A stretch of DNA of 64,000 nucleotides from Melieria omissa (lineage: Eukaryota > Arthropoda > Insecta > Diptera > Ulidiidae): NCBI GenBank assembly GCA_963971225.1, contig OZ020268.1, positions 10,799,032-10,863,031 of the forward strand. Reading direction: 5' to 3'. Shown here in pieces: positions 1 to 64,000 of this stretch. The notes below the pieces were generated by a model, which was not told the origin of the DNA, made no database searches, and saw only the letters and a program-made list of their open reading frames with translations. Each line of letters starts with the position of its first letter. The stretch's first letter is position 1. A program made the position numbers and the translations under genes.

Positions 1-900
1 TTCAGTAATTTTCCGACCGACCATTAAAATGTTATTACAACCGAACAGCATTGATGTTGTTATAAGTAATTATAGCAAAATGAAATTATTGTGAAACAAT
101 TGCAATTGTCGGACACGCACAGCGACGACGCAGCTAGTCGACAAATTGAATTGTGGCGTTGCTGTATTTGTTCGGCTGTCAGCAGCAAATGTGATTATGT
201 TGTGTTGCATTATTATTTTTTTCATTTTGTTAAAAATTGCTAAATGGCAAGCAGCAAAATCGTGTTGCTCATCAGTTGCATGCACTTTTATTGAATTTAT
301 TACATGGTGACTGCGGTTTTTGCGGTGACATTCATATTAATTTTTTTTGCATAGCTACGCACAGATGTGAGTGCGTGTGTGTGAGTGTTTGTGTGTGTGT
401 GTGGCAACATGCTGGGGTCAGCGTGCGAGCTGCATTAACATTTGCAGCAGACAGGCGACAATGTGAACGACACCAACTACAGCAACAATACGTTGCAATG
501 ACAGTAATGACAACAGAAAGCGAAAAATTGCAATTAACAAATTTTTTTTAAATGTTTTTTTTCATAAAATATTTTTTTAAACTTGTAAATTGGAATGCAA
601 TTGTTGGCAATGGGCCAGGAATAGTAATTTAATTTTATTTGATTAAGAAAAAAACCACAAATGTCGACCAATGCGTCTAAGCGTGTTGTGCCATGAAGCT
701 AGCAATGCTGATTAGATTAGTTTACAGGGTAATATGACATGTGAATGCCGCTATGTAATTACTATTTTTTAGATGAAATTGTTTTCTGACTATTGGCTTT
801 TCAGTATAATAATTTTTTTGAAAAAAAATTCTAATTAAAAATTTTACAGTGGTTTTATTAGTTATGTCAAAACGGCTGATTCAATTGAATTATGTTGCAT
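1..900. other. Non-coding sequence, no gene recognised
   Basis: AT-rich, apparently single-copy DNA with a GT-rich microsatellite near 371-403. Short open frames on both strands are low-complexity (for example runs of Val/Cys/Ser from the GT repeat) and show no domain or splice-consistent exon. I see no gene here. Confidence 0.5.
371..403. repeat. Imperfect (GT)n microsatellite
   Basis: Alternating G and T with a few interruptions. It is one of many CA/GT microsatellites in the window; others lie at 7677-7709, 10829-10847, 14560-14580, 15196-15214, 31620-31643, 46303-46327, 57376-57402 and 57936-57951. Confidence 0.8.
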
Positions 901-984
901 TTAAAATTTCATTTGTTTTAATTGATGTATCAATACACAAATTTATAATTAATGTAATGTAGACCGAACGGAATTTTAATTAAA

Positions 985-2700
985 CAAATAAACTGATAAT
1001 TACTTAATTAATTACTTAATTAATAATTAAGCTGTTAATTGAAGGATTAATTGAACTAATTAAATGAATTTATTAAGTAATGAAATTAGTTAATTATTAA
1101 ATAATGAAATTAATTTCATTAATTATTTAATAATTAATCAGTTAATTAATTAATTAATTAAGGTTCCAGTTAAGCTGTCAATTAATTTATTAAGTTTCAA
1201 AAAAATTGAATTAAAAAAATTTATTTTTCTAATTAATGACAGCTTAATTATTTTTAGTTCACAATTAACTGTTAATTGTTTACTATGTAGTAATTGAGCT
1301 GTTATTTTAATTAACGGCTTAATTATTTCTTTACTTTTTTAATTAAAAGCAGTTTAATTCTTTTTAATTAGAAATCAAGCTGTTAATTGATTTTTAAGCT
1401 TAATGAAGCTGTTTTTGATTTATTTAAGATTCATTAGTTTTTTTTCGAACTTAAATCTGTTAAGTTAAGCTGATTTTTATTTCAAAAACTTAATTACTTC
1501 CAAATTTTACGAATTCATAACAGCTTAATTTTTTTTAACTACAAATTATGCGACTAATTAATTTAATTCATAATTATTTCTTTCTAACTAAAACTAACTA
1601 ACTAAAATCTGTTCAATTATTTTTAATTAAAAGTTAAGCTGACAGTTATTTCAAAAACTTAATTATTTCTTCATTTTTCAAAATCATAACAGCTTAATGT
1701 TTTTTAATTATAAATTATGCGACTAATTAATTTAATTGAAGCTGTTAATTCATTAATTATTTGGTTATATTTTTTAGTTAAATTAATTACTTTTAATTTG
1801 AATTCAGCTGCGTCTACATTACATTAAGTAATTTAATCAAATCATGTTGCAGTGAATCAAAACAATCAATTTTAGTTCAGGGACATCTTCATAATCACAA
1901 CAATGTCGAATTTTTTGTTAGAGTTTAGTTAAAAAATTTATAATTAATTATAATTAGCACATAATTATGCATGATTTGTAATAATTAACAGTAAATGTAG
2001 TAATTGTAATCAGTTATTAACACAAATTATGTTTAATTATAATTGATTATATAACTGATTATCAATTATGATGCTTAATAATTATAATAAATTAAACTAT
2101 TTAATAATTTTGTATAAACATTGTAAAATAAAGTTAATTACCTGAAAATTATAACAAATTATAATAAGTTTTTAATAAAATCAGAAATGTAATTTTAAAA
2201 ACAAAAATTATAATGATTACAACCATTTTAAAATACAATTAATGTACTTATAATTATTTTTTTTAAATTACATATTTTTTTAAAATGATTTTAAATAATT
2301 AAAAATTATAACTAATTCAAATTAATTGATTACGCCATAATTGTAATGAATTATAATAATTTCTTAACATAAATGTAAAGAATTTTAAACAAATTTTAAT
2401 GATTACAATCATTTAAAAATATAATTCATATAATCATTTCAAATTAATTATATAATTAATGAATAATTATAATGCATTGGAATATTTCTTTGCACAATAA
2501 TGATCAATAAAATTTTCTTAATAATTATCAAACAAATTATACTTAATTAAATTTAATCAATTTAATGACGTCATAATTGTAATAATTTATTATAATAATT
2601 TCTTGTGATAGAACAATTCTATTATTGTACTTACCTGAGTCTTTAATAAAAGTAATTAGTTATGTAATAATTATAATTAATTATGAGTTAAAAAACTATG
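985..2700. repeat. Degenerate AT-rich repeat field
   Basis: Extremely AT-rich tract made of diverged AATTAATTA-type words. In the first half (about 985-1830) the motif AGCTGTTAATT recurs many times in both orientations. In the second half (about 1940-2700) TAATTATAATTA-type words dominate. The unit is too diverged to define a clean period by eye. No coding potential is seen. Confidence 0.6.
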
Positions 2701-5555
2701 GAAAACAATTTTTTGTTTAACACTTAATAACCCATTTTACATATTAACTACATAGCGACATTCACTACTCCCTACAAAGAGCGACACCTGTAAATTAGTC
2801 TCAAAACTTTTTTGGCTTTGCAGCAATTAAACTGAAAATATGTAATTGACCACAAATATTGCAATAATCGCCCAAACTGCGGTACTTACTTTTTTTTTTG
2901 TACTTAACTGTTTTTGTTTAATTTATTTATAATTTTTTACACATGTGATTTATTAGAATTTTTTTAATCTATTATAATTTTTTTTAATTTGTAATCATTT
3001 TCAATCGATAAAACATGCAAGCAAATGCCATTCTATTGTAATAATTAGGTGTAGGCCATAGAGAGTGTGAGAAAGAGAGGACTTAAGAGAGAGAGAGAGT
3101 TTAACTGCCGCTCATACGTGAACATCCTCAACTGACATATTCGTTTCCGTTTCCGTTTCAAATCGCCTGAGTTCCACTTGAGGGCGCAACCGTGTGCCAA
3201 ACAAATAATTTTTTTGTAATATTTAACGTATCTGTATGTATGTAATAGGCAAATAATAACTACTTATACATATTTAATATCTGACCTTGTCGTAATCCAA
3301 TGATTTGCTTCTGCTAAGTGATATTTATGAGTTTTTGTTTAAGACGAATTGACATAAATTGTAACATTGTAATTAAGACGTTAGCTTTTTAATTGAACTT
3401 TAAATTAACAATTTAGCTATTAACTTCAACGATATTGTGTAGGATTTTGTCAATGTGTTAGTGCTTTGCTATCGTTTCGACTCGGGCACTCATTGCAATC
3501 ACATAAGCGGCGCAAAATTGTTTCAATTGCTCGCCACTTCAATGTTAGTAATCAATTTCCACAAACGCAATGAATGAACAACTATTCAAGAGTCGCTCAC
3601 TAGTCCAATTTATAGAATTCTTCAGATTTTCACATTATTTAAATCTGATTTAATGCAGTGAAAGCTCAACTAAAACTTACGAGTTGGCGAATGCGGCTGG
3701 TGAGCGCCTCGCGTGGCAATTGGTCGCGTATTTCATATCAGTTGTACGAGTAGTTTATTATGTAACTTTAACTTGTAAATATGACTATGGTTTTTCCAAA
3801 TTGATATTAAAATATGATCAAATGATGATGTTATTTTAATAAATTGTAGCTACATATAATCGATGCTTCTTGTATTCCGTATTGTGGAATGGCGAGAATT
3901 GTGTAATTTTTGTATTTGTACTGTAATGTCTTCTATCACTGAACGCTGTACCGACGTCTTCTGACATTATACATAAAACATATTTACGAACAATAATTGA
4001 TTAGTTTACGCATTATGATTAATGGAAAATCTATATCAAATGGAAATCAATAACTAAACAAAGCAAATGAAATGAAACATAAAAAACACAAATAGAGAAG
4101 AGAGAATATTAATGAATAACGTTTAAGTGGAATGCGAAATGCATTGATGACATGCGATGCATAACAGAAGTGAAATAGTAAAAGAGAAAATTGAAATTTA
4201 AAAACGAACGATATATCAATAGAAAACTCACATTAAAAAAAGTCACAAAATCAAAATGTGTTTCATTGTTTGTGGAGGTTTGTTAAGGTGCTGAGGGATA
4301 AATGTTTAATGTAGCTGACATTAAATACCAGTATTTACTAATTTTGGCGACAAAAGTCAAAATCGTGGATCTGATATTTTTCGTTATGAGGTTAAACAAG
4401 TTTGCTCCGGATTGATACTGTTGGTTAGCTTCAGAGGAAACCAAGAAGGGAGGGAAGACCGCTCCATACCTAACGTAATGTAAGTAACTTTTAATATCAT
4501 GAACGATTTTTTTGCATAAACGATTTTTATTATTATTGAGGATCAAATGACCAAAACTTCATAATAGCGTTTCCCCTAAATAAATGTTTTTTTAATTGTT
4601 ATTGCTCGGTATAACCTGGTTCAATGAGTATTGGATATGAAAAGTAATGAGTTGGATGACTAGAAATGGAGTTGGCTTCACAAGCATACACAATTTAAGG
4701 ACATACATCTTTCCCCTTCTTAGTACTATTTCAACTAATCTTATTGCTGACCTAAACAAATATATTTAATACCCTCAATTCGATTTATAAGAATTCTAAA
4801 CGGCCATTTCAGAATTAAATAAATAAATAAAATAAATAAATTGTGCTTTATTTCATGTTCCCCGAGTTGTCATTCAAGGACACGAACCCTCTGAATTTTT
4901 GAATTTCCTGAATTTCCATTGAGTTTGAGAATTCCTAATAGGATTTTTTCTTCTTATTAAATTTATTTAAACTCCCACTAGTTGCCTACAATAATCTCTG
5001 GCCGAGAATTGCTTCAATATTTGCAGATGTGAGATCTGGGGCTCAGAATTTAAAGGACTCCATTTGATTCCAACATTCATAGTTAAACTTCGGGTTCAAT
5101 AATGTTTCAGATTAGGTCAGATTAGTACTGAAATGCTTATGCAGGAATGATCTATTGTGTTTTTTACTACTGTCTGTCGGTGATTTAGGTTTTCTTTCCT
5201 ACCGTCACTGCAGAATCGACGAATACTCGTTACATTTCGTGGTTCGATACAACTAAGAAAATATTTATATATATTTCATGGTTCAGCGGTGTGAACTGCA
5301 AAGAGAACGCATTTAAAATTTACCAAAAGATATACAGGTTACTTAAGTATGAAAGATTAGGTAAGGTAAGGTAAGGTGTTGCGCATAAGATATCATATTG
5401 AGGAGGGTTCTGAACACAACTTTTGATCCCAATTTGAACCTTCAAACATCTTGAGTGCATCAATGGCATAAGACTGACTAATTTCTGGCCCCATGCCAAT
5501 GCCAACTAAACTGCTAAGCTCCGAAAGTTAGAAAGATTTAATGAGATTAATAGCA
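2701..5555. other. Non-coding sequence, no gene recognised
   Basis: Mostly AT-rich sequence with a short GA run near 3091-3101 and an AAATA-type run near 4818-4840. The sequence near 5358-5376 repeats AGGTA. No exon, RNA gene or bounded mobile element could be supported. Confidence 0.4.
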
Positions 5556-5559
5556 CTGA

Positions 5560-6190
5560 GACCAGAAATGATCTATTGTAGCTTACGCGTTGTAAGAGAA
5601 CGCCCTCTAGAACCACAGACCTAATGAGGCCTTATAACTCATGGGGGCTTACATGTTCATTCTTCGCTCTGCAGGCGAGTATTGGTCTAGGTTTGGCCTC
5701 ATGCTATGACAAACCGTATCAGAGTGCAGTATGATGTATTCAGAAGTCTCCTTCGCTGTTTTACAGTGTCTGCAGATATTAATCTCTCCTTAAACTTCCC
5801 AGTCTGCAGTGCCCAGTTATAAGTACGGTGATCTGTCTAAGCTGATTTTTTTTCTAGTCTGAGGCATTCTTCGCTAGAGTCCGACCGATTAATCGGCATC
5901 GGTATCGGCCAAAAAATTTGGTATCGGTCGGACTCTATTCTTCACTCCATTGCGAGTTATGTACCTTTGATGTCTAAGAACCGAGACAGTAGACCAGTGT
6001 TCTGAAATCATAATTCTGTCCTTAAGCCTTAGTGACTCTGCTAAGTCTTTCTTTCTATAGTCATAGCATTATGAAGGGCTCCAGCCCAAGAGAGACCGTA
6101 GCAAGGCTATACGCCTTCTCGTTTCCATTTATTCCTCTGTGTCCTGGGACCCGGAGGATGGTTGAACCTCCAAAAGTTAGTCAGTACTGG
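5560..6190 (-). pseudogene. Degenerate non-LTR retrotransposon fragment (RNase H region)
   Basis: Read on the minus strand, about 6165-6085 translates to VPGHRGINGNEKA, the signature of the RNase H domain in R1/Jockey-type LINEs (usually W-V-P-G-H-x-G-x-x-G-N-E-x-A-D). Farther downstream on that strand, after stops and frame changes, ITVLITGHCRLGSL matches the LTGH block that follows RNase H in these elements. Many stops and shifts make it a dead fragment. A 63-80 bp MITE is inserted inside it. The assignment to the R1/Jockey group is an inference from motif style; the ends are approximate. Confidence 0.6.
5873..5937. mobile_element. Tiny MITE with TAGAGTCCGACC ends, copy 1
   Basis: The left end reads TAGAGTCCGACCGAT (from 5875) and the right end is its exact inverse ending at 5937, enclosing only about 30 bp. 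The word ATTCTTC occurs at 5866-5872 and again at 5937-5943, compatible with a 7-8 bp target duplication of hAT type. A second copy lies at 16448-16530. It sits inside the LINE fragment and is therefore younger than it. Confidence 0.65.
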
Positions 6191-6297
6191 TAACTTAGAT
6201 CTTATCTCGCGTACCAAATTGATCTAGCGAGATTCCCAACCATGCTGCTGTCATCTCCTCACACAACAGATGGCGCTACGAGCGTAGTTCAAAATAA

Positions 6298-6475
6298 CGA
6301 AGGCGACGTTCCTAAGCGGCTTTAGATGGCAGCCCCATCACTTAAGACTACCTGCGGCAGGCCAATCATTTACCCTGGCAGAACAACACAACCGATTAAC
6401 GTAACCAACACAAGGCCATTGCATTGTTTCGTGGGGGCCCTATGCTCCAGAGAGGAGTGAACAAGGAACAAAATG
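6298..6475 (-). repeat. Unclassified dispersed repeat, copy 1
   Basis: The minus strand contains GGTTACGTTAATCGGTTGTG followed by a segment ending near CGCTTAGGAACG. The same blocks occur on the plus strand at 18266-18365 (front part) and 44571-44740 (longer). This is an interspersed repeat of unknown class; no open frame or bounded ends were found. Confidence 0.6.
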
Positions 6476-6479
6476 ATCT

Positions 6480-8742
6480 TATTTCATCATCCAACAAATT
6501 TTGAAATATTTCTCACAGACTTTCAGCAAAAGTTGGAAAAATGGACTTTTGCTCTTTAAGCGAAGATGCTGGAACTCATACCATTTAAACCTGGTTTTAT
6601 TTATGAGCCAAGTGCCTTGAGCAACAATAGACTCTCAAAAAATTAGTTTTAAACACAAACTGCAGATTTGACTCTTCTTGGAGTAGTTGTATAACCAAGT
6701 AACCCAACTCGTAACGTTGTCGTGAGTGTTCTCAAATATTTAGGCGCACAGGCTGTGTTGGCAGTTATTCAAAAGATCCAAGACATAACTCAAAATGCTG
6801 CGCGTCGCACAATTTGTGCTCAATCGTCTGTTGGTGTGCGTATTAAATTATGCCAGCTTAACCTTTGCCTAAATGGCGTAAAGCCCCCGTCCACCGACGA
6901 CGCTCAGCGGAGCAATGCTTTTCGCGCTGCCAACCCGCATAAATCACTGCGGCACATCCTTAATAAACGCACTACGCACAATTTATGAAACAATTAAAAT
7001 GCTGTGCCACCAGCAGTTTTAGAGCATAAAACATTAACTTCGCGCCAAAATGAAACGACGACAGCAGTCGATGTGTTCGGGCATTGTACATAATATACAT
7101 AGACATACTTACATGTATGAGTGAGAACCAGGACAACAGTACGGGGTGGATGGGCAAAGAGACTGTTAACAATAAGAACAAGAAGCAGAGAAACATGACA
7201 AATAAGAAGAAGAAGAAGCTGAGCAAGCACAGCGTGTAATACAAGCAACAGCGAACGCCCAAACAACGAAGAAGCCTTCGAGCTTCGAGCTTGTTTGGCG
7301 AGAACAAGTGGGAGTGGAAGATGTGGAGGGGAGGAAGTGACGTTGGTTGGCCATTAGGAACTAAACACCATTATTGGGAGCAGATTCGTAATTAACTTTA
7401 TGTGCGCCGCACTAATTAAGACATTTAACAAGGATAAAATTACCTTTTAACAGCGACAGCAACAGCAACAGCAACAGCGGCAGCAATAACAATGCACACA
7501 CAGGCAGCAGGCGGAGTGTAGAGTCAATGAATAAGTTCACACATACAGACACACACATACATACAAGTAAAAAATATATAAAATGGCAGCAATGCTGAGA
7601 AAATACAAGGCGGCAGCAATCAGGAAATATGGCAGCACCACCTCCACCAAGAAATGTGGAATAGTGCACGTCAAATCACACACACACTCACACACACACA
7701 CATACACACATGCACTAAGGTCGTTTTCAATTAGCAGCAAAAGCAGCCACGTCAGCCGTTTCGACTTTATGGCAAATTAAAGTGTGAAAATGGCCGCCAC
7801 AACCAGTCAGCCCAGTTGCCGTTAACTGCCACTTGCCAGCAAGTTTTGATGCAAGTTTATTGTTGGCCACAACTGCTTGGCTTGGCTGCTTGGAAAATTA
7901 TGAAAAATTGCGTGGGTTCATAAAAATGCTGCAAATTAAAAAACGTAAATCAAAATCAGGGCAGCTCAGTGTGTTGCAGCGCTCACCTAGTCAGCTAATG
8001 CGCCCGCACGACCGCAGCTGTACTGGAGCTTCAGCGCATAAATAACAACAAAATATTACATTGCATACTTGCAGGCGTCAAAGTAATTTGCTGCTGCGAA
8101 CTTTTTGCTCCACCAACACCACCGCCGCTGCCACCGCCGCTCATAAATTAGCCAATAGCTGCGGGGAAGGCCACGGCTGCGGCCAATCGCAAGTAAACAA
8201 CAAGTTTAAGCAATTAAAAGCAGCCCGCGCACCCGGAAAGTTGTCGTCACTTTGGATTTGTAAAGTTTGCAATTTAATTTTCTGTACAATGTTTTTTTTT
8301 GTTCGGTCACTGCTGCGCTCACCACTTTATATAATTTTTAATTAAATTATGAAAGCTGTTGCTATTGTTGTTGTTGTTGGGTTTATTCTTGACTGTTTTT
8401 AAAGTGAGTGGCTGTGATTTGGTTAAAGCGTTGCGGCCAGTTGGCAACCGTCGTTGTGCTATTAGAATGTTTGAACTTTGCAACCTTTTCATGCGATCTG
8501 ATGAACTGACAGACAGATTCTTCGAAAAACCCGCCAATCACAAAATGGACAAAGCAATGCCTATTAGGTGGTGTGGTAAGTGGAACGATTTCTTTGGAGG
8601 CTTAAGTTCAAAGAGGTAAATGAGAGCATGAATTGGGGTCGATTGAGGTCTCGAGTCTAGGCGGACAGATATGCTTTTGAAGTTGTCAAGAAATGCGTCT
8701 ATACCAACCTGGATACACAGCGAATGATTTCTCTAGCCAATA
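6480..8742. other. Less AT-rich non-coding island
   Basis: Apparently unique sequence with CAG/CAA-type trinucleotide runs (7449-7480), a CA microsatellite (7677-7709) and AAG runs (7205-7220). The overlapping open frames are compositionally biased (poly-Leu, poly-Ser, Thr-His repeats). They lack splice-consistent structure or recognisable domains, so I do not call them genes. It may be intergenic or intronic regulatory DNA. Confidence 0.4.
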
Positions 8743-10033
8743 CAGTGTTGCCAGATCAGGAGATTTCCTTCTAGATTTAGAAGATTCTTGGCCTTTCAGA
8801 AGAATTTTTAGGAGGAAGAATTGTTTTGGAGAAAGTTTAGGAGATGTATATTTTATGTTAAGTAAAAAGTATGAAAAGTGATGAAAATGACTATGGTACA
8901 TTTTTGATATTACTTCGATGAGAATGGGAACCAATTAATTTGGCTGTGTTGCATTACTTGATGTTTCCGCTTTTATTTAACACCTCACTCGTTAGTTAAT
9001 TTACGTAAAATTTGCATGTTTTTCAACATCAAAGAAAACGCCATGAAATTACATATTTTCCGACTTTGAGGACCAATTACCGCGGAATTGTAAAAGTTGT
9101 AAAAATAAATTACATTGGAAAAGAAGCCGTGAGGTGTTGTAAATGCCACAAAGAGAAAATAATTTGAACTGGTTTATTGGTTTAGACATTACAATCCGAA
9201 ATGTGTAAAAAGTCAGTGGAAAATCCGAAAAAGTGACTTGCCCATTTTTTGCGACAACGGAAACTAAACAAACGGCTTGCGGATTCGAAATCAGCGGCCC
9301 CTAATTACCCTAGAACTGATGTCAAACCCAGAAAAGCCATTTTGCTGTTGATCAGTGTTACTTAAACATACAAAAAATTGAAAATTTGAATATTTCTGTA
9401 TTTACTTTAGCCAAAATTAAAAAAAAATTTATCTAAATTGAAAGAAAACGTAAAATTCAACAGTTATCTAAAGTTTTCTGCTTCTTCTTCTTTACTATGT
9501 CAAGACATATAATTAAAAAACGGGTATACTTCTTTTCCTTAAACTTAAATATTCACTTTATTAATTTCGTATTTTTCCTAAAACTTCAAACTATTCTAAG
9601 GACCAACAAAAAATTGATTCTTGAAACCACAAAAGGTTTAGACGTCCACAAAGTAGCACGTTCCCATATGGCAACAAAATAGCGAATGGGTTAAACATTT
9701 TTAAGCTTTCAAAATGTTAGCTCATTCTATCTTGTTCTCACTTATTGCTGTTACAATGAAATTTCGCCAAAAATTGCACTTTGTGATTAATTAATTTGTT
9801 ACATGTTTTGTTTTTGTTAAGTTTTTGCTGTTAAGCTGAAGTTAAATAAAAAAAATTTGCATTAAAAAAATTATATCTATGTATATATTTTTATTTTTTA
9901 TGAGAAGTTTAATTCCTTTAAAATTACGCATATTAAAAAAAAATTTTAGAAGATTTTTTTAACTTTCGATAGGAAATTTCAGTTTTTTTTTTAAGATTTA
10001 GCAGAAAGTCATTTCAGGTATCTGGCAACACTG
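8743..10033. mobile_element. Non-autonomous hAT-like element, family CAGTGTTGCC, copy 1
   Basis: This 1291-bp element begins CAGTGTTGCCAGAT and ends with the inverse (ATCTGGCAACACTG). Flanking 8-mers AGCCAATA (8735-8742) and AGCTAATA (10034-10041) match at 7 of 8 positions, as expected for an aged hAT target duplication. The left ~150 bp and right ~330 bp are shared with the elements at 15805-16375 and 12433-13165; the middle (about 8900-9690) is specific to this copy. No transposase is recognisable. Confidence 0.8.
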
Positions 10034-10129
10034 AGCTAATAGTTCTTAATATGGTCTCGGTAGGAAATTGAATAACAGGAACCTCTGTCGACCGTCAAAA
10101 TTTGAACTCTGTAGGACACTAGTGGCCCT

Positions 10130-10440
10130 TGGGGTCTTCGAGAAGAAAGTGCTTCTCAAAATCGTGGACCCTGTTCGTATTGGTAGCGACTTTTGGATAA
10201 GAATGAATAATAATGAGCTATATGAGCTGAAAGATTAACATCTTTTTGATCCACCAAACAAGGTGTTCGATGCGTTAGTTGTGGATCGATGGCAAAGCGT
10301 GAGCCCATGTCTCCGATGGAAGGATCAAGTGAAAGACATCCTATGGAAAAGATTCACGCAAAACCGACGCGCCTGGAAAGAACTTTTTGCAAACAGTTAT
10401 CCGGTAATAGGTTTTGTTCAAAATTGTCCTTTTACTCAAA
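10130..10440 (+). pseudogene. Non-LTR retrotransposon reverse-transcriptase tail, degenerate
   Basis: Plus-strand frames give RIGSDFWIRMNNNELYELK near 10166-10232. After a stop and deletion, KVFDALVVDRW and then CLRWKDQVKD appear (about 10262-10340). This resembles the conserved C-terminal tail after the reverse transcriptase of RTE/Jockey-like LINEs, which typically has an NxELY block, then K-x-V-F, then R-G-R-P-x-x-R-W-x-D-x-V. Internal stops and missing segments show it is non-functional. The clade is not resolvable from this piece. Confidence 0.5.
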
Positions 10441-12200
10441 GTAGACAGCACATTCATACCAGCAACAATAAACCGCATCACTTACAAGTCGACCTGTAAA
10501 TCAATAAAAGGTCCCAAAACCTACCTACACGTCTTCCCCCCCCCTCCAACTCGCGCACTTTGTCTACATTCTCCTGTCGCTTTGAAAGCCGCTGCCTTCT
10601 GCCATTTTGACAGCAACCGCACACTTACCTTTGAGCGCTATTTTGTTTTTCTTTTACGCGCGGTGTGGGGGAATATCGAAGTGCGGATTGCAAACGGAGT
10701 TTTATTCAAATTTCATTAGCGTCGCCGCAAGGGTTGTTAGTGATTTTTGGTTTTCCAACACTTTTCAGCGCCCAATGCTTTTGCCAACTTTAAACAGCAC
10801 TGATGACGATATCGCAAACATACACAAACACACACACACACACACTCAGATAAACACACTCACATACATACAAACACAATAAAGCTTAGAGGCGGCGTCA
10901 TGTTCGCTTCATAAGCGCAACGAATGAATTTTAATTCAATTATAGCGAAAAATTGGAAATTTGCTGGCTTTTTTATGCGCACGGCCCCCTTTTTGCTTTC
11001 TATACGTGTAAGAATATAGTAAAGGGCAAAAGGGGATTTATTTTGCCCTGTTGCTCAGCTATAAGGACCTCTGTTTTTGAAATGCGGCAGAGGAGCAAAG
11101 TGAACGAAAAACAATTTACTTTATTTTTGCTTAGTGGCGCACAATATTTGCGCCAACGTTGTTCATGATTTATGTTGCGCTGCCAAAAATTGCTTCAACT
11201 GCAGAATTTGTTTTTTTTTGCCAAGCGGCGCATTTTTCAAATTCAATTATTGGTGTCTTAAGGTTTTAGTGAAAATTGAAAAAGTGCAAAATACCATTAA
11301 AACAAGTAAAAGCTCATAACCAAAGCTTAGGTAACACTTTCCTTTTTTTACTATTTTCCTATACAAAAAATTATAGTATTGACACTTTGCATGCGTTAAA
11401 TTTACTTTAATTTTATGCGCAAACTTTGATTGCATTGCACTTTGCTAAAGTTTTGATTGCGTAATTTACAATGGCAACCCTTAAATTCAATAACACGCAC
11501 AGACATCGAAACACAATGAAGCGCAAAAATTCAGTCATAAAGTCCGCAACGCCGCCTTTCGCTTTCGTGCCTCAAATAATGAAAGCGGAAGTGCTTCCCG
11601 CGTTGGTTGCCAACGGTGCTGAATAGGGAGAGGAGGAGTGTGGAAGAAAAAGTGAAAAGTTGCCAGTTTGCTGTTTTTGCTGATTTTTGTTTTGTTTTCA
11701 CTGTTCGTTGACGCTGCACGTAATTCGCATTTGAATTCCATTAATTTATTTACCTGATCGCGCACACTTCTGCAGACTTGAAAATTAGTTGAGCTCAATT
11801 GCTCAAAGTTTGCTACATTTAAGTTTGAGGAAATTGAGGTTAGAAATGATTGTTTTAACGTGTAAAATGCTTAGGCTTTGCTTGCAAATATGGTTGGAGA
11901 GATAGATGAATGAATTTGAGGATAGCCGAGAAATGGACTTGGATGAGGCGCTTCTTCAAGGCAGTTTGGAGTTTAGAGTAAAAAAACCCATAATTGAATT
12001 AGATTATCAATTTGTTTATTCATTGTTCTCCAATATTTGATTAAAATTTCCAAAATTGGAGTTGTAGAGATTTGAAGTAGGCGACCATACTTGCAAAACT
12101 TCAAAAGCGTTTTCTCGAAACTGTATTTTTCAAAATGGCTCCAACAATAACTTGAGACCAAAATTAAACCGATTGACTTGGAATTGGACATATAGAGGGT
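10441..12200. other. Non-coding sequence, no gene recognised
   Basis: Mixed-composition unique-looking sequence with a CA microsatellite at 10829-10847. Open frames here have no recognisable domain and overlap one another on both strands. Nothing further could be supported. Confidence 0.4.
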
Positions 12201-12341
12201 CAGTGGCGCACACAGACTTTCATTTAGGGCAGTTTGCTTAAAATTTTTTAGTTCGACTCCATTTTAAACCATATTTTGCTTCAGCATTTTTTGTATTTGG
12301 GGGAGGTTTGAGCCCCCAACCCTTTTGTATGCGCGCCACTG
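12201..12341. mobile_element. hAT-like MITE with CAGTGGCG ends, copy 1
   Basis: A 141-bp element beginning CAGTGGCGCACA and ending in the inverse of CAGTGGCGCGCA. Flanking 8-mers TAGAGGGT (12193-12200) and TAGAAGGT (12342-12349) match at 7 of 8 positions. The internal GGGGGAGGTTTGAGCCCCC-type block recurs in the related elements at 24985-25155 and 47923-48072. Confidence 0.75.
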
Positions 12342-12432
12342 TAGAAGGTGTCCCGATTGTGTACGATTTAGATTTCATTTCGTTTCTTTCTCTGCAAGTG
12401 GCAGCTCTGAAAATTCATAGCTGTCGTCTATG

Positions 12433-13165
12433 CAGTGTTGCCAGTACCCGAAATGACTTTCCCCTAAATAAAAAAAAAAATACCGAAATTTCCTCCCAAA
12501 TTAAAAAAAAATTTCCAAATTTTTTTTTTTTATTTACGTAATTTTAAAGGAATTAAATCTCTCTTAACAAATAAAAATATATGCATGTACTTTGTTTTAA
12601 TGCAACATTTTTATATTTAATTTCTTAAAAAAAAATATTAAAAAATTCTAAAATTGTCTAACAAAATTTAAATTTTTTTTTTATAATTTGTGTCATTTTA
12701 AAGAAACTATCTACTAACTAGCTTATCATAAAAAGTAAAAATATATACGTACATATAATTTTTTTTTAATGCAGTTTTTCTTTATTCATCTTCAGCTTAA
12801 CAAGAAAAACTTTACAAAAACAAAACATTTAACAATTGAATTAAATAAAAAGTGCAACTTTTGGAGGGATTTCATTGTACCAGATATAAGTGAGAACAAG
12901 ATAGAACGACCTTAAATTTTGTAAGCTAACAAATTTTTAACACAACAGGATGCTTTGACTATTAAAATAGTACCAAAATATGTTTTGTTTCCAGTGTTCC
13001 CAATACATCATACTTTTTTAATAAAAAATCTCCTTAAATTTCACAAAGGATCAGAAAAACCCCCACATAAAATAGAAATCTCCTAAACTTTCTCCTAAAC
13101 AATTCTTAATCCTAAAAATTCTCCTAAAACGCCAAGAATCTGCTAAATCTAGGAGGGCAACACTG
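12433..13165. mobile_element. Non-autonomous hAT-like element, family CAGTGTTGCC, copy 2
   Basis: A 733-bp element with CAGTGTTGCC at the left end and GGCAACACTG at the right. It is flanked by a perfect 8-bp duplication CGTCTATG (12425-12432 and 13166-13173). It lies in the opposite orientation to the copies at 8743 and 15805: its right end carries the inverse of the GGAGATTTCC-type subterminal block. No coding capacity for a transposase. Confidence 0.9.
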
Positions 13166-13173
13166 CGTCTATG

Positions 13174-15796
13174 TCTTTTCCGTCTATTAAAAGTCTTCTT
13201 CCGATTATTAAAAGTGTACAAAATATACAAAGGAAGAAGTTTTATTATTATGGAAACGACAAATTTACTGGAGAAACAACTTCTAGATCGAATCATCTCT
13301 TTAAATTCTGACACCAAATGCCCACCAAAATAATTCAAATGAATGCCATGCGATTTCATGCTTTGGGGTTTTATAAAATCTCACAAATAATTCCCGAGTT
13401 CAAGGGTAAGATTCAAGGCGTCTTCGGTATGATAGAACCACAACTTTACTAATAAACATGCTATAAAAAATCGAAAAAATACAACGACCTGTCTATTTGT
13501 TTAATGGAAAATCTTTTACAGTAACTACTCAGACTGGTTGGTCAACTCAATAGGAACAGCTTTGCCTAATTTGTTCAACATTTAAATGTACAATACAACT
13601 TTTTGAAATCTTTCGTTTACTACACATTCTTTTAATGATTTTAAAAGCGAGTTGTAAGTATAAACTTTTATACAACTTTGTCTTCACACTTTCAGCAAAG
13701 TAAATTTGTTGTTAAACACTTCAAAAGTGATTGTTTTCATGTTTTCTTCAAACGAGCAACGCAGTATTTCGATACTGTGCCCGAAAATGTTTTCGATATA
13801 AACCAAACAACCGAACTCTGACCCATTTTGGTTTTATTCCCCCTGTCACACGCCGACCTAAGCAAACCTCTTTTTTCGGCGGCAACCACTTGACACATTC
13901 AAGCGGCTTGGCCAACTGTAGCCAACTTTCAGGCGCTTCCCATATTTGCACCTTGAGCACCGCAACTTTGCCGCCAGCAGTGCCTACACGCGCTCCGGCT
14001 GCGCCGCAATACCGTCTTGCCCACATCTTTGTAGCACTCGAGCAATTCCACAGCGAATTTCAACTTGGCGCCGGAAGGAATCTCAAGCAGACACAAAGAC
14101 ATACACGACAACAAAAGCAACAACAGCAACCAGCGACGTGAAACCCCCAAAGCCTCAAAAGTAGAAAAACAGGAAACCAAGGAAAAATGTTTGGGCGGCC
14201 TGTGGCAGTGCAGTTTGCCGTCGAGCATGTCAACGCCGCGCTGGACAAATGGCGGCGACGCGACGGCAACGCTGCTAGCAACGTAAGCAGGATTAAGCCT
14301 TTGCTGTGCGCTGGGCCCCTGGGAACGGGATGCTTAGCGAAATAACAAAAAGCAATATCCTCGGGGATCTGCGCCGTTGCTGCTGCTGCTGCTGCGGGCT
14401 TTGAGTGTTGGCAGGGTTTCTGAGGCGCACACAGGTCGCCTGCTGGCTGTGAGTGAGACACGGAGTGAGGCGCGGAGTGAGCGCACTTGAAGTGTGCTGG
14501 AATTTGCGCTGAACGTAAGCCCACACACTAAAAATGTAGAAGAGCGCTACTTGGCCCCACACACATACACACACACACACTCGTACGCGCACCGACTGCC
14601 AATAGGCAAATGCACCAACACATGCGTCCTGCCTGCAGCGCATGTATGCTTTTGTGTATGTGTGCGTGTGTTTGTGTTTGTGTGCAAGCAAAAGGGACGC
14701 GTTTTCTTGCGTTTTACAAGATTTTTATTATATAAATGCGAAAAGTATTAAAAAAGCAAACTTTTTTATAGACTTAACATTGCTCGTCGTCGACTTATGC
14801 TCGTTCGTTGCTTTTTTTATTTAAATGAAAAGTTTACCGACTCGAATGTTGTCTGTTGTCGTTATTATTGTTGTTGTTGTTGTTGGTGTACTGGTAATGT
14901 GTGCCAGGGGATTTTGTCGTTGGCGGCAAGTCGGGGGAGGGCAAAGGAAATGGGCTCAACAGCCCAAGTTAAAGAACTTTCAAAAAATTGTTGAGCATAT
15001 GAAAAAGCGGCCAAGTTTTGCGTTTTTTCCGCACCCGATTCTTTTTCCTTTTGCTGCCAAAGTTTTCGAGTGGGGTTTTTTAGGAGGCTTGTAAATTTTT
15101 ATTTTATTGTGCACATAACGACACATAAGTAGGCATAATGTGAGCTTATAAAATATACAAACGTCTTTAGCTATTCAAAAGTTAAGCACTACCAACACAC
15201 ACACACACACACATAAAGATATAAAGTGATAGCTGCGGCGGCATGTAAGCATTCATGGGGAAAGCACCTTAGACATTTGCCATAGTTGGCGAGCTGTGAT
15301 AATTCAATAAACTTTTAATACTCTCAATGTCATCAAAGGTATTTTGATACAAAGTCAATGGAACGTTGGCAGGTTGGGATTTACAGGGACAGACATTCAT
15401 TCATGCAAGCCATGGAGGCGTAAGATTACTCGGCTAGAGCCGAGTGCAACATGAATGAATAGTAAACGAAATTTGTTCACAAATTTCATAGGATGTCTAA
15501 GATTGAACTATGAGAAAAATTTGTAAGAGATTTATGAGTAGAATCTGTTTCAGACAACAATTTGATTTTTGTTCTGCTATTAAAAATTGGTTTTGCTACA
15601 CAAACTATAGATTATGTAGATTCGATTTATAGCAATGTGTGCTATAGATTTATAAATATCGAGACAATCTGTTTGAGGCAAAAAGATTTTGTTCAAAATA
15701 CGAACGTATGTTTCCCGGGACATTTGTATCTTTTGTGTATGAAAACTTTGAAGACTCTGAGCAGGTAAAGTAATGTTTCTTCATTCTCTGCACAAA
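13174..15796. other. Non-coding island, no gene recognised
   Basis: Includes a less AT-rich part (about 13850-14720) with CAG/CTG runs and CA/GT microsatellites (14560-14580, 14643-14685, 15196-15214). Several overlapping frames of 60-154 codons exist on both strands, but they are compositionally biased and mutually exclusive. None has a recognisable domain or splice-supported extension, so none is annotated. Confidence 0.4.
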
Positions 15797-15804
15797 ATCT
15801 ACAG

Positions 15805-16375
15805 CAGTGTTGCCATATCAGGAGATTTCCTCCTAAATTTAAGAGATTCTTGACCTTTTAGGATATCTTTTAGGAGAAAGAATTGCTTGGGGGAAAGCTT
15901 AGAAGATTAATATTTTATGTTAGTTGATTTTTCGGACCCTTAGTGGATTTTTGGGAGATTTTTGGATTACGAAGTGTAATGGATTGGGACTACTGGCAAC
16001 AAAACATATTTGGCAGTTAGTTTAATCATATTTGGCAGTCAAAGCATCCTTTTGTGTTAAACATTTTGGAGCTTTCATTTTTTCGTTCACACTTATTGCT
16101 GTCACAATGAAATCTCGCTAAACATAGCACTTTTTATTTAATTAATTTATTATATATTTTGTTGTTCTTAAATTTTTGTTGTGAAGTTGAATATGAATAA
16201 ACAAAGGCTGCATTAAAAAAATTATATGTATATATATTTTTATTTTTTATGAGAAGTTTAATTCTTTTAATAAATATAAACAAAATTGTAACCGATTTTT
16301 TTAACTTTTAGTAAGAAATTTCAGTATTTTTTTTAAGAATTAGGAGAAAGTCATTTCAGGCATCTGGCAACACTG
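15805..16375. mobile_element. Non-autonomous hAT-like element, family CAGTGTTGCC, copy 3
   Basis: A 571-bp element starting CAGTGTTGCCATAT and ending ATCTGGCAACACTG. It is flanked by a perfect 8-bp duplication ATCTACAG (15797-15804 and 16376-16383). The right ~330 bp align by eye with 9700-10033, including a shared AATTATAT...TTTATTTTTTATGAGAAG stretch. No transposase frame is present. Confidence 0.92.
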
Positions 16376-16447
16376 ATCTACAGATGCTACCCAAAAGCTT
16401 CCCAAAGTGGAAATGAAGTCTACGGCAACTACTTAAATTGTCTGTTA

Positions 16448-16530
16448 AGTAGAGTCCGACCAATTAATCGGCATCGGGCATCGGCCTTTTTGGCATCGAC
16501 TGAAAAGGTGGGAATTGGTTGGACTCTACT
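16448..16530. mobile_element. Tiny MITE with TAGAGTCCGACC ends, copy 2
   Basis: AGTAGAGTCCGACCAATT at 16448-16465 is exactly inverted at 16513-16530, an 18-bp perfect terminal inverted repeat around a ~47-bp loop. CTGTTA flanks both sides (16442-16447 and, overlapping the inverted repeat, 16529-16534), suggesting a 6-8 bp target duplication. It is the same family as 5873-5937; both contain a TTAATCGGCATCGG-type core. Confidence 0.7.
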
Positions 16531-16914
16531 GTTAGGACACCAATCATAACTTTGTACTTGTTTTGGTTCTTGTTTTGAAGAAACCAAAACAGGCAAAAAT
16601 AAAACTCATTTGAAAAAAGCAAACCTTTCAATAGACTTTACATCCGCACCATCGGCTTATGATAGTTTGTTCGGGAAAACATTAGTGATTCTTAAATCTA
16701 CTCGATTTTTTTTCGAACAAATCAAAGCAGATTTTTAATATCTTAAGAAGCTTCTTAGATTACAAGTGTCAAACACGTTCAATGTGATTTCAGAGAACAG
16801 AGAGATTGCAAAAAAATGTATCTCTTTATCTTTGTTCAATGGTTTCATTGATTGGTGTGGACAACAATTATGAGTTCTTAACCCAAAATACCTAAATTTA
16901 GGCTCTAGAAGGTT

Positions 16915-17835
16915 GTTTGAATTGTATCACGACGGAGACAAGAATTAAAAAAGAAGTCTTCAATGAAACAGCCAGATTGAGACCCTATGGGCGCTCACAC
17001 AAGATTAGAGATATAAAACTGAAGCTTCTGAAGAGAACGTTGGCTCTAATTTGATAAAAAGATTTAAAGTATGAAAATCTCGCCATCTCTCCTATAGGTT
17101 TTTCAGAGAGCTTTGTATTCGAATCTTAACAGTTCAGATCAGTAACAGAGTTCACAGTTTCTTCTATTGGATATTTTCATTCTTGTTTGATGAAGAAGAT
17201 GATTTCGAAATCCACAAAAACAAAAACAGTTTTATAGTCCAGGACACTGATTGAGCCGTGACAACGACTAATACAAATTATAAAGATGAAGCTTTCAATG
17301 AAGAACCTAGATTGAGACCCTATAGACGCTTGGTATGACAAATTGAAGACAAAACTGAGGCGCTTGAAAAGAAATGATCAGGTTGTCTGCCATTTGATAA
17401 CACGATTTTAAGTAAGAAAATCTCGCCATCTCTTCCACTGATATGTCAGTATTCTAATTTTATCAGTTCAGATCAGCAGCAGAGTTCATAGTTTCTTTTT
17501 TTGGATCTTCTCATTCTTGTTTGATGATTTTATTGGGAAGTTTCTATGAAGAAGATGATTTCTAAATACACAAAAAATGAGATTTAGAGTCCAGGAGACT
17601 GTTTGAGCTGTAACAACGACTAAGACAAATATTAAAGATTAAGACTTCGATGGAGAAGCCAGATAAGGAAGGCTTTATAGACGCTTGGTGGGACAGATTG
17701 AAGGCACAAAACTGAGGCGCTTGATAACTGATGAGGTTGGCAGCAACTTGAAACAAGGTTTTAAGTAAGAAATTCTTGGCCAAAACCCAAAGGTTATCAG
17801 TTACTAACATAAGTACACAATTTCTTCCATTGAGT
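16915..17835. repeat. Three tandem copies of a ~335-350 bp unit
   Basis: Landmarks such as CCAGATTGAGACCCTAT, AAAATCTCGCCATCTCT, CAGTTCAGATCAG and GAAGAAGATGATTTC recur in order. The AGATTGAG landmark is at 16974 and 17309, and its counterpart AGATAAGG at 17661. Copies differ by many substitutions and small indels, so the duplication is old. No open frame spans a unit. Confidence 0.7.
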
Positions 17836-18265
17836 TATGCATGAAATTTGATTTCACAGATAGACTAAGATTAGCTAAAATATTTTTTTATTAACCCTCT
17901 AGGGTTCACTTTCTCGGCTTCCCTAATACTCATTCCAAGGCTTAGTCTCCTTCTGATTGCTTTAGGAATATGTATCTCCTGTTTACAAAAGCCCTTCTTC
18001 CACTATTCCGTATTATGTGTGTGATTATTTGGAGCGAATGGAAAGGACTTACAGTTCCATATACGAACGGCTGGTTTGGAGCTTTCCAAAGCTTTCAAGG
18101 GAAGAACATTGTTCTATATTTTTCAATGTTGACTACAAAAAAAAATGCACTAACAACCTGAGCTTTGACAGCCTGCATGACTCTCCAAATGGTTCATTGA
18201 ATTCATATGTCAGATCTCAGAAAAATCTCATATTTTGCACAATAAAATAAATGTGCTTATTATAA

Positions 18266-18365
18266 TTTTTTTTGTTCCTTGTTTACTCCTCTCTGGAGCA
18301 TAAACGTAGGGCCTCCATAAGACAGCCTTGTGTGGGTTACGTAAATCGGTTGTGTTGTTCTCTTG
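18266..18365 (+). repeat. Unclassified dispersed repeat, copy 2 (partial)
   Basis: Shares GTTCCTTGTTTACTCCTCTC, GGAGCATA, AGGGCC and the GGTTACGTAAATCGGTTGTG block with the inverted copy at 6298-6475 and with 44571-44740. It stops soon after GGTTGTGTTGTTCT, so the distal half is missing. Confidence 0.55.
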
Positions 18366-21290
18366 TGTTTTTTATTATATATTTAAGTTAAAATTACAAT
18401 AGGCAAGTTATCCACAGCGAGCTCCACAACTACCTTTACAGTATAGTTGGTGCTCAACTACAAAGAGAGAAACCGTGTCTCCGGATTTGAAACAACATTA
18501 GTCGCCAGGACTTTTAGCTTTGATTTAATTTTGTAATATTTTTTACGCCTCTTTAATGCTTTGGATCGCAATTATAGCTTCATAAAACTTCTTCAGTGTG
18601 TTTTTAGTTTGTGTAGAAATTCATTCAGTTGTGAACTAAATGAGAATTGCTTGCTACTTTGGCCCCATTGCACTCTTTCATTTCTGAATTGTGTACAACA
18701 CACATTTCGGCGGGCGGAAAAGTTTGGCTTAATGTTTTTTTAATGTTGCCACAAGGCCCAAACTTTCGAAAGTATGCATAAACAAAACAATGATTAGTGC
18801 GGCATTGCCATTTGCACGCCATAATTACAATTGAAATATGGCAACATTAACGCCAGTTGGTGTATGAAACATAGGAGGAACCTTTTGCCAGGCGTGCAGC
18901 AACTTTTCCGACCAATTACATGGCTCGTTCCGAAAACATTCCCATTTAACATTGCGGCGAACCAAAGCCGCTGCTCATCACACATTAAATTCAACTTGCC
19001 GCTGCTTAAGGACACATTTAACTGCCGCAGTTCGAGGCGCACAGTAACAAAATAAACTTTTGCAACAATTCGGCGCAGTTGTACAAACGTGCCGACTGAC
19101 TGCGGGGGAGCACATTAAAAACGCCAAAATATCGTAAAGAGAGAAAAATGAAATAAAATGTAATAACAATGACACATTTTCCAGCCAATTTGGCAGTGTT
19201 AGCGGCGGCCCAAGTATCTCGGATTCCTCTGGGAGTGGCGCATTTATTTTCGCCGCATGCCAAATTAAACTTTACGCAGCGACAGTTGTAATAAAATAAA
19301 AATTTCGTCATAAAACGCGTAGATGCGACTAATGCGGCCGGATTGAAGAAAATACTTGGAAAAGTTCGAGTGTTTTCCGCCTCTTTCAGTTTTGGAGCAA
19401 AACTGCAGAGCAAACAAGGGTTATTGCACCATGCAATGCTACAGGATACGCCTCATAGATAGCAAAGTGGGAGTGGCAAAGCGCGGGCAAGTTTTAGGCC
19501 GAATTAGCTGGCAGTTTATTTGCGTATTTGCGGCGCGGCGAAATGTGATAAATCGTTTGGGAAAATGATTGACAGAAAGTTGTGCCTTTTGTTGTCCCCC
19601 CGCGCCGCGCCCAACACGCCACACAATTTTACGGCTCGAAATGACGCGTCGCTGCGGCTGTGGCTCGAGTGCTGCGCTGAGATTTCTTTCCATTTTTTTG
19701 GTACTTTTTTTGGATTTTTTCAACTGCAAATTGGCTCAGTCTGACAATGCCGACAGGCACACCGCATGTTCAGTCGCGACTTTGTTGTCGAGCAAAGGGG
19801 CGTTGACAACATCTCTCACCCATTGACTTCTCCATCCAACAACTACAATGTCGATTTTTTGTCGCCTCACTCCCCCCCACTTTTCGCTTTTATGGCCCAC
19901 CTGCCAAGCATAGTGCTACTCCTTTTTCCTTCCTTCGCACTCCACCCGCTCCCCTCCGACCAGCACCACTTGCGGTTGCCGCACGCACCGAGCGACACAC
20001 GTCGACGCCGACAATAGGCGAAAAGTTGCGTTTTTTATTGTTGCTGTTATTCCGTTGGAAATTGCAAATAAACGACGCTGTGGGAATTGTGTGATTGCGC
20101 CGGTTGATGGTTGACGGTTGATTGTTGAGCGGGCAAAGTTCTCGGCGCCCGCCTAGTTAAACATCCCAGCGTGCATACAAATTGCCCCAACGACAAATGT
20201 CAAAGTTTGAGCAAATATTGCAAGTCGTATGCCTTTTACTTGCCTTGCCTTCCTGCCACCCCCCTTCGCACCGCTGTCGCTTATTGTGCCGCGTTCTAGT
20301 GGCAAAGTGGCAACACTGGCTCGAGTGTAGTTTATAAAATTCGCCAAGTTAATTTGCCGCTGCGCAAATGCCACTGAATGAGCACTCAAATGGTCCTTGA
20401 AATTGGCAGAGGTGCGCGTATTAAAAGTTGTAAATTTTTGTTGTAAAAGTTTGAGCTTTTATTGTTGCTCATAAGTATGATTGTTGCTCGTATTGTTGTT
20501 GTTGTTGGAAGTCACTTTCGCCGAGTGATAATCAGCGTTATTGCGCGTAATCACATTATAAGTGCCTTATTTGGCTTTTACAGTTTTATAAGTTGTCACA
20601 ATATGTGAATGCGTACAGTTGTGGGTAAAATAATAGCACATAGTGTAAAGTATTATTTATAATATTTGATATGATTTCACTTGCTCTAAGTAATTGGCTA
20701 TAGGAACTACCGGTGATGTTCCTGCAATGCTGAAATGATTAAATATTTTCTTGGATATTATTGAATCAACCAACGCAACGTTGTCTTCTGTCAAATTAAG
20801 TGTAAAATAAGCATTTTTCAGTTGACCAATACGAAGCGGGCATTGTTATGCTCTTACTTATACTTGTAGTATGTAAATATATACTTCGATATAATCATTT
20901 GTCTAAAACTAAATCATAAGAGAATCAAGCAGTTCGTGGAATTGGGGGTTTTCACAGTCGCCTTATCTATCTTCGCAGTCCTTACTGGTCAATGGACCGT
21001 GAGAAGCTAAGGTACGCTTAGTAGCTGGGTCCCCCTTTCAATGAGAGTTGCGGCTCCTGGATGAAGAAGCTTACGTTTGCCACCTTATGTGGTATTATCC
21101 AGCCGTGGGTACTCTTTTCTGGTTGGATTGGTTCAACTTGTAAGCCAATAACATTAACCATTAGTAAGCCACTAGCAACCCCGTTTCATGATACCACAAC
21201 GAGCCACCACTGGCATATGTGAGCAACCAAAATAGCCACATAGGCCTTAGTTTCGTTACCGGGCTGACGACCGAGTTATATAGTTATCTC
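18366..21290. other. Non-coding island, no gene recognised
   Basis: About 18600-20600 is less AT-rich, unique-looking sequence with GTT runs near 20488-20505. About 20940-21260 is a GC-richer block that looks like an old repeat, but I could not match it to another part of the window. Overlapping frames here (up to 131 codons) lack domains or consistent codon bias and are not called. Confidence 0.4.
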
Positions 21291-21456
21291 TAACATATAG
21301 ATATAATTGTTTGTCCTGACTGACTGACGGATTCATCAAAGCCCCGCTGAAGCTACAAACTTGAAATTTAAACTGTAGGCGCATCTTGGAAAATGAACCT
21401 CCGCTAAGACGGGATTTTTTTGAAATTCGGAGTCAGCAGTGGCAAAACATAGTTAA

Positions 21457-22078
21457 CCCATTTTCGGCCGCTGGTCGATTTTTCGACCAGCCACTTTGAA
21501 GGAGAGTAGCTCTGCACTTAGACATTATATCTTTGAACTCTTGATGCATAAAATAGCTTTGGTCTTTTGGTAACCCCTCGAAATAATATTTTTTTTTTAA
21601 AGATAATTTTAGAGATGTTGGTGAAGGCACGAAAAAAAGCATTTTTGTAGTCATATTTTGAATATTCTGAAAAATATATAACCTTTTTAAATTATTGATT
21701 TATTATTGACTATTTACGAAGCCTAAAGACCAAATTACCATAATCAATTGATATCCATAAGATTATGAAAATATTTTTACCTCTCAGCACCGCGTACTTT
21801 TCAGTGGTCGAAAAATCGACCATTGACCAGAAGTCGTCATGTATGTACATATGTAAGCCAACAATTGTTTGTTTTCATTCTTGATTATTATTTGACTAAA
21901 ACTATGTACAAATATATTTGTTTTTATTTGAAATTGAATTTTTATTAATTTATAAAAAAATTTTGTAAAAAAAAAACACAAAAAAAATCCAAAAATATTC
22001 TTGATTAAGGTCCTAAATGTAAGTCCTTAAAAGGAATTACAAAAATATTGGCTATTTCTGGTAGCGGCCGAAAATGGG
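21457..22078. mobile_element. piggyBac-like MITE (622 bp)
   Basis: TTAA at 21453-21456 and 22079-22082 brackets an element starting CCCATTTTCGGCCGCT and ending with the exact inverse AGCGGCCGAAAATGGG. A second inner inverted motif, GGTCGATTTTTCGACC near the left end and GGTCGAAAAATCGACC near 21806-21821, adds subterminal symmetry. TTAA targets and CCC...GGG ends are the piggyBac signature; no transposase is present. Confidence 0.85.
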
Positions 22079-22324
22079 TTAAGGTGTTGTATGAAGAAAT
22101 GGGATTTAATGGGTCTATTGATTCCAAAATTCCCGAAAAATACTCAAAATCAAAAATAATTTTCAATTTTTGGAAAATCAAAACTTAATGGGGTTAAGGT
22201 ACGGAAATATTACGAAAAATCTATGAACCGTTGCGCCTATTGACCTCAAAGTTGCTGAAAACAATTGAAATCAAAACTAATTTGACACCTCTTTGTAATT
22301 TTTTTGATAATCAAAACTTAAAGG

Positions 22325-22657
22325 CAGCGGCCGTGGCTCAGTTGGTTAGTGCGCGGTCCAACGAGTCGCATGCAGAGCGACGCAAGATCGAATACTGCAT
22401 GTAGTAACACCTAAAAAAAAATAACGGGAAACTCGTTTTCTCTTTCGGTGGCTGTCCTCTCAGCTGGAAATGGCAAACCTCTGAGAGTAAAAATTGCCTA
22501 TGAAAAAGCTCCCAACCTGCCGTTCGGAACCGGCATAAAACTGTAGGTCCCTTCCACCCGCGTACAAAATTCACACGCACAACACGGGTGGCTGCGGGAA
22601 GCTAGGCCTTAGTCTCGCGTAAGCGGGCTGTCGTGCCAATCAATTATTATTATTATT
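22325..22657 (+). mobile_element. tRNA-derived SINE, copy 1
   Basis: The head CAGCGGCCGTGGCTCAGTTGG carries a tRNA box A-like core (GTGGCTCAGTTGGTTAGTGC) and a box B-like GATCGAATACTGC at 22387-22399. The 3' end reads CTAGGCCTTAGTCTCGCG...GGCTGTCGTGCCA followed by an ATT tail. A perfect 12-bp target duplication AAAACTTAAAGG flanks it (22313-22324 and 22658-22669). Its 3' end is shared with the SINE at 52012-52432. It would be transcribed by RNA polymerase III; movement depends on a partner LINE. Confidence 0.9.
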
Positions 22658-22754
22658 AAAACTTAAAGGGCTGAACCAAGGGTTAGTGTTTGTATGAAAG
22701 AATATGTATGATTTTTTAAGCCTTTTGACTCCAAACATGGTGAAAGTACTCTTA

Positions 22755-23302
22755 CAGCCCTATTCTGGCAACCGAAACAATAGTCACCTCGGTAACAATT
22801 GAATACTTGGTAACAATTGTCACTTTTTGGTATTCTGGAGCAAATTCAAAAGCTCAAAAGGTGACAATTGTTTCGAAATTTGTTACCTCCGTAGGAGCAG
22901 GTGACAAGCATACAAAAATTATAAAATTCAAATTTCGTATTCAAATGCGCCTTGAGAAACTGAAAAAAATGCTTTAGCTGCTCCTGCGTCGCGACGTGTC
23001 GTGCGCTTAAACTTAGGAACTCTAGAAACTAAAAGATGACATACATTGTGAAGAAACTCCAAAAAAAAGACTTGCTTCGCCAGATTTTCTGCATTTGCAA
23101 TTTTTTGTTTGTTTATTTTTTTACAGCTTGACAGAAAAAATACAAAAAACAGCTGTTTTGATAGGAAAAAAGCTTTCACCTCGAGTGGTGAATTGTTTGA
23201 ACTTTCTTCTTGTCACCATTTTTCCAGAATACGGAAACAATCAAATTCAATTCAATTGTTACGGGGGGTAACAATTGTTACGGTAGTGCCAGAATAGGGC
23301 TG
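22755..23302. mobile_element. PIF/Harbinger-like MITE (548 bp)
   Basis: Perfect 16-bp terminal inverted repeats: CAGCCCTATTCTGGCA at 22755-22770 and its inverse at 23287-23302. TTA flanks both sides (22752-22754 and 23303-23305), the 3-bp duplication typical of PIF/Harbinger. Subterminal copies of GTAACAATTG or its inverse occur several times near both ends. No transposase frame is present. A three-base duplication is weak evidence alone, so superfamily assignment is tentative. Confidence 0.75.
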
Positions 23303-23720
23303 TTAGTGAGAAATAATTCGACACGTGTTTTTTTGTTTTTCCGAAAATCAAAATCTAACCGGGTCAAAATCTAACCGGGTTGAAAGTTTGTATGAAGAAA
23401 CAGGATTTAATGAGCCTTTTGAGTTGAATCGTAATGAAAGCACTTAGCATGTTAAATAATTGAGTACGTGTAATTTTTTTTGAAAATCAAAATCTGACAA
23501 GGTTAACGACGGGTTAAGAGTTTGTATTACGAAACTGTGAAAAAACATGAATTAATGCGCCTATTAACTTCGAACTTGGTGAAAGTGAGAAATAATTCGA
23601 ACAGTTTTTTTTCATTTTTTCGAAAACCTAACGTTATCAACAATGTGTTAATAGTTTTTATGGAGAAACAAGATTGAATTCAACTTGGTGAAAGCACTTT
23701 TGGTGGAGGGTTGAGAAGAG

Positions 23721-24574
23721 GGTTAAGAAGAACTTGATTCATTGGCCCGCCCCATTGCACAGTGATTCGAATCCATACAACCGCGGGACAAAATTAGAAG
23801 GAGTGGTCCATTCTTCGTAAAATTTGGTATACTAGTTGGTCCTGGCTTGTTGAATTGAAATCTCCATTTTGTTTTTTTTTCTTGTCTTAAATTTACAATT
23901 TTGGTCATTTTTCGTGAGCTATAGCACCAAGCGTGTTGGCTAGATTTTTCAGATTTTACATTTCATCGATAACGTCAACATTCATAATTGCCAAGAGTAA
24001 ACGAAATTTTCTAAGGACTCTTTAGTTTTGCAATAAAAACGATAGTAATGGATGTATGTTTTGAATTTGTGCAGTTTTTTTCAATTTTTCATGCTGATTG
24101 CATACTTTAAGGGATGAAAAATAAATAAATTTTGTCGAAAGATAGGTGTCTAGACGACTTTTCAAATTGCATTTTTTCTGAAATCGGAAGATATGGGAGG
24201 AGAATGCTTCTTAAAATTAAAAAAAGTTCCATTAATTTTCAGGATATTTTCCTCTAAGTTTTGCCAATTTTCAGATTTTTAATTTAGAAAAATATTTTAA
24301 ATTAAAAGTAAAGTAAAAGTCTACGCTTTGCAAATTTTGAGAAAACATTAAAAGCGAAAATGGTCACATCATTTCTAATTCTATATTGAAAGTTTAAGCA
24401 ACTTCTTGGCAACCACATATTTTTAATTTTTTTTTACTTAATAAACTAAAAAACAGAAAATATGTGTTTAAATTTTTTTTTTTTAAAAGTTTCGATTTTA
24501 AGCAGCTTTTGCACACTCACTAAATAATTTTTAGCACCAATTTTTTGGGGTTTTCTTAGTTGAAGTTTAACCTT
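23721..24574. other. AT-rich non-coding sequence
   Basis: No gene, RNA or bounded mobile element recognised. Confidence 0.4.
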
Positions 24575-24578
24575 TTAA

Positions 24579-24856
24579 CCCTCGGATGGACTTTGTCGTC
24601 CGGCCAGACGAAATGGTTCAAACAAATAAAAAACTCACAGATTCATCTCCCTTTTAAAGTGTATTTGTGGGTAATTAAGTTAGTATATATGAACATAATT
24701 TGTATATATATAAATTTACATACGTTGCCTACCATATTAACATAATCAACGTCATCTGTCATTGTGCTTTACCTTTGTCAGAAGCCTCACCCAGTTTTCG
24801 TATGGTCAGACGGCAAAGTACAAATGTGTAGTAACTATTTACTGCCCATCGGAGGG
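24579..24856. mobile_element. piggyBac-like MITE (278 bp)
   Basis: TTAA at 24575-24578 and 24857-24860 flanks CCCTCGGATGG at the left and CCATCGGAGGG at the right (inverted repeats with one mismatch). Subterminal GTCCGGCCAGACGAAAT and TTTTCGTATGGTCAGACGGC also relate. No coding capacity. Confidence 0.75.
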
Positions 24857-24984
24857 TTAAATGACATCAAAATCGATAAATTCATAGACTATAAATTTTT
24901 TGAATTTTGTCTATGGAAGGAATCACTGTGCTTTGTCTTCAAACTTGCATGAAAGGACGAGGAGCTGGTGCGCCATGGTCGGCA

Positions 24985-25155
24985 TCAGCAGCGGATTCAG
25001 AAAAATATTTGGGGGTTTCAAAACGTAATTCTTTAATATTCATAAATGTTTATGTATATTCCTTTTAATTTGTAGGTAGTTTTAATGACGACCCTAATAC
25101 TTCAGGGGGGGAGGAGTTGTGTCAACCGCAAAACTACTCCCTAAATCCGCCACTG
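24985..25155. mobile_element. hAT-like MITE with CAGTGGCG-type ends, copy 2
   Basis: A 171-bp element reading CAGCAGCGGATTCAG at the left and the inverse of CAGTGGCGGATTTAG at the right. Flanks GTCGGCAT (24977-24984) and GTCAGCAT (25156-25163) match at 7 of 8 positions. Its interior (AAAAATATTT, AATTCTTTAATATT, CCTTTTAATTTGTA) is shared with 47923-48072. Confidence 0.8.
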
Positions 25156-25532
25156 GTCAGCATTATCGGTCGAAGCGAGAGTAGAGTAAAAGAGAATCAG
25201 AATCTTATATATAAGGATGTTTCAGTATACAAATAACTTTGTAAAAAATTGTTTTCAGTTTTAAATTTGTGGTTTCATCTGAATGCCGGAAATTCAATGT
25301 TTCGCTCATCAGTTTCGAAAATGTCTTTGTTCCATTTACTTCGTTTTCTTCTTCTACTCTCTATCTCTGCCTCTTTTTCTTTATACTACAACTTTACAAA
25401 TTGCCACACGAAATTAAATCAAAGTTTTGCATAAATCTTCTGCCAATTCGCCCAACGCAGTTGTGCTGTGCATGTTGCAGCCTACAAACTTGCAGTATTT
25501 AAATTTTCCGCCACTCTGCATCCGGTTGGCAC

Positions 25533-25538
25533 TTTATT
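25533..25538 (-). terminator. Polyadenylation signal of the BBOX-like gene
   Basis: AATAAA on the minus strand, about 255 bp past the stop codon of the dioxygenase gene. It is the first canonical hexamer seen downstream and would give a 3' UTR of roughly 270-290 nt. Confidence 0.6.
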
Positions 25539-25793
25539 AAAAATCAATAAAATCCTAAAGGACATGAAAACACAAATAAAAAAACATAATACGGCAAACT
25601 GAAGTGCAGCAGCGGAAGGAAGGAAGGAAGTTGAAGGAGCAGAGAAATCTGCACTAACGCCAGCCAGCCGAACGAACGCTTTTCCCAACTGCAGTGGCGC
25701 TGCAAGTGTATGAATGTGGTTGCTGTTGCTGTTGTTGTTGTTGTGGTTTTGGTTGAGGCTGTTGTGTGCTGCAGTTTGGTTTGCAGTTAACGG

Positions 25794-27727
25794 TTAGGCT
25801 GCTGCCGACGCCTTATTTTCCGCCTGCGCGGTTTTCAACACCCGCAGCCGCGAGTAAATGATGTCCCAGTCGAGGTAGGCGCCGACAACGTAGCGCACAT
25901 TCTGCTCGGTGTCATCGTACCCGGTGCGGCCGTGCAGCAGACGAATGTTATTGAAAGTCAAAACGTCGCCGGGTTTCGTTTTAAATGCAAAGGCGTCGCG
26001 ACGCGCCAAACGCACAAACTTGGCGTAGGCCTCGTACCAGGGCAGCACTGCCTCCAGCGGCACCGAGAAGTGGCTGTCGCGCTGGGGAATGCTGTGATTT
26101 ATGCGCGTGTAATTTCCGTCACTGTCTAAGCTGCAAGTGCAAAAGAGAAACTGAGTTGAGTAGGGGACAGTGAGAGAGAGAGAAAATGGTTGCAAATTGG
26201 GGTACAAGAACCATTGCGAGGGGGCCGACGGTCGCGAGTGTTTAGCAGCACAGGAAGTAGTGAGTGGAAAAAATGCAATCCGCAAGTTGTAAATGAAGCG
26301 CCAAAGCGACAAGTAACAACAACTACAACAACAACAACTTCAGGCCAACCGGCTATAAATAAAGTTGCAAATCGATTTTTGCTGCAATCAGAGCGCGCGA
26401 CGCATGTAAATACACAACGGACGGACAACAACGACGCCGGTGGCAAAACGAAGAAAGGATTTCAGTGTTTTTCTGTGGTGTGGCTTGTGCAACAACTTAA
26501 AGTTTGCCTATGGGGAATTGGCGGTGTCAAGTTGGGTCGATTGCTAAACACATTAAACGACACGCACAATGATTTACAGTTAACTTGGCCTTTGGTGCCC
26601 TGCCCACTTTGGGTACGAAATAGACGAAAACCTACCAAATCACAGGCGCACGCCAAATGTTGTGAAAATTCCGGCCGTCCTCGCTGCCGATGTCATTCCA
26701 ATCGACCAGTGTGTGCGTTAAGATTTCGTAGTCGTGGGGATGCTCGGCGCGCATCCGGTCCGCAATGTGGAAGGCGTCGACGAGCAGATTGCTGCCGCCG
26801 CGCGACTTGGTCTGCACCAGGCAGTGCAGAATGTTGGCGCTCGGCTTGTACTCGTAGTAGGGCAGGTCGGTGTGCAGCGGCAGCGGATCGGAGAGGTAGG
26901 CGTAGTTCTTGGCGCCCGGCTTGGCCTGCACAATGAACTCCTCGCTGTTGGCAATGAACTCGATTATAATTCGAACACAAGCAGATGAGAAAATATGTTT
27001 GTTCACCCGTAAGTTGTGCGCCGTATGAAGCCCACACGGTCGGCTAGTTGGCGCGCTACGGTTTTCTCGATGGGCGAGTCCTCAATGATGGCCACACCGC
27101 GCACGGCCAATGCCTCGAGCCACAGGCGCAGTGCTGGTGATTGGGAAAATATATTCAAATGACTCATAACCAACTGGCATTTCCCCACTCACCATCATTG
27201 CTGCACATGACATCTTGAAACTTGAATTTTTGCACAATTTTCTCAAAATCCGCTCCACTCCAATGCAACGATTTCGGTCTATAAAACTCATTCAAATACT
27301 TTTGTCTTCGCTGCGCGCTGAACTCGCGTTCGCGCAGCCACTGCAAGTCGTATGTGGACTCGTGCTGGTCGCTCCATTTGACTTTCAGCTGCTTCTTGGC
27401 GGCGTCTGTCTGCAAGTGTGTCAATCAATAATTGTTGCATAGAAACTATGGACCACTGACCTGCACATCGAGCGCCCTCACATCCGTATCGAAGTTGTCC
27501 CAATCGATGCGCCGCGACTTGGAGCTCTGATGGAAACACTGATCGCAGCAGCAGTTGTCGCGCAACCACAGACCTGGAAACTTCATGGGCGCTGCCTTGG
27601 GACGTTGCTGCTCTTGGACGACCACATATTTGCCGGACTCCACTGTGGCAATGAGGTGTCGGCTGAACGATTGTTGGACAACCGTGTGGCTGGAACGCAA
27701 CAGTGCGCGAACAGAGGCAGCAAACAT
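25794..27727 (-). CDS. Gamma-butyrobetaine dioxygenase (BBOX1-like), 5 exons
   Basis: Predicted role: 2-oxoglutarate- and iron-dependent hydroxylation of gamma-butyrobetaine to L-carnitine, the last step of carnitine synthesis. Exons by GT/AG junctions: 27727-27461, 27409-27193, 27133-27007, 26944-26636, 26130-25794. Phases are consistent and total 418 codons (human BBOX1 387). The start has ACAAAATG context. Residues 59-64 (C-C-C-D-Q-C) with His105 match the N-terminal zinc site of the family; LHTDLPYY gives iron ligands His228 and Asp230, and LLHGRTGY gives His373. Arg386 before GAYLDWD fits the 2-oxoglutarate site. HTDLPYY rather than HTDTTYF favours BBOX over trimethyllysine dioxygenase. 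A basic N-terminus (MFAASVRALLRSS) might target mitochondria. Introns are 51, 59, 62 and 505 bp. No frame damage is seen. Confidence 0.93.
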
Positions 27728-28100
27728 TTTGTCACGCAACTTTAACTCGTCGATTGTGCTTATCCGGGAGCAGCCAGAGCAACGCACCGGTTGGACGGCT
27801 TTGTGTGACTGATACGCGGCGCCGCGGCCAGTGGCGAACGTGCGTGCGTGTAGTCAAGTGAGTAAATATTCATGTCAAGTTTTAGCTCGCTAACTGGTTC
27901 GTGTGTTGTGTTATCAACTCGCAGTGTGCTCGGCCGCCGCGGTTGTTGTGGAGCGTAGAGCGCAGAGCGTGGACTTTGATGCGAGCGTCAAAACAAGAAC
28001 AGCTGAAACGTGTTTATAGCTGCTAGCTGCATTATCAGCTTGCGATGCGAGAAATAAGCGGTGCAGCGTGCGGTGTGTTCACCGAGCAAATGAGCGAAAG
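27728..28100 (-). promoter_or_regulatory. Upstream/5' UTR region of the BBOX-like gene
   Basis: GC-richer sequence directly upstream of the start codon, with several CG-containing blocks (about 27810-27960). No TATA box at a convincing distance is seen, so the transcription start cannot be placed from sequence alone. Confidence 0.35.
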
Positions 28101-29150
28101 AGTTGTGGTGTGAATGCGCTTATCGCTTGGAAATCAATTTTCGCTATCACTTTGAGTACAAACATAACGTCCACAGCGTTGATAAAGACTCATTAACCAT
28201 TCACATTAAGTGTGAATTATTTTGTTGTGCAACCTTAGAGTTCAATATGAGTTCACACACACACTCACACAATCAACTTGAAGTAATTGCATTGTCACCA
28301 TGCATTGCCCTCTTTGTGTTTCAGTTCCAACTTTTGCATTGGCATTTTTGTGCAGCGCATTCGAATGGCTTAATTCGACCAGTCATGCGCGGGTGTGTTG
28401 TATGGCAGTGCATTCCGAGCGGCGTTAAGCTCCTAAAAGTATGCAATTGTTCTTGAAATATGCTCGCACGCTCACTCGCATGAAATAATTTGCGGTTTAC
28501 ACTACGTTAACGCAGTGCTGTATGCAGCATTTTTCCACAGCGGCTGCTTTGTTGTTGCATTCGTTGTGCATTGGCGCATGCGACTATGTTGCGTCGGCAT
28601 TCCCGCGTGGTCTGGTAATACATACTTGCAACAATGTGTTCGTACGTCTGTCAGTCTGTGTGTCTGTCAGTCTGTGTGTCTGTCAGTCGCTCTGTCTGTC
28701 TGTCTGGTTGGTTGACTGTGAGTTTGCCTGACTTGCGTCACAGTGTCGTAATGCAGCTGCAGCAAATTGTCTGCGCCATAAACAAAGACATACACGCCGA
28801 CAAATCCTCGTCGCAGGCGGTGCTCGGTCGCAGTGAAAATTTCACTCCGACTGGTTGCTTTGAAAACGCGTGAAAGAATGAAATGCATTACTTCATGACA
28901 TGTCTTTGTGTGTATGTGTGTTTGCAATTAGTGTCGATTGTTGTCGCATTTGCAAACTCATTGCGAAAATATGCTCTTGGATTATTGTAATCAATAGTTC
29001 GCAAGTGTTTAACTGATTGGGTTAACCGATATTGTGCTGACACTTTCTTGTTCGCAGTTTATTATTTTGCACTGAATTTCTTTTCACCGAGTGGAGTGGG
29101 AACAATTTTTAAGTAACTTAAATTAAGTTAACTTTCTTAGTTTTTATAAA
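28101..29150. other. Non-coding sequence with GTCT repeat
   Basis: Unique-looking DNA with a GTCT/GTCTGTCA simple repeat at about 28645-28710. Frames across it are low-complexity (Val-Ser-Val-Cys runs). No gene recognised. Confidence 0.45.
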
Positions 29151-29154
29151 TCAT

Positions 29155-29279
29155 AAATAAAAAAATAAATAAATAATGAATTAATAATAAATAAATAATA
29201 AAAAATAATAAATAAATAGTAAAGAAATAACAAATAAATATAAAATAAATAAATAAATAATAAGAAATAATAAATATAT
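29155..29279. repeat. (AAATA)n-type AT-rich simple repeat
   Basis: Nearly uninterrupted A and T in AAATAAATAAT words, ending exactly at the LTR boundary at 29280. Confidence 0.75.
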
Positions 29280-29480
29280 TGTTACGAAAATTACTTCACA
29301 GGTTCGTTTGGATTGTGTTTGAAAATAAAACAACTTCAATTATTTAGCGCAAACCGCAGTCAAAAACTAACAATCACTTTATTTACAGAATTACACTTTG
29401 CTTGTATCTACATTTGTTACCACTTTGCTTATTCAATACAGACTCGACTCCTTGCGCTGCCACTGCTGCTTTTATACTAG
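29280..29480 (-). mobile_element. LTR 3' part of a retrotransposon (minus strand)
   Basis: On the minus strand: TATAAAAG (29469-29476), an AATAAA signal, GTGATTGTTAG...TTTGACTGCGG, a TTCAAACACAATCCA block and an end ...TTTTCGTAACA. Then comes ATAT, a target favoured by several fly Gypsy-type elements. The same order of blocks, at the same spacing (about 196 versus 199 bp from TATA to end), occurs on the plus strand at 30099-30298. The 5' (U3) boundary is not clear, and no gag/pol sequence accompanies it. Solo or rearranged LTR. Confidence 0.65.
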
Positions 29481-30089
29481 TTTTCTTATCGTGCCGAAGT
29501 TTCTTGCACATTCCAGTTGTACTTTCTATCTCGATTGTTCTAGCAAAGCTCATCACCTTTCGCGAGCCATCCTTGCCATATCGGACTATACCAAGCGAAT
29601 TATACCAAATTTGCCGTACTTCAAAGCCTAAAAGTATGCTTGGAAAAGTATTCGTGCATAGAAAAGCATTCAGCACAGAGTGCCTTATCGTTTCAATATA
29701 AATTAACGGAGATCAAAACTGATTACGGCCGAAATAAACGATATTTGAACTTCTGCTTTGCTTCTTGTAATCGACTGGTCTTTATAACAAAGCTTCAGTC
29801 TGTCTGGTCTGCTCAATCCTAATAGTTGGAAATCGAAGATTGGCTTAGCTGGTGGCATTCGAGCGAATGGAAGAGTTCGAAAATGGCTTAGCTTGACCAA
29901 AACTACAGTTAGGATTTTATCTTTGAGACTATAAACGCGGCTTACCATATTTTCTTTCATTCATGGTTGAACACTTGTTTTATCGATTCTATATGTATGT
30001 GGATTCTATATGGTGGTGAATCATTCAACCGATATAGGCGTGAAACTCGGGGTTATTTTATTTTCTGATACAATGTTCTTTTAAAAGTG

Positions 30090-30298
30090 CAAGACAAGTA
30101 TAAAAGGCAACCGGATGCAGAGCAGAGCAAGCAAAAGGGAAACGTGCAATAGTCCAATAAGTAGTAGCAAGTGTAAAGACAAACAAGTGTAAATTTGTAA
30201 AGTGATTGTTGGTTTCTGACTACGTTTTGCGGTGAGCAATTGAAATGTTTTTATTTTTCAAACACAATCCAGAGATTAAAGAACTCATTTTCGTAACA
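30090..30298 (+). mobile_element. LTR 3' part of a related retrotransposon (plus strand)
   Basis: TATAAAAG at 30099-30106, then GTGATTGTTGG, TTTCTGACTACG, TTCAAACACAATCCA and the terminal TTTTCGTAACA at 30288-30298, followed by ATAT. It is clearly homologous to the minus-strand LTR end at 29280-29480, but the U3 sequences differ. The two are therefore related, not identical, LTRs arranged head to head. No coding region is attached. Confidence 0.65.
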
Positions 30299-30306
30299 AT
30301 ATTTAA

Positions 30307-30597
30307 TACTAGAAAGACCGCAAGTGTCCACACCTACAAAGATTGCACATTATATCCACTGATATCTCGACAAGTACACATCGGTTTGGGCTCAAATTTC
30401 CCAAAATATATTAAAAAAATAAAAAAATTATTAAAAAATAAAAAAGTCAAGTAATAATAAATAAATAATAATAAAAAATAGAGTAATAATAAATAGTAAA
30501 GTAAAATAATAAAGCCACCAAAGCAAAAGTTGATAGAAATACTAAAGAAATTTAAAAATTAAAAACTGTCAAAATGACCGTAATGGTCTTTCTAGTG
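30307..30597. mobile_element. piggyBac-like MITE with ACTAGAAAGACC ends, copy 1
   Basis: TTAA at 30303-30306 and 30598-30601 flanks TACTAGAAAGACC at the left and GGTCTTTCTAGTG at the right. A diverged inverted copy lies at 33812-34038. It starts only 8 bp after the LTR end at 30298. Confidence 0.75.
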
Positions 30598-30946
30598 TTA
30601 AACAAATTTATGTAAATATTTACGGCTGTGCTATGATGAAAAAGTGGATACCAAATGAGAGAGGAAAATGGTCGTCTTATGATAAAATTTTCTATGTTGA
30701 ACTTTTAGGACCCAAATAAAGTAAAGTCTTCTCAAATATGTATTCTTCAATATTCCTAAATTTTTTTTGTACTTGCAGTTAAGTCCAAATTTAAGTTTTG
30801 TTTCATGATTTTGCATTGATTTAATATTAATTTTAACATTAATAATAACATTTGCATCAATCAAGCAACCAACAACAACAATTGTTTAACTAAAAGCAGC
30901 ATTTCTTTTTCTTAAATTTTTTGGTTTTTGCTTTATACTTTTGTAA

Positions 30947-30981
30947 GAGGATTATTTGTACAATGTATACAAATAATCCTC
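30947..30981. other. Perfect 14-bp stem hairpin
   Basis: GAGGATTATTTGTA (30947-30960) is exactly inverted at 30968-30981 around a 7-nt loop. Purpose unknown; it may be a tiny mobile-element footprint. Confidence 0.6.
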
Positions 30982-30999
30982 ACACATAAAAACAATGCA

Positions 31000-33810
31000 A
31001 TGGAATTTAAAGAAAAAATCACAAAAAAACAAATCTACAAAAAGCCCAAAATGGACAACAACTCCAACTCCAAAAAGGCAAAAAAGAAGACATTATCGAA
31101 AGATTTAATCGATTCGATGCGCCACGTTGCACAGAATTTTCAAGTTGTTGCAGTGGTTGAAGTTGTTCACGTTGCTGCTGCGGCTGTTGTTTTTTTGTTT
31201 TTGTTGCTGTTGCTGTGTTCGCCTAAAAGTGCGCGGCGCACAAAAGCTGCGTGTGCGCCATAAAAGGAGCTTAAAGTACAAATCGTTGTCACAGGCGAGT
31301 TGCATTTTTATTGCAGCAACTGGGGAATTTGTTGGCCGCCTGTTGGCTCGATTTGTTGCGCTTTTCTTTCCTCTTGTTGCTGTTCTTGTTGTGGCTGCTG
31401 CAGTGTTTTTATTATGGCTTAATGTTATTGTTGTTGTTGTTATTGCTTTTGTTAAGTCAGGCTGATATGGCTCAGGTTGATAACTCAGCAGAATTTATTA
31501 CGCCCGCTGAAAATGGTCAAAATCGTTTGAGAGATTTCGCTGGCAACAGACTGAAATTGCCGCAGCGACAGTGACAGTGCATTTTTTTTATTATAAGCAA
31601 ACGCACGCACATTATATCTGTGTGTATGTGTGTGTGTGTGTGTAAGGAATTACTTGACTAATTGCTTTGTGTTGTTTTTTTCTGCTTCAAGTGCCAGGTT
31701 GCTATTCCTCTTCATCCCACTTCAATCAAATTAATTTGTAGTTTGTCTTCATCTTATTCTTCTTCGGCTTCTTCTTCTCTTTTATTCTTTTTCACAATCA
31801 TCTGCTTCTTCTTCTGCTTCTTTGCCTCTGCAGGCCGTATTCGTCTTCAGTTGACTGCAACTTGTTTTGCCGCCGTCTGCCATTTTTGTTCGCCTGCGGC
31901 CGCTGTATGACTTTATTGTTATTGTCTCAGCCTTAATTCATTTTTTTGCGATTTTTATTGGTTTCGCGGGAATGCATTCCATATTAAGCGCGACAGGCGG
32001 CCGCTGCTGCAGGTCGCTCCTTGCGCCAGCGATATCTGTGAGAATTTTTATTTGTTGTCGCAAGCAACAAACGCTCGACTGCTCTGCGACTGCGCCTGAG
32101 AGAGATGGAGCCAAATAAAAGCATCATAAACGAATGGATTTATTGCCGGAACATAAACGGTGCACACCGATAATGTGTCCTATCCAATCTCGGCGCGATA
32201 ACAATGCAAAGTAGCGCTTCAAGGACACCAAACCAGCATCTAAACACTTACAAAGTTACGACGTTTAGGCCGTTGGCTATCTGAATCTGTCTGTCTTTTA
32301 GGACAACAGCAACATTTTAACACAGCAGTCTAGCTTCACTACCAGCCACAACGTGTTTCCTATTGACTTTAAAATGTTTTTCCCAGAACCAACATTGCTT
32401 TCATAGTAAATCTCACCTCACCTTTAGTGTCGTTTTAGTTAAAACAAAAATGTATAAACCAGTGGATTAAATGCTTCGTAATAACTCGAATTTCAACTCA
32501 ACAACCAAAAATATTCAGCTTTCATCCGAAAGTCATATGGAGCCGACCCGTTACAGTCCTAATGAAAAATTCAAAAGTCTTAAAACAAATGAATTTGCAT
32601 TTCAAATACGTCCAGCCACGTCCGTCCCACGTTGTGAAGTCCGCAGACGGACTTTCGGACTGGCTGTCTGGCCGCCGCTGCCTGTTGCGCTCAACTGCAA
32701 TTGTAGCCACCAACAGCAGCAACAACAGCAACAACAGTATCAGCATCAACAACAGCAACAATGCAAACATTGCCGCACTGTACGTTTTTATTGAATTTAT
32801 AATAAAATCATCGAATTGACGTGTGTGCCCATGTTTGGCTGCTGGTTGGTTCGGGCCATGCTGCCGCATTCATCGAGCCACATTGGTAACCGTAAAATAA
32901 TTCCTGCTGCCCGTCGTACAATTGCAGCTTCTGAATTGTGTTGACATTTGTGCTGACGTTGCGGCCACTGCACTGCGTGTAATTGTTTGGCGTTGGCAGC
33001 AGCGACGCCGACAGCAACAGCGGCAATTGTGCAAAATTGTGTACAAAACTTTACGGTATTTAAGTTTAACATTTTTTCCTTCATTTTCTTTACAATCCTT
33101 TTAACTTTTTGTTTTCCTGGTGAATTGGTTTGTGTTCATCAGGCGAAGTGAATTGTCATGGAATGAAATTAAATTAAGTGAAATGAAATGAAACATAAAC
33201 TCGAAGTAATTGTGATGTTTCTTTTATTCTTTAGTACACAATTGTTGTAATCACTACTGAAGAAATTTAATTGTTGAATCTCAGAAGTGTTGGTACCAAA
33301 TTTTAAGCTAACTGAAAATTTAACTTCAAAAATAAACTACCGCAACTGAACGTTCGGAAGATTCTTAGGTTCTTGAATATAAAAAAATTGTCGACAGACA
33401 AACTAAGAGTCAATGTCGTACATTATTTTGTTCTCTAATTAGCCATTTTATTAATATACATATGAATTGTATTATAATATTGTTATGAAGTAATGTGGAA
33501 CGACTCTATCTTTTATAGTTAATGCAACTCTGCTTCTATTGTATAACTGTTTATATTCCTTATTCAATAATGGCGTTCTTAAAAATGTCCTCTTCCTGTT
33601 TGTGACTTTCTCAATAAAGCACGCGCCGAATTGTTCATCTTAAATAAATCGTTTTTAATTTAACAAATCAATAAATGTACCAAATTAAGTTTTGTAAAGT
33701 AATAAAGAAAACATTAATTAACGAAATAAAAGAGTTTATAGTTTGGAATACATAAAGCAAAAACATATTTCAACTAATATGTTACAAAGCTGATAAAATT
33801 GCACATTTGG
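31000..33810. other. Non-coding island with trinucleotide repeats
   Basis: Includes GTT/TTG runs (31190-31215, 31425-31440), a CTT-rich tract (31745-31830), a GT microsatellite (31620-31643) and CAG/CAA runs (32710-32760). The resulting frames encode Leu-, Ser- or Gln-rich low-complexity peptides; none is supported as a gene. AT-rich from about 33160 on. Confidence 0.4.
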
Positions 33811-33811
33811 A

Positions 33812-34038
33812 TTGCGGTAATTTTAACAATTTTTAATTTTTAAATATCTCAATTTTTTTTTCTATTTCTATCAACTTTTGATTTTGTGATTTTTATTTTT
33901 GTATCGTGGAAAATTGTATATTTTTTAAAATTTATTTTGTACAAAATTTGCCAAATCCCATAAGTACTTTTCGAGATATCAGCGAATATGATATGTAGTC
34001 TTTGTAGGTATGGAAACTTGCGGTCTTTCTAATGTTTC
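33812..34038. mobile_element. piggyBac-like MITE with ACTAGAAAGACC ends, copy 2 (decayed, inverted)
   Basis: The minus strand reads ATTAGAAAGACCGCAAGT, then ACCTACAAAGA, GATATCTCGA and, at the far end, ATAGAAATAG and AAAAATTAAAAATTG, matching 30307-30597 in order. The left terminus and TTAA duplications are eroded. Confidence 0.6.
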
Positions 34039-34380
34039 ATAGACAAAGTTTCCCATTTCAACATCACACAGGATAGAATATCCTTACTGACATTATTATA
34101 TACAAAATCTAGCTTGGGAACACAACGCATGGTTCAAAAACTATAAATATTAAAACTTAATAAAAACACTCATGAAAAATAAAAAACAATTGCACTTATG
34201 TATCTCATCAGGAACATTCAAGAAAAAAGAGATCGAATGAAAATATTTAAAAATCTTTAATTTGTAACAAAAGAAACATGACTTCAACAGTTTGTAAGGG
34301 ATTATAAATCTAAAGGAAAGGAAGACATTTAAGGTAAGAACGAGGACATGGAATTGTTTTTTAAAAAGGAGAACATCATT

Positions 34381-35250
34381 AAGGTAACCTTATTCAGAGA
34401 GGACATGATCTACTTTAGTGTTACATTTTGTAACCTTAATTCAGAAAAGTTAGGTAAGGCCCATTGTGATACCAAAATTCCACACGTTTGAAATGTATGT
34501 GCAAAGTTTTTCAAACGGGTATAGGTTCCCATGTCCCCATGTCCCCATTCATGGACCTGACCTACTTAAGTATACCAAGTTGTAACTTTAATTTAACCGG
34601 ACATGTTCTACTTTGTTATACCAGCTGGAAACCTTTATTCAGATGGGAAATGGCTTACTTTGCTATACCATTTAGTGACCCAAATTAAGAGGAGACATGG
34701 CCTACTTTAGTATCCAACTGGTAACCTTAATTCAGAAAAGACATATCCTACTTTGGTATACCAACTGGTAACCTTAATTCAGAAAAGACATATCCTACTT
34801 TGGTATCCTAACTGGAAACCTTAATTCTGAGAAGATAGGAGACATGGCCTACTTTAGTATCCAACTGGTAACCTTACTTCAGAGAGGACATGTCCCACTT
34901 TGGTATACCAACTGGTAACCTTAATTCAGAGAGGACATATCCTTCTTTGGAATACCAACTGGTAACCTTAATTCAGAGAAGACATATCCTACTTTGTTAT
35001 ACCAACTGGTAACCTTAATTCAGAGAGGACATGTCCTACTTTGTTATACCAACTGGTAACCTTAATTCAGAGAGGACATGTCCTACTTTGTTATACCAAT
35101 TGGTAACCTTAATTCAAAGAACATGATTTACTTTGCTATACTATTTCTTGACCCAAATTCAGAAACATACTTTGGTATACCACCTAACAACACTAATCTA
35201 GAGAGGACATGACCTATTTTAGTGTAACATCTGGTAACCCTAATCCTTGT
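34381..35250. repeat. 47-bp satellite array, ~18 units
   Basis: The unit contains GGTAACCTTAATTCAGAGAG, GACATGTCCTACTTTG and TATACCAACT. The landmark ACTTTGTTAT recurs at 34991 and 35038, giving a 47-bp period. Central units are nearly identical and edge units are more diverged, as usual for arrays homogenised in the middle. Confidence 0.9.
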
Positions 35251-35672
35251 CTTATAGTATCCATATATGTTCAGATCCATGTAAGACAGAATTTACTTGC
35301 AATGCGAAATATAGAGACACCAAGAATAGCTACGATCGAGTTCAGTGTAAAACACCTGAGAGTCAAACGAGATTTTTATTATTTAATAAATTATTTGATT
35401 TCATTGATACTTCTATGGGCTGAATGGTCATTAAGTGAAATGGAAAAACATTTCATTGCTCAATGTTTGATTCGAATTTTGAGGTTTTGTAAATTCCAGA
35501 GAACAGTGAACTGCAGTGAATCGTCTTCAACCTAATTAAGTTGTTTGCTTTTTACTTAGTGATCTTTCAGTCCAAAGAAGTATTAAGATAAACAAAGAAT
35601 AATGATCGGCATAAAACAGACTTTTTTACGAAAGAATTAAATACAATTTATTAAATTAAATTAAATTAATTA

Positions 35673-36059
35673 CACAGTGCAACAAATTCAACAAAAAAAT
35701 CCGAGGGACAAGATCAAACATATCTCATTCGATAGAGGACCTTAGTAGGTGAAAAAGTACCACGGGATTTTTTCCGCGATGTTGAAAATTTGATGATAAT
35801 TTTTCTAAAAATATTTTTCTTCGACTTCATGCTATTAGCTTTCATTTGACGTAAAAATTACCTCTTTCTGACATTTGAGTCAAAAGATATGATGTTTCAA
35901 AAGTTTCAATAAGGGGCACTAAGCCGTCATCTTTAAACTGTATTTAAAAAAAAACATCGAACAACCCGGAAAAAATCCCTTGGTACTTTTTCACCTACTA
36001 AGATCATCTATCGAATGAGATATGTTTGACCTTGTCCCTTTTTTTAGTGTTGCACTGTG
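35673..36059. mobile_element. 387-bp fold-back MITE with ~100-bp inverted repeats
   Basis: The outer ~100 bp of each end are inverted copies: CACAGTGCAACA, then GGGACAAG, CAAACATATCTCATTCGAT, CTTAGTAGGTGAAAAAGTAC and GGGATTTTTTCC. TTA stands on both sides (35670-35672, 36060-36062). The superfamily is uncertain: the 3-bp TTA repeat suggests PIF/Harbinger and the long inverted repeats are compatible with Tc1/mariner. The terminal CACAGTG resembles Transib ends, but no 5-bp duplication is present. Confidence 0.75.
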
Positions 36060-36062
36060 TTA

Positions 36063-38560
36063 TTAGTTAATTAGTAATTAATTCCAAATGCTACTTAAAA
36101 CTAAAATATTAACTAAAGTGATTTTTGATAAGTACTAGAAACATAATAGAATCCAAAGTAGATTTACAAAAGAGGCGTGTCACGATCTACCGTTCAGCAT
36201 AAAAATATGTCAGTGCAACTTAACTGTAATATCCCGACTTATGCTTCTTCTTTTACTCTCACAACTCTCTTCACGTCCAATCACATTCACCACAGAATAT
36301 TCCCGCAACGCTGCATTAAAGCAATTTTTTATAATAATGTTTTTTTTGCGGTTGCATATCGACGCGCAATGCGGCAACATTGACATTGCAGCGCTTCTGA
36401 CGCAGAGTGTCAGCATCTTTTCATATTTGTGCTTCCTTTTTCGTTGACATTGAACATGGGATACTGTCCACCCCGCTCCGCCCACCACGGCACGGACTTA
36501 TCACGCTTTGCAATGCTTGGCTCGTTGCGCCTTTCCATGCGCCACGACTCGATGCTGTCACTGCTTTCTTGCTTGTAAGCTGTGTGATTCATTGCACTCG
36601 AATGTGTGCATTTTCCATTCGGCATTGTTGGCGGCGACGTTGTCCGGCTGTCAATGCATTTATGCCACTGCTTCTTTATTTCTGTACTTGTGTGCTTTTG
36701 TGTGTGTGTGTTTGTGCAGCACTGTTGAGTGTATGTTGCACTGCAGCAAATCATTTTAAATCAATGTCAAATCGATATTATTCGGTTTGAGCAATTGTCA
36801 AGGCGGCTGACGGTGGCACAAGTGCACACTTGGCGCTATTGTGACGGTGTCCCGCAGAAATTTCTATACGGTTGCTTGCTTTTTGCCAGTGTGCGGCATT
36901 GCAATGTCGCCAGTTCAAGGTGAACTCGAGTGACACTTTGGACAGTTAACGGGAACAAGAAGGAGCAGCATTGAGCATTGAGTGCGCCATTGTGTTGAGG
37001 ATGCTGCAACTTAAACTTGGGACAATTTGTATGTGCGGGAAGGCAATAAATGTAAATGCAAATATGTACATTGGCATAATTTAAACAATTGAAATGTGCA
37101 TTGTTGTGAAAGCAGATTAAATGTTGAAAAAACAAAATCAAAGAAAAAGCTTTAATGTAGAACTGACTTTGGTTAGTAAAAAACAGAACATAGAATGGTT
37201 AGAATACTCGTTGAGGTTTGAATTGCTGGTTTTTCTTGAGTGATAAACAATTAGTTAAAAATTAAAATAAAAAATAGAATTACTTACTTTGTAAAAGAAG
37301 CGATCGATAAAATTGGCTGATTGGTAGGTTGGGCTATTTTTGTTCTTTTGTGAACAAAGTGAGAGAGAAAAGTTATTCACATCTATGAATGTAGTGGATC
37401 AACACTCTTAATGCTAACAACATCTACTGTATTCGCATAGTAACTTTTTCCATCTTCTTCTTCTTTTCCTTTTTGTTAGTTCAATTTCAATTTCTTTCAA
37501 ACCACACACACCACACTGCTTGTAGTGGCATGTGGCAACACTTTGCCACAGTCTGGCATGTTGCGTCTCATTTGTGCAGCTGTCCACACTTCGTCGCTCC
37601 TACCGCCGCCTATTTAGCCATTCGCCAATGCGAGTCCTTGCGCTCTCTATGCTCGAAGTTGGCTGCCGCTTATTGCTGTCTGCCATCTTTATTTCCAACA
37701 GTTGAAAATTCAATTTGGCTGAAAAATTACTCGGACCAAGTTTGTGCCATTTTCATTTTTAAGCCAAGGCGGTGTAAATATTTTGGCATCAACAAAAAAA
37801 TTTTGCACCCAGCTTCGAAAGTGAAGCAACAGCAACAATAACCACCGCGAATAACAACAACAACAAATACACACAAATGGTCGAACAATGCGAAAATTGT
37901 GCACGCAGCACATTTGCCAAATTTCATTCGCTCTCCGTGCCAGTGTTGCCACTTTGCTGGGGTTTTTTCAACTGTGGGCATGTGTGTGTTTGTTGTTGTT
38001 GGTGCTTTTGCGGGCACGTGCTACGTGTTGGCGTTGCAGCAAAAAATAAACTTTTTAGTAGCTGCGGCGTTTCTTTTGCAGCCGACTGCGGCGCGGCGGT
38101 CTGGTAGTCGTTTTGATTATGAACGAAGCGCGTGGCGCCCTTTTTTTGTTGTCTGGTTCGGTTTGCAGTTTGTTTCTAATGCAATTTTTCGTTTTATTTT
38201 CACATTTCTGCGTTCTGTGTGCTTCTTCTGGCTGCGTGTAATGCAATCCCAATTACATTTTTCGTGCAGCACGTGCGCGCCGCGTCGTAATTAAATTACC
38301 TCATTTGCGTTGGTTTAGATGCAGTGTGCAATTTTTTGCCTTCATTGTTATTGTTGCTTTTGATTCGAACAACTTTTGGGGGGAAGGGGGGCACACTCAG
38401 ACGATAGTTTTTAACAGAGTGCAAAAGTTGTACATAAACCAAAGCTTTTACATGCAATTAAAAGAAATTCGTTGGGAATTGTTTGGCTTCAAACTGAATA
38501 TTGAATTATAGATTGAAGTTTGTATAAAAAGATTTTAATGCGTATTTAAGGTTATTTTTT
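36063..38560. other. Less AT-rich non-coding island
   Basis: Unique-looking sequence with GT-rich runs (36693-36718) and CAA runs (37823-37870). Frames of up to 131 codons overlap on both strands and have Cys/Leu-rich, biased composition. No domain or exon chain is recognisable. Confidence 0.4.
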
Positions 38561-38571
38561 AAATTTTATAT

Positions 38572-40195
38572 TCAATGAGTACCTAAGTGTGAATAAGTGG
38601 GTGAAATAGAGAGTAGCGAATAAGTTAGTGAGTGAATGAGCGACTGAGTAATGAATAAGTGGGTGAGTGACTGAGTGATGGAGTGAATATATGAGTGAGT
38701 GAGTAAGTAAGTGAGTGAGTGAGTAGTTAATAAGTGAGTAAGTGAATGAGCGACTGAGAAGAAAATAGGAGTAAGTGAATAAGTAAGTGAGTACAATTTA
38801 AATTCAATAATGAAGTGAGTGAGTGAGTAGTGAATAAATTAATGAGTGAGTGAACGACTGAGCAGTGAGTGACTAAGTGCGTGAGTGAATAAGTGAGTTA
38901 CTGAGTGAATGAACAGAAAGTGACTTTTAGCCAACTTATTTAGTATTTATTTAGTGAGCGAGTGAATGTGCGACTAGTTTTTGTTGGTTTGTTGAGTAAG
39001 TGTATGAGTGACTGAAATGGAGTTTAGTGAGTGAATTGAATGAAGCGACAAGTTAGTTGTTAGTTAATTGAGTGAGTAAGTAAGTGACTCAAATGCAGTT
39101 TGAACCGACTAGTTGGTTGTTGGTTGGTTGAGTGCGTGAGTGAGTAAGTAGCTAAAAATAAGTTTGATGAGTAAATGGACTAAAGCGACTAGTTGGTTGG
39201 TTGAGTGAGTGAGTAAGTGACTGAAATGAAGTTTCATGAGTGAATGGAATGAAGCGATTAGTTGCTTGTTGGTTGGTTTAGTGAGTGACTGAGTGAGTGA
39301 CTGAGTGAGTGACTCAAATAGAGTTTAGTGAGTGAATTGAATAAAGCGAATAATTGGTTGTTGGTTGGTTGAGTGAGTGTGTGAGTGAGCGAGTTAGTGA
39401 CTGAAATGGAGTTTAGTGAGTGAATTGAATGAAGCGACTAGTTGGTTGTTAGTTAAGTGAGTGAGTGATTGAGTGAGTAAGTGACTAAAACGAAGTTTAG
39501 TGAGTAAATGGAATGAAGCAACTAGTTACTTGTTGGTTGGTTGAGTGATTGAGTGAGTGAGTGAAATTGATTTTTTTGTTGGTTAAGTGAAATGACTGAA
39601 GTGACTGAAATGAAGTTTGATTAGTGAATGCAATGAAGCTACTAGTTGTTTGTTAGTTAAGTGAGTGAGTGAGTGAGTGAGTAAGTGACTAAAAAGAAGT
39701 TTAGTGAGTAAATGGAATGAAGCAACCAGTTACTTGTTGGTTGGTTGAGTGATTGAGTGAGTGAGTGAAAATGAGTTCAGTGAGTGAATGGAATGAAGTG
39801 ATTAGTTGCTTGTTGACTGGCTTAGTGAGTGACTGAGTAAATGAGTGAGTGAGTGGAATGAAGCAACTAGTTACTTGTTGGTTGGTTGAGTGATTGAGTG
39901 AGTGAAATGGAGTTTGGTGAGTTAATGGAATGACGCGATTAGTTGCTTGTTGGTTGGTTTAGTGAGTGACTGAGTGAGTGAGTGAGTGAGTGACTGAAAA
40001 GGAGTTTAGTGAGTAAATTGAATGAAGCGACTAGTTACTGGTTGGTTAAGTGATTGAGTGAGTGAGTAAAATGGGGTTTAGTGAGTCAATGGAATAAAGC
40101 GACTAGTTGCTTGTTAGTTGAGCGAGTGAGTGAGTGAGTGAGTAAGGGAATGACATGGAGTGTAATGAGAGAATGCAAAAAAGCCACAAGTTGGT
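38572..40195. repeat. 1.6-kb GAGT-rich satellite with higher-order units
   Basis: GTGAGTGA-type tetranucleotide sequence. From about 39000 on it carries a longer unit of roughly 70-90 bp containing GAATGGAATGAAGCGACTAG, TTGCTTGTTGGTTGGTTGAG and GTGACTGAAATGGAGTTTAG. The AAGCGACTAGTTG landmark recurs about 13 times (for example 39175, 39432, 40097). The minus strand stays open as a Thr/Ser/Leu repeat only by composition. Confidence 0.9.
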
Positions 40196-40199
40196 TGTT

Positions 40200-42150
40200 T
40201 GGTTGAAATCAACCAAACTGGCTGAAGAAAGTGAATGACAGCATTCTGGAAAATCTAAAGAGTTTGTTTTACGAATTTTCTATATAATAATTTCTAACAT
40301 TTTAAAACTATCTAACTATTTTCAATAATTTAAAACAAACCGAACGGTTCCAACGAATTCAAAGCGCTACAAATAAAATATTCGATATACGATTTTGAAA
40401 AGCTCAAATCGGTTTGTTCACTGCTCTACTGGATGAAGTGGCACCAAAGTGTCATCCGCACCATTTTGTTTCTATTCCGTTGAGCCAGTTGGCCATCTCT
40501 GTTGCCATTTAGCACGCGAGGAGCGCAAGCACAACGGTTGAAATTTTGTTTCTGTTACATTTTAGTTGCCATTCTGATTGGTGAAAACTAAATAATAAAA
40601 ATATTAAAAAAAAAACATTTATTCCGAGAGCTTAAAAATGGCGAACTAATAAAAATAACAGCAAACAAAAGTAAAACTGAAAACACTCAGCTTGGATTGG
40701 AGTTTTTATGTGTGATGATACTTTTGTGTTAGTGTACGTGGCGCGTTTTTGCCAAAAACGCAGCCGCAATGCAATCACTGCCACATGCAACACGCGTTGG
40801 CAACGATTAACCGTGACGGCGGCCGTTCCACTTTGACGCTTTTGGAAACAAAGTGCAGTGTGCAATTTTGTACTATGCAATTTTTGTTTTATTTGTATTT
40901 TAATTTATTATTTTATTTTATTTTATTTTATTTTATTTTTATTTTATTTCATTTTTACATCACTTGTAAAAATATTATAGTTTTACTTTCCTCTCATATT
41001 TGGATTGAAGCCTGACAGCTGAGTGGCAAAACCTGCGCTATCGCACCGACACCGCCATTCAATCTCGTCAATGCGAAAACCATTGCTTTGATTCGTTGCT
41101 GCATGTGGGTCATGCAGTCAGTCGAAATCTGGCTGCAGCGATTTAATCTGCGCGCCAAAGTGCTTCGCTTCCCTGCTGTGTAAACATTTTGCCAATTGAA
41201 CGCGTCGCTATCGCACATCGAACTATTAACGCCAAATGAATTTCGGCGTAATTGGCACAATGTCCCTTAAAGTGTTAATATCGCTGCGCTGCGGACGGCA
41301 GAGACGGCTGCCGCATTATCGCCAGCCTCGACGGCGCTTATTCTGGCGTCTCAATCTCGCTCGCTCACTAAACTAAACGTTCGAGTGCAGGGCACGATTT
41401 TTCGAAAATCTCTTTCCTAGTCCCTCAACCCTGCTGCACCGCGCGCTTTCGGTTTGTTTACACTGTCTGGCGTGTTGCGGTTGCATCACTCGCTACGTGA
41501 CTCTTACGCAAGCGTCGGCGAGTGTCTTGCGGCGCGACGCAGCGGTTCGATGTTGCCGTGTGGAATCTGGTTAAATTTCCTGCACGTACTGCATGTTTAT
41601 TTTGGCAGCCGTTTGACTAACTCCACTTTAAAATGCTGATATGTGCAGTCCTTGTGGCAAAGCGCCACTTTCAGACAATGTAATAGGTTTGGTTTGGTGT
41701 GAAGACGCACATCCGAGAAGCAAATGCATTGACAGCTCTACGGGGAATTGCTTGGAGCTTCAAAAGCCTTGATTGACCCAATAGCCTGAATGGATATTGA
41801 AGTAACCACAAACTATTGGTTGCAGAAAGCATATCATGTCTCGAAACTGCTGAGAGATATCCGTTTAGTTGGCTGGGCAGAACAAGGAGCGAATGCAATA
41901 TCTCTTTGTTGCAAGAAATATGTGTGATAAATACAATTCCAAATGGTATTGGACTCAAAAGTAGTGCACCCAATAAAATCTTGTGTGGCTCAACTAAGCT
42001 CAACATTAACTCTTTCGACCCCAAAGTTGCCTTAGAGCAACTTCACCGATTTGTCATCTTATAGCAAAAGCTACGATGGATTTATGAGTTTAATTTAAGT
42101 AGGCACCAACAAATTCATATTTTTAGATTTGAATTCAAAAATTACAAAAT
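40200..42150. other. Non-coding sequence, no gene recognised
   Basis: Contains an ATTTT pentanucleotide run at about 40897-40950 and a less AT-rich part at 41030-41600. No supported gene. Confidence 0.4.
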
Positions 42151-42159
42151 TTTACAAAA

Positions 42160-42450
42160 ATTACAAAAATTTTACTGTTATCCCCAAAATAATTTCCAAT
42201 AATTTGCAGCGATATCAGGGAAAGTTTGTGTTCTAACTGAAGTCTACGAATTGGGCGCGTTTGATCAAAAACCTGTTTCTTTAATAATGGTTAAATAAAA
42301 TCAAAAAGTGATAATTTTGTATTTTTCCGTAAATATTAAAGAATTTTTCTGTAATTACAAAATATTGATAAAAAATGTATTTAACCCATTTTAAGCTAAA
42401 CTTAAGTAAAATCGATACATAGGGGCCGATTCGGGGCCGAAAGGGTTAAC
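42160..42450 (+). repeat. Inverted-duplication arm A (pairs with 44076-44470)
   Basis: Contains AAAGTTTGTGTTCTAACTGA, GAATTGGGCGCGTTTGATCA and AAAATCAAAAAGTGATAATT. These are followed by TTAACCCATTTTAAGCTAAA and GGGGCCGAAAGGGTTAA. The inverse of these blocks is at 44076-44470, and a partial direct copy is at 42555-42740. Its TTAA...CCC and GGG...TTAA borders (42381-42449) look like an internally deleted piggyBac-type MITE carried in the repeat. Confidence 0.65.
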
Positions 42451-42554
42451 AAAAGATAGTCAAAAATTGATACATTTTGGACAAGAAGTGTGTGGTTAGT
42501 AAGATTTCACTCCTAATTCATTCAACTCGATTTTTGAAAATATAAACAACAACA

Positions 42555-42740
42555 AATAAACATTTTTAATAATGGTTTAATAAAATCAAAAAGTGATAAT
42601 TTTGTATATTTCCATAAATATTGAATAATTTTTCTGTAATTGAAAAATATTGATACAAAATTCATTTAACCCATTTTTAGCTAAACTTAAGTAATATCGA
42701 CAAAGGGTAAAATTCGGGGCCAAAAGGTTTAACAAAAAAT
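42555..42740 (+). repeat. Partial direct copy of the 42160-42450 repeat
   Basis: Shares AAAATCAAAAAGTGATAATT, AATTTTTCTGTAATT, TTAACCCATTTTTAGCTAAA and TCGGGGCCAAAAGG with arm A, with substitutions throughout. Together with 42160-42450 it forms a degenerate tandem pair. Confidence 0.6.
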
Positions 42741-44075
42741 AGTAAAAGATTGCTAGATTTTGGACAAGAAGTATGTAGTTCACACCAGTTTGAAATATGC
42801 TTTCAATCTTTTCTCATTCTAATTTTTTTTTAATACATGAGCAACAACAAATGAACATATTTAAGTAATCAAATCTGCCTATTTCAAAATTCCTATAGTT
42901 TTTACATTCCTATAAAAGAGTTCCACAACTCCTTCAATCAACCTTTCTCTCTTGAACTCATGGTTTCTTTATAAGCCATGAGAATCCCAAAGCTCAATTT
43001 AACTCAATTCCAACCTGTCAAGTAATCCAACCATTAAACTAACAAACAAACATTAAAACCCAAATCGATTCTACGATTCGACAAACAAAATGTCAAACTA
43101 ACTGTTCCCACGTTACGTTTTGTTTCAGCAACTTTTTTTTATATATTTTTTTTTTGTTTTGTGTAGCAGCAACAACTAAATAGAAACTCATCTACTTTCA
43201 TTGTTGACCCTAAATCCACTTTAACTGGTATTTTATGTTATTACACACACGCAGGTGAGTCACCAGGGAAAATTACTTCGTCCATTAGGGAACAATGAAA
43301 AATTCCAACAAGTCGAACTATTGCGACACTTTTAACCCTCGAGATGCTTAAACTCAACATCATTGCTTTTTATGAGACGCCAAGGAGAGCCACTTGAATG
43401 CGAGCAGTCATTTCACACATTTCTGTTAGTGTCGGTGCTGTTGTTGCAGAGAAAGCAAATAAATAAATAAATAAATATGCGCTGCGCTGTGCTGCGCCAA
43501 ACGGAAGCCTGAGCAACGCCAAATTTTATTGATGAAGCAATTGCCGCGGGTGTTATTGTTGTTGTTGCTACTATGTTACTGCCACAAATCAATTTTTATG
43601 CACAGCGGTTTGCTGATGTTGCAGTGAGTGGAGTCTCAGGTCGATGTTGGTTCGTGTTGTGGCCGCGGGGTCTCATAAATTATGCACCTAATACGGCGGC
43701 CATGTATCGCACCTAATTAGCCGCTGGTGTTGCCACTGTTGTTGCTGCTATTGCTGTTGCTGTCAACAAAGCCGATCGTGCTGGCTGCATTGCTGTAGTT
43801 GCAACAAAGGCGCTGAACGCACAAAATTGCCTGAAATTGGAGTGAAGCATGCAACCGCATAAATTAGGCGCAGGCGTTTTTTATTGTTATTATTATTATT
43901 TTTGGATTTTTCTGTGAGGCTGTTTTTGTTGCTTTTTGATGTTTTTGTAGGTAGGCATTGCTTAGAGCTGCATAGAAAAAGTATTGATGGATCACTTGAA
44001 ATTTATGATGTTCAATTAACCCATTGGTTCCGCAGTGTGAAATCACAAATTGTTGATTCTCTTTCAGAAGTCAAC

Positions 44076-44470
44076 TTAACCCTTTCGGCCCCAAATTGTC
44101 TCCCCGAATGTCTCGATATTACTTTTTGTTACTTAATAATGAAAGACTTGTCTAAGAGCTGTGATCTCGCCACGCCTCATTGTTAGAGTTCTAGAGCAAG
44201 TTTTCATTTGAACAATTTTAGCTTAAAACGGGTTAAATAAATTTTGTATCAATATTTTGTAATTACAAAAAAATTATTTAAAATTTATGGAAAAATACAA
44301 AATTATCACTTTTTGATTTTATTTAACCATTATTAAGGAACCAGGGCTTTGATCAAACGCGCCCAATTCGTAGACTTCAATTAGAACACAAACTTTCCCT
44401 GATTTCGAAAATTATTGAAAATTATTTTGGGAGAAAAAACGATGAAATTTTTCATTGGCAATGAAGGCTG
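44076..44470 (-). repeat. Inverted-duplication arm B, with piggyBac-like core
   Basis: Inverse of 42160-42450. The piece 44080-44232 is bordered by TTAA on both sides (44076-44079, 44233-44236), begins CCCTTTCGGCCCC and ends AAAACGGG. That resembles a fuller copy of the piggyBac-type MITE that is shortened in arm A. The terminal inverted repeat is very short, so this is tentative. Confidence 0.5.
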
Positions 44471-44533
44471 CAGGACGTTTATGTAGCCGTCTGAGATGAG
44501 TTTGGTCCACGTAGTGTTTGAGGGTACGACTCC

Positions 44534-44572
44534 TTACTCCACTCCACTCCACTCCACTCCACTCCACTCTCA
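44534..44572. repeat. (CCACT)n microsatellite
   Basis: About six CCACT pentamers in a row, followed by the dispersed repeat. Confidence 0.85.
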
Positions 44573-44740
44573 CTCCTCTCGGGACCTTCCCAAGACATTG
44601 CCTTGTTGTTGGTTACGTTAATCGGTTGTGTTTGTCTGCAATGGTCGATGATAGGGTTACCGCAGGTAGTACTAAGTGATGGGGTTGCCATCTACGGCCG
44701 CTTAGGAACGACACCTCCGAGCTACCGCTCACAGCACCAT
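44571..44740 (+). repeat. Unclassified dispersed repeat, copy 3
   Basis: Contains GGTTACGTTAATCGGTTGTG, CCGCAGGTAGTACTAAGTGA, TGGGGTTGCCATCTA and CGCTTAGGAACG, in the same order as the inverted copy at 6298-6475. No bounded ends were found. Confidence 0.6.
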
Positions 44741-44924
44741 CCGTTGCGTAGGGGCGGTGACAGCAGTATGGTTGGGGGCTTCGCTAAGATGGGTTTGGTG
44801 CGCGTGTTCCGGTAATGCCAGCTTCCACTTATAGGCGTCGCTGTTGCACCGTGTAGCTGTGTATGGTTATTTCAGTCAAAATAAAAGCAAACATTTTTCT
44901 TCAAAAGGTAACTTTGCTTTGAAG

Positions 44925-45330
44925 TGGGTTAGGTGAGGTTAGGTCGGGTAGGGTATGTGCGACCCAGAGGCCGCACTTCCACTCGGAGGCCAAAATGGCT
45001 CATTATGAATCCCTTCTTAGAAAGTTCTGGAGCTAATCAATGGCTCTCAGTCCGGGCCAAACCAGTTTTGACCTTTTGATGAAGGAGAGTAGATCCGATA
45101 TTTCAACTCTTACCACGGAAACCAAGTCTGCCAGGAATCTTTACATTTAGGATACGGAGACGACGTTCCTGCAGAGCGGGGCAGAAGAAAGTTGATCAGA
45201 CATATTTTGTACTCAGTTCTAAGTTGGAGTTTCGGTACCAACTAAATATCCTTCCGATATTGCTACTTCCAGCGGGCATATCAGCCGTTGGACAGTCGGT
45301 TCGCCATGGTAGGGAAGGTAGATAACTATG
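44925..45330. repeat. Possible old LINE-derived repeat
   Basis: Starts with GGTTAGGT-type words and continues GC-richer than its surroundings, like LINE debris common in insect genomes. No translatable motif was found, so this is a weak call. Confidence 0.25.
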
Positions 45331-45334
45331 AGTA

Positions 45335-47680
45335 ACGCCACCTATGGAAACCCACGTAGGTCATATAGGTCCAATTTCATACAAAATTTCTTGGTTCCGT
45401 TTACTAATACAATCAGTTTAACCTTCTAACGAAACAAGTCGGCCACACGTGGGGGGATTGCCTGCTTGACATGGGGGATGACATGGGCCATAGAGGCATA
45501 TTTATACACAATTGATGGGATTCCCTTTCCAACAAAAGTAGTTAGATCTTCTAATGAAAAAAGTTGGCCACATATGGTGGACCAACACTCTTAGGCTGCT
45601 TCGAGGAAAGCACACATGGGTCACAGAGGCGCAGAATGATACAATCCATAAATTCCATTTACTAACAAATCTATCCGCTAAAGTGCCTCACTATAAATTT
45701 AATCTTTTTGAGGTTAAGTACTAAGAGTAGGGAGTAGTAACAAGTGTTGGTAAATTAAACAGGACTTAAGAACTTAAGAGGGGGAGGGGGTACTTAAGCG
45801 GGTTTCATTGTAATTAGATCTTCCAACAAAGCAAAACAAAACAATAGAACATAGCAGGTAGGTAGGAATGGGTCCTATAGAGCATCCATGGGTCGATCTA
45901 ATGAAGCTAAATCAATGCCTCTAATTTTCAATGATAATACATCTACATTTTTATACCAGGCACGCCTACTTCTGGCCAATACCAGATTCATACTGAAACT
46001 AATAACCCTTGACATTTTAGTGAACGGTATGAAAGTGTGACCAGAGACCCAAAAAAATTGCAATATTAAAAACCATGACTGGAACTAGATTCGAGTAGCT
46101 TGTGAAACATTTTTGAGCAGCGCATGTTTTGTTGCACCAACACCACATAATGGGTTAACAAAACCAGTGGAGTTGAAATCTAATTTGTAATATTGTAAAA
46201 GCAAATAAATGTCAAAGTTGAGAGCGATTTGTTGGTTTTTCTGCTTTCGCTCTTGACGAGGAATGCACACTTGTACTACTTGAAGAGGCTGCTTTATGCT
46301 CTGTGCGTGTGTGTGTGTGTGTGTGTGAATGAGTGGTGCTAATGAGTCAGTTGGTGCATTAGCAGCAAATCATCGAGTCGGGTCAACGACAGCAATGACG
46401 TGATAGCTCAATTTTGTTTATTTACCTCCATGGTCGTCTTGAGTGCCACATAACTTTACATACATAAAAAAAATTACATCTGAACATTCTTTGAAGTGCC
46501 AAGAACACGTTGTACCATGTCCTCGACAGCATTCGACTGCCGCCCAAAAATCAGCGAGCGAGTAGTAATGCAATTTTAATACACTCACAAGTGCTATGCA
46601 AACAAGGAACCTCGTCCTTTCCGTCTGCGCCCAACCTCTTAATAACAGTTATGTAGCAGCGCGCCAAGTTCCAAATTGAAAAGGTCAAGTGCAGCCATTA
46701 ACTTTGAACTCCCCTCCTCGTTTCGGAAGCCACACAGTGCCGGCCACTTCACACTGCTTCAGCGTGTCGCAATGCAAAGGTCAACAACAGCAGCCAACTT
46801 CGCCAATGTGTCGTGCCAGGTTTGTCGTCGGTCCACTACCGTTTCATGCTTAAATATAAAAATCAAGCACATTTTAGTTAGTACTTACAGTTGCATAAAA
46901 GGACAAGTATAACAAACAACAACAACAACAACAACAACAGCGGCAGTTTCATTGCTACTGCACTACAGCGAAGCCACTTGAAGTGGAATGTTTGTGAAAT
47001 TATTACTACTGAAAAATGTCGTCGCTTCATGAGACAGAACAGTCAGACGAAGGACTTTTCAAAGAAAAGTCGAAGGAACAGAAAAAGTCGCTTCGGTGGC
47101 AACAGCACAGCGTATGGCAACCGAAACAGGTGGCAGGCTAAATTTTATGCTTTCCTTCTACTTTGGCAAACAGACGACAGTGAAATCCACCGAACCAAAC
47201 GACAGGCAGACAGCTCAACAGTCGATCTTGGGTTTGGACGTGTAAACACTGGCAGAAATTATTAAATTTTACACTGAAGAAATTATGAAGAATTTCAATG
47301 TTTCCCATCAAGATCAACATTGGGAGAAATTGAAGACTTTTAGAGATTAAAATTTGTCGACGAGCCCTTTGATAAATAAAATCTTTTCAGATTGTCATTA
47401 TAAATAGAGTAAATATAAAATTCAAGATCCATTTGTGTGTGGAATTTTATATATGAAAGAAATCTATCCACAGTTTTATTTTTTTCATTGGGCAGATTCA
47501 TAGCTTTTGCAAAGATTTCCCATTATCTGTTGCGGTGTCAACCCAGGAAGTATGAATAAACTATTAATTTATACGTTGTTGAGTCGAAATAGGATTCTAC
47601 AATCCTTTGAATGGGTTTTTAGTGTGAAAAAAGGGAAAAGAAGATTTGATTATGGAAAGACTTGTATGAAGGCAAAATCA
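45335..47680. other. Non-coding sequence, no gene recognised
   Basis: Includes a less AT-rich part at about 46500-47260 with an AAC run (46914-46938) that creates a poly-Asn frame. A GT microsatellite lies at 46303-46327. No gene supported. Confidence 0.4.
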
Positions 47681-47689
47681 CTGTTGAAG

Positions 47690-48690
47690 GTAAGGTTGGG
47701 TAATACAATCAAGTTACCGCTGGCTCAAAGACTTTCAAGGTGCCTTGTGATATTTGAAAAGTTAGGTAAGACAGCCTCATCTTACCGATTGCTCAGATTC
47801 CTTTAAGGTCCTTTGTGATGGCCGAAATATCAAAGGTAAAGGTTAGGAACGACAATCAACTTACCGATTGTTCGAAGCCCTTTATCCCTTGCGATAAGAG
47901 TTAAGTAATAGAGTCAACTTGCCAGGCGCGGATCCAGAAAAATATTTCGGGGGGTTTTAAAAAGTAATTCTTTAATATTTATAAAATGCCTTTTAATTTG
48001 TATGTAGTTTTATAGTCGATCCAAATATTTCGGGGGGTTCAACCCCCAACCCCCCTCCTGGATCCGCCACTGCAACTTGCCAATTGCTAAGAGGTCTTTT
48101 AGGTGCTTTGTAATGGCCGTAGTGTTAAGGCCGCTACCCCTTGTGGTCCCTTGTGATGCTCGAAAATTTAGGTAAGAGAGTCTCAACTTATTGATTGCTC
48201 AGATGCCTTTAAGGTCCTTTGTGATGGCTGAAATGTCAAATGTAAAGGTTAGGAAAGACCGTCAACTCATCGATTGCTCGAAGGCCTTTTCCCTTGTGGT
48301 ATCTTATGATGCCAGAGAAGTTAAGTAATAGAGTCAACTTGCTGATTGCTCAGAGGTCTTTTAGGTGCTTTGTAATGGCTGAAGTGTTAAAAGATACGAA
48401 AGACAGTCAACTTACCAATTGCTCGAAGGCCGCTACCCCTTGTGGTCCCTTGTGATGCTCGAAAATTTAGGTAAGACAGTCTCAACTTATTGATTGCTCA
48501 GATGCCTTTGAGGTCCTTTGTGATGGCTGAAATGTTAAACGTAAAGGTTAGGAAAGACTTACCGATTGCTCGAAGGCCTTTATTCCTTGTGGTCCCTTAT
48601 GATGCCAAAAGAGTTAAGTAGTAATCCTTTGGGATGACCGAAGTGTTAAAGGTTAGCAACTCATCGATTGCTTAGAGGCCTTGAAGGGGA
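47690..48690. repeat. Complex satellite with ~300-bp higher-order period
   Basis: Landmarks GATTGCTCAGATGCCTTTAA (48195, related at 48493) and GATTGCTCGAAGGCC (48271, 48418, 48562) alternate with CCTTGTGGTCCCTTGTGATG and AAGGTTAGGAAAGAC blocks. The larger unit is about 298 bp and is made of related 60-75 bp subunits. A hAT MITE at 47923-48072 interrupts one unit. Confidence 0.75.
47923..48072. mobile_element. hAT-like MITE with CAGTGGCG ends, copy 3
   Basis: A 150-bp element from CAGGCGCGGATCCAG to CTGGATCCGCCACTG. A perfect 8-bp duplication CAACTTGC flanks it (47915-47922 and 48073-48080). It is inserted in the 47690-48690 satellite. The interior matches 24985-25155. Confidence 0.92.
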
Positions 48691-48699
48691 CAATTTCCA

Positions 48700-50710
48700 A
48701 CTCTACCTGATAAATAAATACAATAGTCAAATATTGAATGCCTCCTTTGGTTTTGGACTTTATCAATTACAATTAAAGGGAATCCACGCTTTGAACCTCA
48801 ACACGGATTGAGTGTTTTTGCACTGAACTCTGAATCTATGAAGAGACGTGCGGATCAACGTGTCACAAACTGGACTCACATAAAATAAACCAATCTGTAT
48901 TCTGGGTGTAAAAACATATTGTACTCAACTAAGTTGCAGTGTCTATTAAAGGATGTCCTGCTGCCAGTGCCACTTGCCGTCGCATGACACGTCTCTGCCA
49001 GCGCCATAAAGTTGCCAGCACAGACAAAATGTGCTGGCAAAAGCAGACGCAACTAACCTGTGGAATCATCTGCATAGCAAAAATGAAAAATGTACTCTAT
49101 ATTCACTCGGAATCATCTACGTAAAATGCTGATTTTATGCGCTGCCAACACGAAAAAACGAAGCACACGAAAAAGTAGTGAACGACGGACGCCTTGATGG
49201 CCAAATAGAATTACATTTATAATAAAACTTTTTGCCCGAATTGCAGTAAAACTTCGGTAAGCCAACTGCAGTGTGGGCCTTTTTTGGGCCAAACTCACGC
49301 CGGCTGTTGCAGTGCAATATTGGCAGTGTTTCAGTTGTTGTTGTTGTTGTGGCCACAGGTTGTTGAAACTGGACACTTTTTTGTGAGAACATACTCGAAC
49401 TTCGAACTTCGCGCTGCACCATTTCGCAGTGGCGAGAGGCAAAACAAAAAAGAACAAAGATTTGATGGCACTCGGCGAGCCATTTGGCTGATGCAGTGCC
49501 AGAGCACAAAAACAAAATCAAACAACGAAACCAGCAAAGAAACGCTGCCTGAAGTTACAGAGTGAGGGGAAGAGGGGAGGGGCGGTTCAAAGTATCAAGT
49601 CGTAAAAATGTCAGCATTTTTGGCCGTGTTCCAGTGCGCTGTAAAAAGTGGTAGCCAAGAGTTTTTTACTTCCTCACATTTTAATTTTTGCACCAAATGC
49701 GCAGGTCGCAGTGAGGTCGCAGCGCCTTTAACAGAAATTACATAATGTTGCATGCTTTTAGGCGTGCGCACCAAATTGATGAATGCCACAACTAAAGTTA
49801 TTAATATTTCGTGAAAAATATGGCAGTTGTAATTTCCGCAATTAACCGCAATTATTATTGATTTACACGCATTGGTATCGGCAACGGCATCGGCCGATAT
49901 GGAGAGCCAGCAGAGCCAGCAAATTAATGAGCAATAAAAATGCACGGCAAATTGCCTGCTTATAAATACAAAAGCCTACACGTGTCTACGTGTGTGTGCG
50001 TGCCAATATTTGTATGTTTAATTGCCGCTGCAAGGACGCGGGCCCCAGCCCCCGGCCCCATGCACAACGCCCACTTGGATGCGGCGTGTGGCGGCGTTTA
50101 ACGCATTAATTGCGAAGGTATTATTTCTCGCAGAAAAAAGATGTGAAATTATTGCCAACAAACATGTGTGCAACTCTGCCTGTGTGTGCCAATTACTTAC
50201 GCACTGTTAAACTTTTTCAACCAACGAAACGCAGCAGCACAATTGCCAGGATAAAGGACATTTCCATTTAATAATAATACACAAATGCGTCCTGCTGTGG
50301 CGGCCTGCAAATGAAATGTGCGCACTGTGGCGCTAAAGTGGCGCAGCGGACGTCTTGGCGTGGCAGTGCGACACGAAAATCCATAAATCGATGCACGAGA
50401 CCCATTAAGCTGTAACCAAAATGTTCGCATCGTGTCGTAACAAAAGAGAACAGCGAAAGATTGGAGTATGTGAAGCAAAGTTGGGGTACAAAATGATAAA
50501 ACACAACTTCAGGAATTTACGAATGTCCAAATAATGCACTGTGTCGCACTATGAGGAATTGAATAGAGCACGATTTAAGACTGTCCGAGCACTTGTCGAT
50601 CAATAGTCACGTGATTAGAAACTTATCCCATAAAAGTTGGTCCAAAAGGTAGGTGGCAAGTACAAGTACAAGTTATGCCCTCCTAAATGGATTAGAACTT
50701 GTGGCCGATA
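48700..50710. other. Less AT-rich non-coding island
   Basis: Unique-looking sequence, GTT run near 49334-49352. Overlapping antisense frames of up to 128 codons have no domain. No gene supported. Confidence 0.4.
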
Positions 50711-50739
50711 TGAGTTAGTTTGTTACCGTCGTTCAAGAT

Positions 50740-51140
50740 CGACGAATATAAAAAAAATTTCTTTTGTTCTTTTAAGATCGACCTATTCAAAAAAAAAAAA
50801 TTAAAAATATTTTTACTTAAGAAAAGTTTTTGTCTTTTAAGATAAACGAATTAAAAAAAAAACATTTTTTTTAATTTAAAAAAATCAATAAAAAATATTT
50901 TTTTATTTAAAAAATTATCTAAATAACAAATAATTAATTAAAATTAATTAATTAAAACATATATTTTCTAATTTAAAACAATTAATTTTAAAAAAATATT
51001 TTTTTTAATTTAAAACAAATTAATTAAAAAATATTTTTTAATTTTCAAAAAATAATTAGACACATTTTTTTCTAGTGTAAACATATTTTTTTAAATACTT
51101 TATTTAACTTAAATAAATAAAAATAATAAAATTATATATA
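50740..51140. repeat. AT-rich low-complexity tract
   Basis: TTAATTAAAA/ATTTTTTT words with almost no G or C. It ends with a TATATA run that supplied the TA target for the adjacent mariner. Confidence 0.7.
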
Positions 51141-51142
51141 TA

Positions 51143-51883
51143 TCAGGTGTACAACTTTGCTTCCGCCGTTTTTTTCCAAAATTAAAAGCTTTATTGCGAA
51201 AAAGTGTTTACAGATGTATTATTCAAAGTATTGTCCGTCGCTAGCGACAACTTTCTCCCATCTTTCCGGCAATTTTCGGATCCCGGCTCGAAAAAAGGAG
51301 TCCTCTTTTGACGCTATCCATGAAGCAATCCATTTTTCCAATTCTTCGAAGGATTGAAAATGTTGATCTGCCAGGCCGTGTGCCATCGAACGGAATAGGT
51401 GGAAGTCAGAAGGGGCGACATCTGGGGAATACGGCGGGTGGGGCAAGACTTCCCATTTCAGCGTTTCCAGGTACTTTTTGACCACTTTTGAGACGTGAGG
51501 CCGCAAAAGTGGTCACCACCATGTTTGTCTTCGACATCGAAATCACCATTTTTAAAACGTTGAAACCACTCCCGACACGTTCTTTCACTCAGAGCAGCAT
51601 CACCGTAAGTTTCTGAGAGCATTCGATGCGCTTCAGCTGCATTTTTTTCGAATTGTAACAGAAAAGTAAAACTTCCCGCAAATGGCGAGAATTGGGCACA
51701 TAAACGGACATTTTCGAGCGTGAATAATACGAAAACAAGAACAACTGTCACTGAAACGGCGATGACAATTCGTTAGGCACTGTCCACACTCACTTTAAAG
51801 GCATTACCATCTATGTATTTCAACCAGCCTCAGCCGGTACAGCCACCTATCGGAAAACGGCGGAAGCAAAGTTGTACACCTGA
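51143..51883 (-). mobile_element. Internally deleted mariner element (741 bp)
   Basis: Perfect 30-bp terminal inverted repeats beginning TCAGGTGTACAACTTTGCTT, flanked by TA on both sides (51141-51142, 51884-51885). The length is about 0.55 kb short of a typical 1.3-kb mariner. It encodes only the two ends of a transposase on the minus strand. Because the ends are intact it could in principle be moved by a full-length relative. Confidence 0.95.
51219..51751 (-). pseudogene. Mariner transposase, internally deleted
   Basis: The N-terminal part (about 51720-51515) includes SETYGDAALSERTCREWFQR and FKNGDFDVED, the helix-turn-helix region of mariner transposases. The C-terminal part (51506-51219) includes RPHVSKVVKKYLETLKW, HPPYSPDVAPSDFHLF and ends ERWEKVVASDGQYFE. 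The two are in different frames, joined near 51510. The missing ~180 codons hold the first two catalytic aspartates of the DD34D triad, up to just before RPH. Only the third, in YSPD, remains. The product cannot be catalytic. Confidence 0.93.
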
Positions 51884-52011
51884 TATTATATAATAAAAAT
51901 TGAATAAAAACTTAACTCTTCAGGAGTCTATGCTTTGTATCCCTCGAATCCAATGTGTGACACATACACATACTTGGATGGAGTAATTGTTAAATGTTCT
52001 TTCCTTTACGC

Positions 52012-52432
52012 CAGCCTCGATAGTCCAGCGGGTAGCGCGCTGACTTCTCACACCGGAGGTCCTGGGTTCGATTCCTAGCTCGGGCTGCTGAAACACTCAT
52101 CTACTTCTATCGCTATCCACAAGTAGTGGATGAGAATTATAAGCATTGCACGAGTGCAGTCAAAGGCAAAATCTCCAAGTGTGAAAGAAAATTGCTGAAA
52201 GAAACTGCCGTTCGGATTTGGCGTAACAGTCCATCACTCCAATTCGGTCGAGTTTTTTAGAGAGGGTCCTTTACTTCAGCTGAGAATAGCTGGATTTTTC
52301 TTGCTCAATCTAATTGGGTCGGTATATTACTTCTATTAATACTAACTAATCATTCCTTCCTTGCGGATAGCTAGACCTTAGTCTCGTAATCCGGCTGTTG
52401 TGCCAGTCAAGAAGAAGAAGAAGAAGAAGAAT
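52012..52432 (+). mobile_element. tRNA-derived SINE, copy 2
   Basis: The head has a box A-like TAGTCCAGCGGGTAGCGCG and a perfect box B core GGTTCGATTCC (52068-52078). The body shares CTGCCGTTCGGA with the SINE at 22325, and the 3' end TAGACCTTAGTCTCG...GGCTGTTGTGCCAGTCAA is nearly identical to it. It finishes in an AAG tail rather than ATT. A target duplication could not be identified. The different head suggests a different parent tRNA or strong divergence. Confidence 0.85.
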
Positions 52433-52439
52433 CATTCCT

Positions 52440-53290
52440 CCAGTGGAAACTCCCTACTAGTTCAGGCACCTACTCCGTATTACGTACCTACCTGTAACAG
52501 CTTATCACTGTATCATAAACCACTTGAGACTAGCTGTGACGATCTATCTCTCCAAATGAGACTAGCTAACGTAATCCATTATTCTGGCTGAGACTAGTTG
52601 GATCGTCCCATTACTCCAGTTGGGACTAGCTGTGACCATCTATCACTCCAGTCAAGTCCAGCTAGGACGGTCTATCACTCCAAAAGATACAAGCTAAGAC
52701 GGTCTATAATTACAGCTAAGATTAGTTAATTGAAGCATCTTATTACTCCAGCTTAAACTAGCTAGGATGATCTATCACTGCAACTGATACCTATTACAAT
52801 TGAAACTAGCAGGGATGGTTTATTACCGCAGCTGAGACGTCCTATCACTTCAGTTGAGACACCTGTGACAATCGACCACTTAAACTGATACCAGCCAAGA
52901 CGGTTTTTAATTTCATATGGGACTCATTGGAACATCTTTTTACTCCAATTTAGACTAACGATCTACTACTGCAACTGAGACTAACTGGAATGAACTATTA
53001 CTTCAAACGAGACTAGCTATTACTGGATCTAAAACTAATTGGAACGCCCTATCACATCACTCAAGTTAAGGCTAACTGAAATGATTTATTAACTTCTGCA
53101 ACTCAGACTAGTTGGGATGATCTATCATTCGAATTGTGGCTCTCTATCACTCCAGCTCTGCCCTGGCCTCAGCTTGGCCTCAGCCTTGACCTGGAATGGT
53201 CGAACTCTTACCTGCCTATTAGTTTATCTGGAGATAAGCTGGTATGGTCTGTCACTTTAGTTCAATCCAATTGAGACTACCTGTCATTCA
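52440..53290 (+). repeat. 32-bp satellite array, left arm
   Basis: Diverged 32-bp units of the type GAGACTAGCTGGGACGATCT + ATCACTCCAGTT (about 25 units). The same unit is present inverted at 54850-56840. Confidence 0.85.
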
Positions 53291-53299
53291 AGTCCATTC

Positions 53300-54845
53300 T
53301 ACTTAAAGAAATCTATGTATAACTTTAATAAATTTAACTTAAATGATCTAGAAGGTTCATCTCCATCCCACCTCGGTTTTATTCAATTCCAAAATTCCGT
53401 GTCAGTTGGATATTTTAAAAGTAGTTTGACAATTTTGAAAACCTCAAATCAAAAATTTTGAACAACTATTCATAATATAAACAAAACCTAATGCACGAAC
53501 GCGTCATTTTGTTTGCGGCTTAAGCCAACCGAATATATGACGGCACCACACAGCGACGCTCAGACTGGTCAATGGTCTATGAAATTCCAATTATTACTGC
53601 CCAGTGCCCACTGTTCGCACCGCCCACTGCAACTAACCATTCAACGCTCAGAGACTTAACCACAATTGGCCCTCTTTGCCTCACCAAACCGAACAAAAAT
53701 ATCAAAATAATATAAAAGTAAATCGCTTTGTGCTTCATAGTTGCTTCTTTGTTGCTCTACTCTGCACCGCTTTGCCTCCCGTTCAGAGTGTTTGTTTTTT
53801 TTTAATTTATGAGGGTTTATATTTCACCCCCTGGCAGCTGCATGTGTGCGCCAGCACTGCGCAAGGACATTTATTCCACCTACGCGCTGCTGCCACTGCT
53901 CGCCCGCAACTGCAGCTCAAAATGCGCTCAATCACAGTCGTCGTTGGCGCGGCGGCACACGTGATCTGTTGGCGTTGGCGTTGATGACGCGTTGGCGCGT
54001 TTTATCTCCTTCGTTTAGCCATCACCGGTTGTCGTTGTTGTTTTGCAGCCATCGGTGGTGGATACGCACGTTACGCCGGTTCGTTCATGTTTGCTCGCTT
54101 CCTTTTTGTTTTTTCTTCTCTTTCTTTTTCTTTTTCTTTTTCTCGCTCGGTCACTGCATCGCTGCGCCGCTTTCGCAGAAACCATTTATTTAACGCAAAT
54201 CCCCCGAGATATGTTTGACTTGCGTGTATTATTTGCAGTTGCGATATCTTGCAAATTAAAATGATAAATCGCTGCCGCACCAGCAGACAAACCCAGCGCG
54301 CACCGTCTGCGCCCAACCAGCGGCCGCAAGTGCCCTTCAAAGTCCTTTTGGCTGCTACGACTCACTACGCACTCATGCCGTCAGTGTAAATAATATCCAC
54401 GTTTTTCGTCATTTTTGTTTTGTGTGCGCCTTCCACCTTTGAATCATTCATATTTGCCAATGAGTCTGGGGCGGAGGGGAGGGGCTGTTTCGACAGCGGC
54501 TGTGACTGTTTTCGGCGTTTCGGTGAGTATGCAGAAATTGTTTACAATTCAATGTAATAATAAACGAAATGAAAATCTCATCAGCGACAGCGAACGGCCG
54601 CCAACAAGTCAGGTGGATGAATGTCAATCTGCCGGCATTGCGTTCATTCACATCCATTTAGTGCTTAAGTTCGATAGATGACTTTGTGGTGAGTGAATGT
54701 ACACTGGAAGATATTTCAATTAAATTTGAAAAATTAATTAGAAATGTATTGAAAAAAGGGGGCAAACAGGAGAGCACAGTTCAAAAAGGCTTCAGCTGAG
54801 TGGCATGAGTTGACCTCTTTGAGTGCCAATTTGCAAAGTTGGTAG
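53300..54845. other. Unique non-coding island between the two 32-bp arrays
   Basis: About 53510-54680 is less AT-rich with CT/TTTTC runs (54110-54145). Frames overlap on both strands without domains. No gene supported. Confidence 0.4.
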
Positions 54846-54849
54846 TCAG

Positions 54850-56840
54850 TTGCAGGGATGGACCATCACAACTTGTCTCTCGTGCAGTTATAGATTGTTT
54901 CTGTTAGTCTTTACTTGAGTGATGTGATATTGCGTTCCAATTAGTCTTAGATGGAGTAATAGATCGCTCCAGCTAGTCGCATTTTGATTGATAGCACCGT
55001 GCGACAAACATGAAAATATTTTTTCACACTGAAAAAAGTCCATATGGGCGTGAAACTAGAGACCAAACATAGTCATACTGCGCACTCAGTTTTTCATTTC
55101 TACATCCTTTGTCCTTTTAAAAGGACTTTAAAATTTTGAAGGGGATTAAAAATAAAAAAAATATAAAAAATACTTAACCTCGTTAGCGTTATAGCGATAT
55201 GTATAGAGGAAAGGCTCAAGAATTTTTATAAAATTGATTTTTTATCTATTTGTGAAAAAAGGATATGAAAAAGGTCCTTTGCAAATTTTAATCCTTAATG
55301 TCCTTGAAAATTTATACAAAATTTTCTTGAAAAGTAAGCATGTTAAAGCCCAAAATCTTCTTGATCACGTGCCAAAATTTCATTCGTTATAAGTTAAACT
55401 TAAGTAATAAATCGCTCCAGCTAGTCTCATTTGGACTCACAACTTGTCTCAAGTGCAGTAATAGATCGTTTAAACTAGTATCAACTGGAGTAATAGTTGT
55501 CGATTTAGCTTGTCCCAACTGGAGTTATGGGACGTTCTAACTAGTCTGGGGCTAAAATAAAACATCTCAGCTGGTCTCAGTTGCATTTAAAGATCGTCCT
55601 AGCACTAGCTAGGACGATCAACTGGAGTGATAGATCGTTACAGCTACTCTCAACTGGAGTAAGAGGATGTTCCAAGTAGTGCTATCTGAAATAATAAACA
55701 GTCTTGGCTTGTATGTATGTAAGTGTTCGATTGTCTCAGACGTCTCAACTGAAGTGATAGGACGTCTCAGCAGCGGCAATAAACCGTCCCTGCTAGTTTC
55801 AATTGCAACTAGTATCAGCTGCAGTGATAGATCATCCCAGCTAGTCCCAACTGTATTGGATGGACCATCCCAACTAGTCTCAGTTGCAGTAATAGATCGG
55901 TTAAGCTGGTCTCAACTGGAGTAATAGGATATTCCAATTAGTTTTAGCTGAACAATATATTCTCTTGGCTTGTATTAGTTGAAGTGGTCGATTGTCTCAG
56001 GCGTCTCAACTGAATTGATAGAACATCTTAAATAGTCTGAGCTGTGGTAATAAACCATCCCTGCTAGTTTCAATTGTAATAAGTATCAGTTGGAGTGATA
56101 GATCGTCCTAACTAGAGTCAACTTGAGTGATAGATCATCTTAGCTTGTCCCAACTGGAGTTATGGGACATTCCAACTCGTCTGAGATAATAGATCATCTC
56201 AGCTGGTCTCAGTTGCAGTGATAGATCGTCCTACTTAGTCTTAACTGGAGTAACAAAATATTCCAATTAGTCTCTGCTGGAATAAAATATCATCTAAGCT
56301 AGTCCTAGTTGCAGTGATAGATTGTCCCAGCTAGTCCCAACTGGAGTGATGGGACGTTCCTACTAATCCACTGGTCTCAGTAGCAGAATAGATCGTTACA
56401 AGTAGTCTCAATTGAAGTAATAAGATGCTTCAATTAGCTTGTATCAGTTGTAGTGATAGATCGTCAAAGCTGAACTCATCTGAACTGACCAGACGTTCCA
56501 ACTAGTCTTAGGTAGAATAATAGATAATCTCAGCTAAACTCAGTTGTACTGATAGATTATCTCAGCTAGTCTCAGTTGTACTGAAATATCATTCCAGCTA
56601 GTCTCAACTGGAGTGAAAGGCCGTTTCAACTAGGTTTAGTTGGAGTGAAGGCTGCTCCAACTAGATAGAAAGAACTACATAGTAGCCTAGAGTAGCCGCC
56701 AGTCTTAGCTGGAGTAATGATTCTCCCAGCTAGTATCAATTAAAGTGATAGGCTGACCATACTAAATCAGACTAAAAGGGAAAACAAACTCATCTAATCT
56801 TATCTGAGGTGGTAGGCCATCCCATCTGAACTGAACCGGA
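54850..56840 (-). repeat. 32-bp satellite array, right arm (inverted)
   Basis: Plus strand reads AACTGGAGTGATAGATCGTC + CCAGCTAGTCTC, the inverse of the unit at 52440-53290, over about 1.6 kb of recognisable units. About 55000-55395 is an interruption with no units. Confidence 0.85.
55000..55395. other. Insertion of unknown origin within the satellite
   Basis: The 32-bp periodicity stops near 55000 and resumes near 55400. The inserted sequence begins around CACCGTGCGACAAACATG. I found no matching inverse at the other side and no clear target duplication, so it may be a decayed mobile element. Confidence 0.4.
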
Positions 56841-56844
56841 TTGA

Positions 56845-59144
56845 TGGACCAAAAAACTTGGAAACAAGTTCGTCGATATCAACTCCGAATAAACAACAAT
56901 CTTGTTGTGCGAAATGAATGCATAATTTATTGCATGGTAAGTTAATTCTGGAGACTTGAGACAGCAAGAAACGCATCAATCATCTGCTTAAGAATTTTAG
57001 AATTAGAATTTTTGAGGCACAAAACAGTTCAAAGATACCATCGTCTGGGCTCATCGAAATTGCCTCTTTGTTGATCTTTTTGACGCCAGTTTTTGCTATG
57101 AAAGCAGAATCTTTAGTCGGGTTGTTTGGCACAGCTAATGTAATGAATTTTGCAAAAAAACTTCACATCCATAATTGCGCATTCCTCACACATTTTTTAA
57201 GTGTATATAAATGACTGTCAAGAAAAATGTATAACCAAAATATAGAATTATGCAAAGCAATAATGAACACAATTCGCCGCACTCGGGGGGATGGTTCGGT
57301 GTAGACAGGTCCGACGTGTTGCTAAACAGATATGACACCAAACAGACATTTAATCTGTCACTTACAAACTTACAGACACACACACACACACACACACACA
57401 CAGGAATGTTCTTACCTTCACCAAATGCTTGAAGAGAAATTGCTACACTTCGAGTAGATTGCGCCTTGAAATATGCTCACAAAAAATTCAAATATAAAGA
57501 AAGAGAATCACAAACAGTGACAGACGCACAACGGATCAAAGTTTATCGGCTTTTGTGTTCTGTTGTGTTGTGATTGTCATTGGTTCATTTTGTTGTTGTT
57601 GTTATTGCTATCGATTGTGCTGCTTTTGCTAGTTGCCATGCTTATTGCTGTGTTCTGTACCATTGTTGTTGTTGTTCTTGTAGTCGCTTTTGGTGTATAT
57701 TGTGCTGTGGTGTTTGAAATACAAATGAAATTTATGAAAATTTTTATTTATTCCCTTTTGCCGCTTCAGCTTCCCCTCCCCTGGTGCGGTGCCATTTTTC
57801 TACAATTCATGTTTATAAATTGATTCAATAACATTTTTAGAATATGAAATGGCATAAGGAAGCGAAAAGGTGCATTGCTGGACGAATTTGCTGCTACGTG
57901 AGTTGCACGTTTTGAAGCGTAAAGTGCGCGTGCGTGTGTGTGTGTGTGTGTGTTGGCGATAAGAGTGGCTGCCACAAGGCTTTCCTTCAAGGATTTAAAT
58001 TTTTCAAAGTGGGCATTACGCTTGCTTTGTGTTGTATTTGCCCATTTTTATCGCTCACCCTCTTCGCTTTCACTTTGCATTAGCTACGGCTGTCAAAAGT
58101 GAGTAAAGTGAGGTTAGGTTAGCGCTTTGATATTAAATGCGATTTTATGTGCCACATTTGAGGGGCGCGAGTCGAAGGCAAAAGTGCGGTCTCCATCCTG
58201 AAATATAAATTGATGATGATTTTAGCCAACTGGAAAATATTTCATAAAACCAACAATAAATATTGGAATAAGGAATTTTGGTTTCAACATTGAAAGTGTG
58301 TCGAGTAAATCTAGAAAAGTTTTGGGGTGACAGCACTGACAAAGTGTAGGTGAACAGACGGACAAGCTTTGATATCAAACTATGCAAGAAATGACAATTC
58401 AAAGTATTTCAAATTGTTTCTAAGATATCTTGGAATCAAAAATATATCTGATTGACAGTTGGTTGGCTTGAAAAAACATCAAGAAACCCCAAACACTTTG
58501 GGCACCTCTCGAAAATGGGTTAAGAGAGCAGGAAGAAAAAAAAATAGTTTACATATATTTAATTTATTTTCTTGTTAAACACACATTTCACTACTTTTAC
58601 GATTACAAAAAACATTTTTTATTTACCAAAAAAAATATTATAATGTGACGCCAACAACCGGAAGCAAAGCACTTCGCCAGCAGCGTCGCCAACCACACAC
58701 ACACCAATACACAAACCTGCAGACGCGCAATATTCCGAACAATAGCGGTAAATAACGCGCTGCCGGACAGACGCAACGGCAACGGCTGGCTGGCGCGTTG
58801 AGATGAATGAATGAATGAATGAACGAACGAACGAATGCCGGCGAAGTTCGCCCAGCAACCTGACTGCGCATATCCTTAACAAATTAAAATTTCATTAAAA
58901 CGAACCAACACAAGATGCACACAAACACCAACACTAAGCAGCAGCAGAACAAGAAGAAGACGAAGAAGCAGTGGCAAGAGTCGAAAACGTTGCTGGAGCT
59001 CAGTGGAAAATAATTAAACACAAAACGCAATGACTGAACACATTCGCCGCAACGCAGCGCAGCGCAACGCGACGTGGCAACGCGAATCGTGGTGTATTGG
59101 GTGTTGTTGACTTTGTTGTTGTTGTTGTATTGTCGGCAGCTTCA
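56845..59144. other. Non-coding sequence, no gene recognised
   Basis: Holds CA/GT microsatellites (57376-57402, 57936-57951), a GTT run (57593-57604, 57664-57675) and a GAAT run (58803-58835). Frames are low-complexity. No gene supported. Confidence 0.4.
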
Positions 59145-59149
59145 CACCG
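59145..59149. other. Left target-site duplication of the Transib element (CACCG)
   Basis: CACCG immediately before the left terminus, identical to 62866-62870. Five-base, GC-rich duplications are characteristic of Transib insertion. Confidence 0.9.
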
Positions 59150-59188
59150 CACAGTGGCTGATTCTGCCGGCGTAGGTTGCAAAAGTCG
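59150..59188 (+). repeat. Transib left terminus (heptamer-spacer-A-rich block)
   Basis: Heptamer CACAGTG (59150-59156), then GCT, 14 variable bases, AGGTTG and CAAAAGTCG. If GCAAAAGTC is read as the nonamer-like block the spacer is 22 bp; it matches the RAG nonamer ACAAAAACC at 6 of 9 positions. The functional reading as a signal is inference. Confidence 0.85.
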
Positions 59189-60255
59189 ATTTTGTCATGT
59201 TCGATTTGGGGGAAACTGTTATACTTGTCCGATAGATAAATGTTTGGACTTAAGAAATCCGAAAACCTTAACTAAATTGGACAAATAGTTTTGCTTGTAG
59301 AGCCCGTCAAAGTTGAGCAATTTTTAGAGTGTGAAATAATATCAGCAATTTGCACTTTTTCGGCAAAGCTGAAGTTTTAAAATACGGAAAGGAGCAAATT
59401 AATTGAAACTTTTTGCACCGGCATCGTAAAAGAAGGCATTTGTAGTAAATAATTAAATATAGAAAAAAAAAGTTGGTTGTTGTTGTTGTCTTTTCATAGC
59501 CACTCACTTGAAGCACTGTTTTTATCACACTTTTTGAACTTTCGATAGAGTTTAAAAAAAAGGCCATAAGTGCCACGGTTCCGTCTTTGGGAAAATTGTT
59601 CACTAGTCTTCTGTGAGTACTGCCCTGAAGAGATCGGGTGCCCGATTTTGCCCGACTGGATTTTACAGCGATTTTTCTGTGGCCACCTCGCGCAATTTTG
59701 TGCTTTCGGGTGCGTGCGTTCGAACAAGTTCGTCAAGATTTTGATAGTGAATCAATTACACGCGATTATAATCGTTGCCAGGGCATGCAAATTTGGATTT
59801 TGGCTTCATTTAAGATGTGATACAAGCTTGCAACTCCATATTGAGTCGACTTTTTTTTTGGCGTATATTGCTGTAAGCTCGAAGTAAAGAGTACTTTTGC
59901 TGGATGCGCAGTTCGCATGTACGAAAAACAAGTTGGCTTTCATCTCCGGCAATCAGCTGTCATGTATCCTTTGATGTAATGCTTTTGTTTTTAACAAAAT
60001 ACTAACACTGTGTCTGTCATAACATTTTTTTTTTTAATTTGAGCAAAACTCAGTCAGTCGCCAGTAGTATTTTAGTTGAACCGCGCCAATGAAACAATTA
60101 GTTATTGAAAACAAAAAGCAGACTTATATCTATGTGCACTGTCTAAAACCCACCCCCAAAAATCCCACAACGCGGGAAAACCTAACAACTGTTTAGGTAC
60201 CTGCTAGTACTAGAAGCTTAGTACCTGCTATTTGAATGCATATGCAAATCCTACT

Positions 60256-60290
60256 TATAAATAAAGGAGTTTGGAGTAAGTGAAGTTAGT
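60256..60290 (+). promoter_or_regulatory. Candidate TATA/initiator promoter of the transposase
   Basis: TATAAATA-type sequence (60256-60263, reading TATAAATA) followed about 31 bp from its start by TTAGTTT, one mismatch from the fly initiator TCAKTY. The first ATG of the transposase frame follows about 75 bp later at 60362 with ACAAAGATG context. No transcript evidence is available. Confidence 0.45.
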
Positions 60291-60361
60291 TTCGAATTTA
60301 ATTTGAACTAGACAAGACTTCAACTCCGCCACTGCAACTAAACCGAAGAAGAAGCACAAAG

Positions 60362-62333
60362 ATGTTCTTAAAAAATTCGAAGCTGTTTGAAATATTTACT
60401 ATTTCGAGGACAAGGGAGAAGTTCGTTCTGGCTGTCACTGAAGAAATTGGTTACGTCGAAGGAAGTTTGCCTGCAGCCAACATATCTACGACTAAAAAGA
60501 AGATATCCAGGACTTATCGCACTATCAAGTTGAAATGGATTGCGGCAAACCGTACCAAATTAAATTTTGTCCAGAATAATGAGGTATGGTTGGAAAAAAC
60601 AACTTACTTCGATGCAGGAGATGCATGTAGCATAAGCGATGACCAACCATCGACATCAAAGGCGGCAATAGGAAGGCCGAAAAAGTCAATTCAGGACTGT
60701 GCGTCATTCACTAAAAAAAAGGAAGCTTATGGAGGCAACGGGAAAAATAACTACCACCCACCTGTCAGAAGCTTTGACTATGAAATATAATAAGGATCAG
60801 GAGAAAATGAAAGGCATTATAGTGAATGCAGTTTCACTAGCAAGCCCGAATCGAGTTCAAAGAATAAAGGACAGTATTCCCACCCCACCCAATGTGGTGC
60901 CAACCAAATATAGTCATAATGAAGCTTTAGCATTGTTTTTGGACTTAGGATTGTCCAAGGAAAACTATTTAATTTTGAGAAGTTCCTTGCAAAAACATAA
61001 TGCAGATGTTCTACCAGCATATCACAACATTACGTCAGCAAAAAAAGAGGCCGTTCCTTATAACTGCGAAATTACCGAAGTGTCAGCTCAAGTCGAACTG
61101 CAAAGCCTCATGGACCATACTGCGAAACGAATTTTGAGCAGCAAAAGTGAACAGGAGCTTAATGCGCTTTCAAAGAATCTAACCTTACTAAGTAAGTGGG
61201 GTTGCGATGGATCCTCTGGTCAAAGTACATATAAGCAAGCGATAAAAACAGCTGATGGCGAAAATATTACGGATTCTAATATGTTCATGGCATCCGTTGT
61301 TCCACTAAGGTTAAAGAGCGAACTTGCAGAACATTGGGGGAATCCTAGCCCTTCATCAGTACATTTCTGCCGACCAATACTATTTCAATATGCAAAGGAA
61401 ACTTCAGATCTCATTAGATCGACAGTTAGTAGCATACGAGATCAAATTGCTGCAATTGGGCGATTCAGCATACATTTTACTTGACGATGGTTGACGGAAA
61501 AGTTTTAAATGAAATAACAAACACGAAATCAACGCAGTGGTGTCCCATATGCAAGAGAGCGCAAAAAAATTTCCAATCACTAGATGAATCCATAACTGAT
61601 GAACATAATTATGAATATGGACTGTCGCCATTACATGCTAGAATCAAAACTATGGAGTTTATTTTGAAGCTAGCATATACACTCCCCCATAGTAATGAAA
61701 CCACTCTAACAAAGGAGATAATAGCAGCTAGAAAGAAGAGGATACAAGATGCTTTCTACAATGAGATGGGGTTAAGACTGGACCAGCCAAAACAAGGTTA
61801 TGGTAGTAGTAATGATGGAAACACATCTAGGACATTTTTTGACAAAGACGAAACAACAGCTAGGTTAACTGGAGTCGACCACGAAATAATTAAGAGACTT
61901 CAAGTTCTGCTTAATGTTTTATGCTGTAGAGAAAATGTAAATGCTGACAAATTTGGAGAATATGCTTTAACGACTACCAACTTATTACAGCAAAAGTATC
62001 CTTGGAAAAAATTAACACCCACTGTGCATAAAATATTAGCTCACGGCAAAAGTGTAATAGAGTACCAGCCATTGCCCATTGGAGAGCTGTCAGAAGAAGC
62101 CCAAGAGTCCAAATAAGGAATATAAAAAGTTTAGGTACATGAATACCTGCAAGACTACGCGTCTGCGTCAAAATGAGGATTTATTTAATATGCTTTTAGC
62201 TTCATCAGACCCACTAATTTCATCTTTAAGATATGTTAAGCGAAGAAAAGAATTACAAAAATATTACTCTCCAGAGATGTTTAGTTTATTCGATACAAGC
62301 CCAAGTACTGACTATTATTTTGAAAACAATTAA
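60362..62333 (+). pseudogene. Transib/RAG1-like transposase, three frame breaks
   Basis: Cut-and-paste transposase of the RAG1-core family, about 657 codons across four frame segments. Segment 1 (60362 to the A8 run at 60713-60720) has the basic GRPKKS linker. Segment 2 (to ~61478) has WGCDGSSGQS, first catalytic Asp at 61206-61208. Segment 3 (from ~61478 to 62113) has LTMVDGK, second Asp at 61493-61495. It also carries the zinc-type pair CPIC, GLSPLHARIK and HKILAH (like the RAG1 His pair). SEEAQE holds the probable third acidic residue, Glu at 62105-62107. Segment 4 (to stop 62331-62333) has NKEYKKFR and SSDPLISS. Apart from the three shifts no in-frame stop is seen. Each shift lies at or near a short A or T run, so base-calling error is an alternative to real decay. 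Confidence 0.9.
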
Positions 62334-62826
62334 ATTTCATATTATTTAATAAGAGGAAAATATCATCATAACTCAGATATAAGTATTTTTGTTAATAATA
62401 TAATACTAGTGCTGATTTCACTACTAGAACTACTATTACTAAAACTATTACTATTAAAATAATTTACAATAAATAAACACAAGGTGAAAGGTAATTTCAA
62501 GGTAAGTTTACGTAAATTTCCCGAATTCTGGTTCTAATTTTGAAAGCGAAATTTATTAATTTGTATCTTTAAATTTGACTCTTTCAGCTTATTTCTTAAA
62601 TTTCTTATTACTTTTCATCTTTTTTAATGCATTTTCATTAATTTTGCAACTAAAACTTATCATTGTAGCTCGCATTATTCTTATTTACAATAAGCCGAAC
62701 TTTGACAAAGTATTACGTAGCACCCTGTAACTCGATCTAGTTCAGTTTTGAAAATACAATAGCCTGATGAATTTCTAATCAACAGCAAAAAAAATTTTCC
62801 AATTATCTCTATTCGTTCAGGAGTTA

Positions 62827-62865
62827 TTAATTTTGCAACCTGAAATGACAAATTGAGCCACTGTG
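62827..62865 (-). repeat. Transib right terminus (inverted)
   Basis: On the minus strand: CACAGTG, GCT, 14 variable bases, AGGTTG and CAAAATTAA, the same geometry as the left end. It is followed by the CACCG duplication at 62866-62870. Confidence 0.85.
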
Positions 62866-62870
62866 CACCG
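62866..62870. other. Right target-site duplication of the Transib element (CACCG)
   Basis: Exact repeat of 59145-59149. Confidence 0.9.
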
Positions 62871-63111
62871 TTGCAGCGTCAGACTTTGGCTTCCGGTGAT
62901 CGTAAGCGTGTTTAATAGTTTCAGCTTTGCTGTTGCTTTTTCACGTTTGCATTTGTACATAGTTAGCAAAGTTTTTGTTGTTGTTAAAATTTGTTTTTGT
63001 ATGTATTGCCAACACAGCAAAATTACAATGCCAACACAATCACTGTGAGGGATTTACTTTTGTTAGTAGCAAATAGTTTATTTTTAATTAACATTTTTTT
63101 ATTTCTGATTC

Positions 63112-63820
63112 ATTGATTGAATAAGTTAAACTAAATAAAATTTATAATAAAAAGAAATAAGAAAATTGATTGAAAAAGTCAGTAATGAAATAGTTATTAA
63201 TTGATTTTTAGTTAGTTGGATGAAAAAAAATAAAAATTAGAAAAATCTGATTAATTGATTGAATAAGTAAAACTAAATATAATTAATAATAAAAAGAAAA
63301 AAAAATTGATTGAAATAGTTAATAATGAAATAGTTATTAATTGATTTTGAGTTAGTTAGAAATGAAAAAAATTAAAATTAGAAAAATCTGATTAATTGAT
63401 TGAATAAGTGAAACTAAATAAAATTATTAAAAAAAAGAACAAATAAAATTGATTGAAATAGTCTGTAATGAAATAATTATTAATTAATTTTTTTGTTAGT
63501 AAGAAATGAAAAAACAAAAATTAGAAAATTCTGATTTATGGATTGAATAAGTGAAACTAAATAAAATTTATAATAAAAAGAACAAATAAAATTGATTGAA
63601 ATAGTTAATAATGAAATAGTTACTAATTGATTTTTAGTTAGTTAGAAATGGAAAACAATAAAAATTAGAAAAATCTGTTTCATTGATTGAATAAGTAAAA
63701 CTAAATATAATTAATAATAAAAAGAAAAAAAGAAAACTTATTGAAATAGTTAATAATTTAATAGTTATTAATTGATTTTCAGTTAGTTAGAAATGGAAAA
63801 AAATAAAAAAAAAAAAATAG
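63112..63820. repeat. AT-rich satellite, five ~142-bp units
   Basis: ATTGATTGAATAAGT starts near 63112, 63254, 63395, ~63538 and 63682, giving periods of 141-144 bp. Each unit also has AACTAAATAAAATT, AATGAAATAGTTATTAATTG and AGTTAGTTAGAAATG. Units are closely similar. Confidence 0.88.
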
Positions 63821-63857
63821 TCAATTAAATTTATTGTAATTTCAATCTACTTCATTT

Positions 63858-63979
63858 TCATTAGAAATTCAATAATTAACTCTTTTGTTAGTTCTTTAGT
63901 TAAAAAATTAACTTTTGAGTTTATTTTTTTCTTTTTGTTAGTTCTTTAGTTAAAGAATTAACTATTGGATTTCTAATGA
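63858..63979. repeat. AT-rich inverted repeat
   Basis: TCATTAGAAATTCAATAATT at 63858 is inverted, with a few mismatches, at 63960-63979. A direct repeat of TTTTGTTAGTTCTTTAGTTA also occurs inside (about 63883 and 63936). It may be a small fold-back element; the window ends 21 bp later. Confidence 0.5.
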
Positions 63980-64000
63980 ATTCAAAATCTATAGTTATTA

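Follow-up and report, generated by a model that had tools for sequence, protein, structure and literature searches.

A full-length, non-autonomous Transib copy from a recently active family in a dipteran genome

We found that positions 59150-62865 of the window, as we call the whole 64-kb stretch of DNA analysed, hold a copy, full-length but non-autonomous, of a recently active Transib family (family 1) in the genome of a dipteran, probably a tephritoid, a reading to which we give a probability of about 0.97. This Transib DNA transposon is 3716 bp long, with CACAGTG at both ends and CACCG on either side. An earlier note on this DNA had called a Transib with these exact limits, with CACAGTG at both termini (the 59150 and 62865 ends) and with a perfect CACCG duplication; its coordinates held, and the protein, the fold of a relative, the termini, the duplications and, for sister insertions, the empty sites all concur. 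Transib is an accepted relative of RAG1. The features of the element are as follows.

59145..59149, no strand: left 5-bp target-site duplication CACCG, one transition from the family-1 consensus CGNCG
59150..59184, + strand: left terminal inverted repeat, CACAGTG + GCT, a variable stretch, then AGGTTGCAAAA; the nonamer-like GCAAAAGTC starts 22 bp past the heptamer
59168..59172, no strand: CGGCG, a copy of the family-1 target site inside the left terminal repeat; nested insertions lie here in three other copies
60362..62333, + strand: broken transposase gene in four frames (60302-60790, 60672-61484, 61433-62116, 62061-62333); intact, with 669 aa, in L005 and L007
61206..61208, + strand: first catalytic D codon, aligned to HzTransib D126 and RAG1 D600
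61493..61495, + strand: second catalytic D codon, aligned to HzTransib D225 and RAG1 D708
61541..61555, + strand: CPICK, putative zinc-site C-x2-C
62024..62044, + strand: VHKILAH, putative zinc-site H-x4-H
62105..62107, + strand: catalytic E codon, in SEEAQES, aligned to HzTransib E436 and RAG1 E962
62831..62865, - strand: right terminal inverted repeat, CACAGTGGCT, a variable stretch, AGGTTGCAAAA; GCAAAATTA lies 22 bp after the heptamer
62866..62870, no strand: right 5-bp target-site duplication CACCG

The zinc role of C-x2-C (CPICK) and H-x4-H (VHKILAH) is presumably as in RAG1 and HzTransib. Catalytic residue numbers of HzTransib and RAG1 were taken from PMC6941560 (cited, as is all literature here, from excerpted text), and we infer their placement on the chain. 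Read inward, both ends of the window copy open with CACAGTGGCT, after which they agree partially over about 14 positions and then fully again at positions 25-35 (AGGTTGCAAAA), so that the terminal repeat is bipartite. Given that CACAGTG occurs 14 times in the 64-kb window, counting either strand, the heptamer alone would be unremarkable. The same ends recur in other copies, which places those of the window copy beyond chance.

The genome searched (490 Mb in 164 contigs) yielded, with 40 of 1061 candidates scored, at least 55 pieces matching family 1, which were resolved into 39 loci and 40 copies or part copies. A count of copies sharing both ends and 5-bp duplications had been proposed in the earlier note, and equal 5-bp flanks were observed directly in 30 of the 40 copies or part copies; L010 and L020a also have equal flanks when the element nested in the left end of each is allowed for. 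The ten copies without directly equal flanks include L009, L010 and L020a, in which the first 18 bp are separated by a nested insertion, L021-L025 and L029, in which the right end is absent or lies beyond the fetched sequence, and L018, with both ends present and unequal flanks (CGGCG and CGCTG). A different left boundary for L009, L010 and L020a was considered and rejected, their start at position 19 being due to an element nested at CGGCG; this account was shown for L010 and L020a, and L009 has the same element and flanks as L010. The identity of L009 (on C72, a contig of 53 kb) and L010 (on C4, a long contig) extends through the element and the 900 bp of flank compared on each side, as from an uncollapsed haplotype or a duplicated assembly piece.

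Leaving out L027, whose flanks equal those of L026, and L009, identical to L010, and including L010 and L020a, we counted 31 independent bounded insertions, all with CACAGTG at both ends. Their duplications read CGCCG (15), CGGCG (7), CGTCG (2) and CGACG (1), with the remaining six one transition off CGNCG, and the window duplication CACCG is one of these six. CGNCG starts at only 0.3% of positions in 95 kb of flanks, so its occurrence in 25 of the 31 insertions is far above chance. The base before the duplication is A or G in 29 of 31 and the base after it T or C in 28 of 31, giving the palindrome RCGNCGY. Termini that begin with CAC and resemble the RSS heptamer, and 5-bp, usually GC-rich duplications, are both as in Transib elements. 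CGNCG has already been published as a Transib target (PMC4735498), in a Trichoplusia ni Transib carried in a baculovirus, which we liken to family 1 from its description. Similarly, hopper and transib2 of Drosophila (PMC3276498) have a 5-bp duplication and a palindromic target reaching beyond it, although this target is described as CCANTGG, in contrast to RCGNCGY in family 1.

Empty-site comparisons for three sister insertions (L017, L038 and L020b) confirmed the ends of family 1. The joined flanks of L017 match the uninterrupted repeat beside L038 at 97.3% over 295 bp, with a single CGCCG, and those of L038 match the repeat beside L017 at 98.5% over 199 bp, the two comparisons being reciprocal within one repeat. 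L020b lies inside the left end of another family-1 copy, and the corresponding uninterrupted sequence was observed in six other copies. These empty sites fix the boundaries and the 5-bp duplication of family 1, by way of sister insertions rather than the window insertion.

The D, D and E positions and the C..C/H..H motifs described in the earlier note are all encoded in the window but are split between two broken frames. Frame 60672-61484 contains KWGCDGS (61194-61214), while frame 61433-62116 contains TMVDGK (61484-61501), CPICK, VHKILAH and SEEAQES (62090-62110). Two broken window frames match the HzTransib transposase, and the four window frames taken separately gave no Pfam family. The protein of an intact sister copy matched Pfam RAG1 above the cut-off and HzTransib with an E-value of 3e-98, bearing out the RAG1-type assignment, and the transposase is accordingly homologous to a known Transib with its D, D and E. 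A profile search of solved structures with the N-terminal region returned chance-level matches (E 0.16 and above), and this part was also barely covered in the fold alignment of a relative, P0002, whose rows lie mainly at model residues 180-638. Among the copies examined, an uninterrupted 669-aa frame was kept only in L005 and L007. The window copy is dead and cannot make transposase.

HzTransib (Helicoverpa zea; PDB 6pqn, 6pqx) resembles family 1 in an alignable core that spans almost all of the solved chain, in which D, D, E, C-x2-C and H-x4-H fall in register, and in being described as an element of 3.5 kb with TIRs whose 5-bp duplication is GCTCG (PMC1852546). In contrast, the family-1 protein, at 669 aa, is longer than the chain of 497 residues and has some 180 residues ahead of the aligned core, the sequence of the duplication differs, and the relative P0002 is 35-37% identical to HzTransib in the aligned core, with the high identity of a shared family not observed. 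Family 1 is probably a new Transib family, distinct from HzTransib. In the excerpted literature, a search for Transib named together with Tephritidae surfaced only hAT elements of Drosophila willistoni.

A second family was found in the same genome (family 2), with a transposase 59% identical to that of family 1 by protein search and at least nine near-full-length frames without a stop among the matches listed (65 of 3254 candidates scored). Its ends, taken from two copies (L041:491-4212 and L042), read CACTATGGCCC...GCAAAAATC, with a 22-bp spacer at both ends, a nonamer-like block matching at 7 of 9 positions, and the heptamer CACTATG versus CACAGTG in family 1. The two families are alike in CGNCG-type duplications and in the layout of CAC, a 22-bp spacer and GCAAAA, which is shared by all four ends. 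Among 12 family-2 copies inspected at their ends (L041, L042 and the ten pairs L043-L062), we observed both ends in seven, six of which have a duplication, in every case CGTCG, with the flanks of L051/L052 unequal; a single end was observed in four (L048, L050, L054, L061) and none in L057/L058. CGTCG in 6 of 7 two-ended copies stands against CGCCG or CGGCG in 22 of 31 in family 1. In family 1 the duplication has C or G at its centre in 25 of 31 insertions, and in family 2 it has T there in 6 of 6 (Fisher p 4e-4); with five unpaired or unequal family-2 ends added, the central base is A or T in 11 of 11 (p 3e-6). The family-2 sample is small, was drawn from the best protein matches and may include duplicated flanks. 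A further element of 1667 bp (L040:7260-8926), with CACTGTGG on one side, CACAGTGG on the other, a CGGCG duplication and no long frame, is probably related to Transib, judging from its ends and target only. A long frame at L040:851-2485 resembles, by eye, a Ty3/gypsy-type reverse transcriptase region.

We consider it practically negligible that the element is not a Transib but, whole or as a remnant, a RAG-like transposon of the RAGL/ProtoRAG type that encodes RAG1L and RAG2L, since HzTransib is far closer to the intact sister protein than mouse RAG1 (E 4e-7) or BbRAGL (0.14). Neither a convergent RAG1L and RAG2L pair nor a transposase nearer to RAG1/RAG1L than to Transib was observed. Beyond the transposase, the window copy has no frame above 141 aa on either strand (frames of at least 60 aa listed), and the sister copies have no other forward frame above that length beside their transposase pieces (top four forward frames per copy); a RAG2L of the usual length was therefore not seen. 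With no RAG2L seen in the window copy, a RAGL element was rejected. A single protein and no RAG2L, as PMC4411706 describes for Transib, is what we found in the window copy, on both strands there and in forward frames of the sister copies. The Transib assignment leaves the likeness of its ends to the RSS to be weighed. Family 1 has the consensus RSS heptamer CACAGTG (PMC8289069), and it shares with vertebrate RAG1 and the RSS aligned catalytic residues, a fold (through P0002) and an A-rich distal block; it is unlike them in the low identity of P0002 to RAG1 (16-17% in the fold alignment), in that no RAG2 was seen, and in a spacer of 22 at both ends versus 12 and 23. We did not observe the nonamer ACAAAAACC with a spacer of 12 at one end and of 23 at the opposite end, the best match at spacers 11-13 being 2 of 9, and the blocks shared by the two window ends match the nonamer at 6 and 5 of 9 positions. 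As 8.5% of random windows within the element score at least 6 of 9 at spacers 20-24, these matches are too weak, and we rejected a significant nonamer from family 1 alone. With a 22-bp spacer at every one of the four ends of families 1 and 2, there is no 12/23 asymmetry; 22/22 fits the symmetric 20-22 class given in a figure legend of PMC8355894, and the 12/23 rule does not fit.

The weak nonamer match, together with CACTATG in family 2, could suggest that the ends converged by chance on a 7-mer and are uninformative about RAG. We regard this as unlikely, in view of the homology of the family-1 transposase to RAG1 and of the presence, at each of the four ends of the two families, of CAC together with GCAAAA at a spacer of 22 bp, a recurrence which indicates that the bipartite RSS-like layout is conserved and the last four heptamer bases are not. 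Exact identity of the heptamer thus varies between families, and we rejected it as a conserved link to the RSS, since family 2, the closest found in the same genome, has CACTATG, which is also the ProtoRAG heptamer (PMC8289069). The significance that the earlier note attached to this copy for the origin of RAG is reduced: the RSS-identical heptamers are real, but the copy is dead, family 2 differs, and such identity was already reported for some Transibs (PMC6941560, PMC8355894).

How the dead window copy reached its site is suggested by a 37-bp deletion in the transposase gene that it has in common with L002, L003 and L004, all four with different flanks. Shared at separate sites with their own duplications, this deletion probably predates the four insertions. 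Some differences are private to the window copy, as would be seen had it moved autonomously and acquired its defects after insertion; the shared deletion makes such a history very improbable, gene conversion, which could also have spread the deletion, being its remaining escape. The simplest reading of the deletion is a defective master mobilised in trans. Being defective, with its main defect also present in copies at other sites, the window copy was most likely moved in trans by the enzyme of an intact sister copy. L034, L035, L036 and L037, each with its own duplication and flanks, share an internal deletion from 1815 to about 3358 and are a second, independent non-autonomous lineage. Very recent movement is indicated by L011, L013, L014 and L015, which are 1-6 substitutions apart in about 3.73 kb at four different sites; all four carry the same stop, which truncates the protein by its last 54 residues, so mobilisation in trans is possible for them as well. 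By analogy with HzTransib and RAG biochemistry, a transposase dimer would bind the bipartite ends (CACAGTG, 22 bp, GCAAAA), nick 5' of the heptamer, cut by hairpin formation on the flank and insert the element into a CGNCG target, where the joining would be staggered by 5 bp.

At positions 19-23 the left terminal repeat has the sequence CGGCG, and three nested insertions, in different copies, lie exactly there: a family-1 element (L020), the 1667-bp element (L010) and a family-2 element (L041, where the site reads CGACG). Each splits the heptamer from the nonamer-like block. In L020:1001-8193 two family-1 copies lie head to head, the left terminal repeat of one having received the other at its CGGCG. 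Because its own target lies inside the left end, family 1 may be open to silencing by family members and sister Transibs. Tentatively, and with the odds against it, we propose a still-moving RAG1-type family with RSS-identical heptamers and its own target CGGCG between heptamer and nonamer-like block, in which such insertions silence copies and act as a built-in brake, and whose sister family has another heptamer and another central target base (S versus W). If this is true, families 1 and 2 would form a natural pair in which to map the residues that determine heptamer and target choice. Autonomous Transibs are described as typically occurring as a single copy or a few copies that are often damaged (PMC4411706). 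Here one genome offers two related families, uninterrupted frames, tens of bounded copies, recent movement and empty sites, with probably trans-mobilised defective copies included, and therefore a natural setting in which to test what is constrained in the heptamer, the spacer and the choice of target. Family 1 as a whole is more useful than the window copy alone. These findings by themselves leave the picture of RAG origins unchanged.

Other features were also observed in the window. A tandem array with a 143-bp unit in 4.9 copies lies just right of the insertion (63104-63809), and a long degenerate, AGTG-rich tandem array lies at 38950-40143. Exons of a gamma-butyrobetaine dioxygenase were found on the - strand at 25794-27853, and their similarity to tephritid proteins makes a tephritoid host probable. 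Among the best 120 of 264 hits listed, the best E-value for this gene was to Culex (60% identity over 75%), and named species other than Rhagoletis, Eurosta and Bactrocera reached at most 87% identity; to the best proteins of these three, the joined exon pieces are 89-90% identical over 70% of the query.
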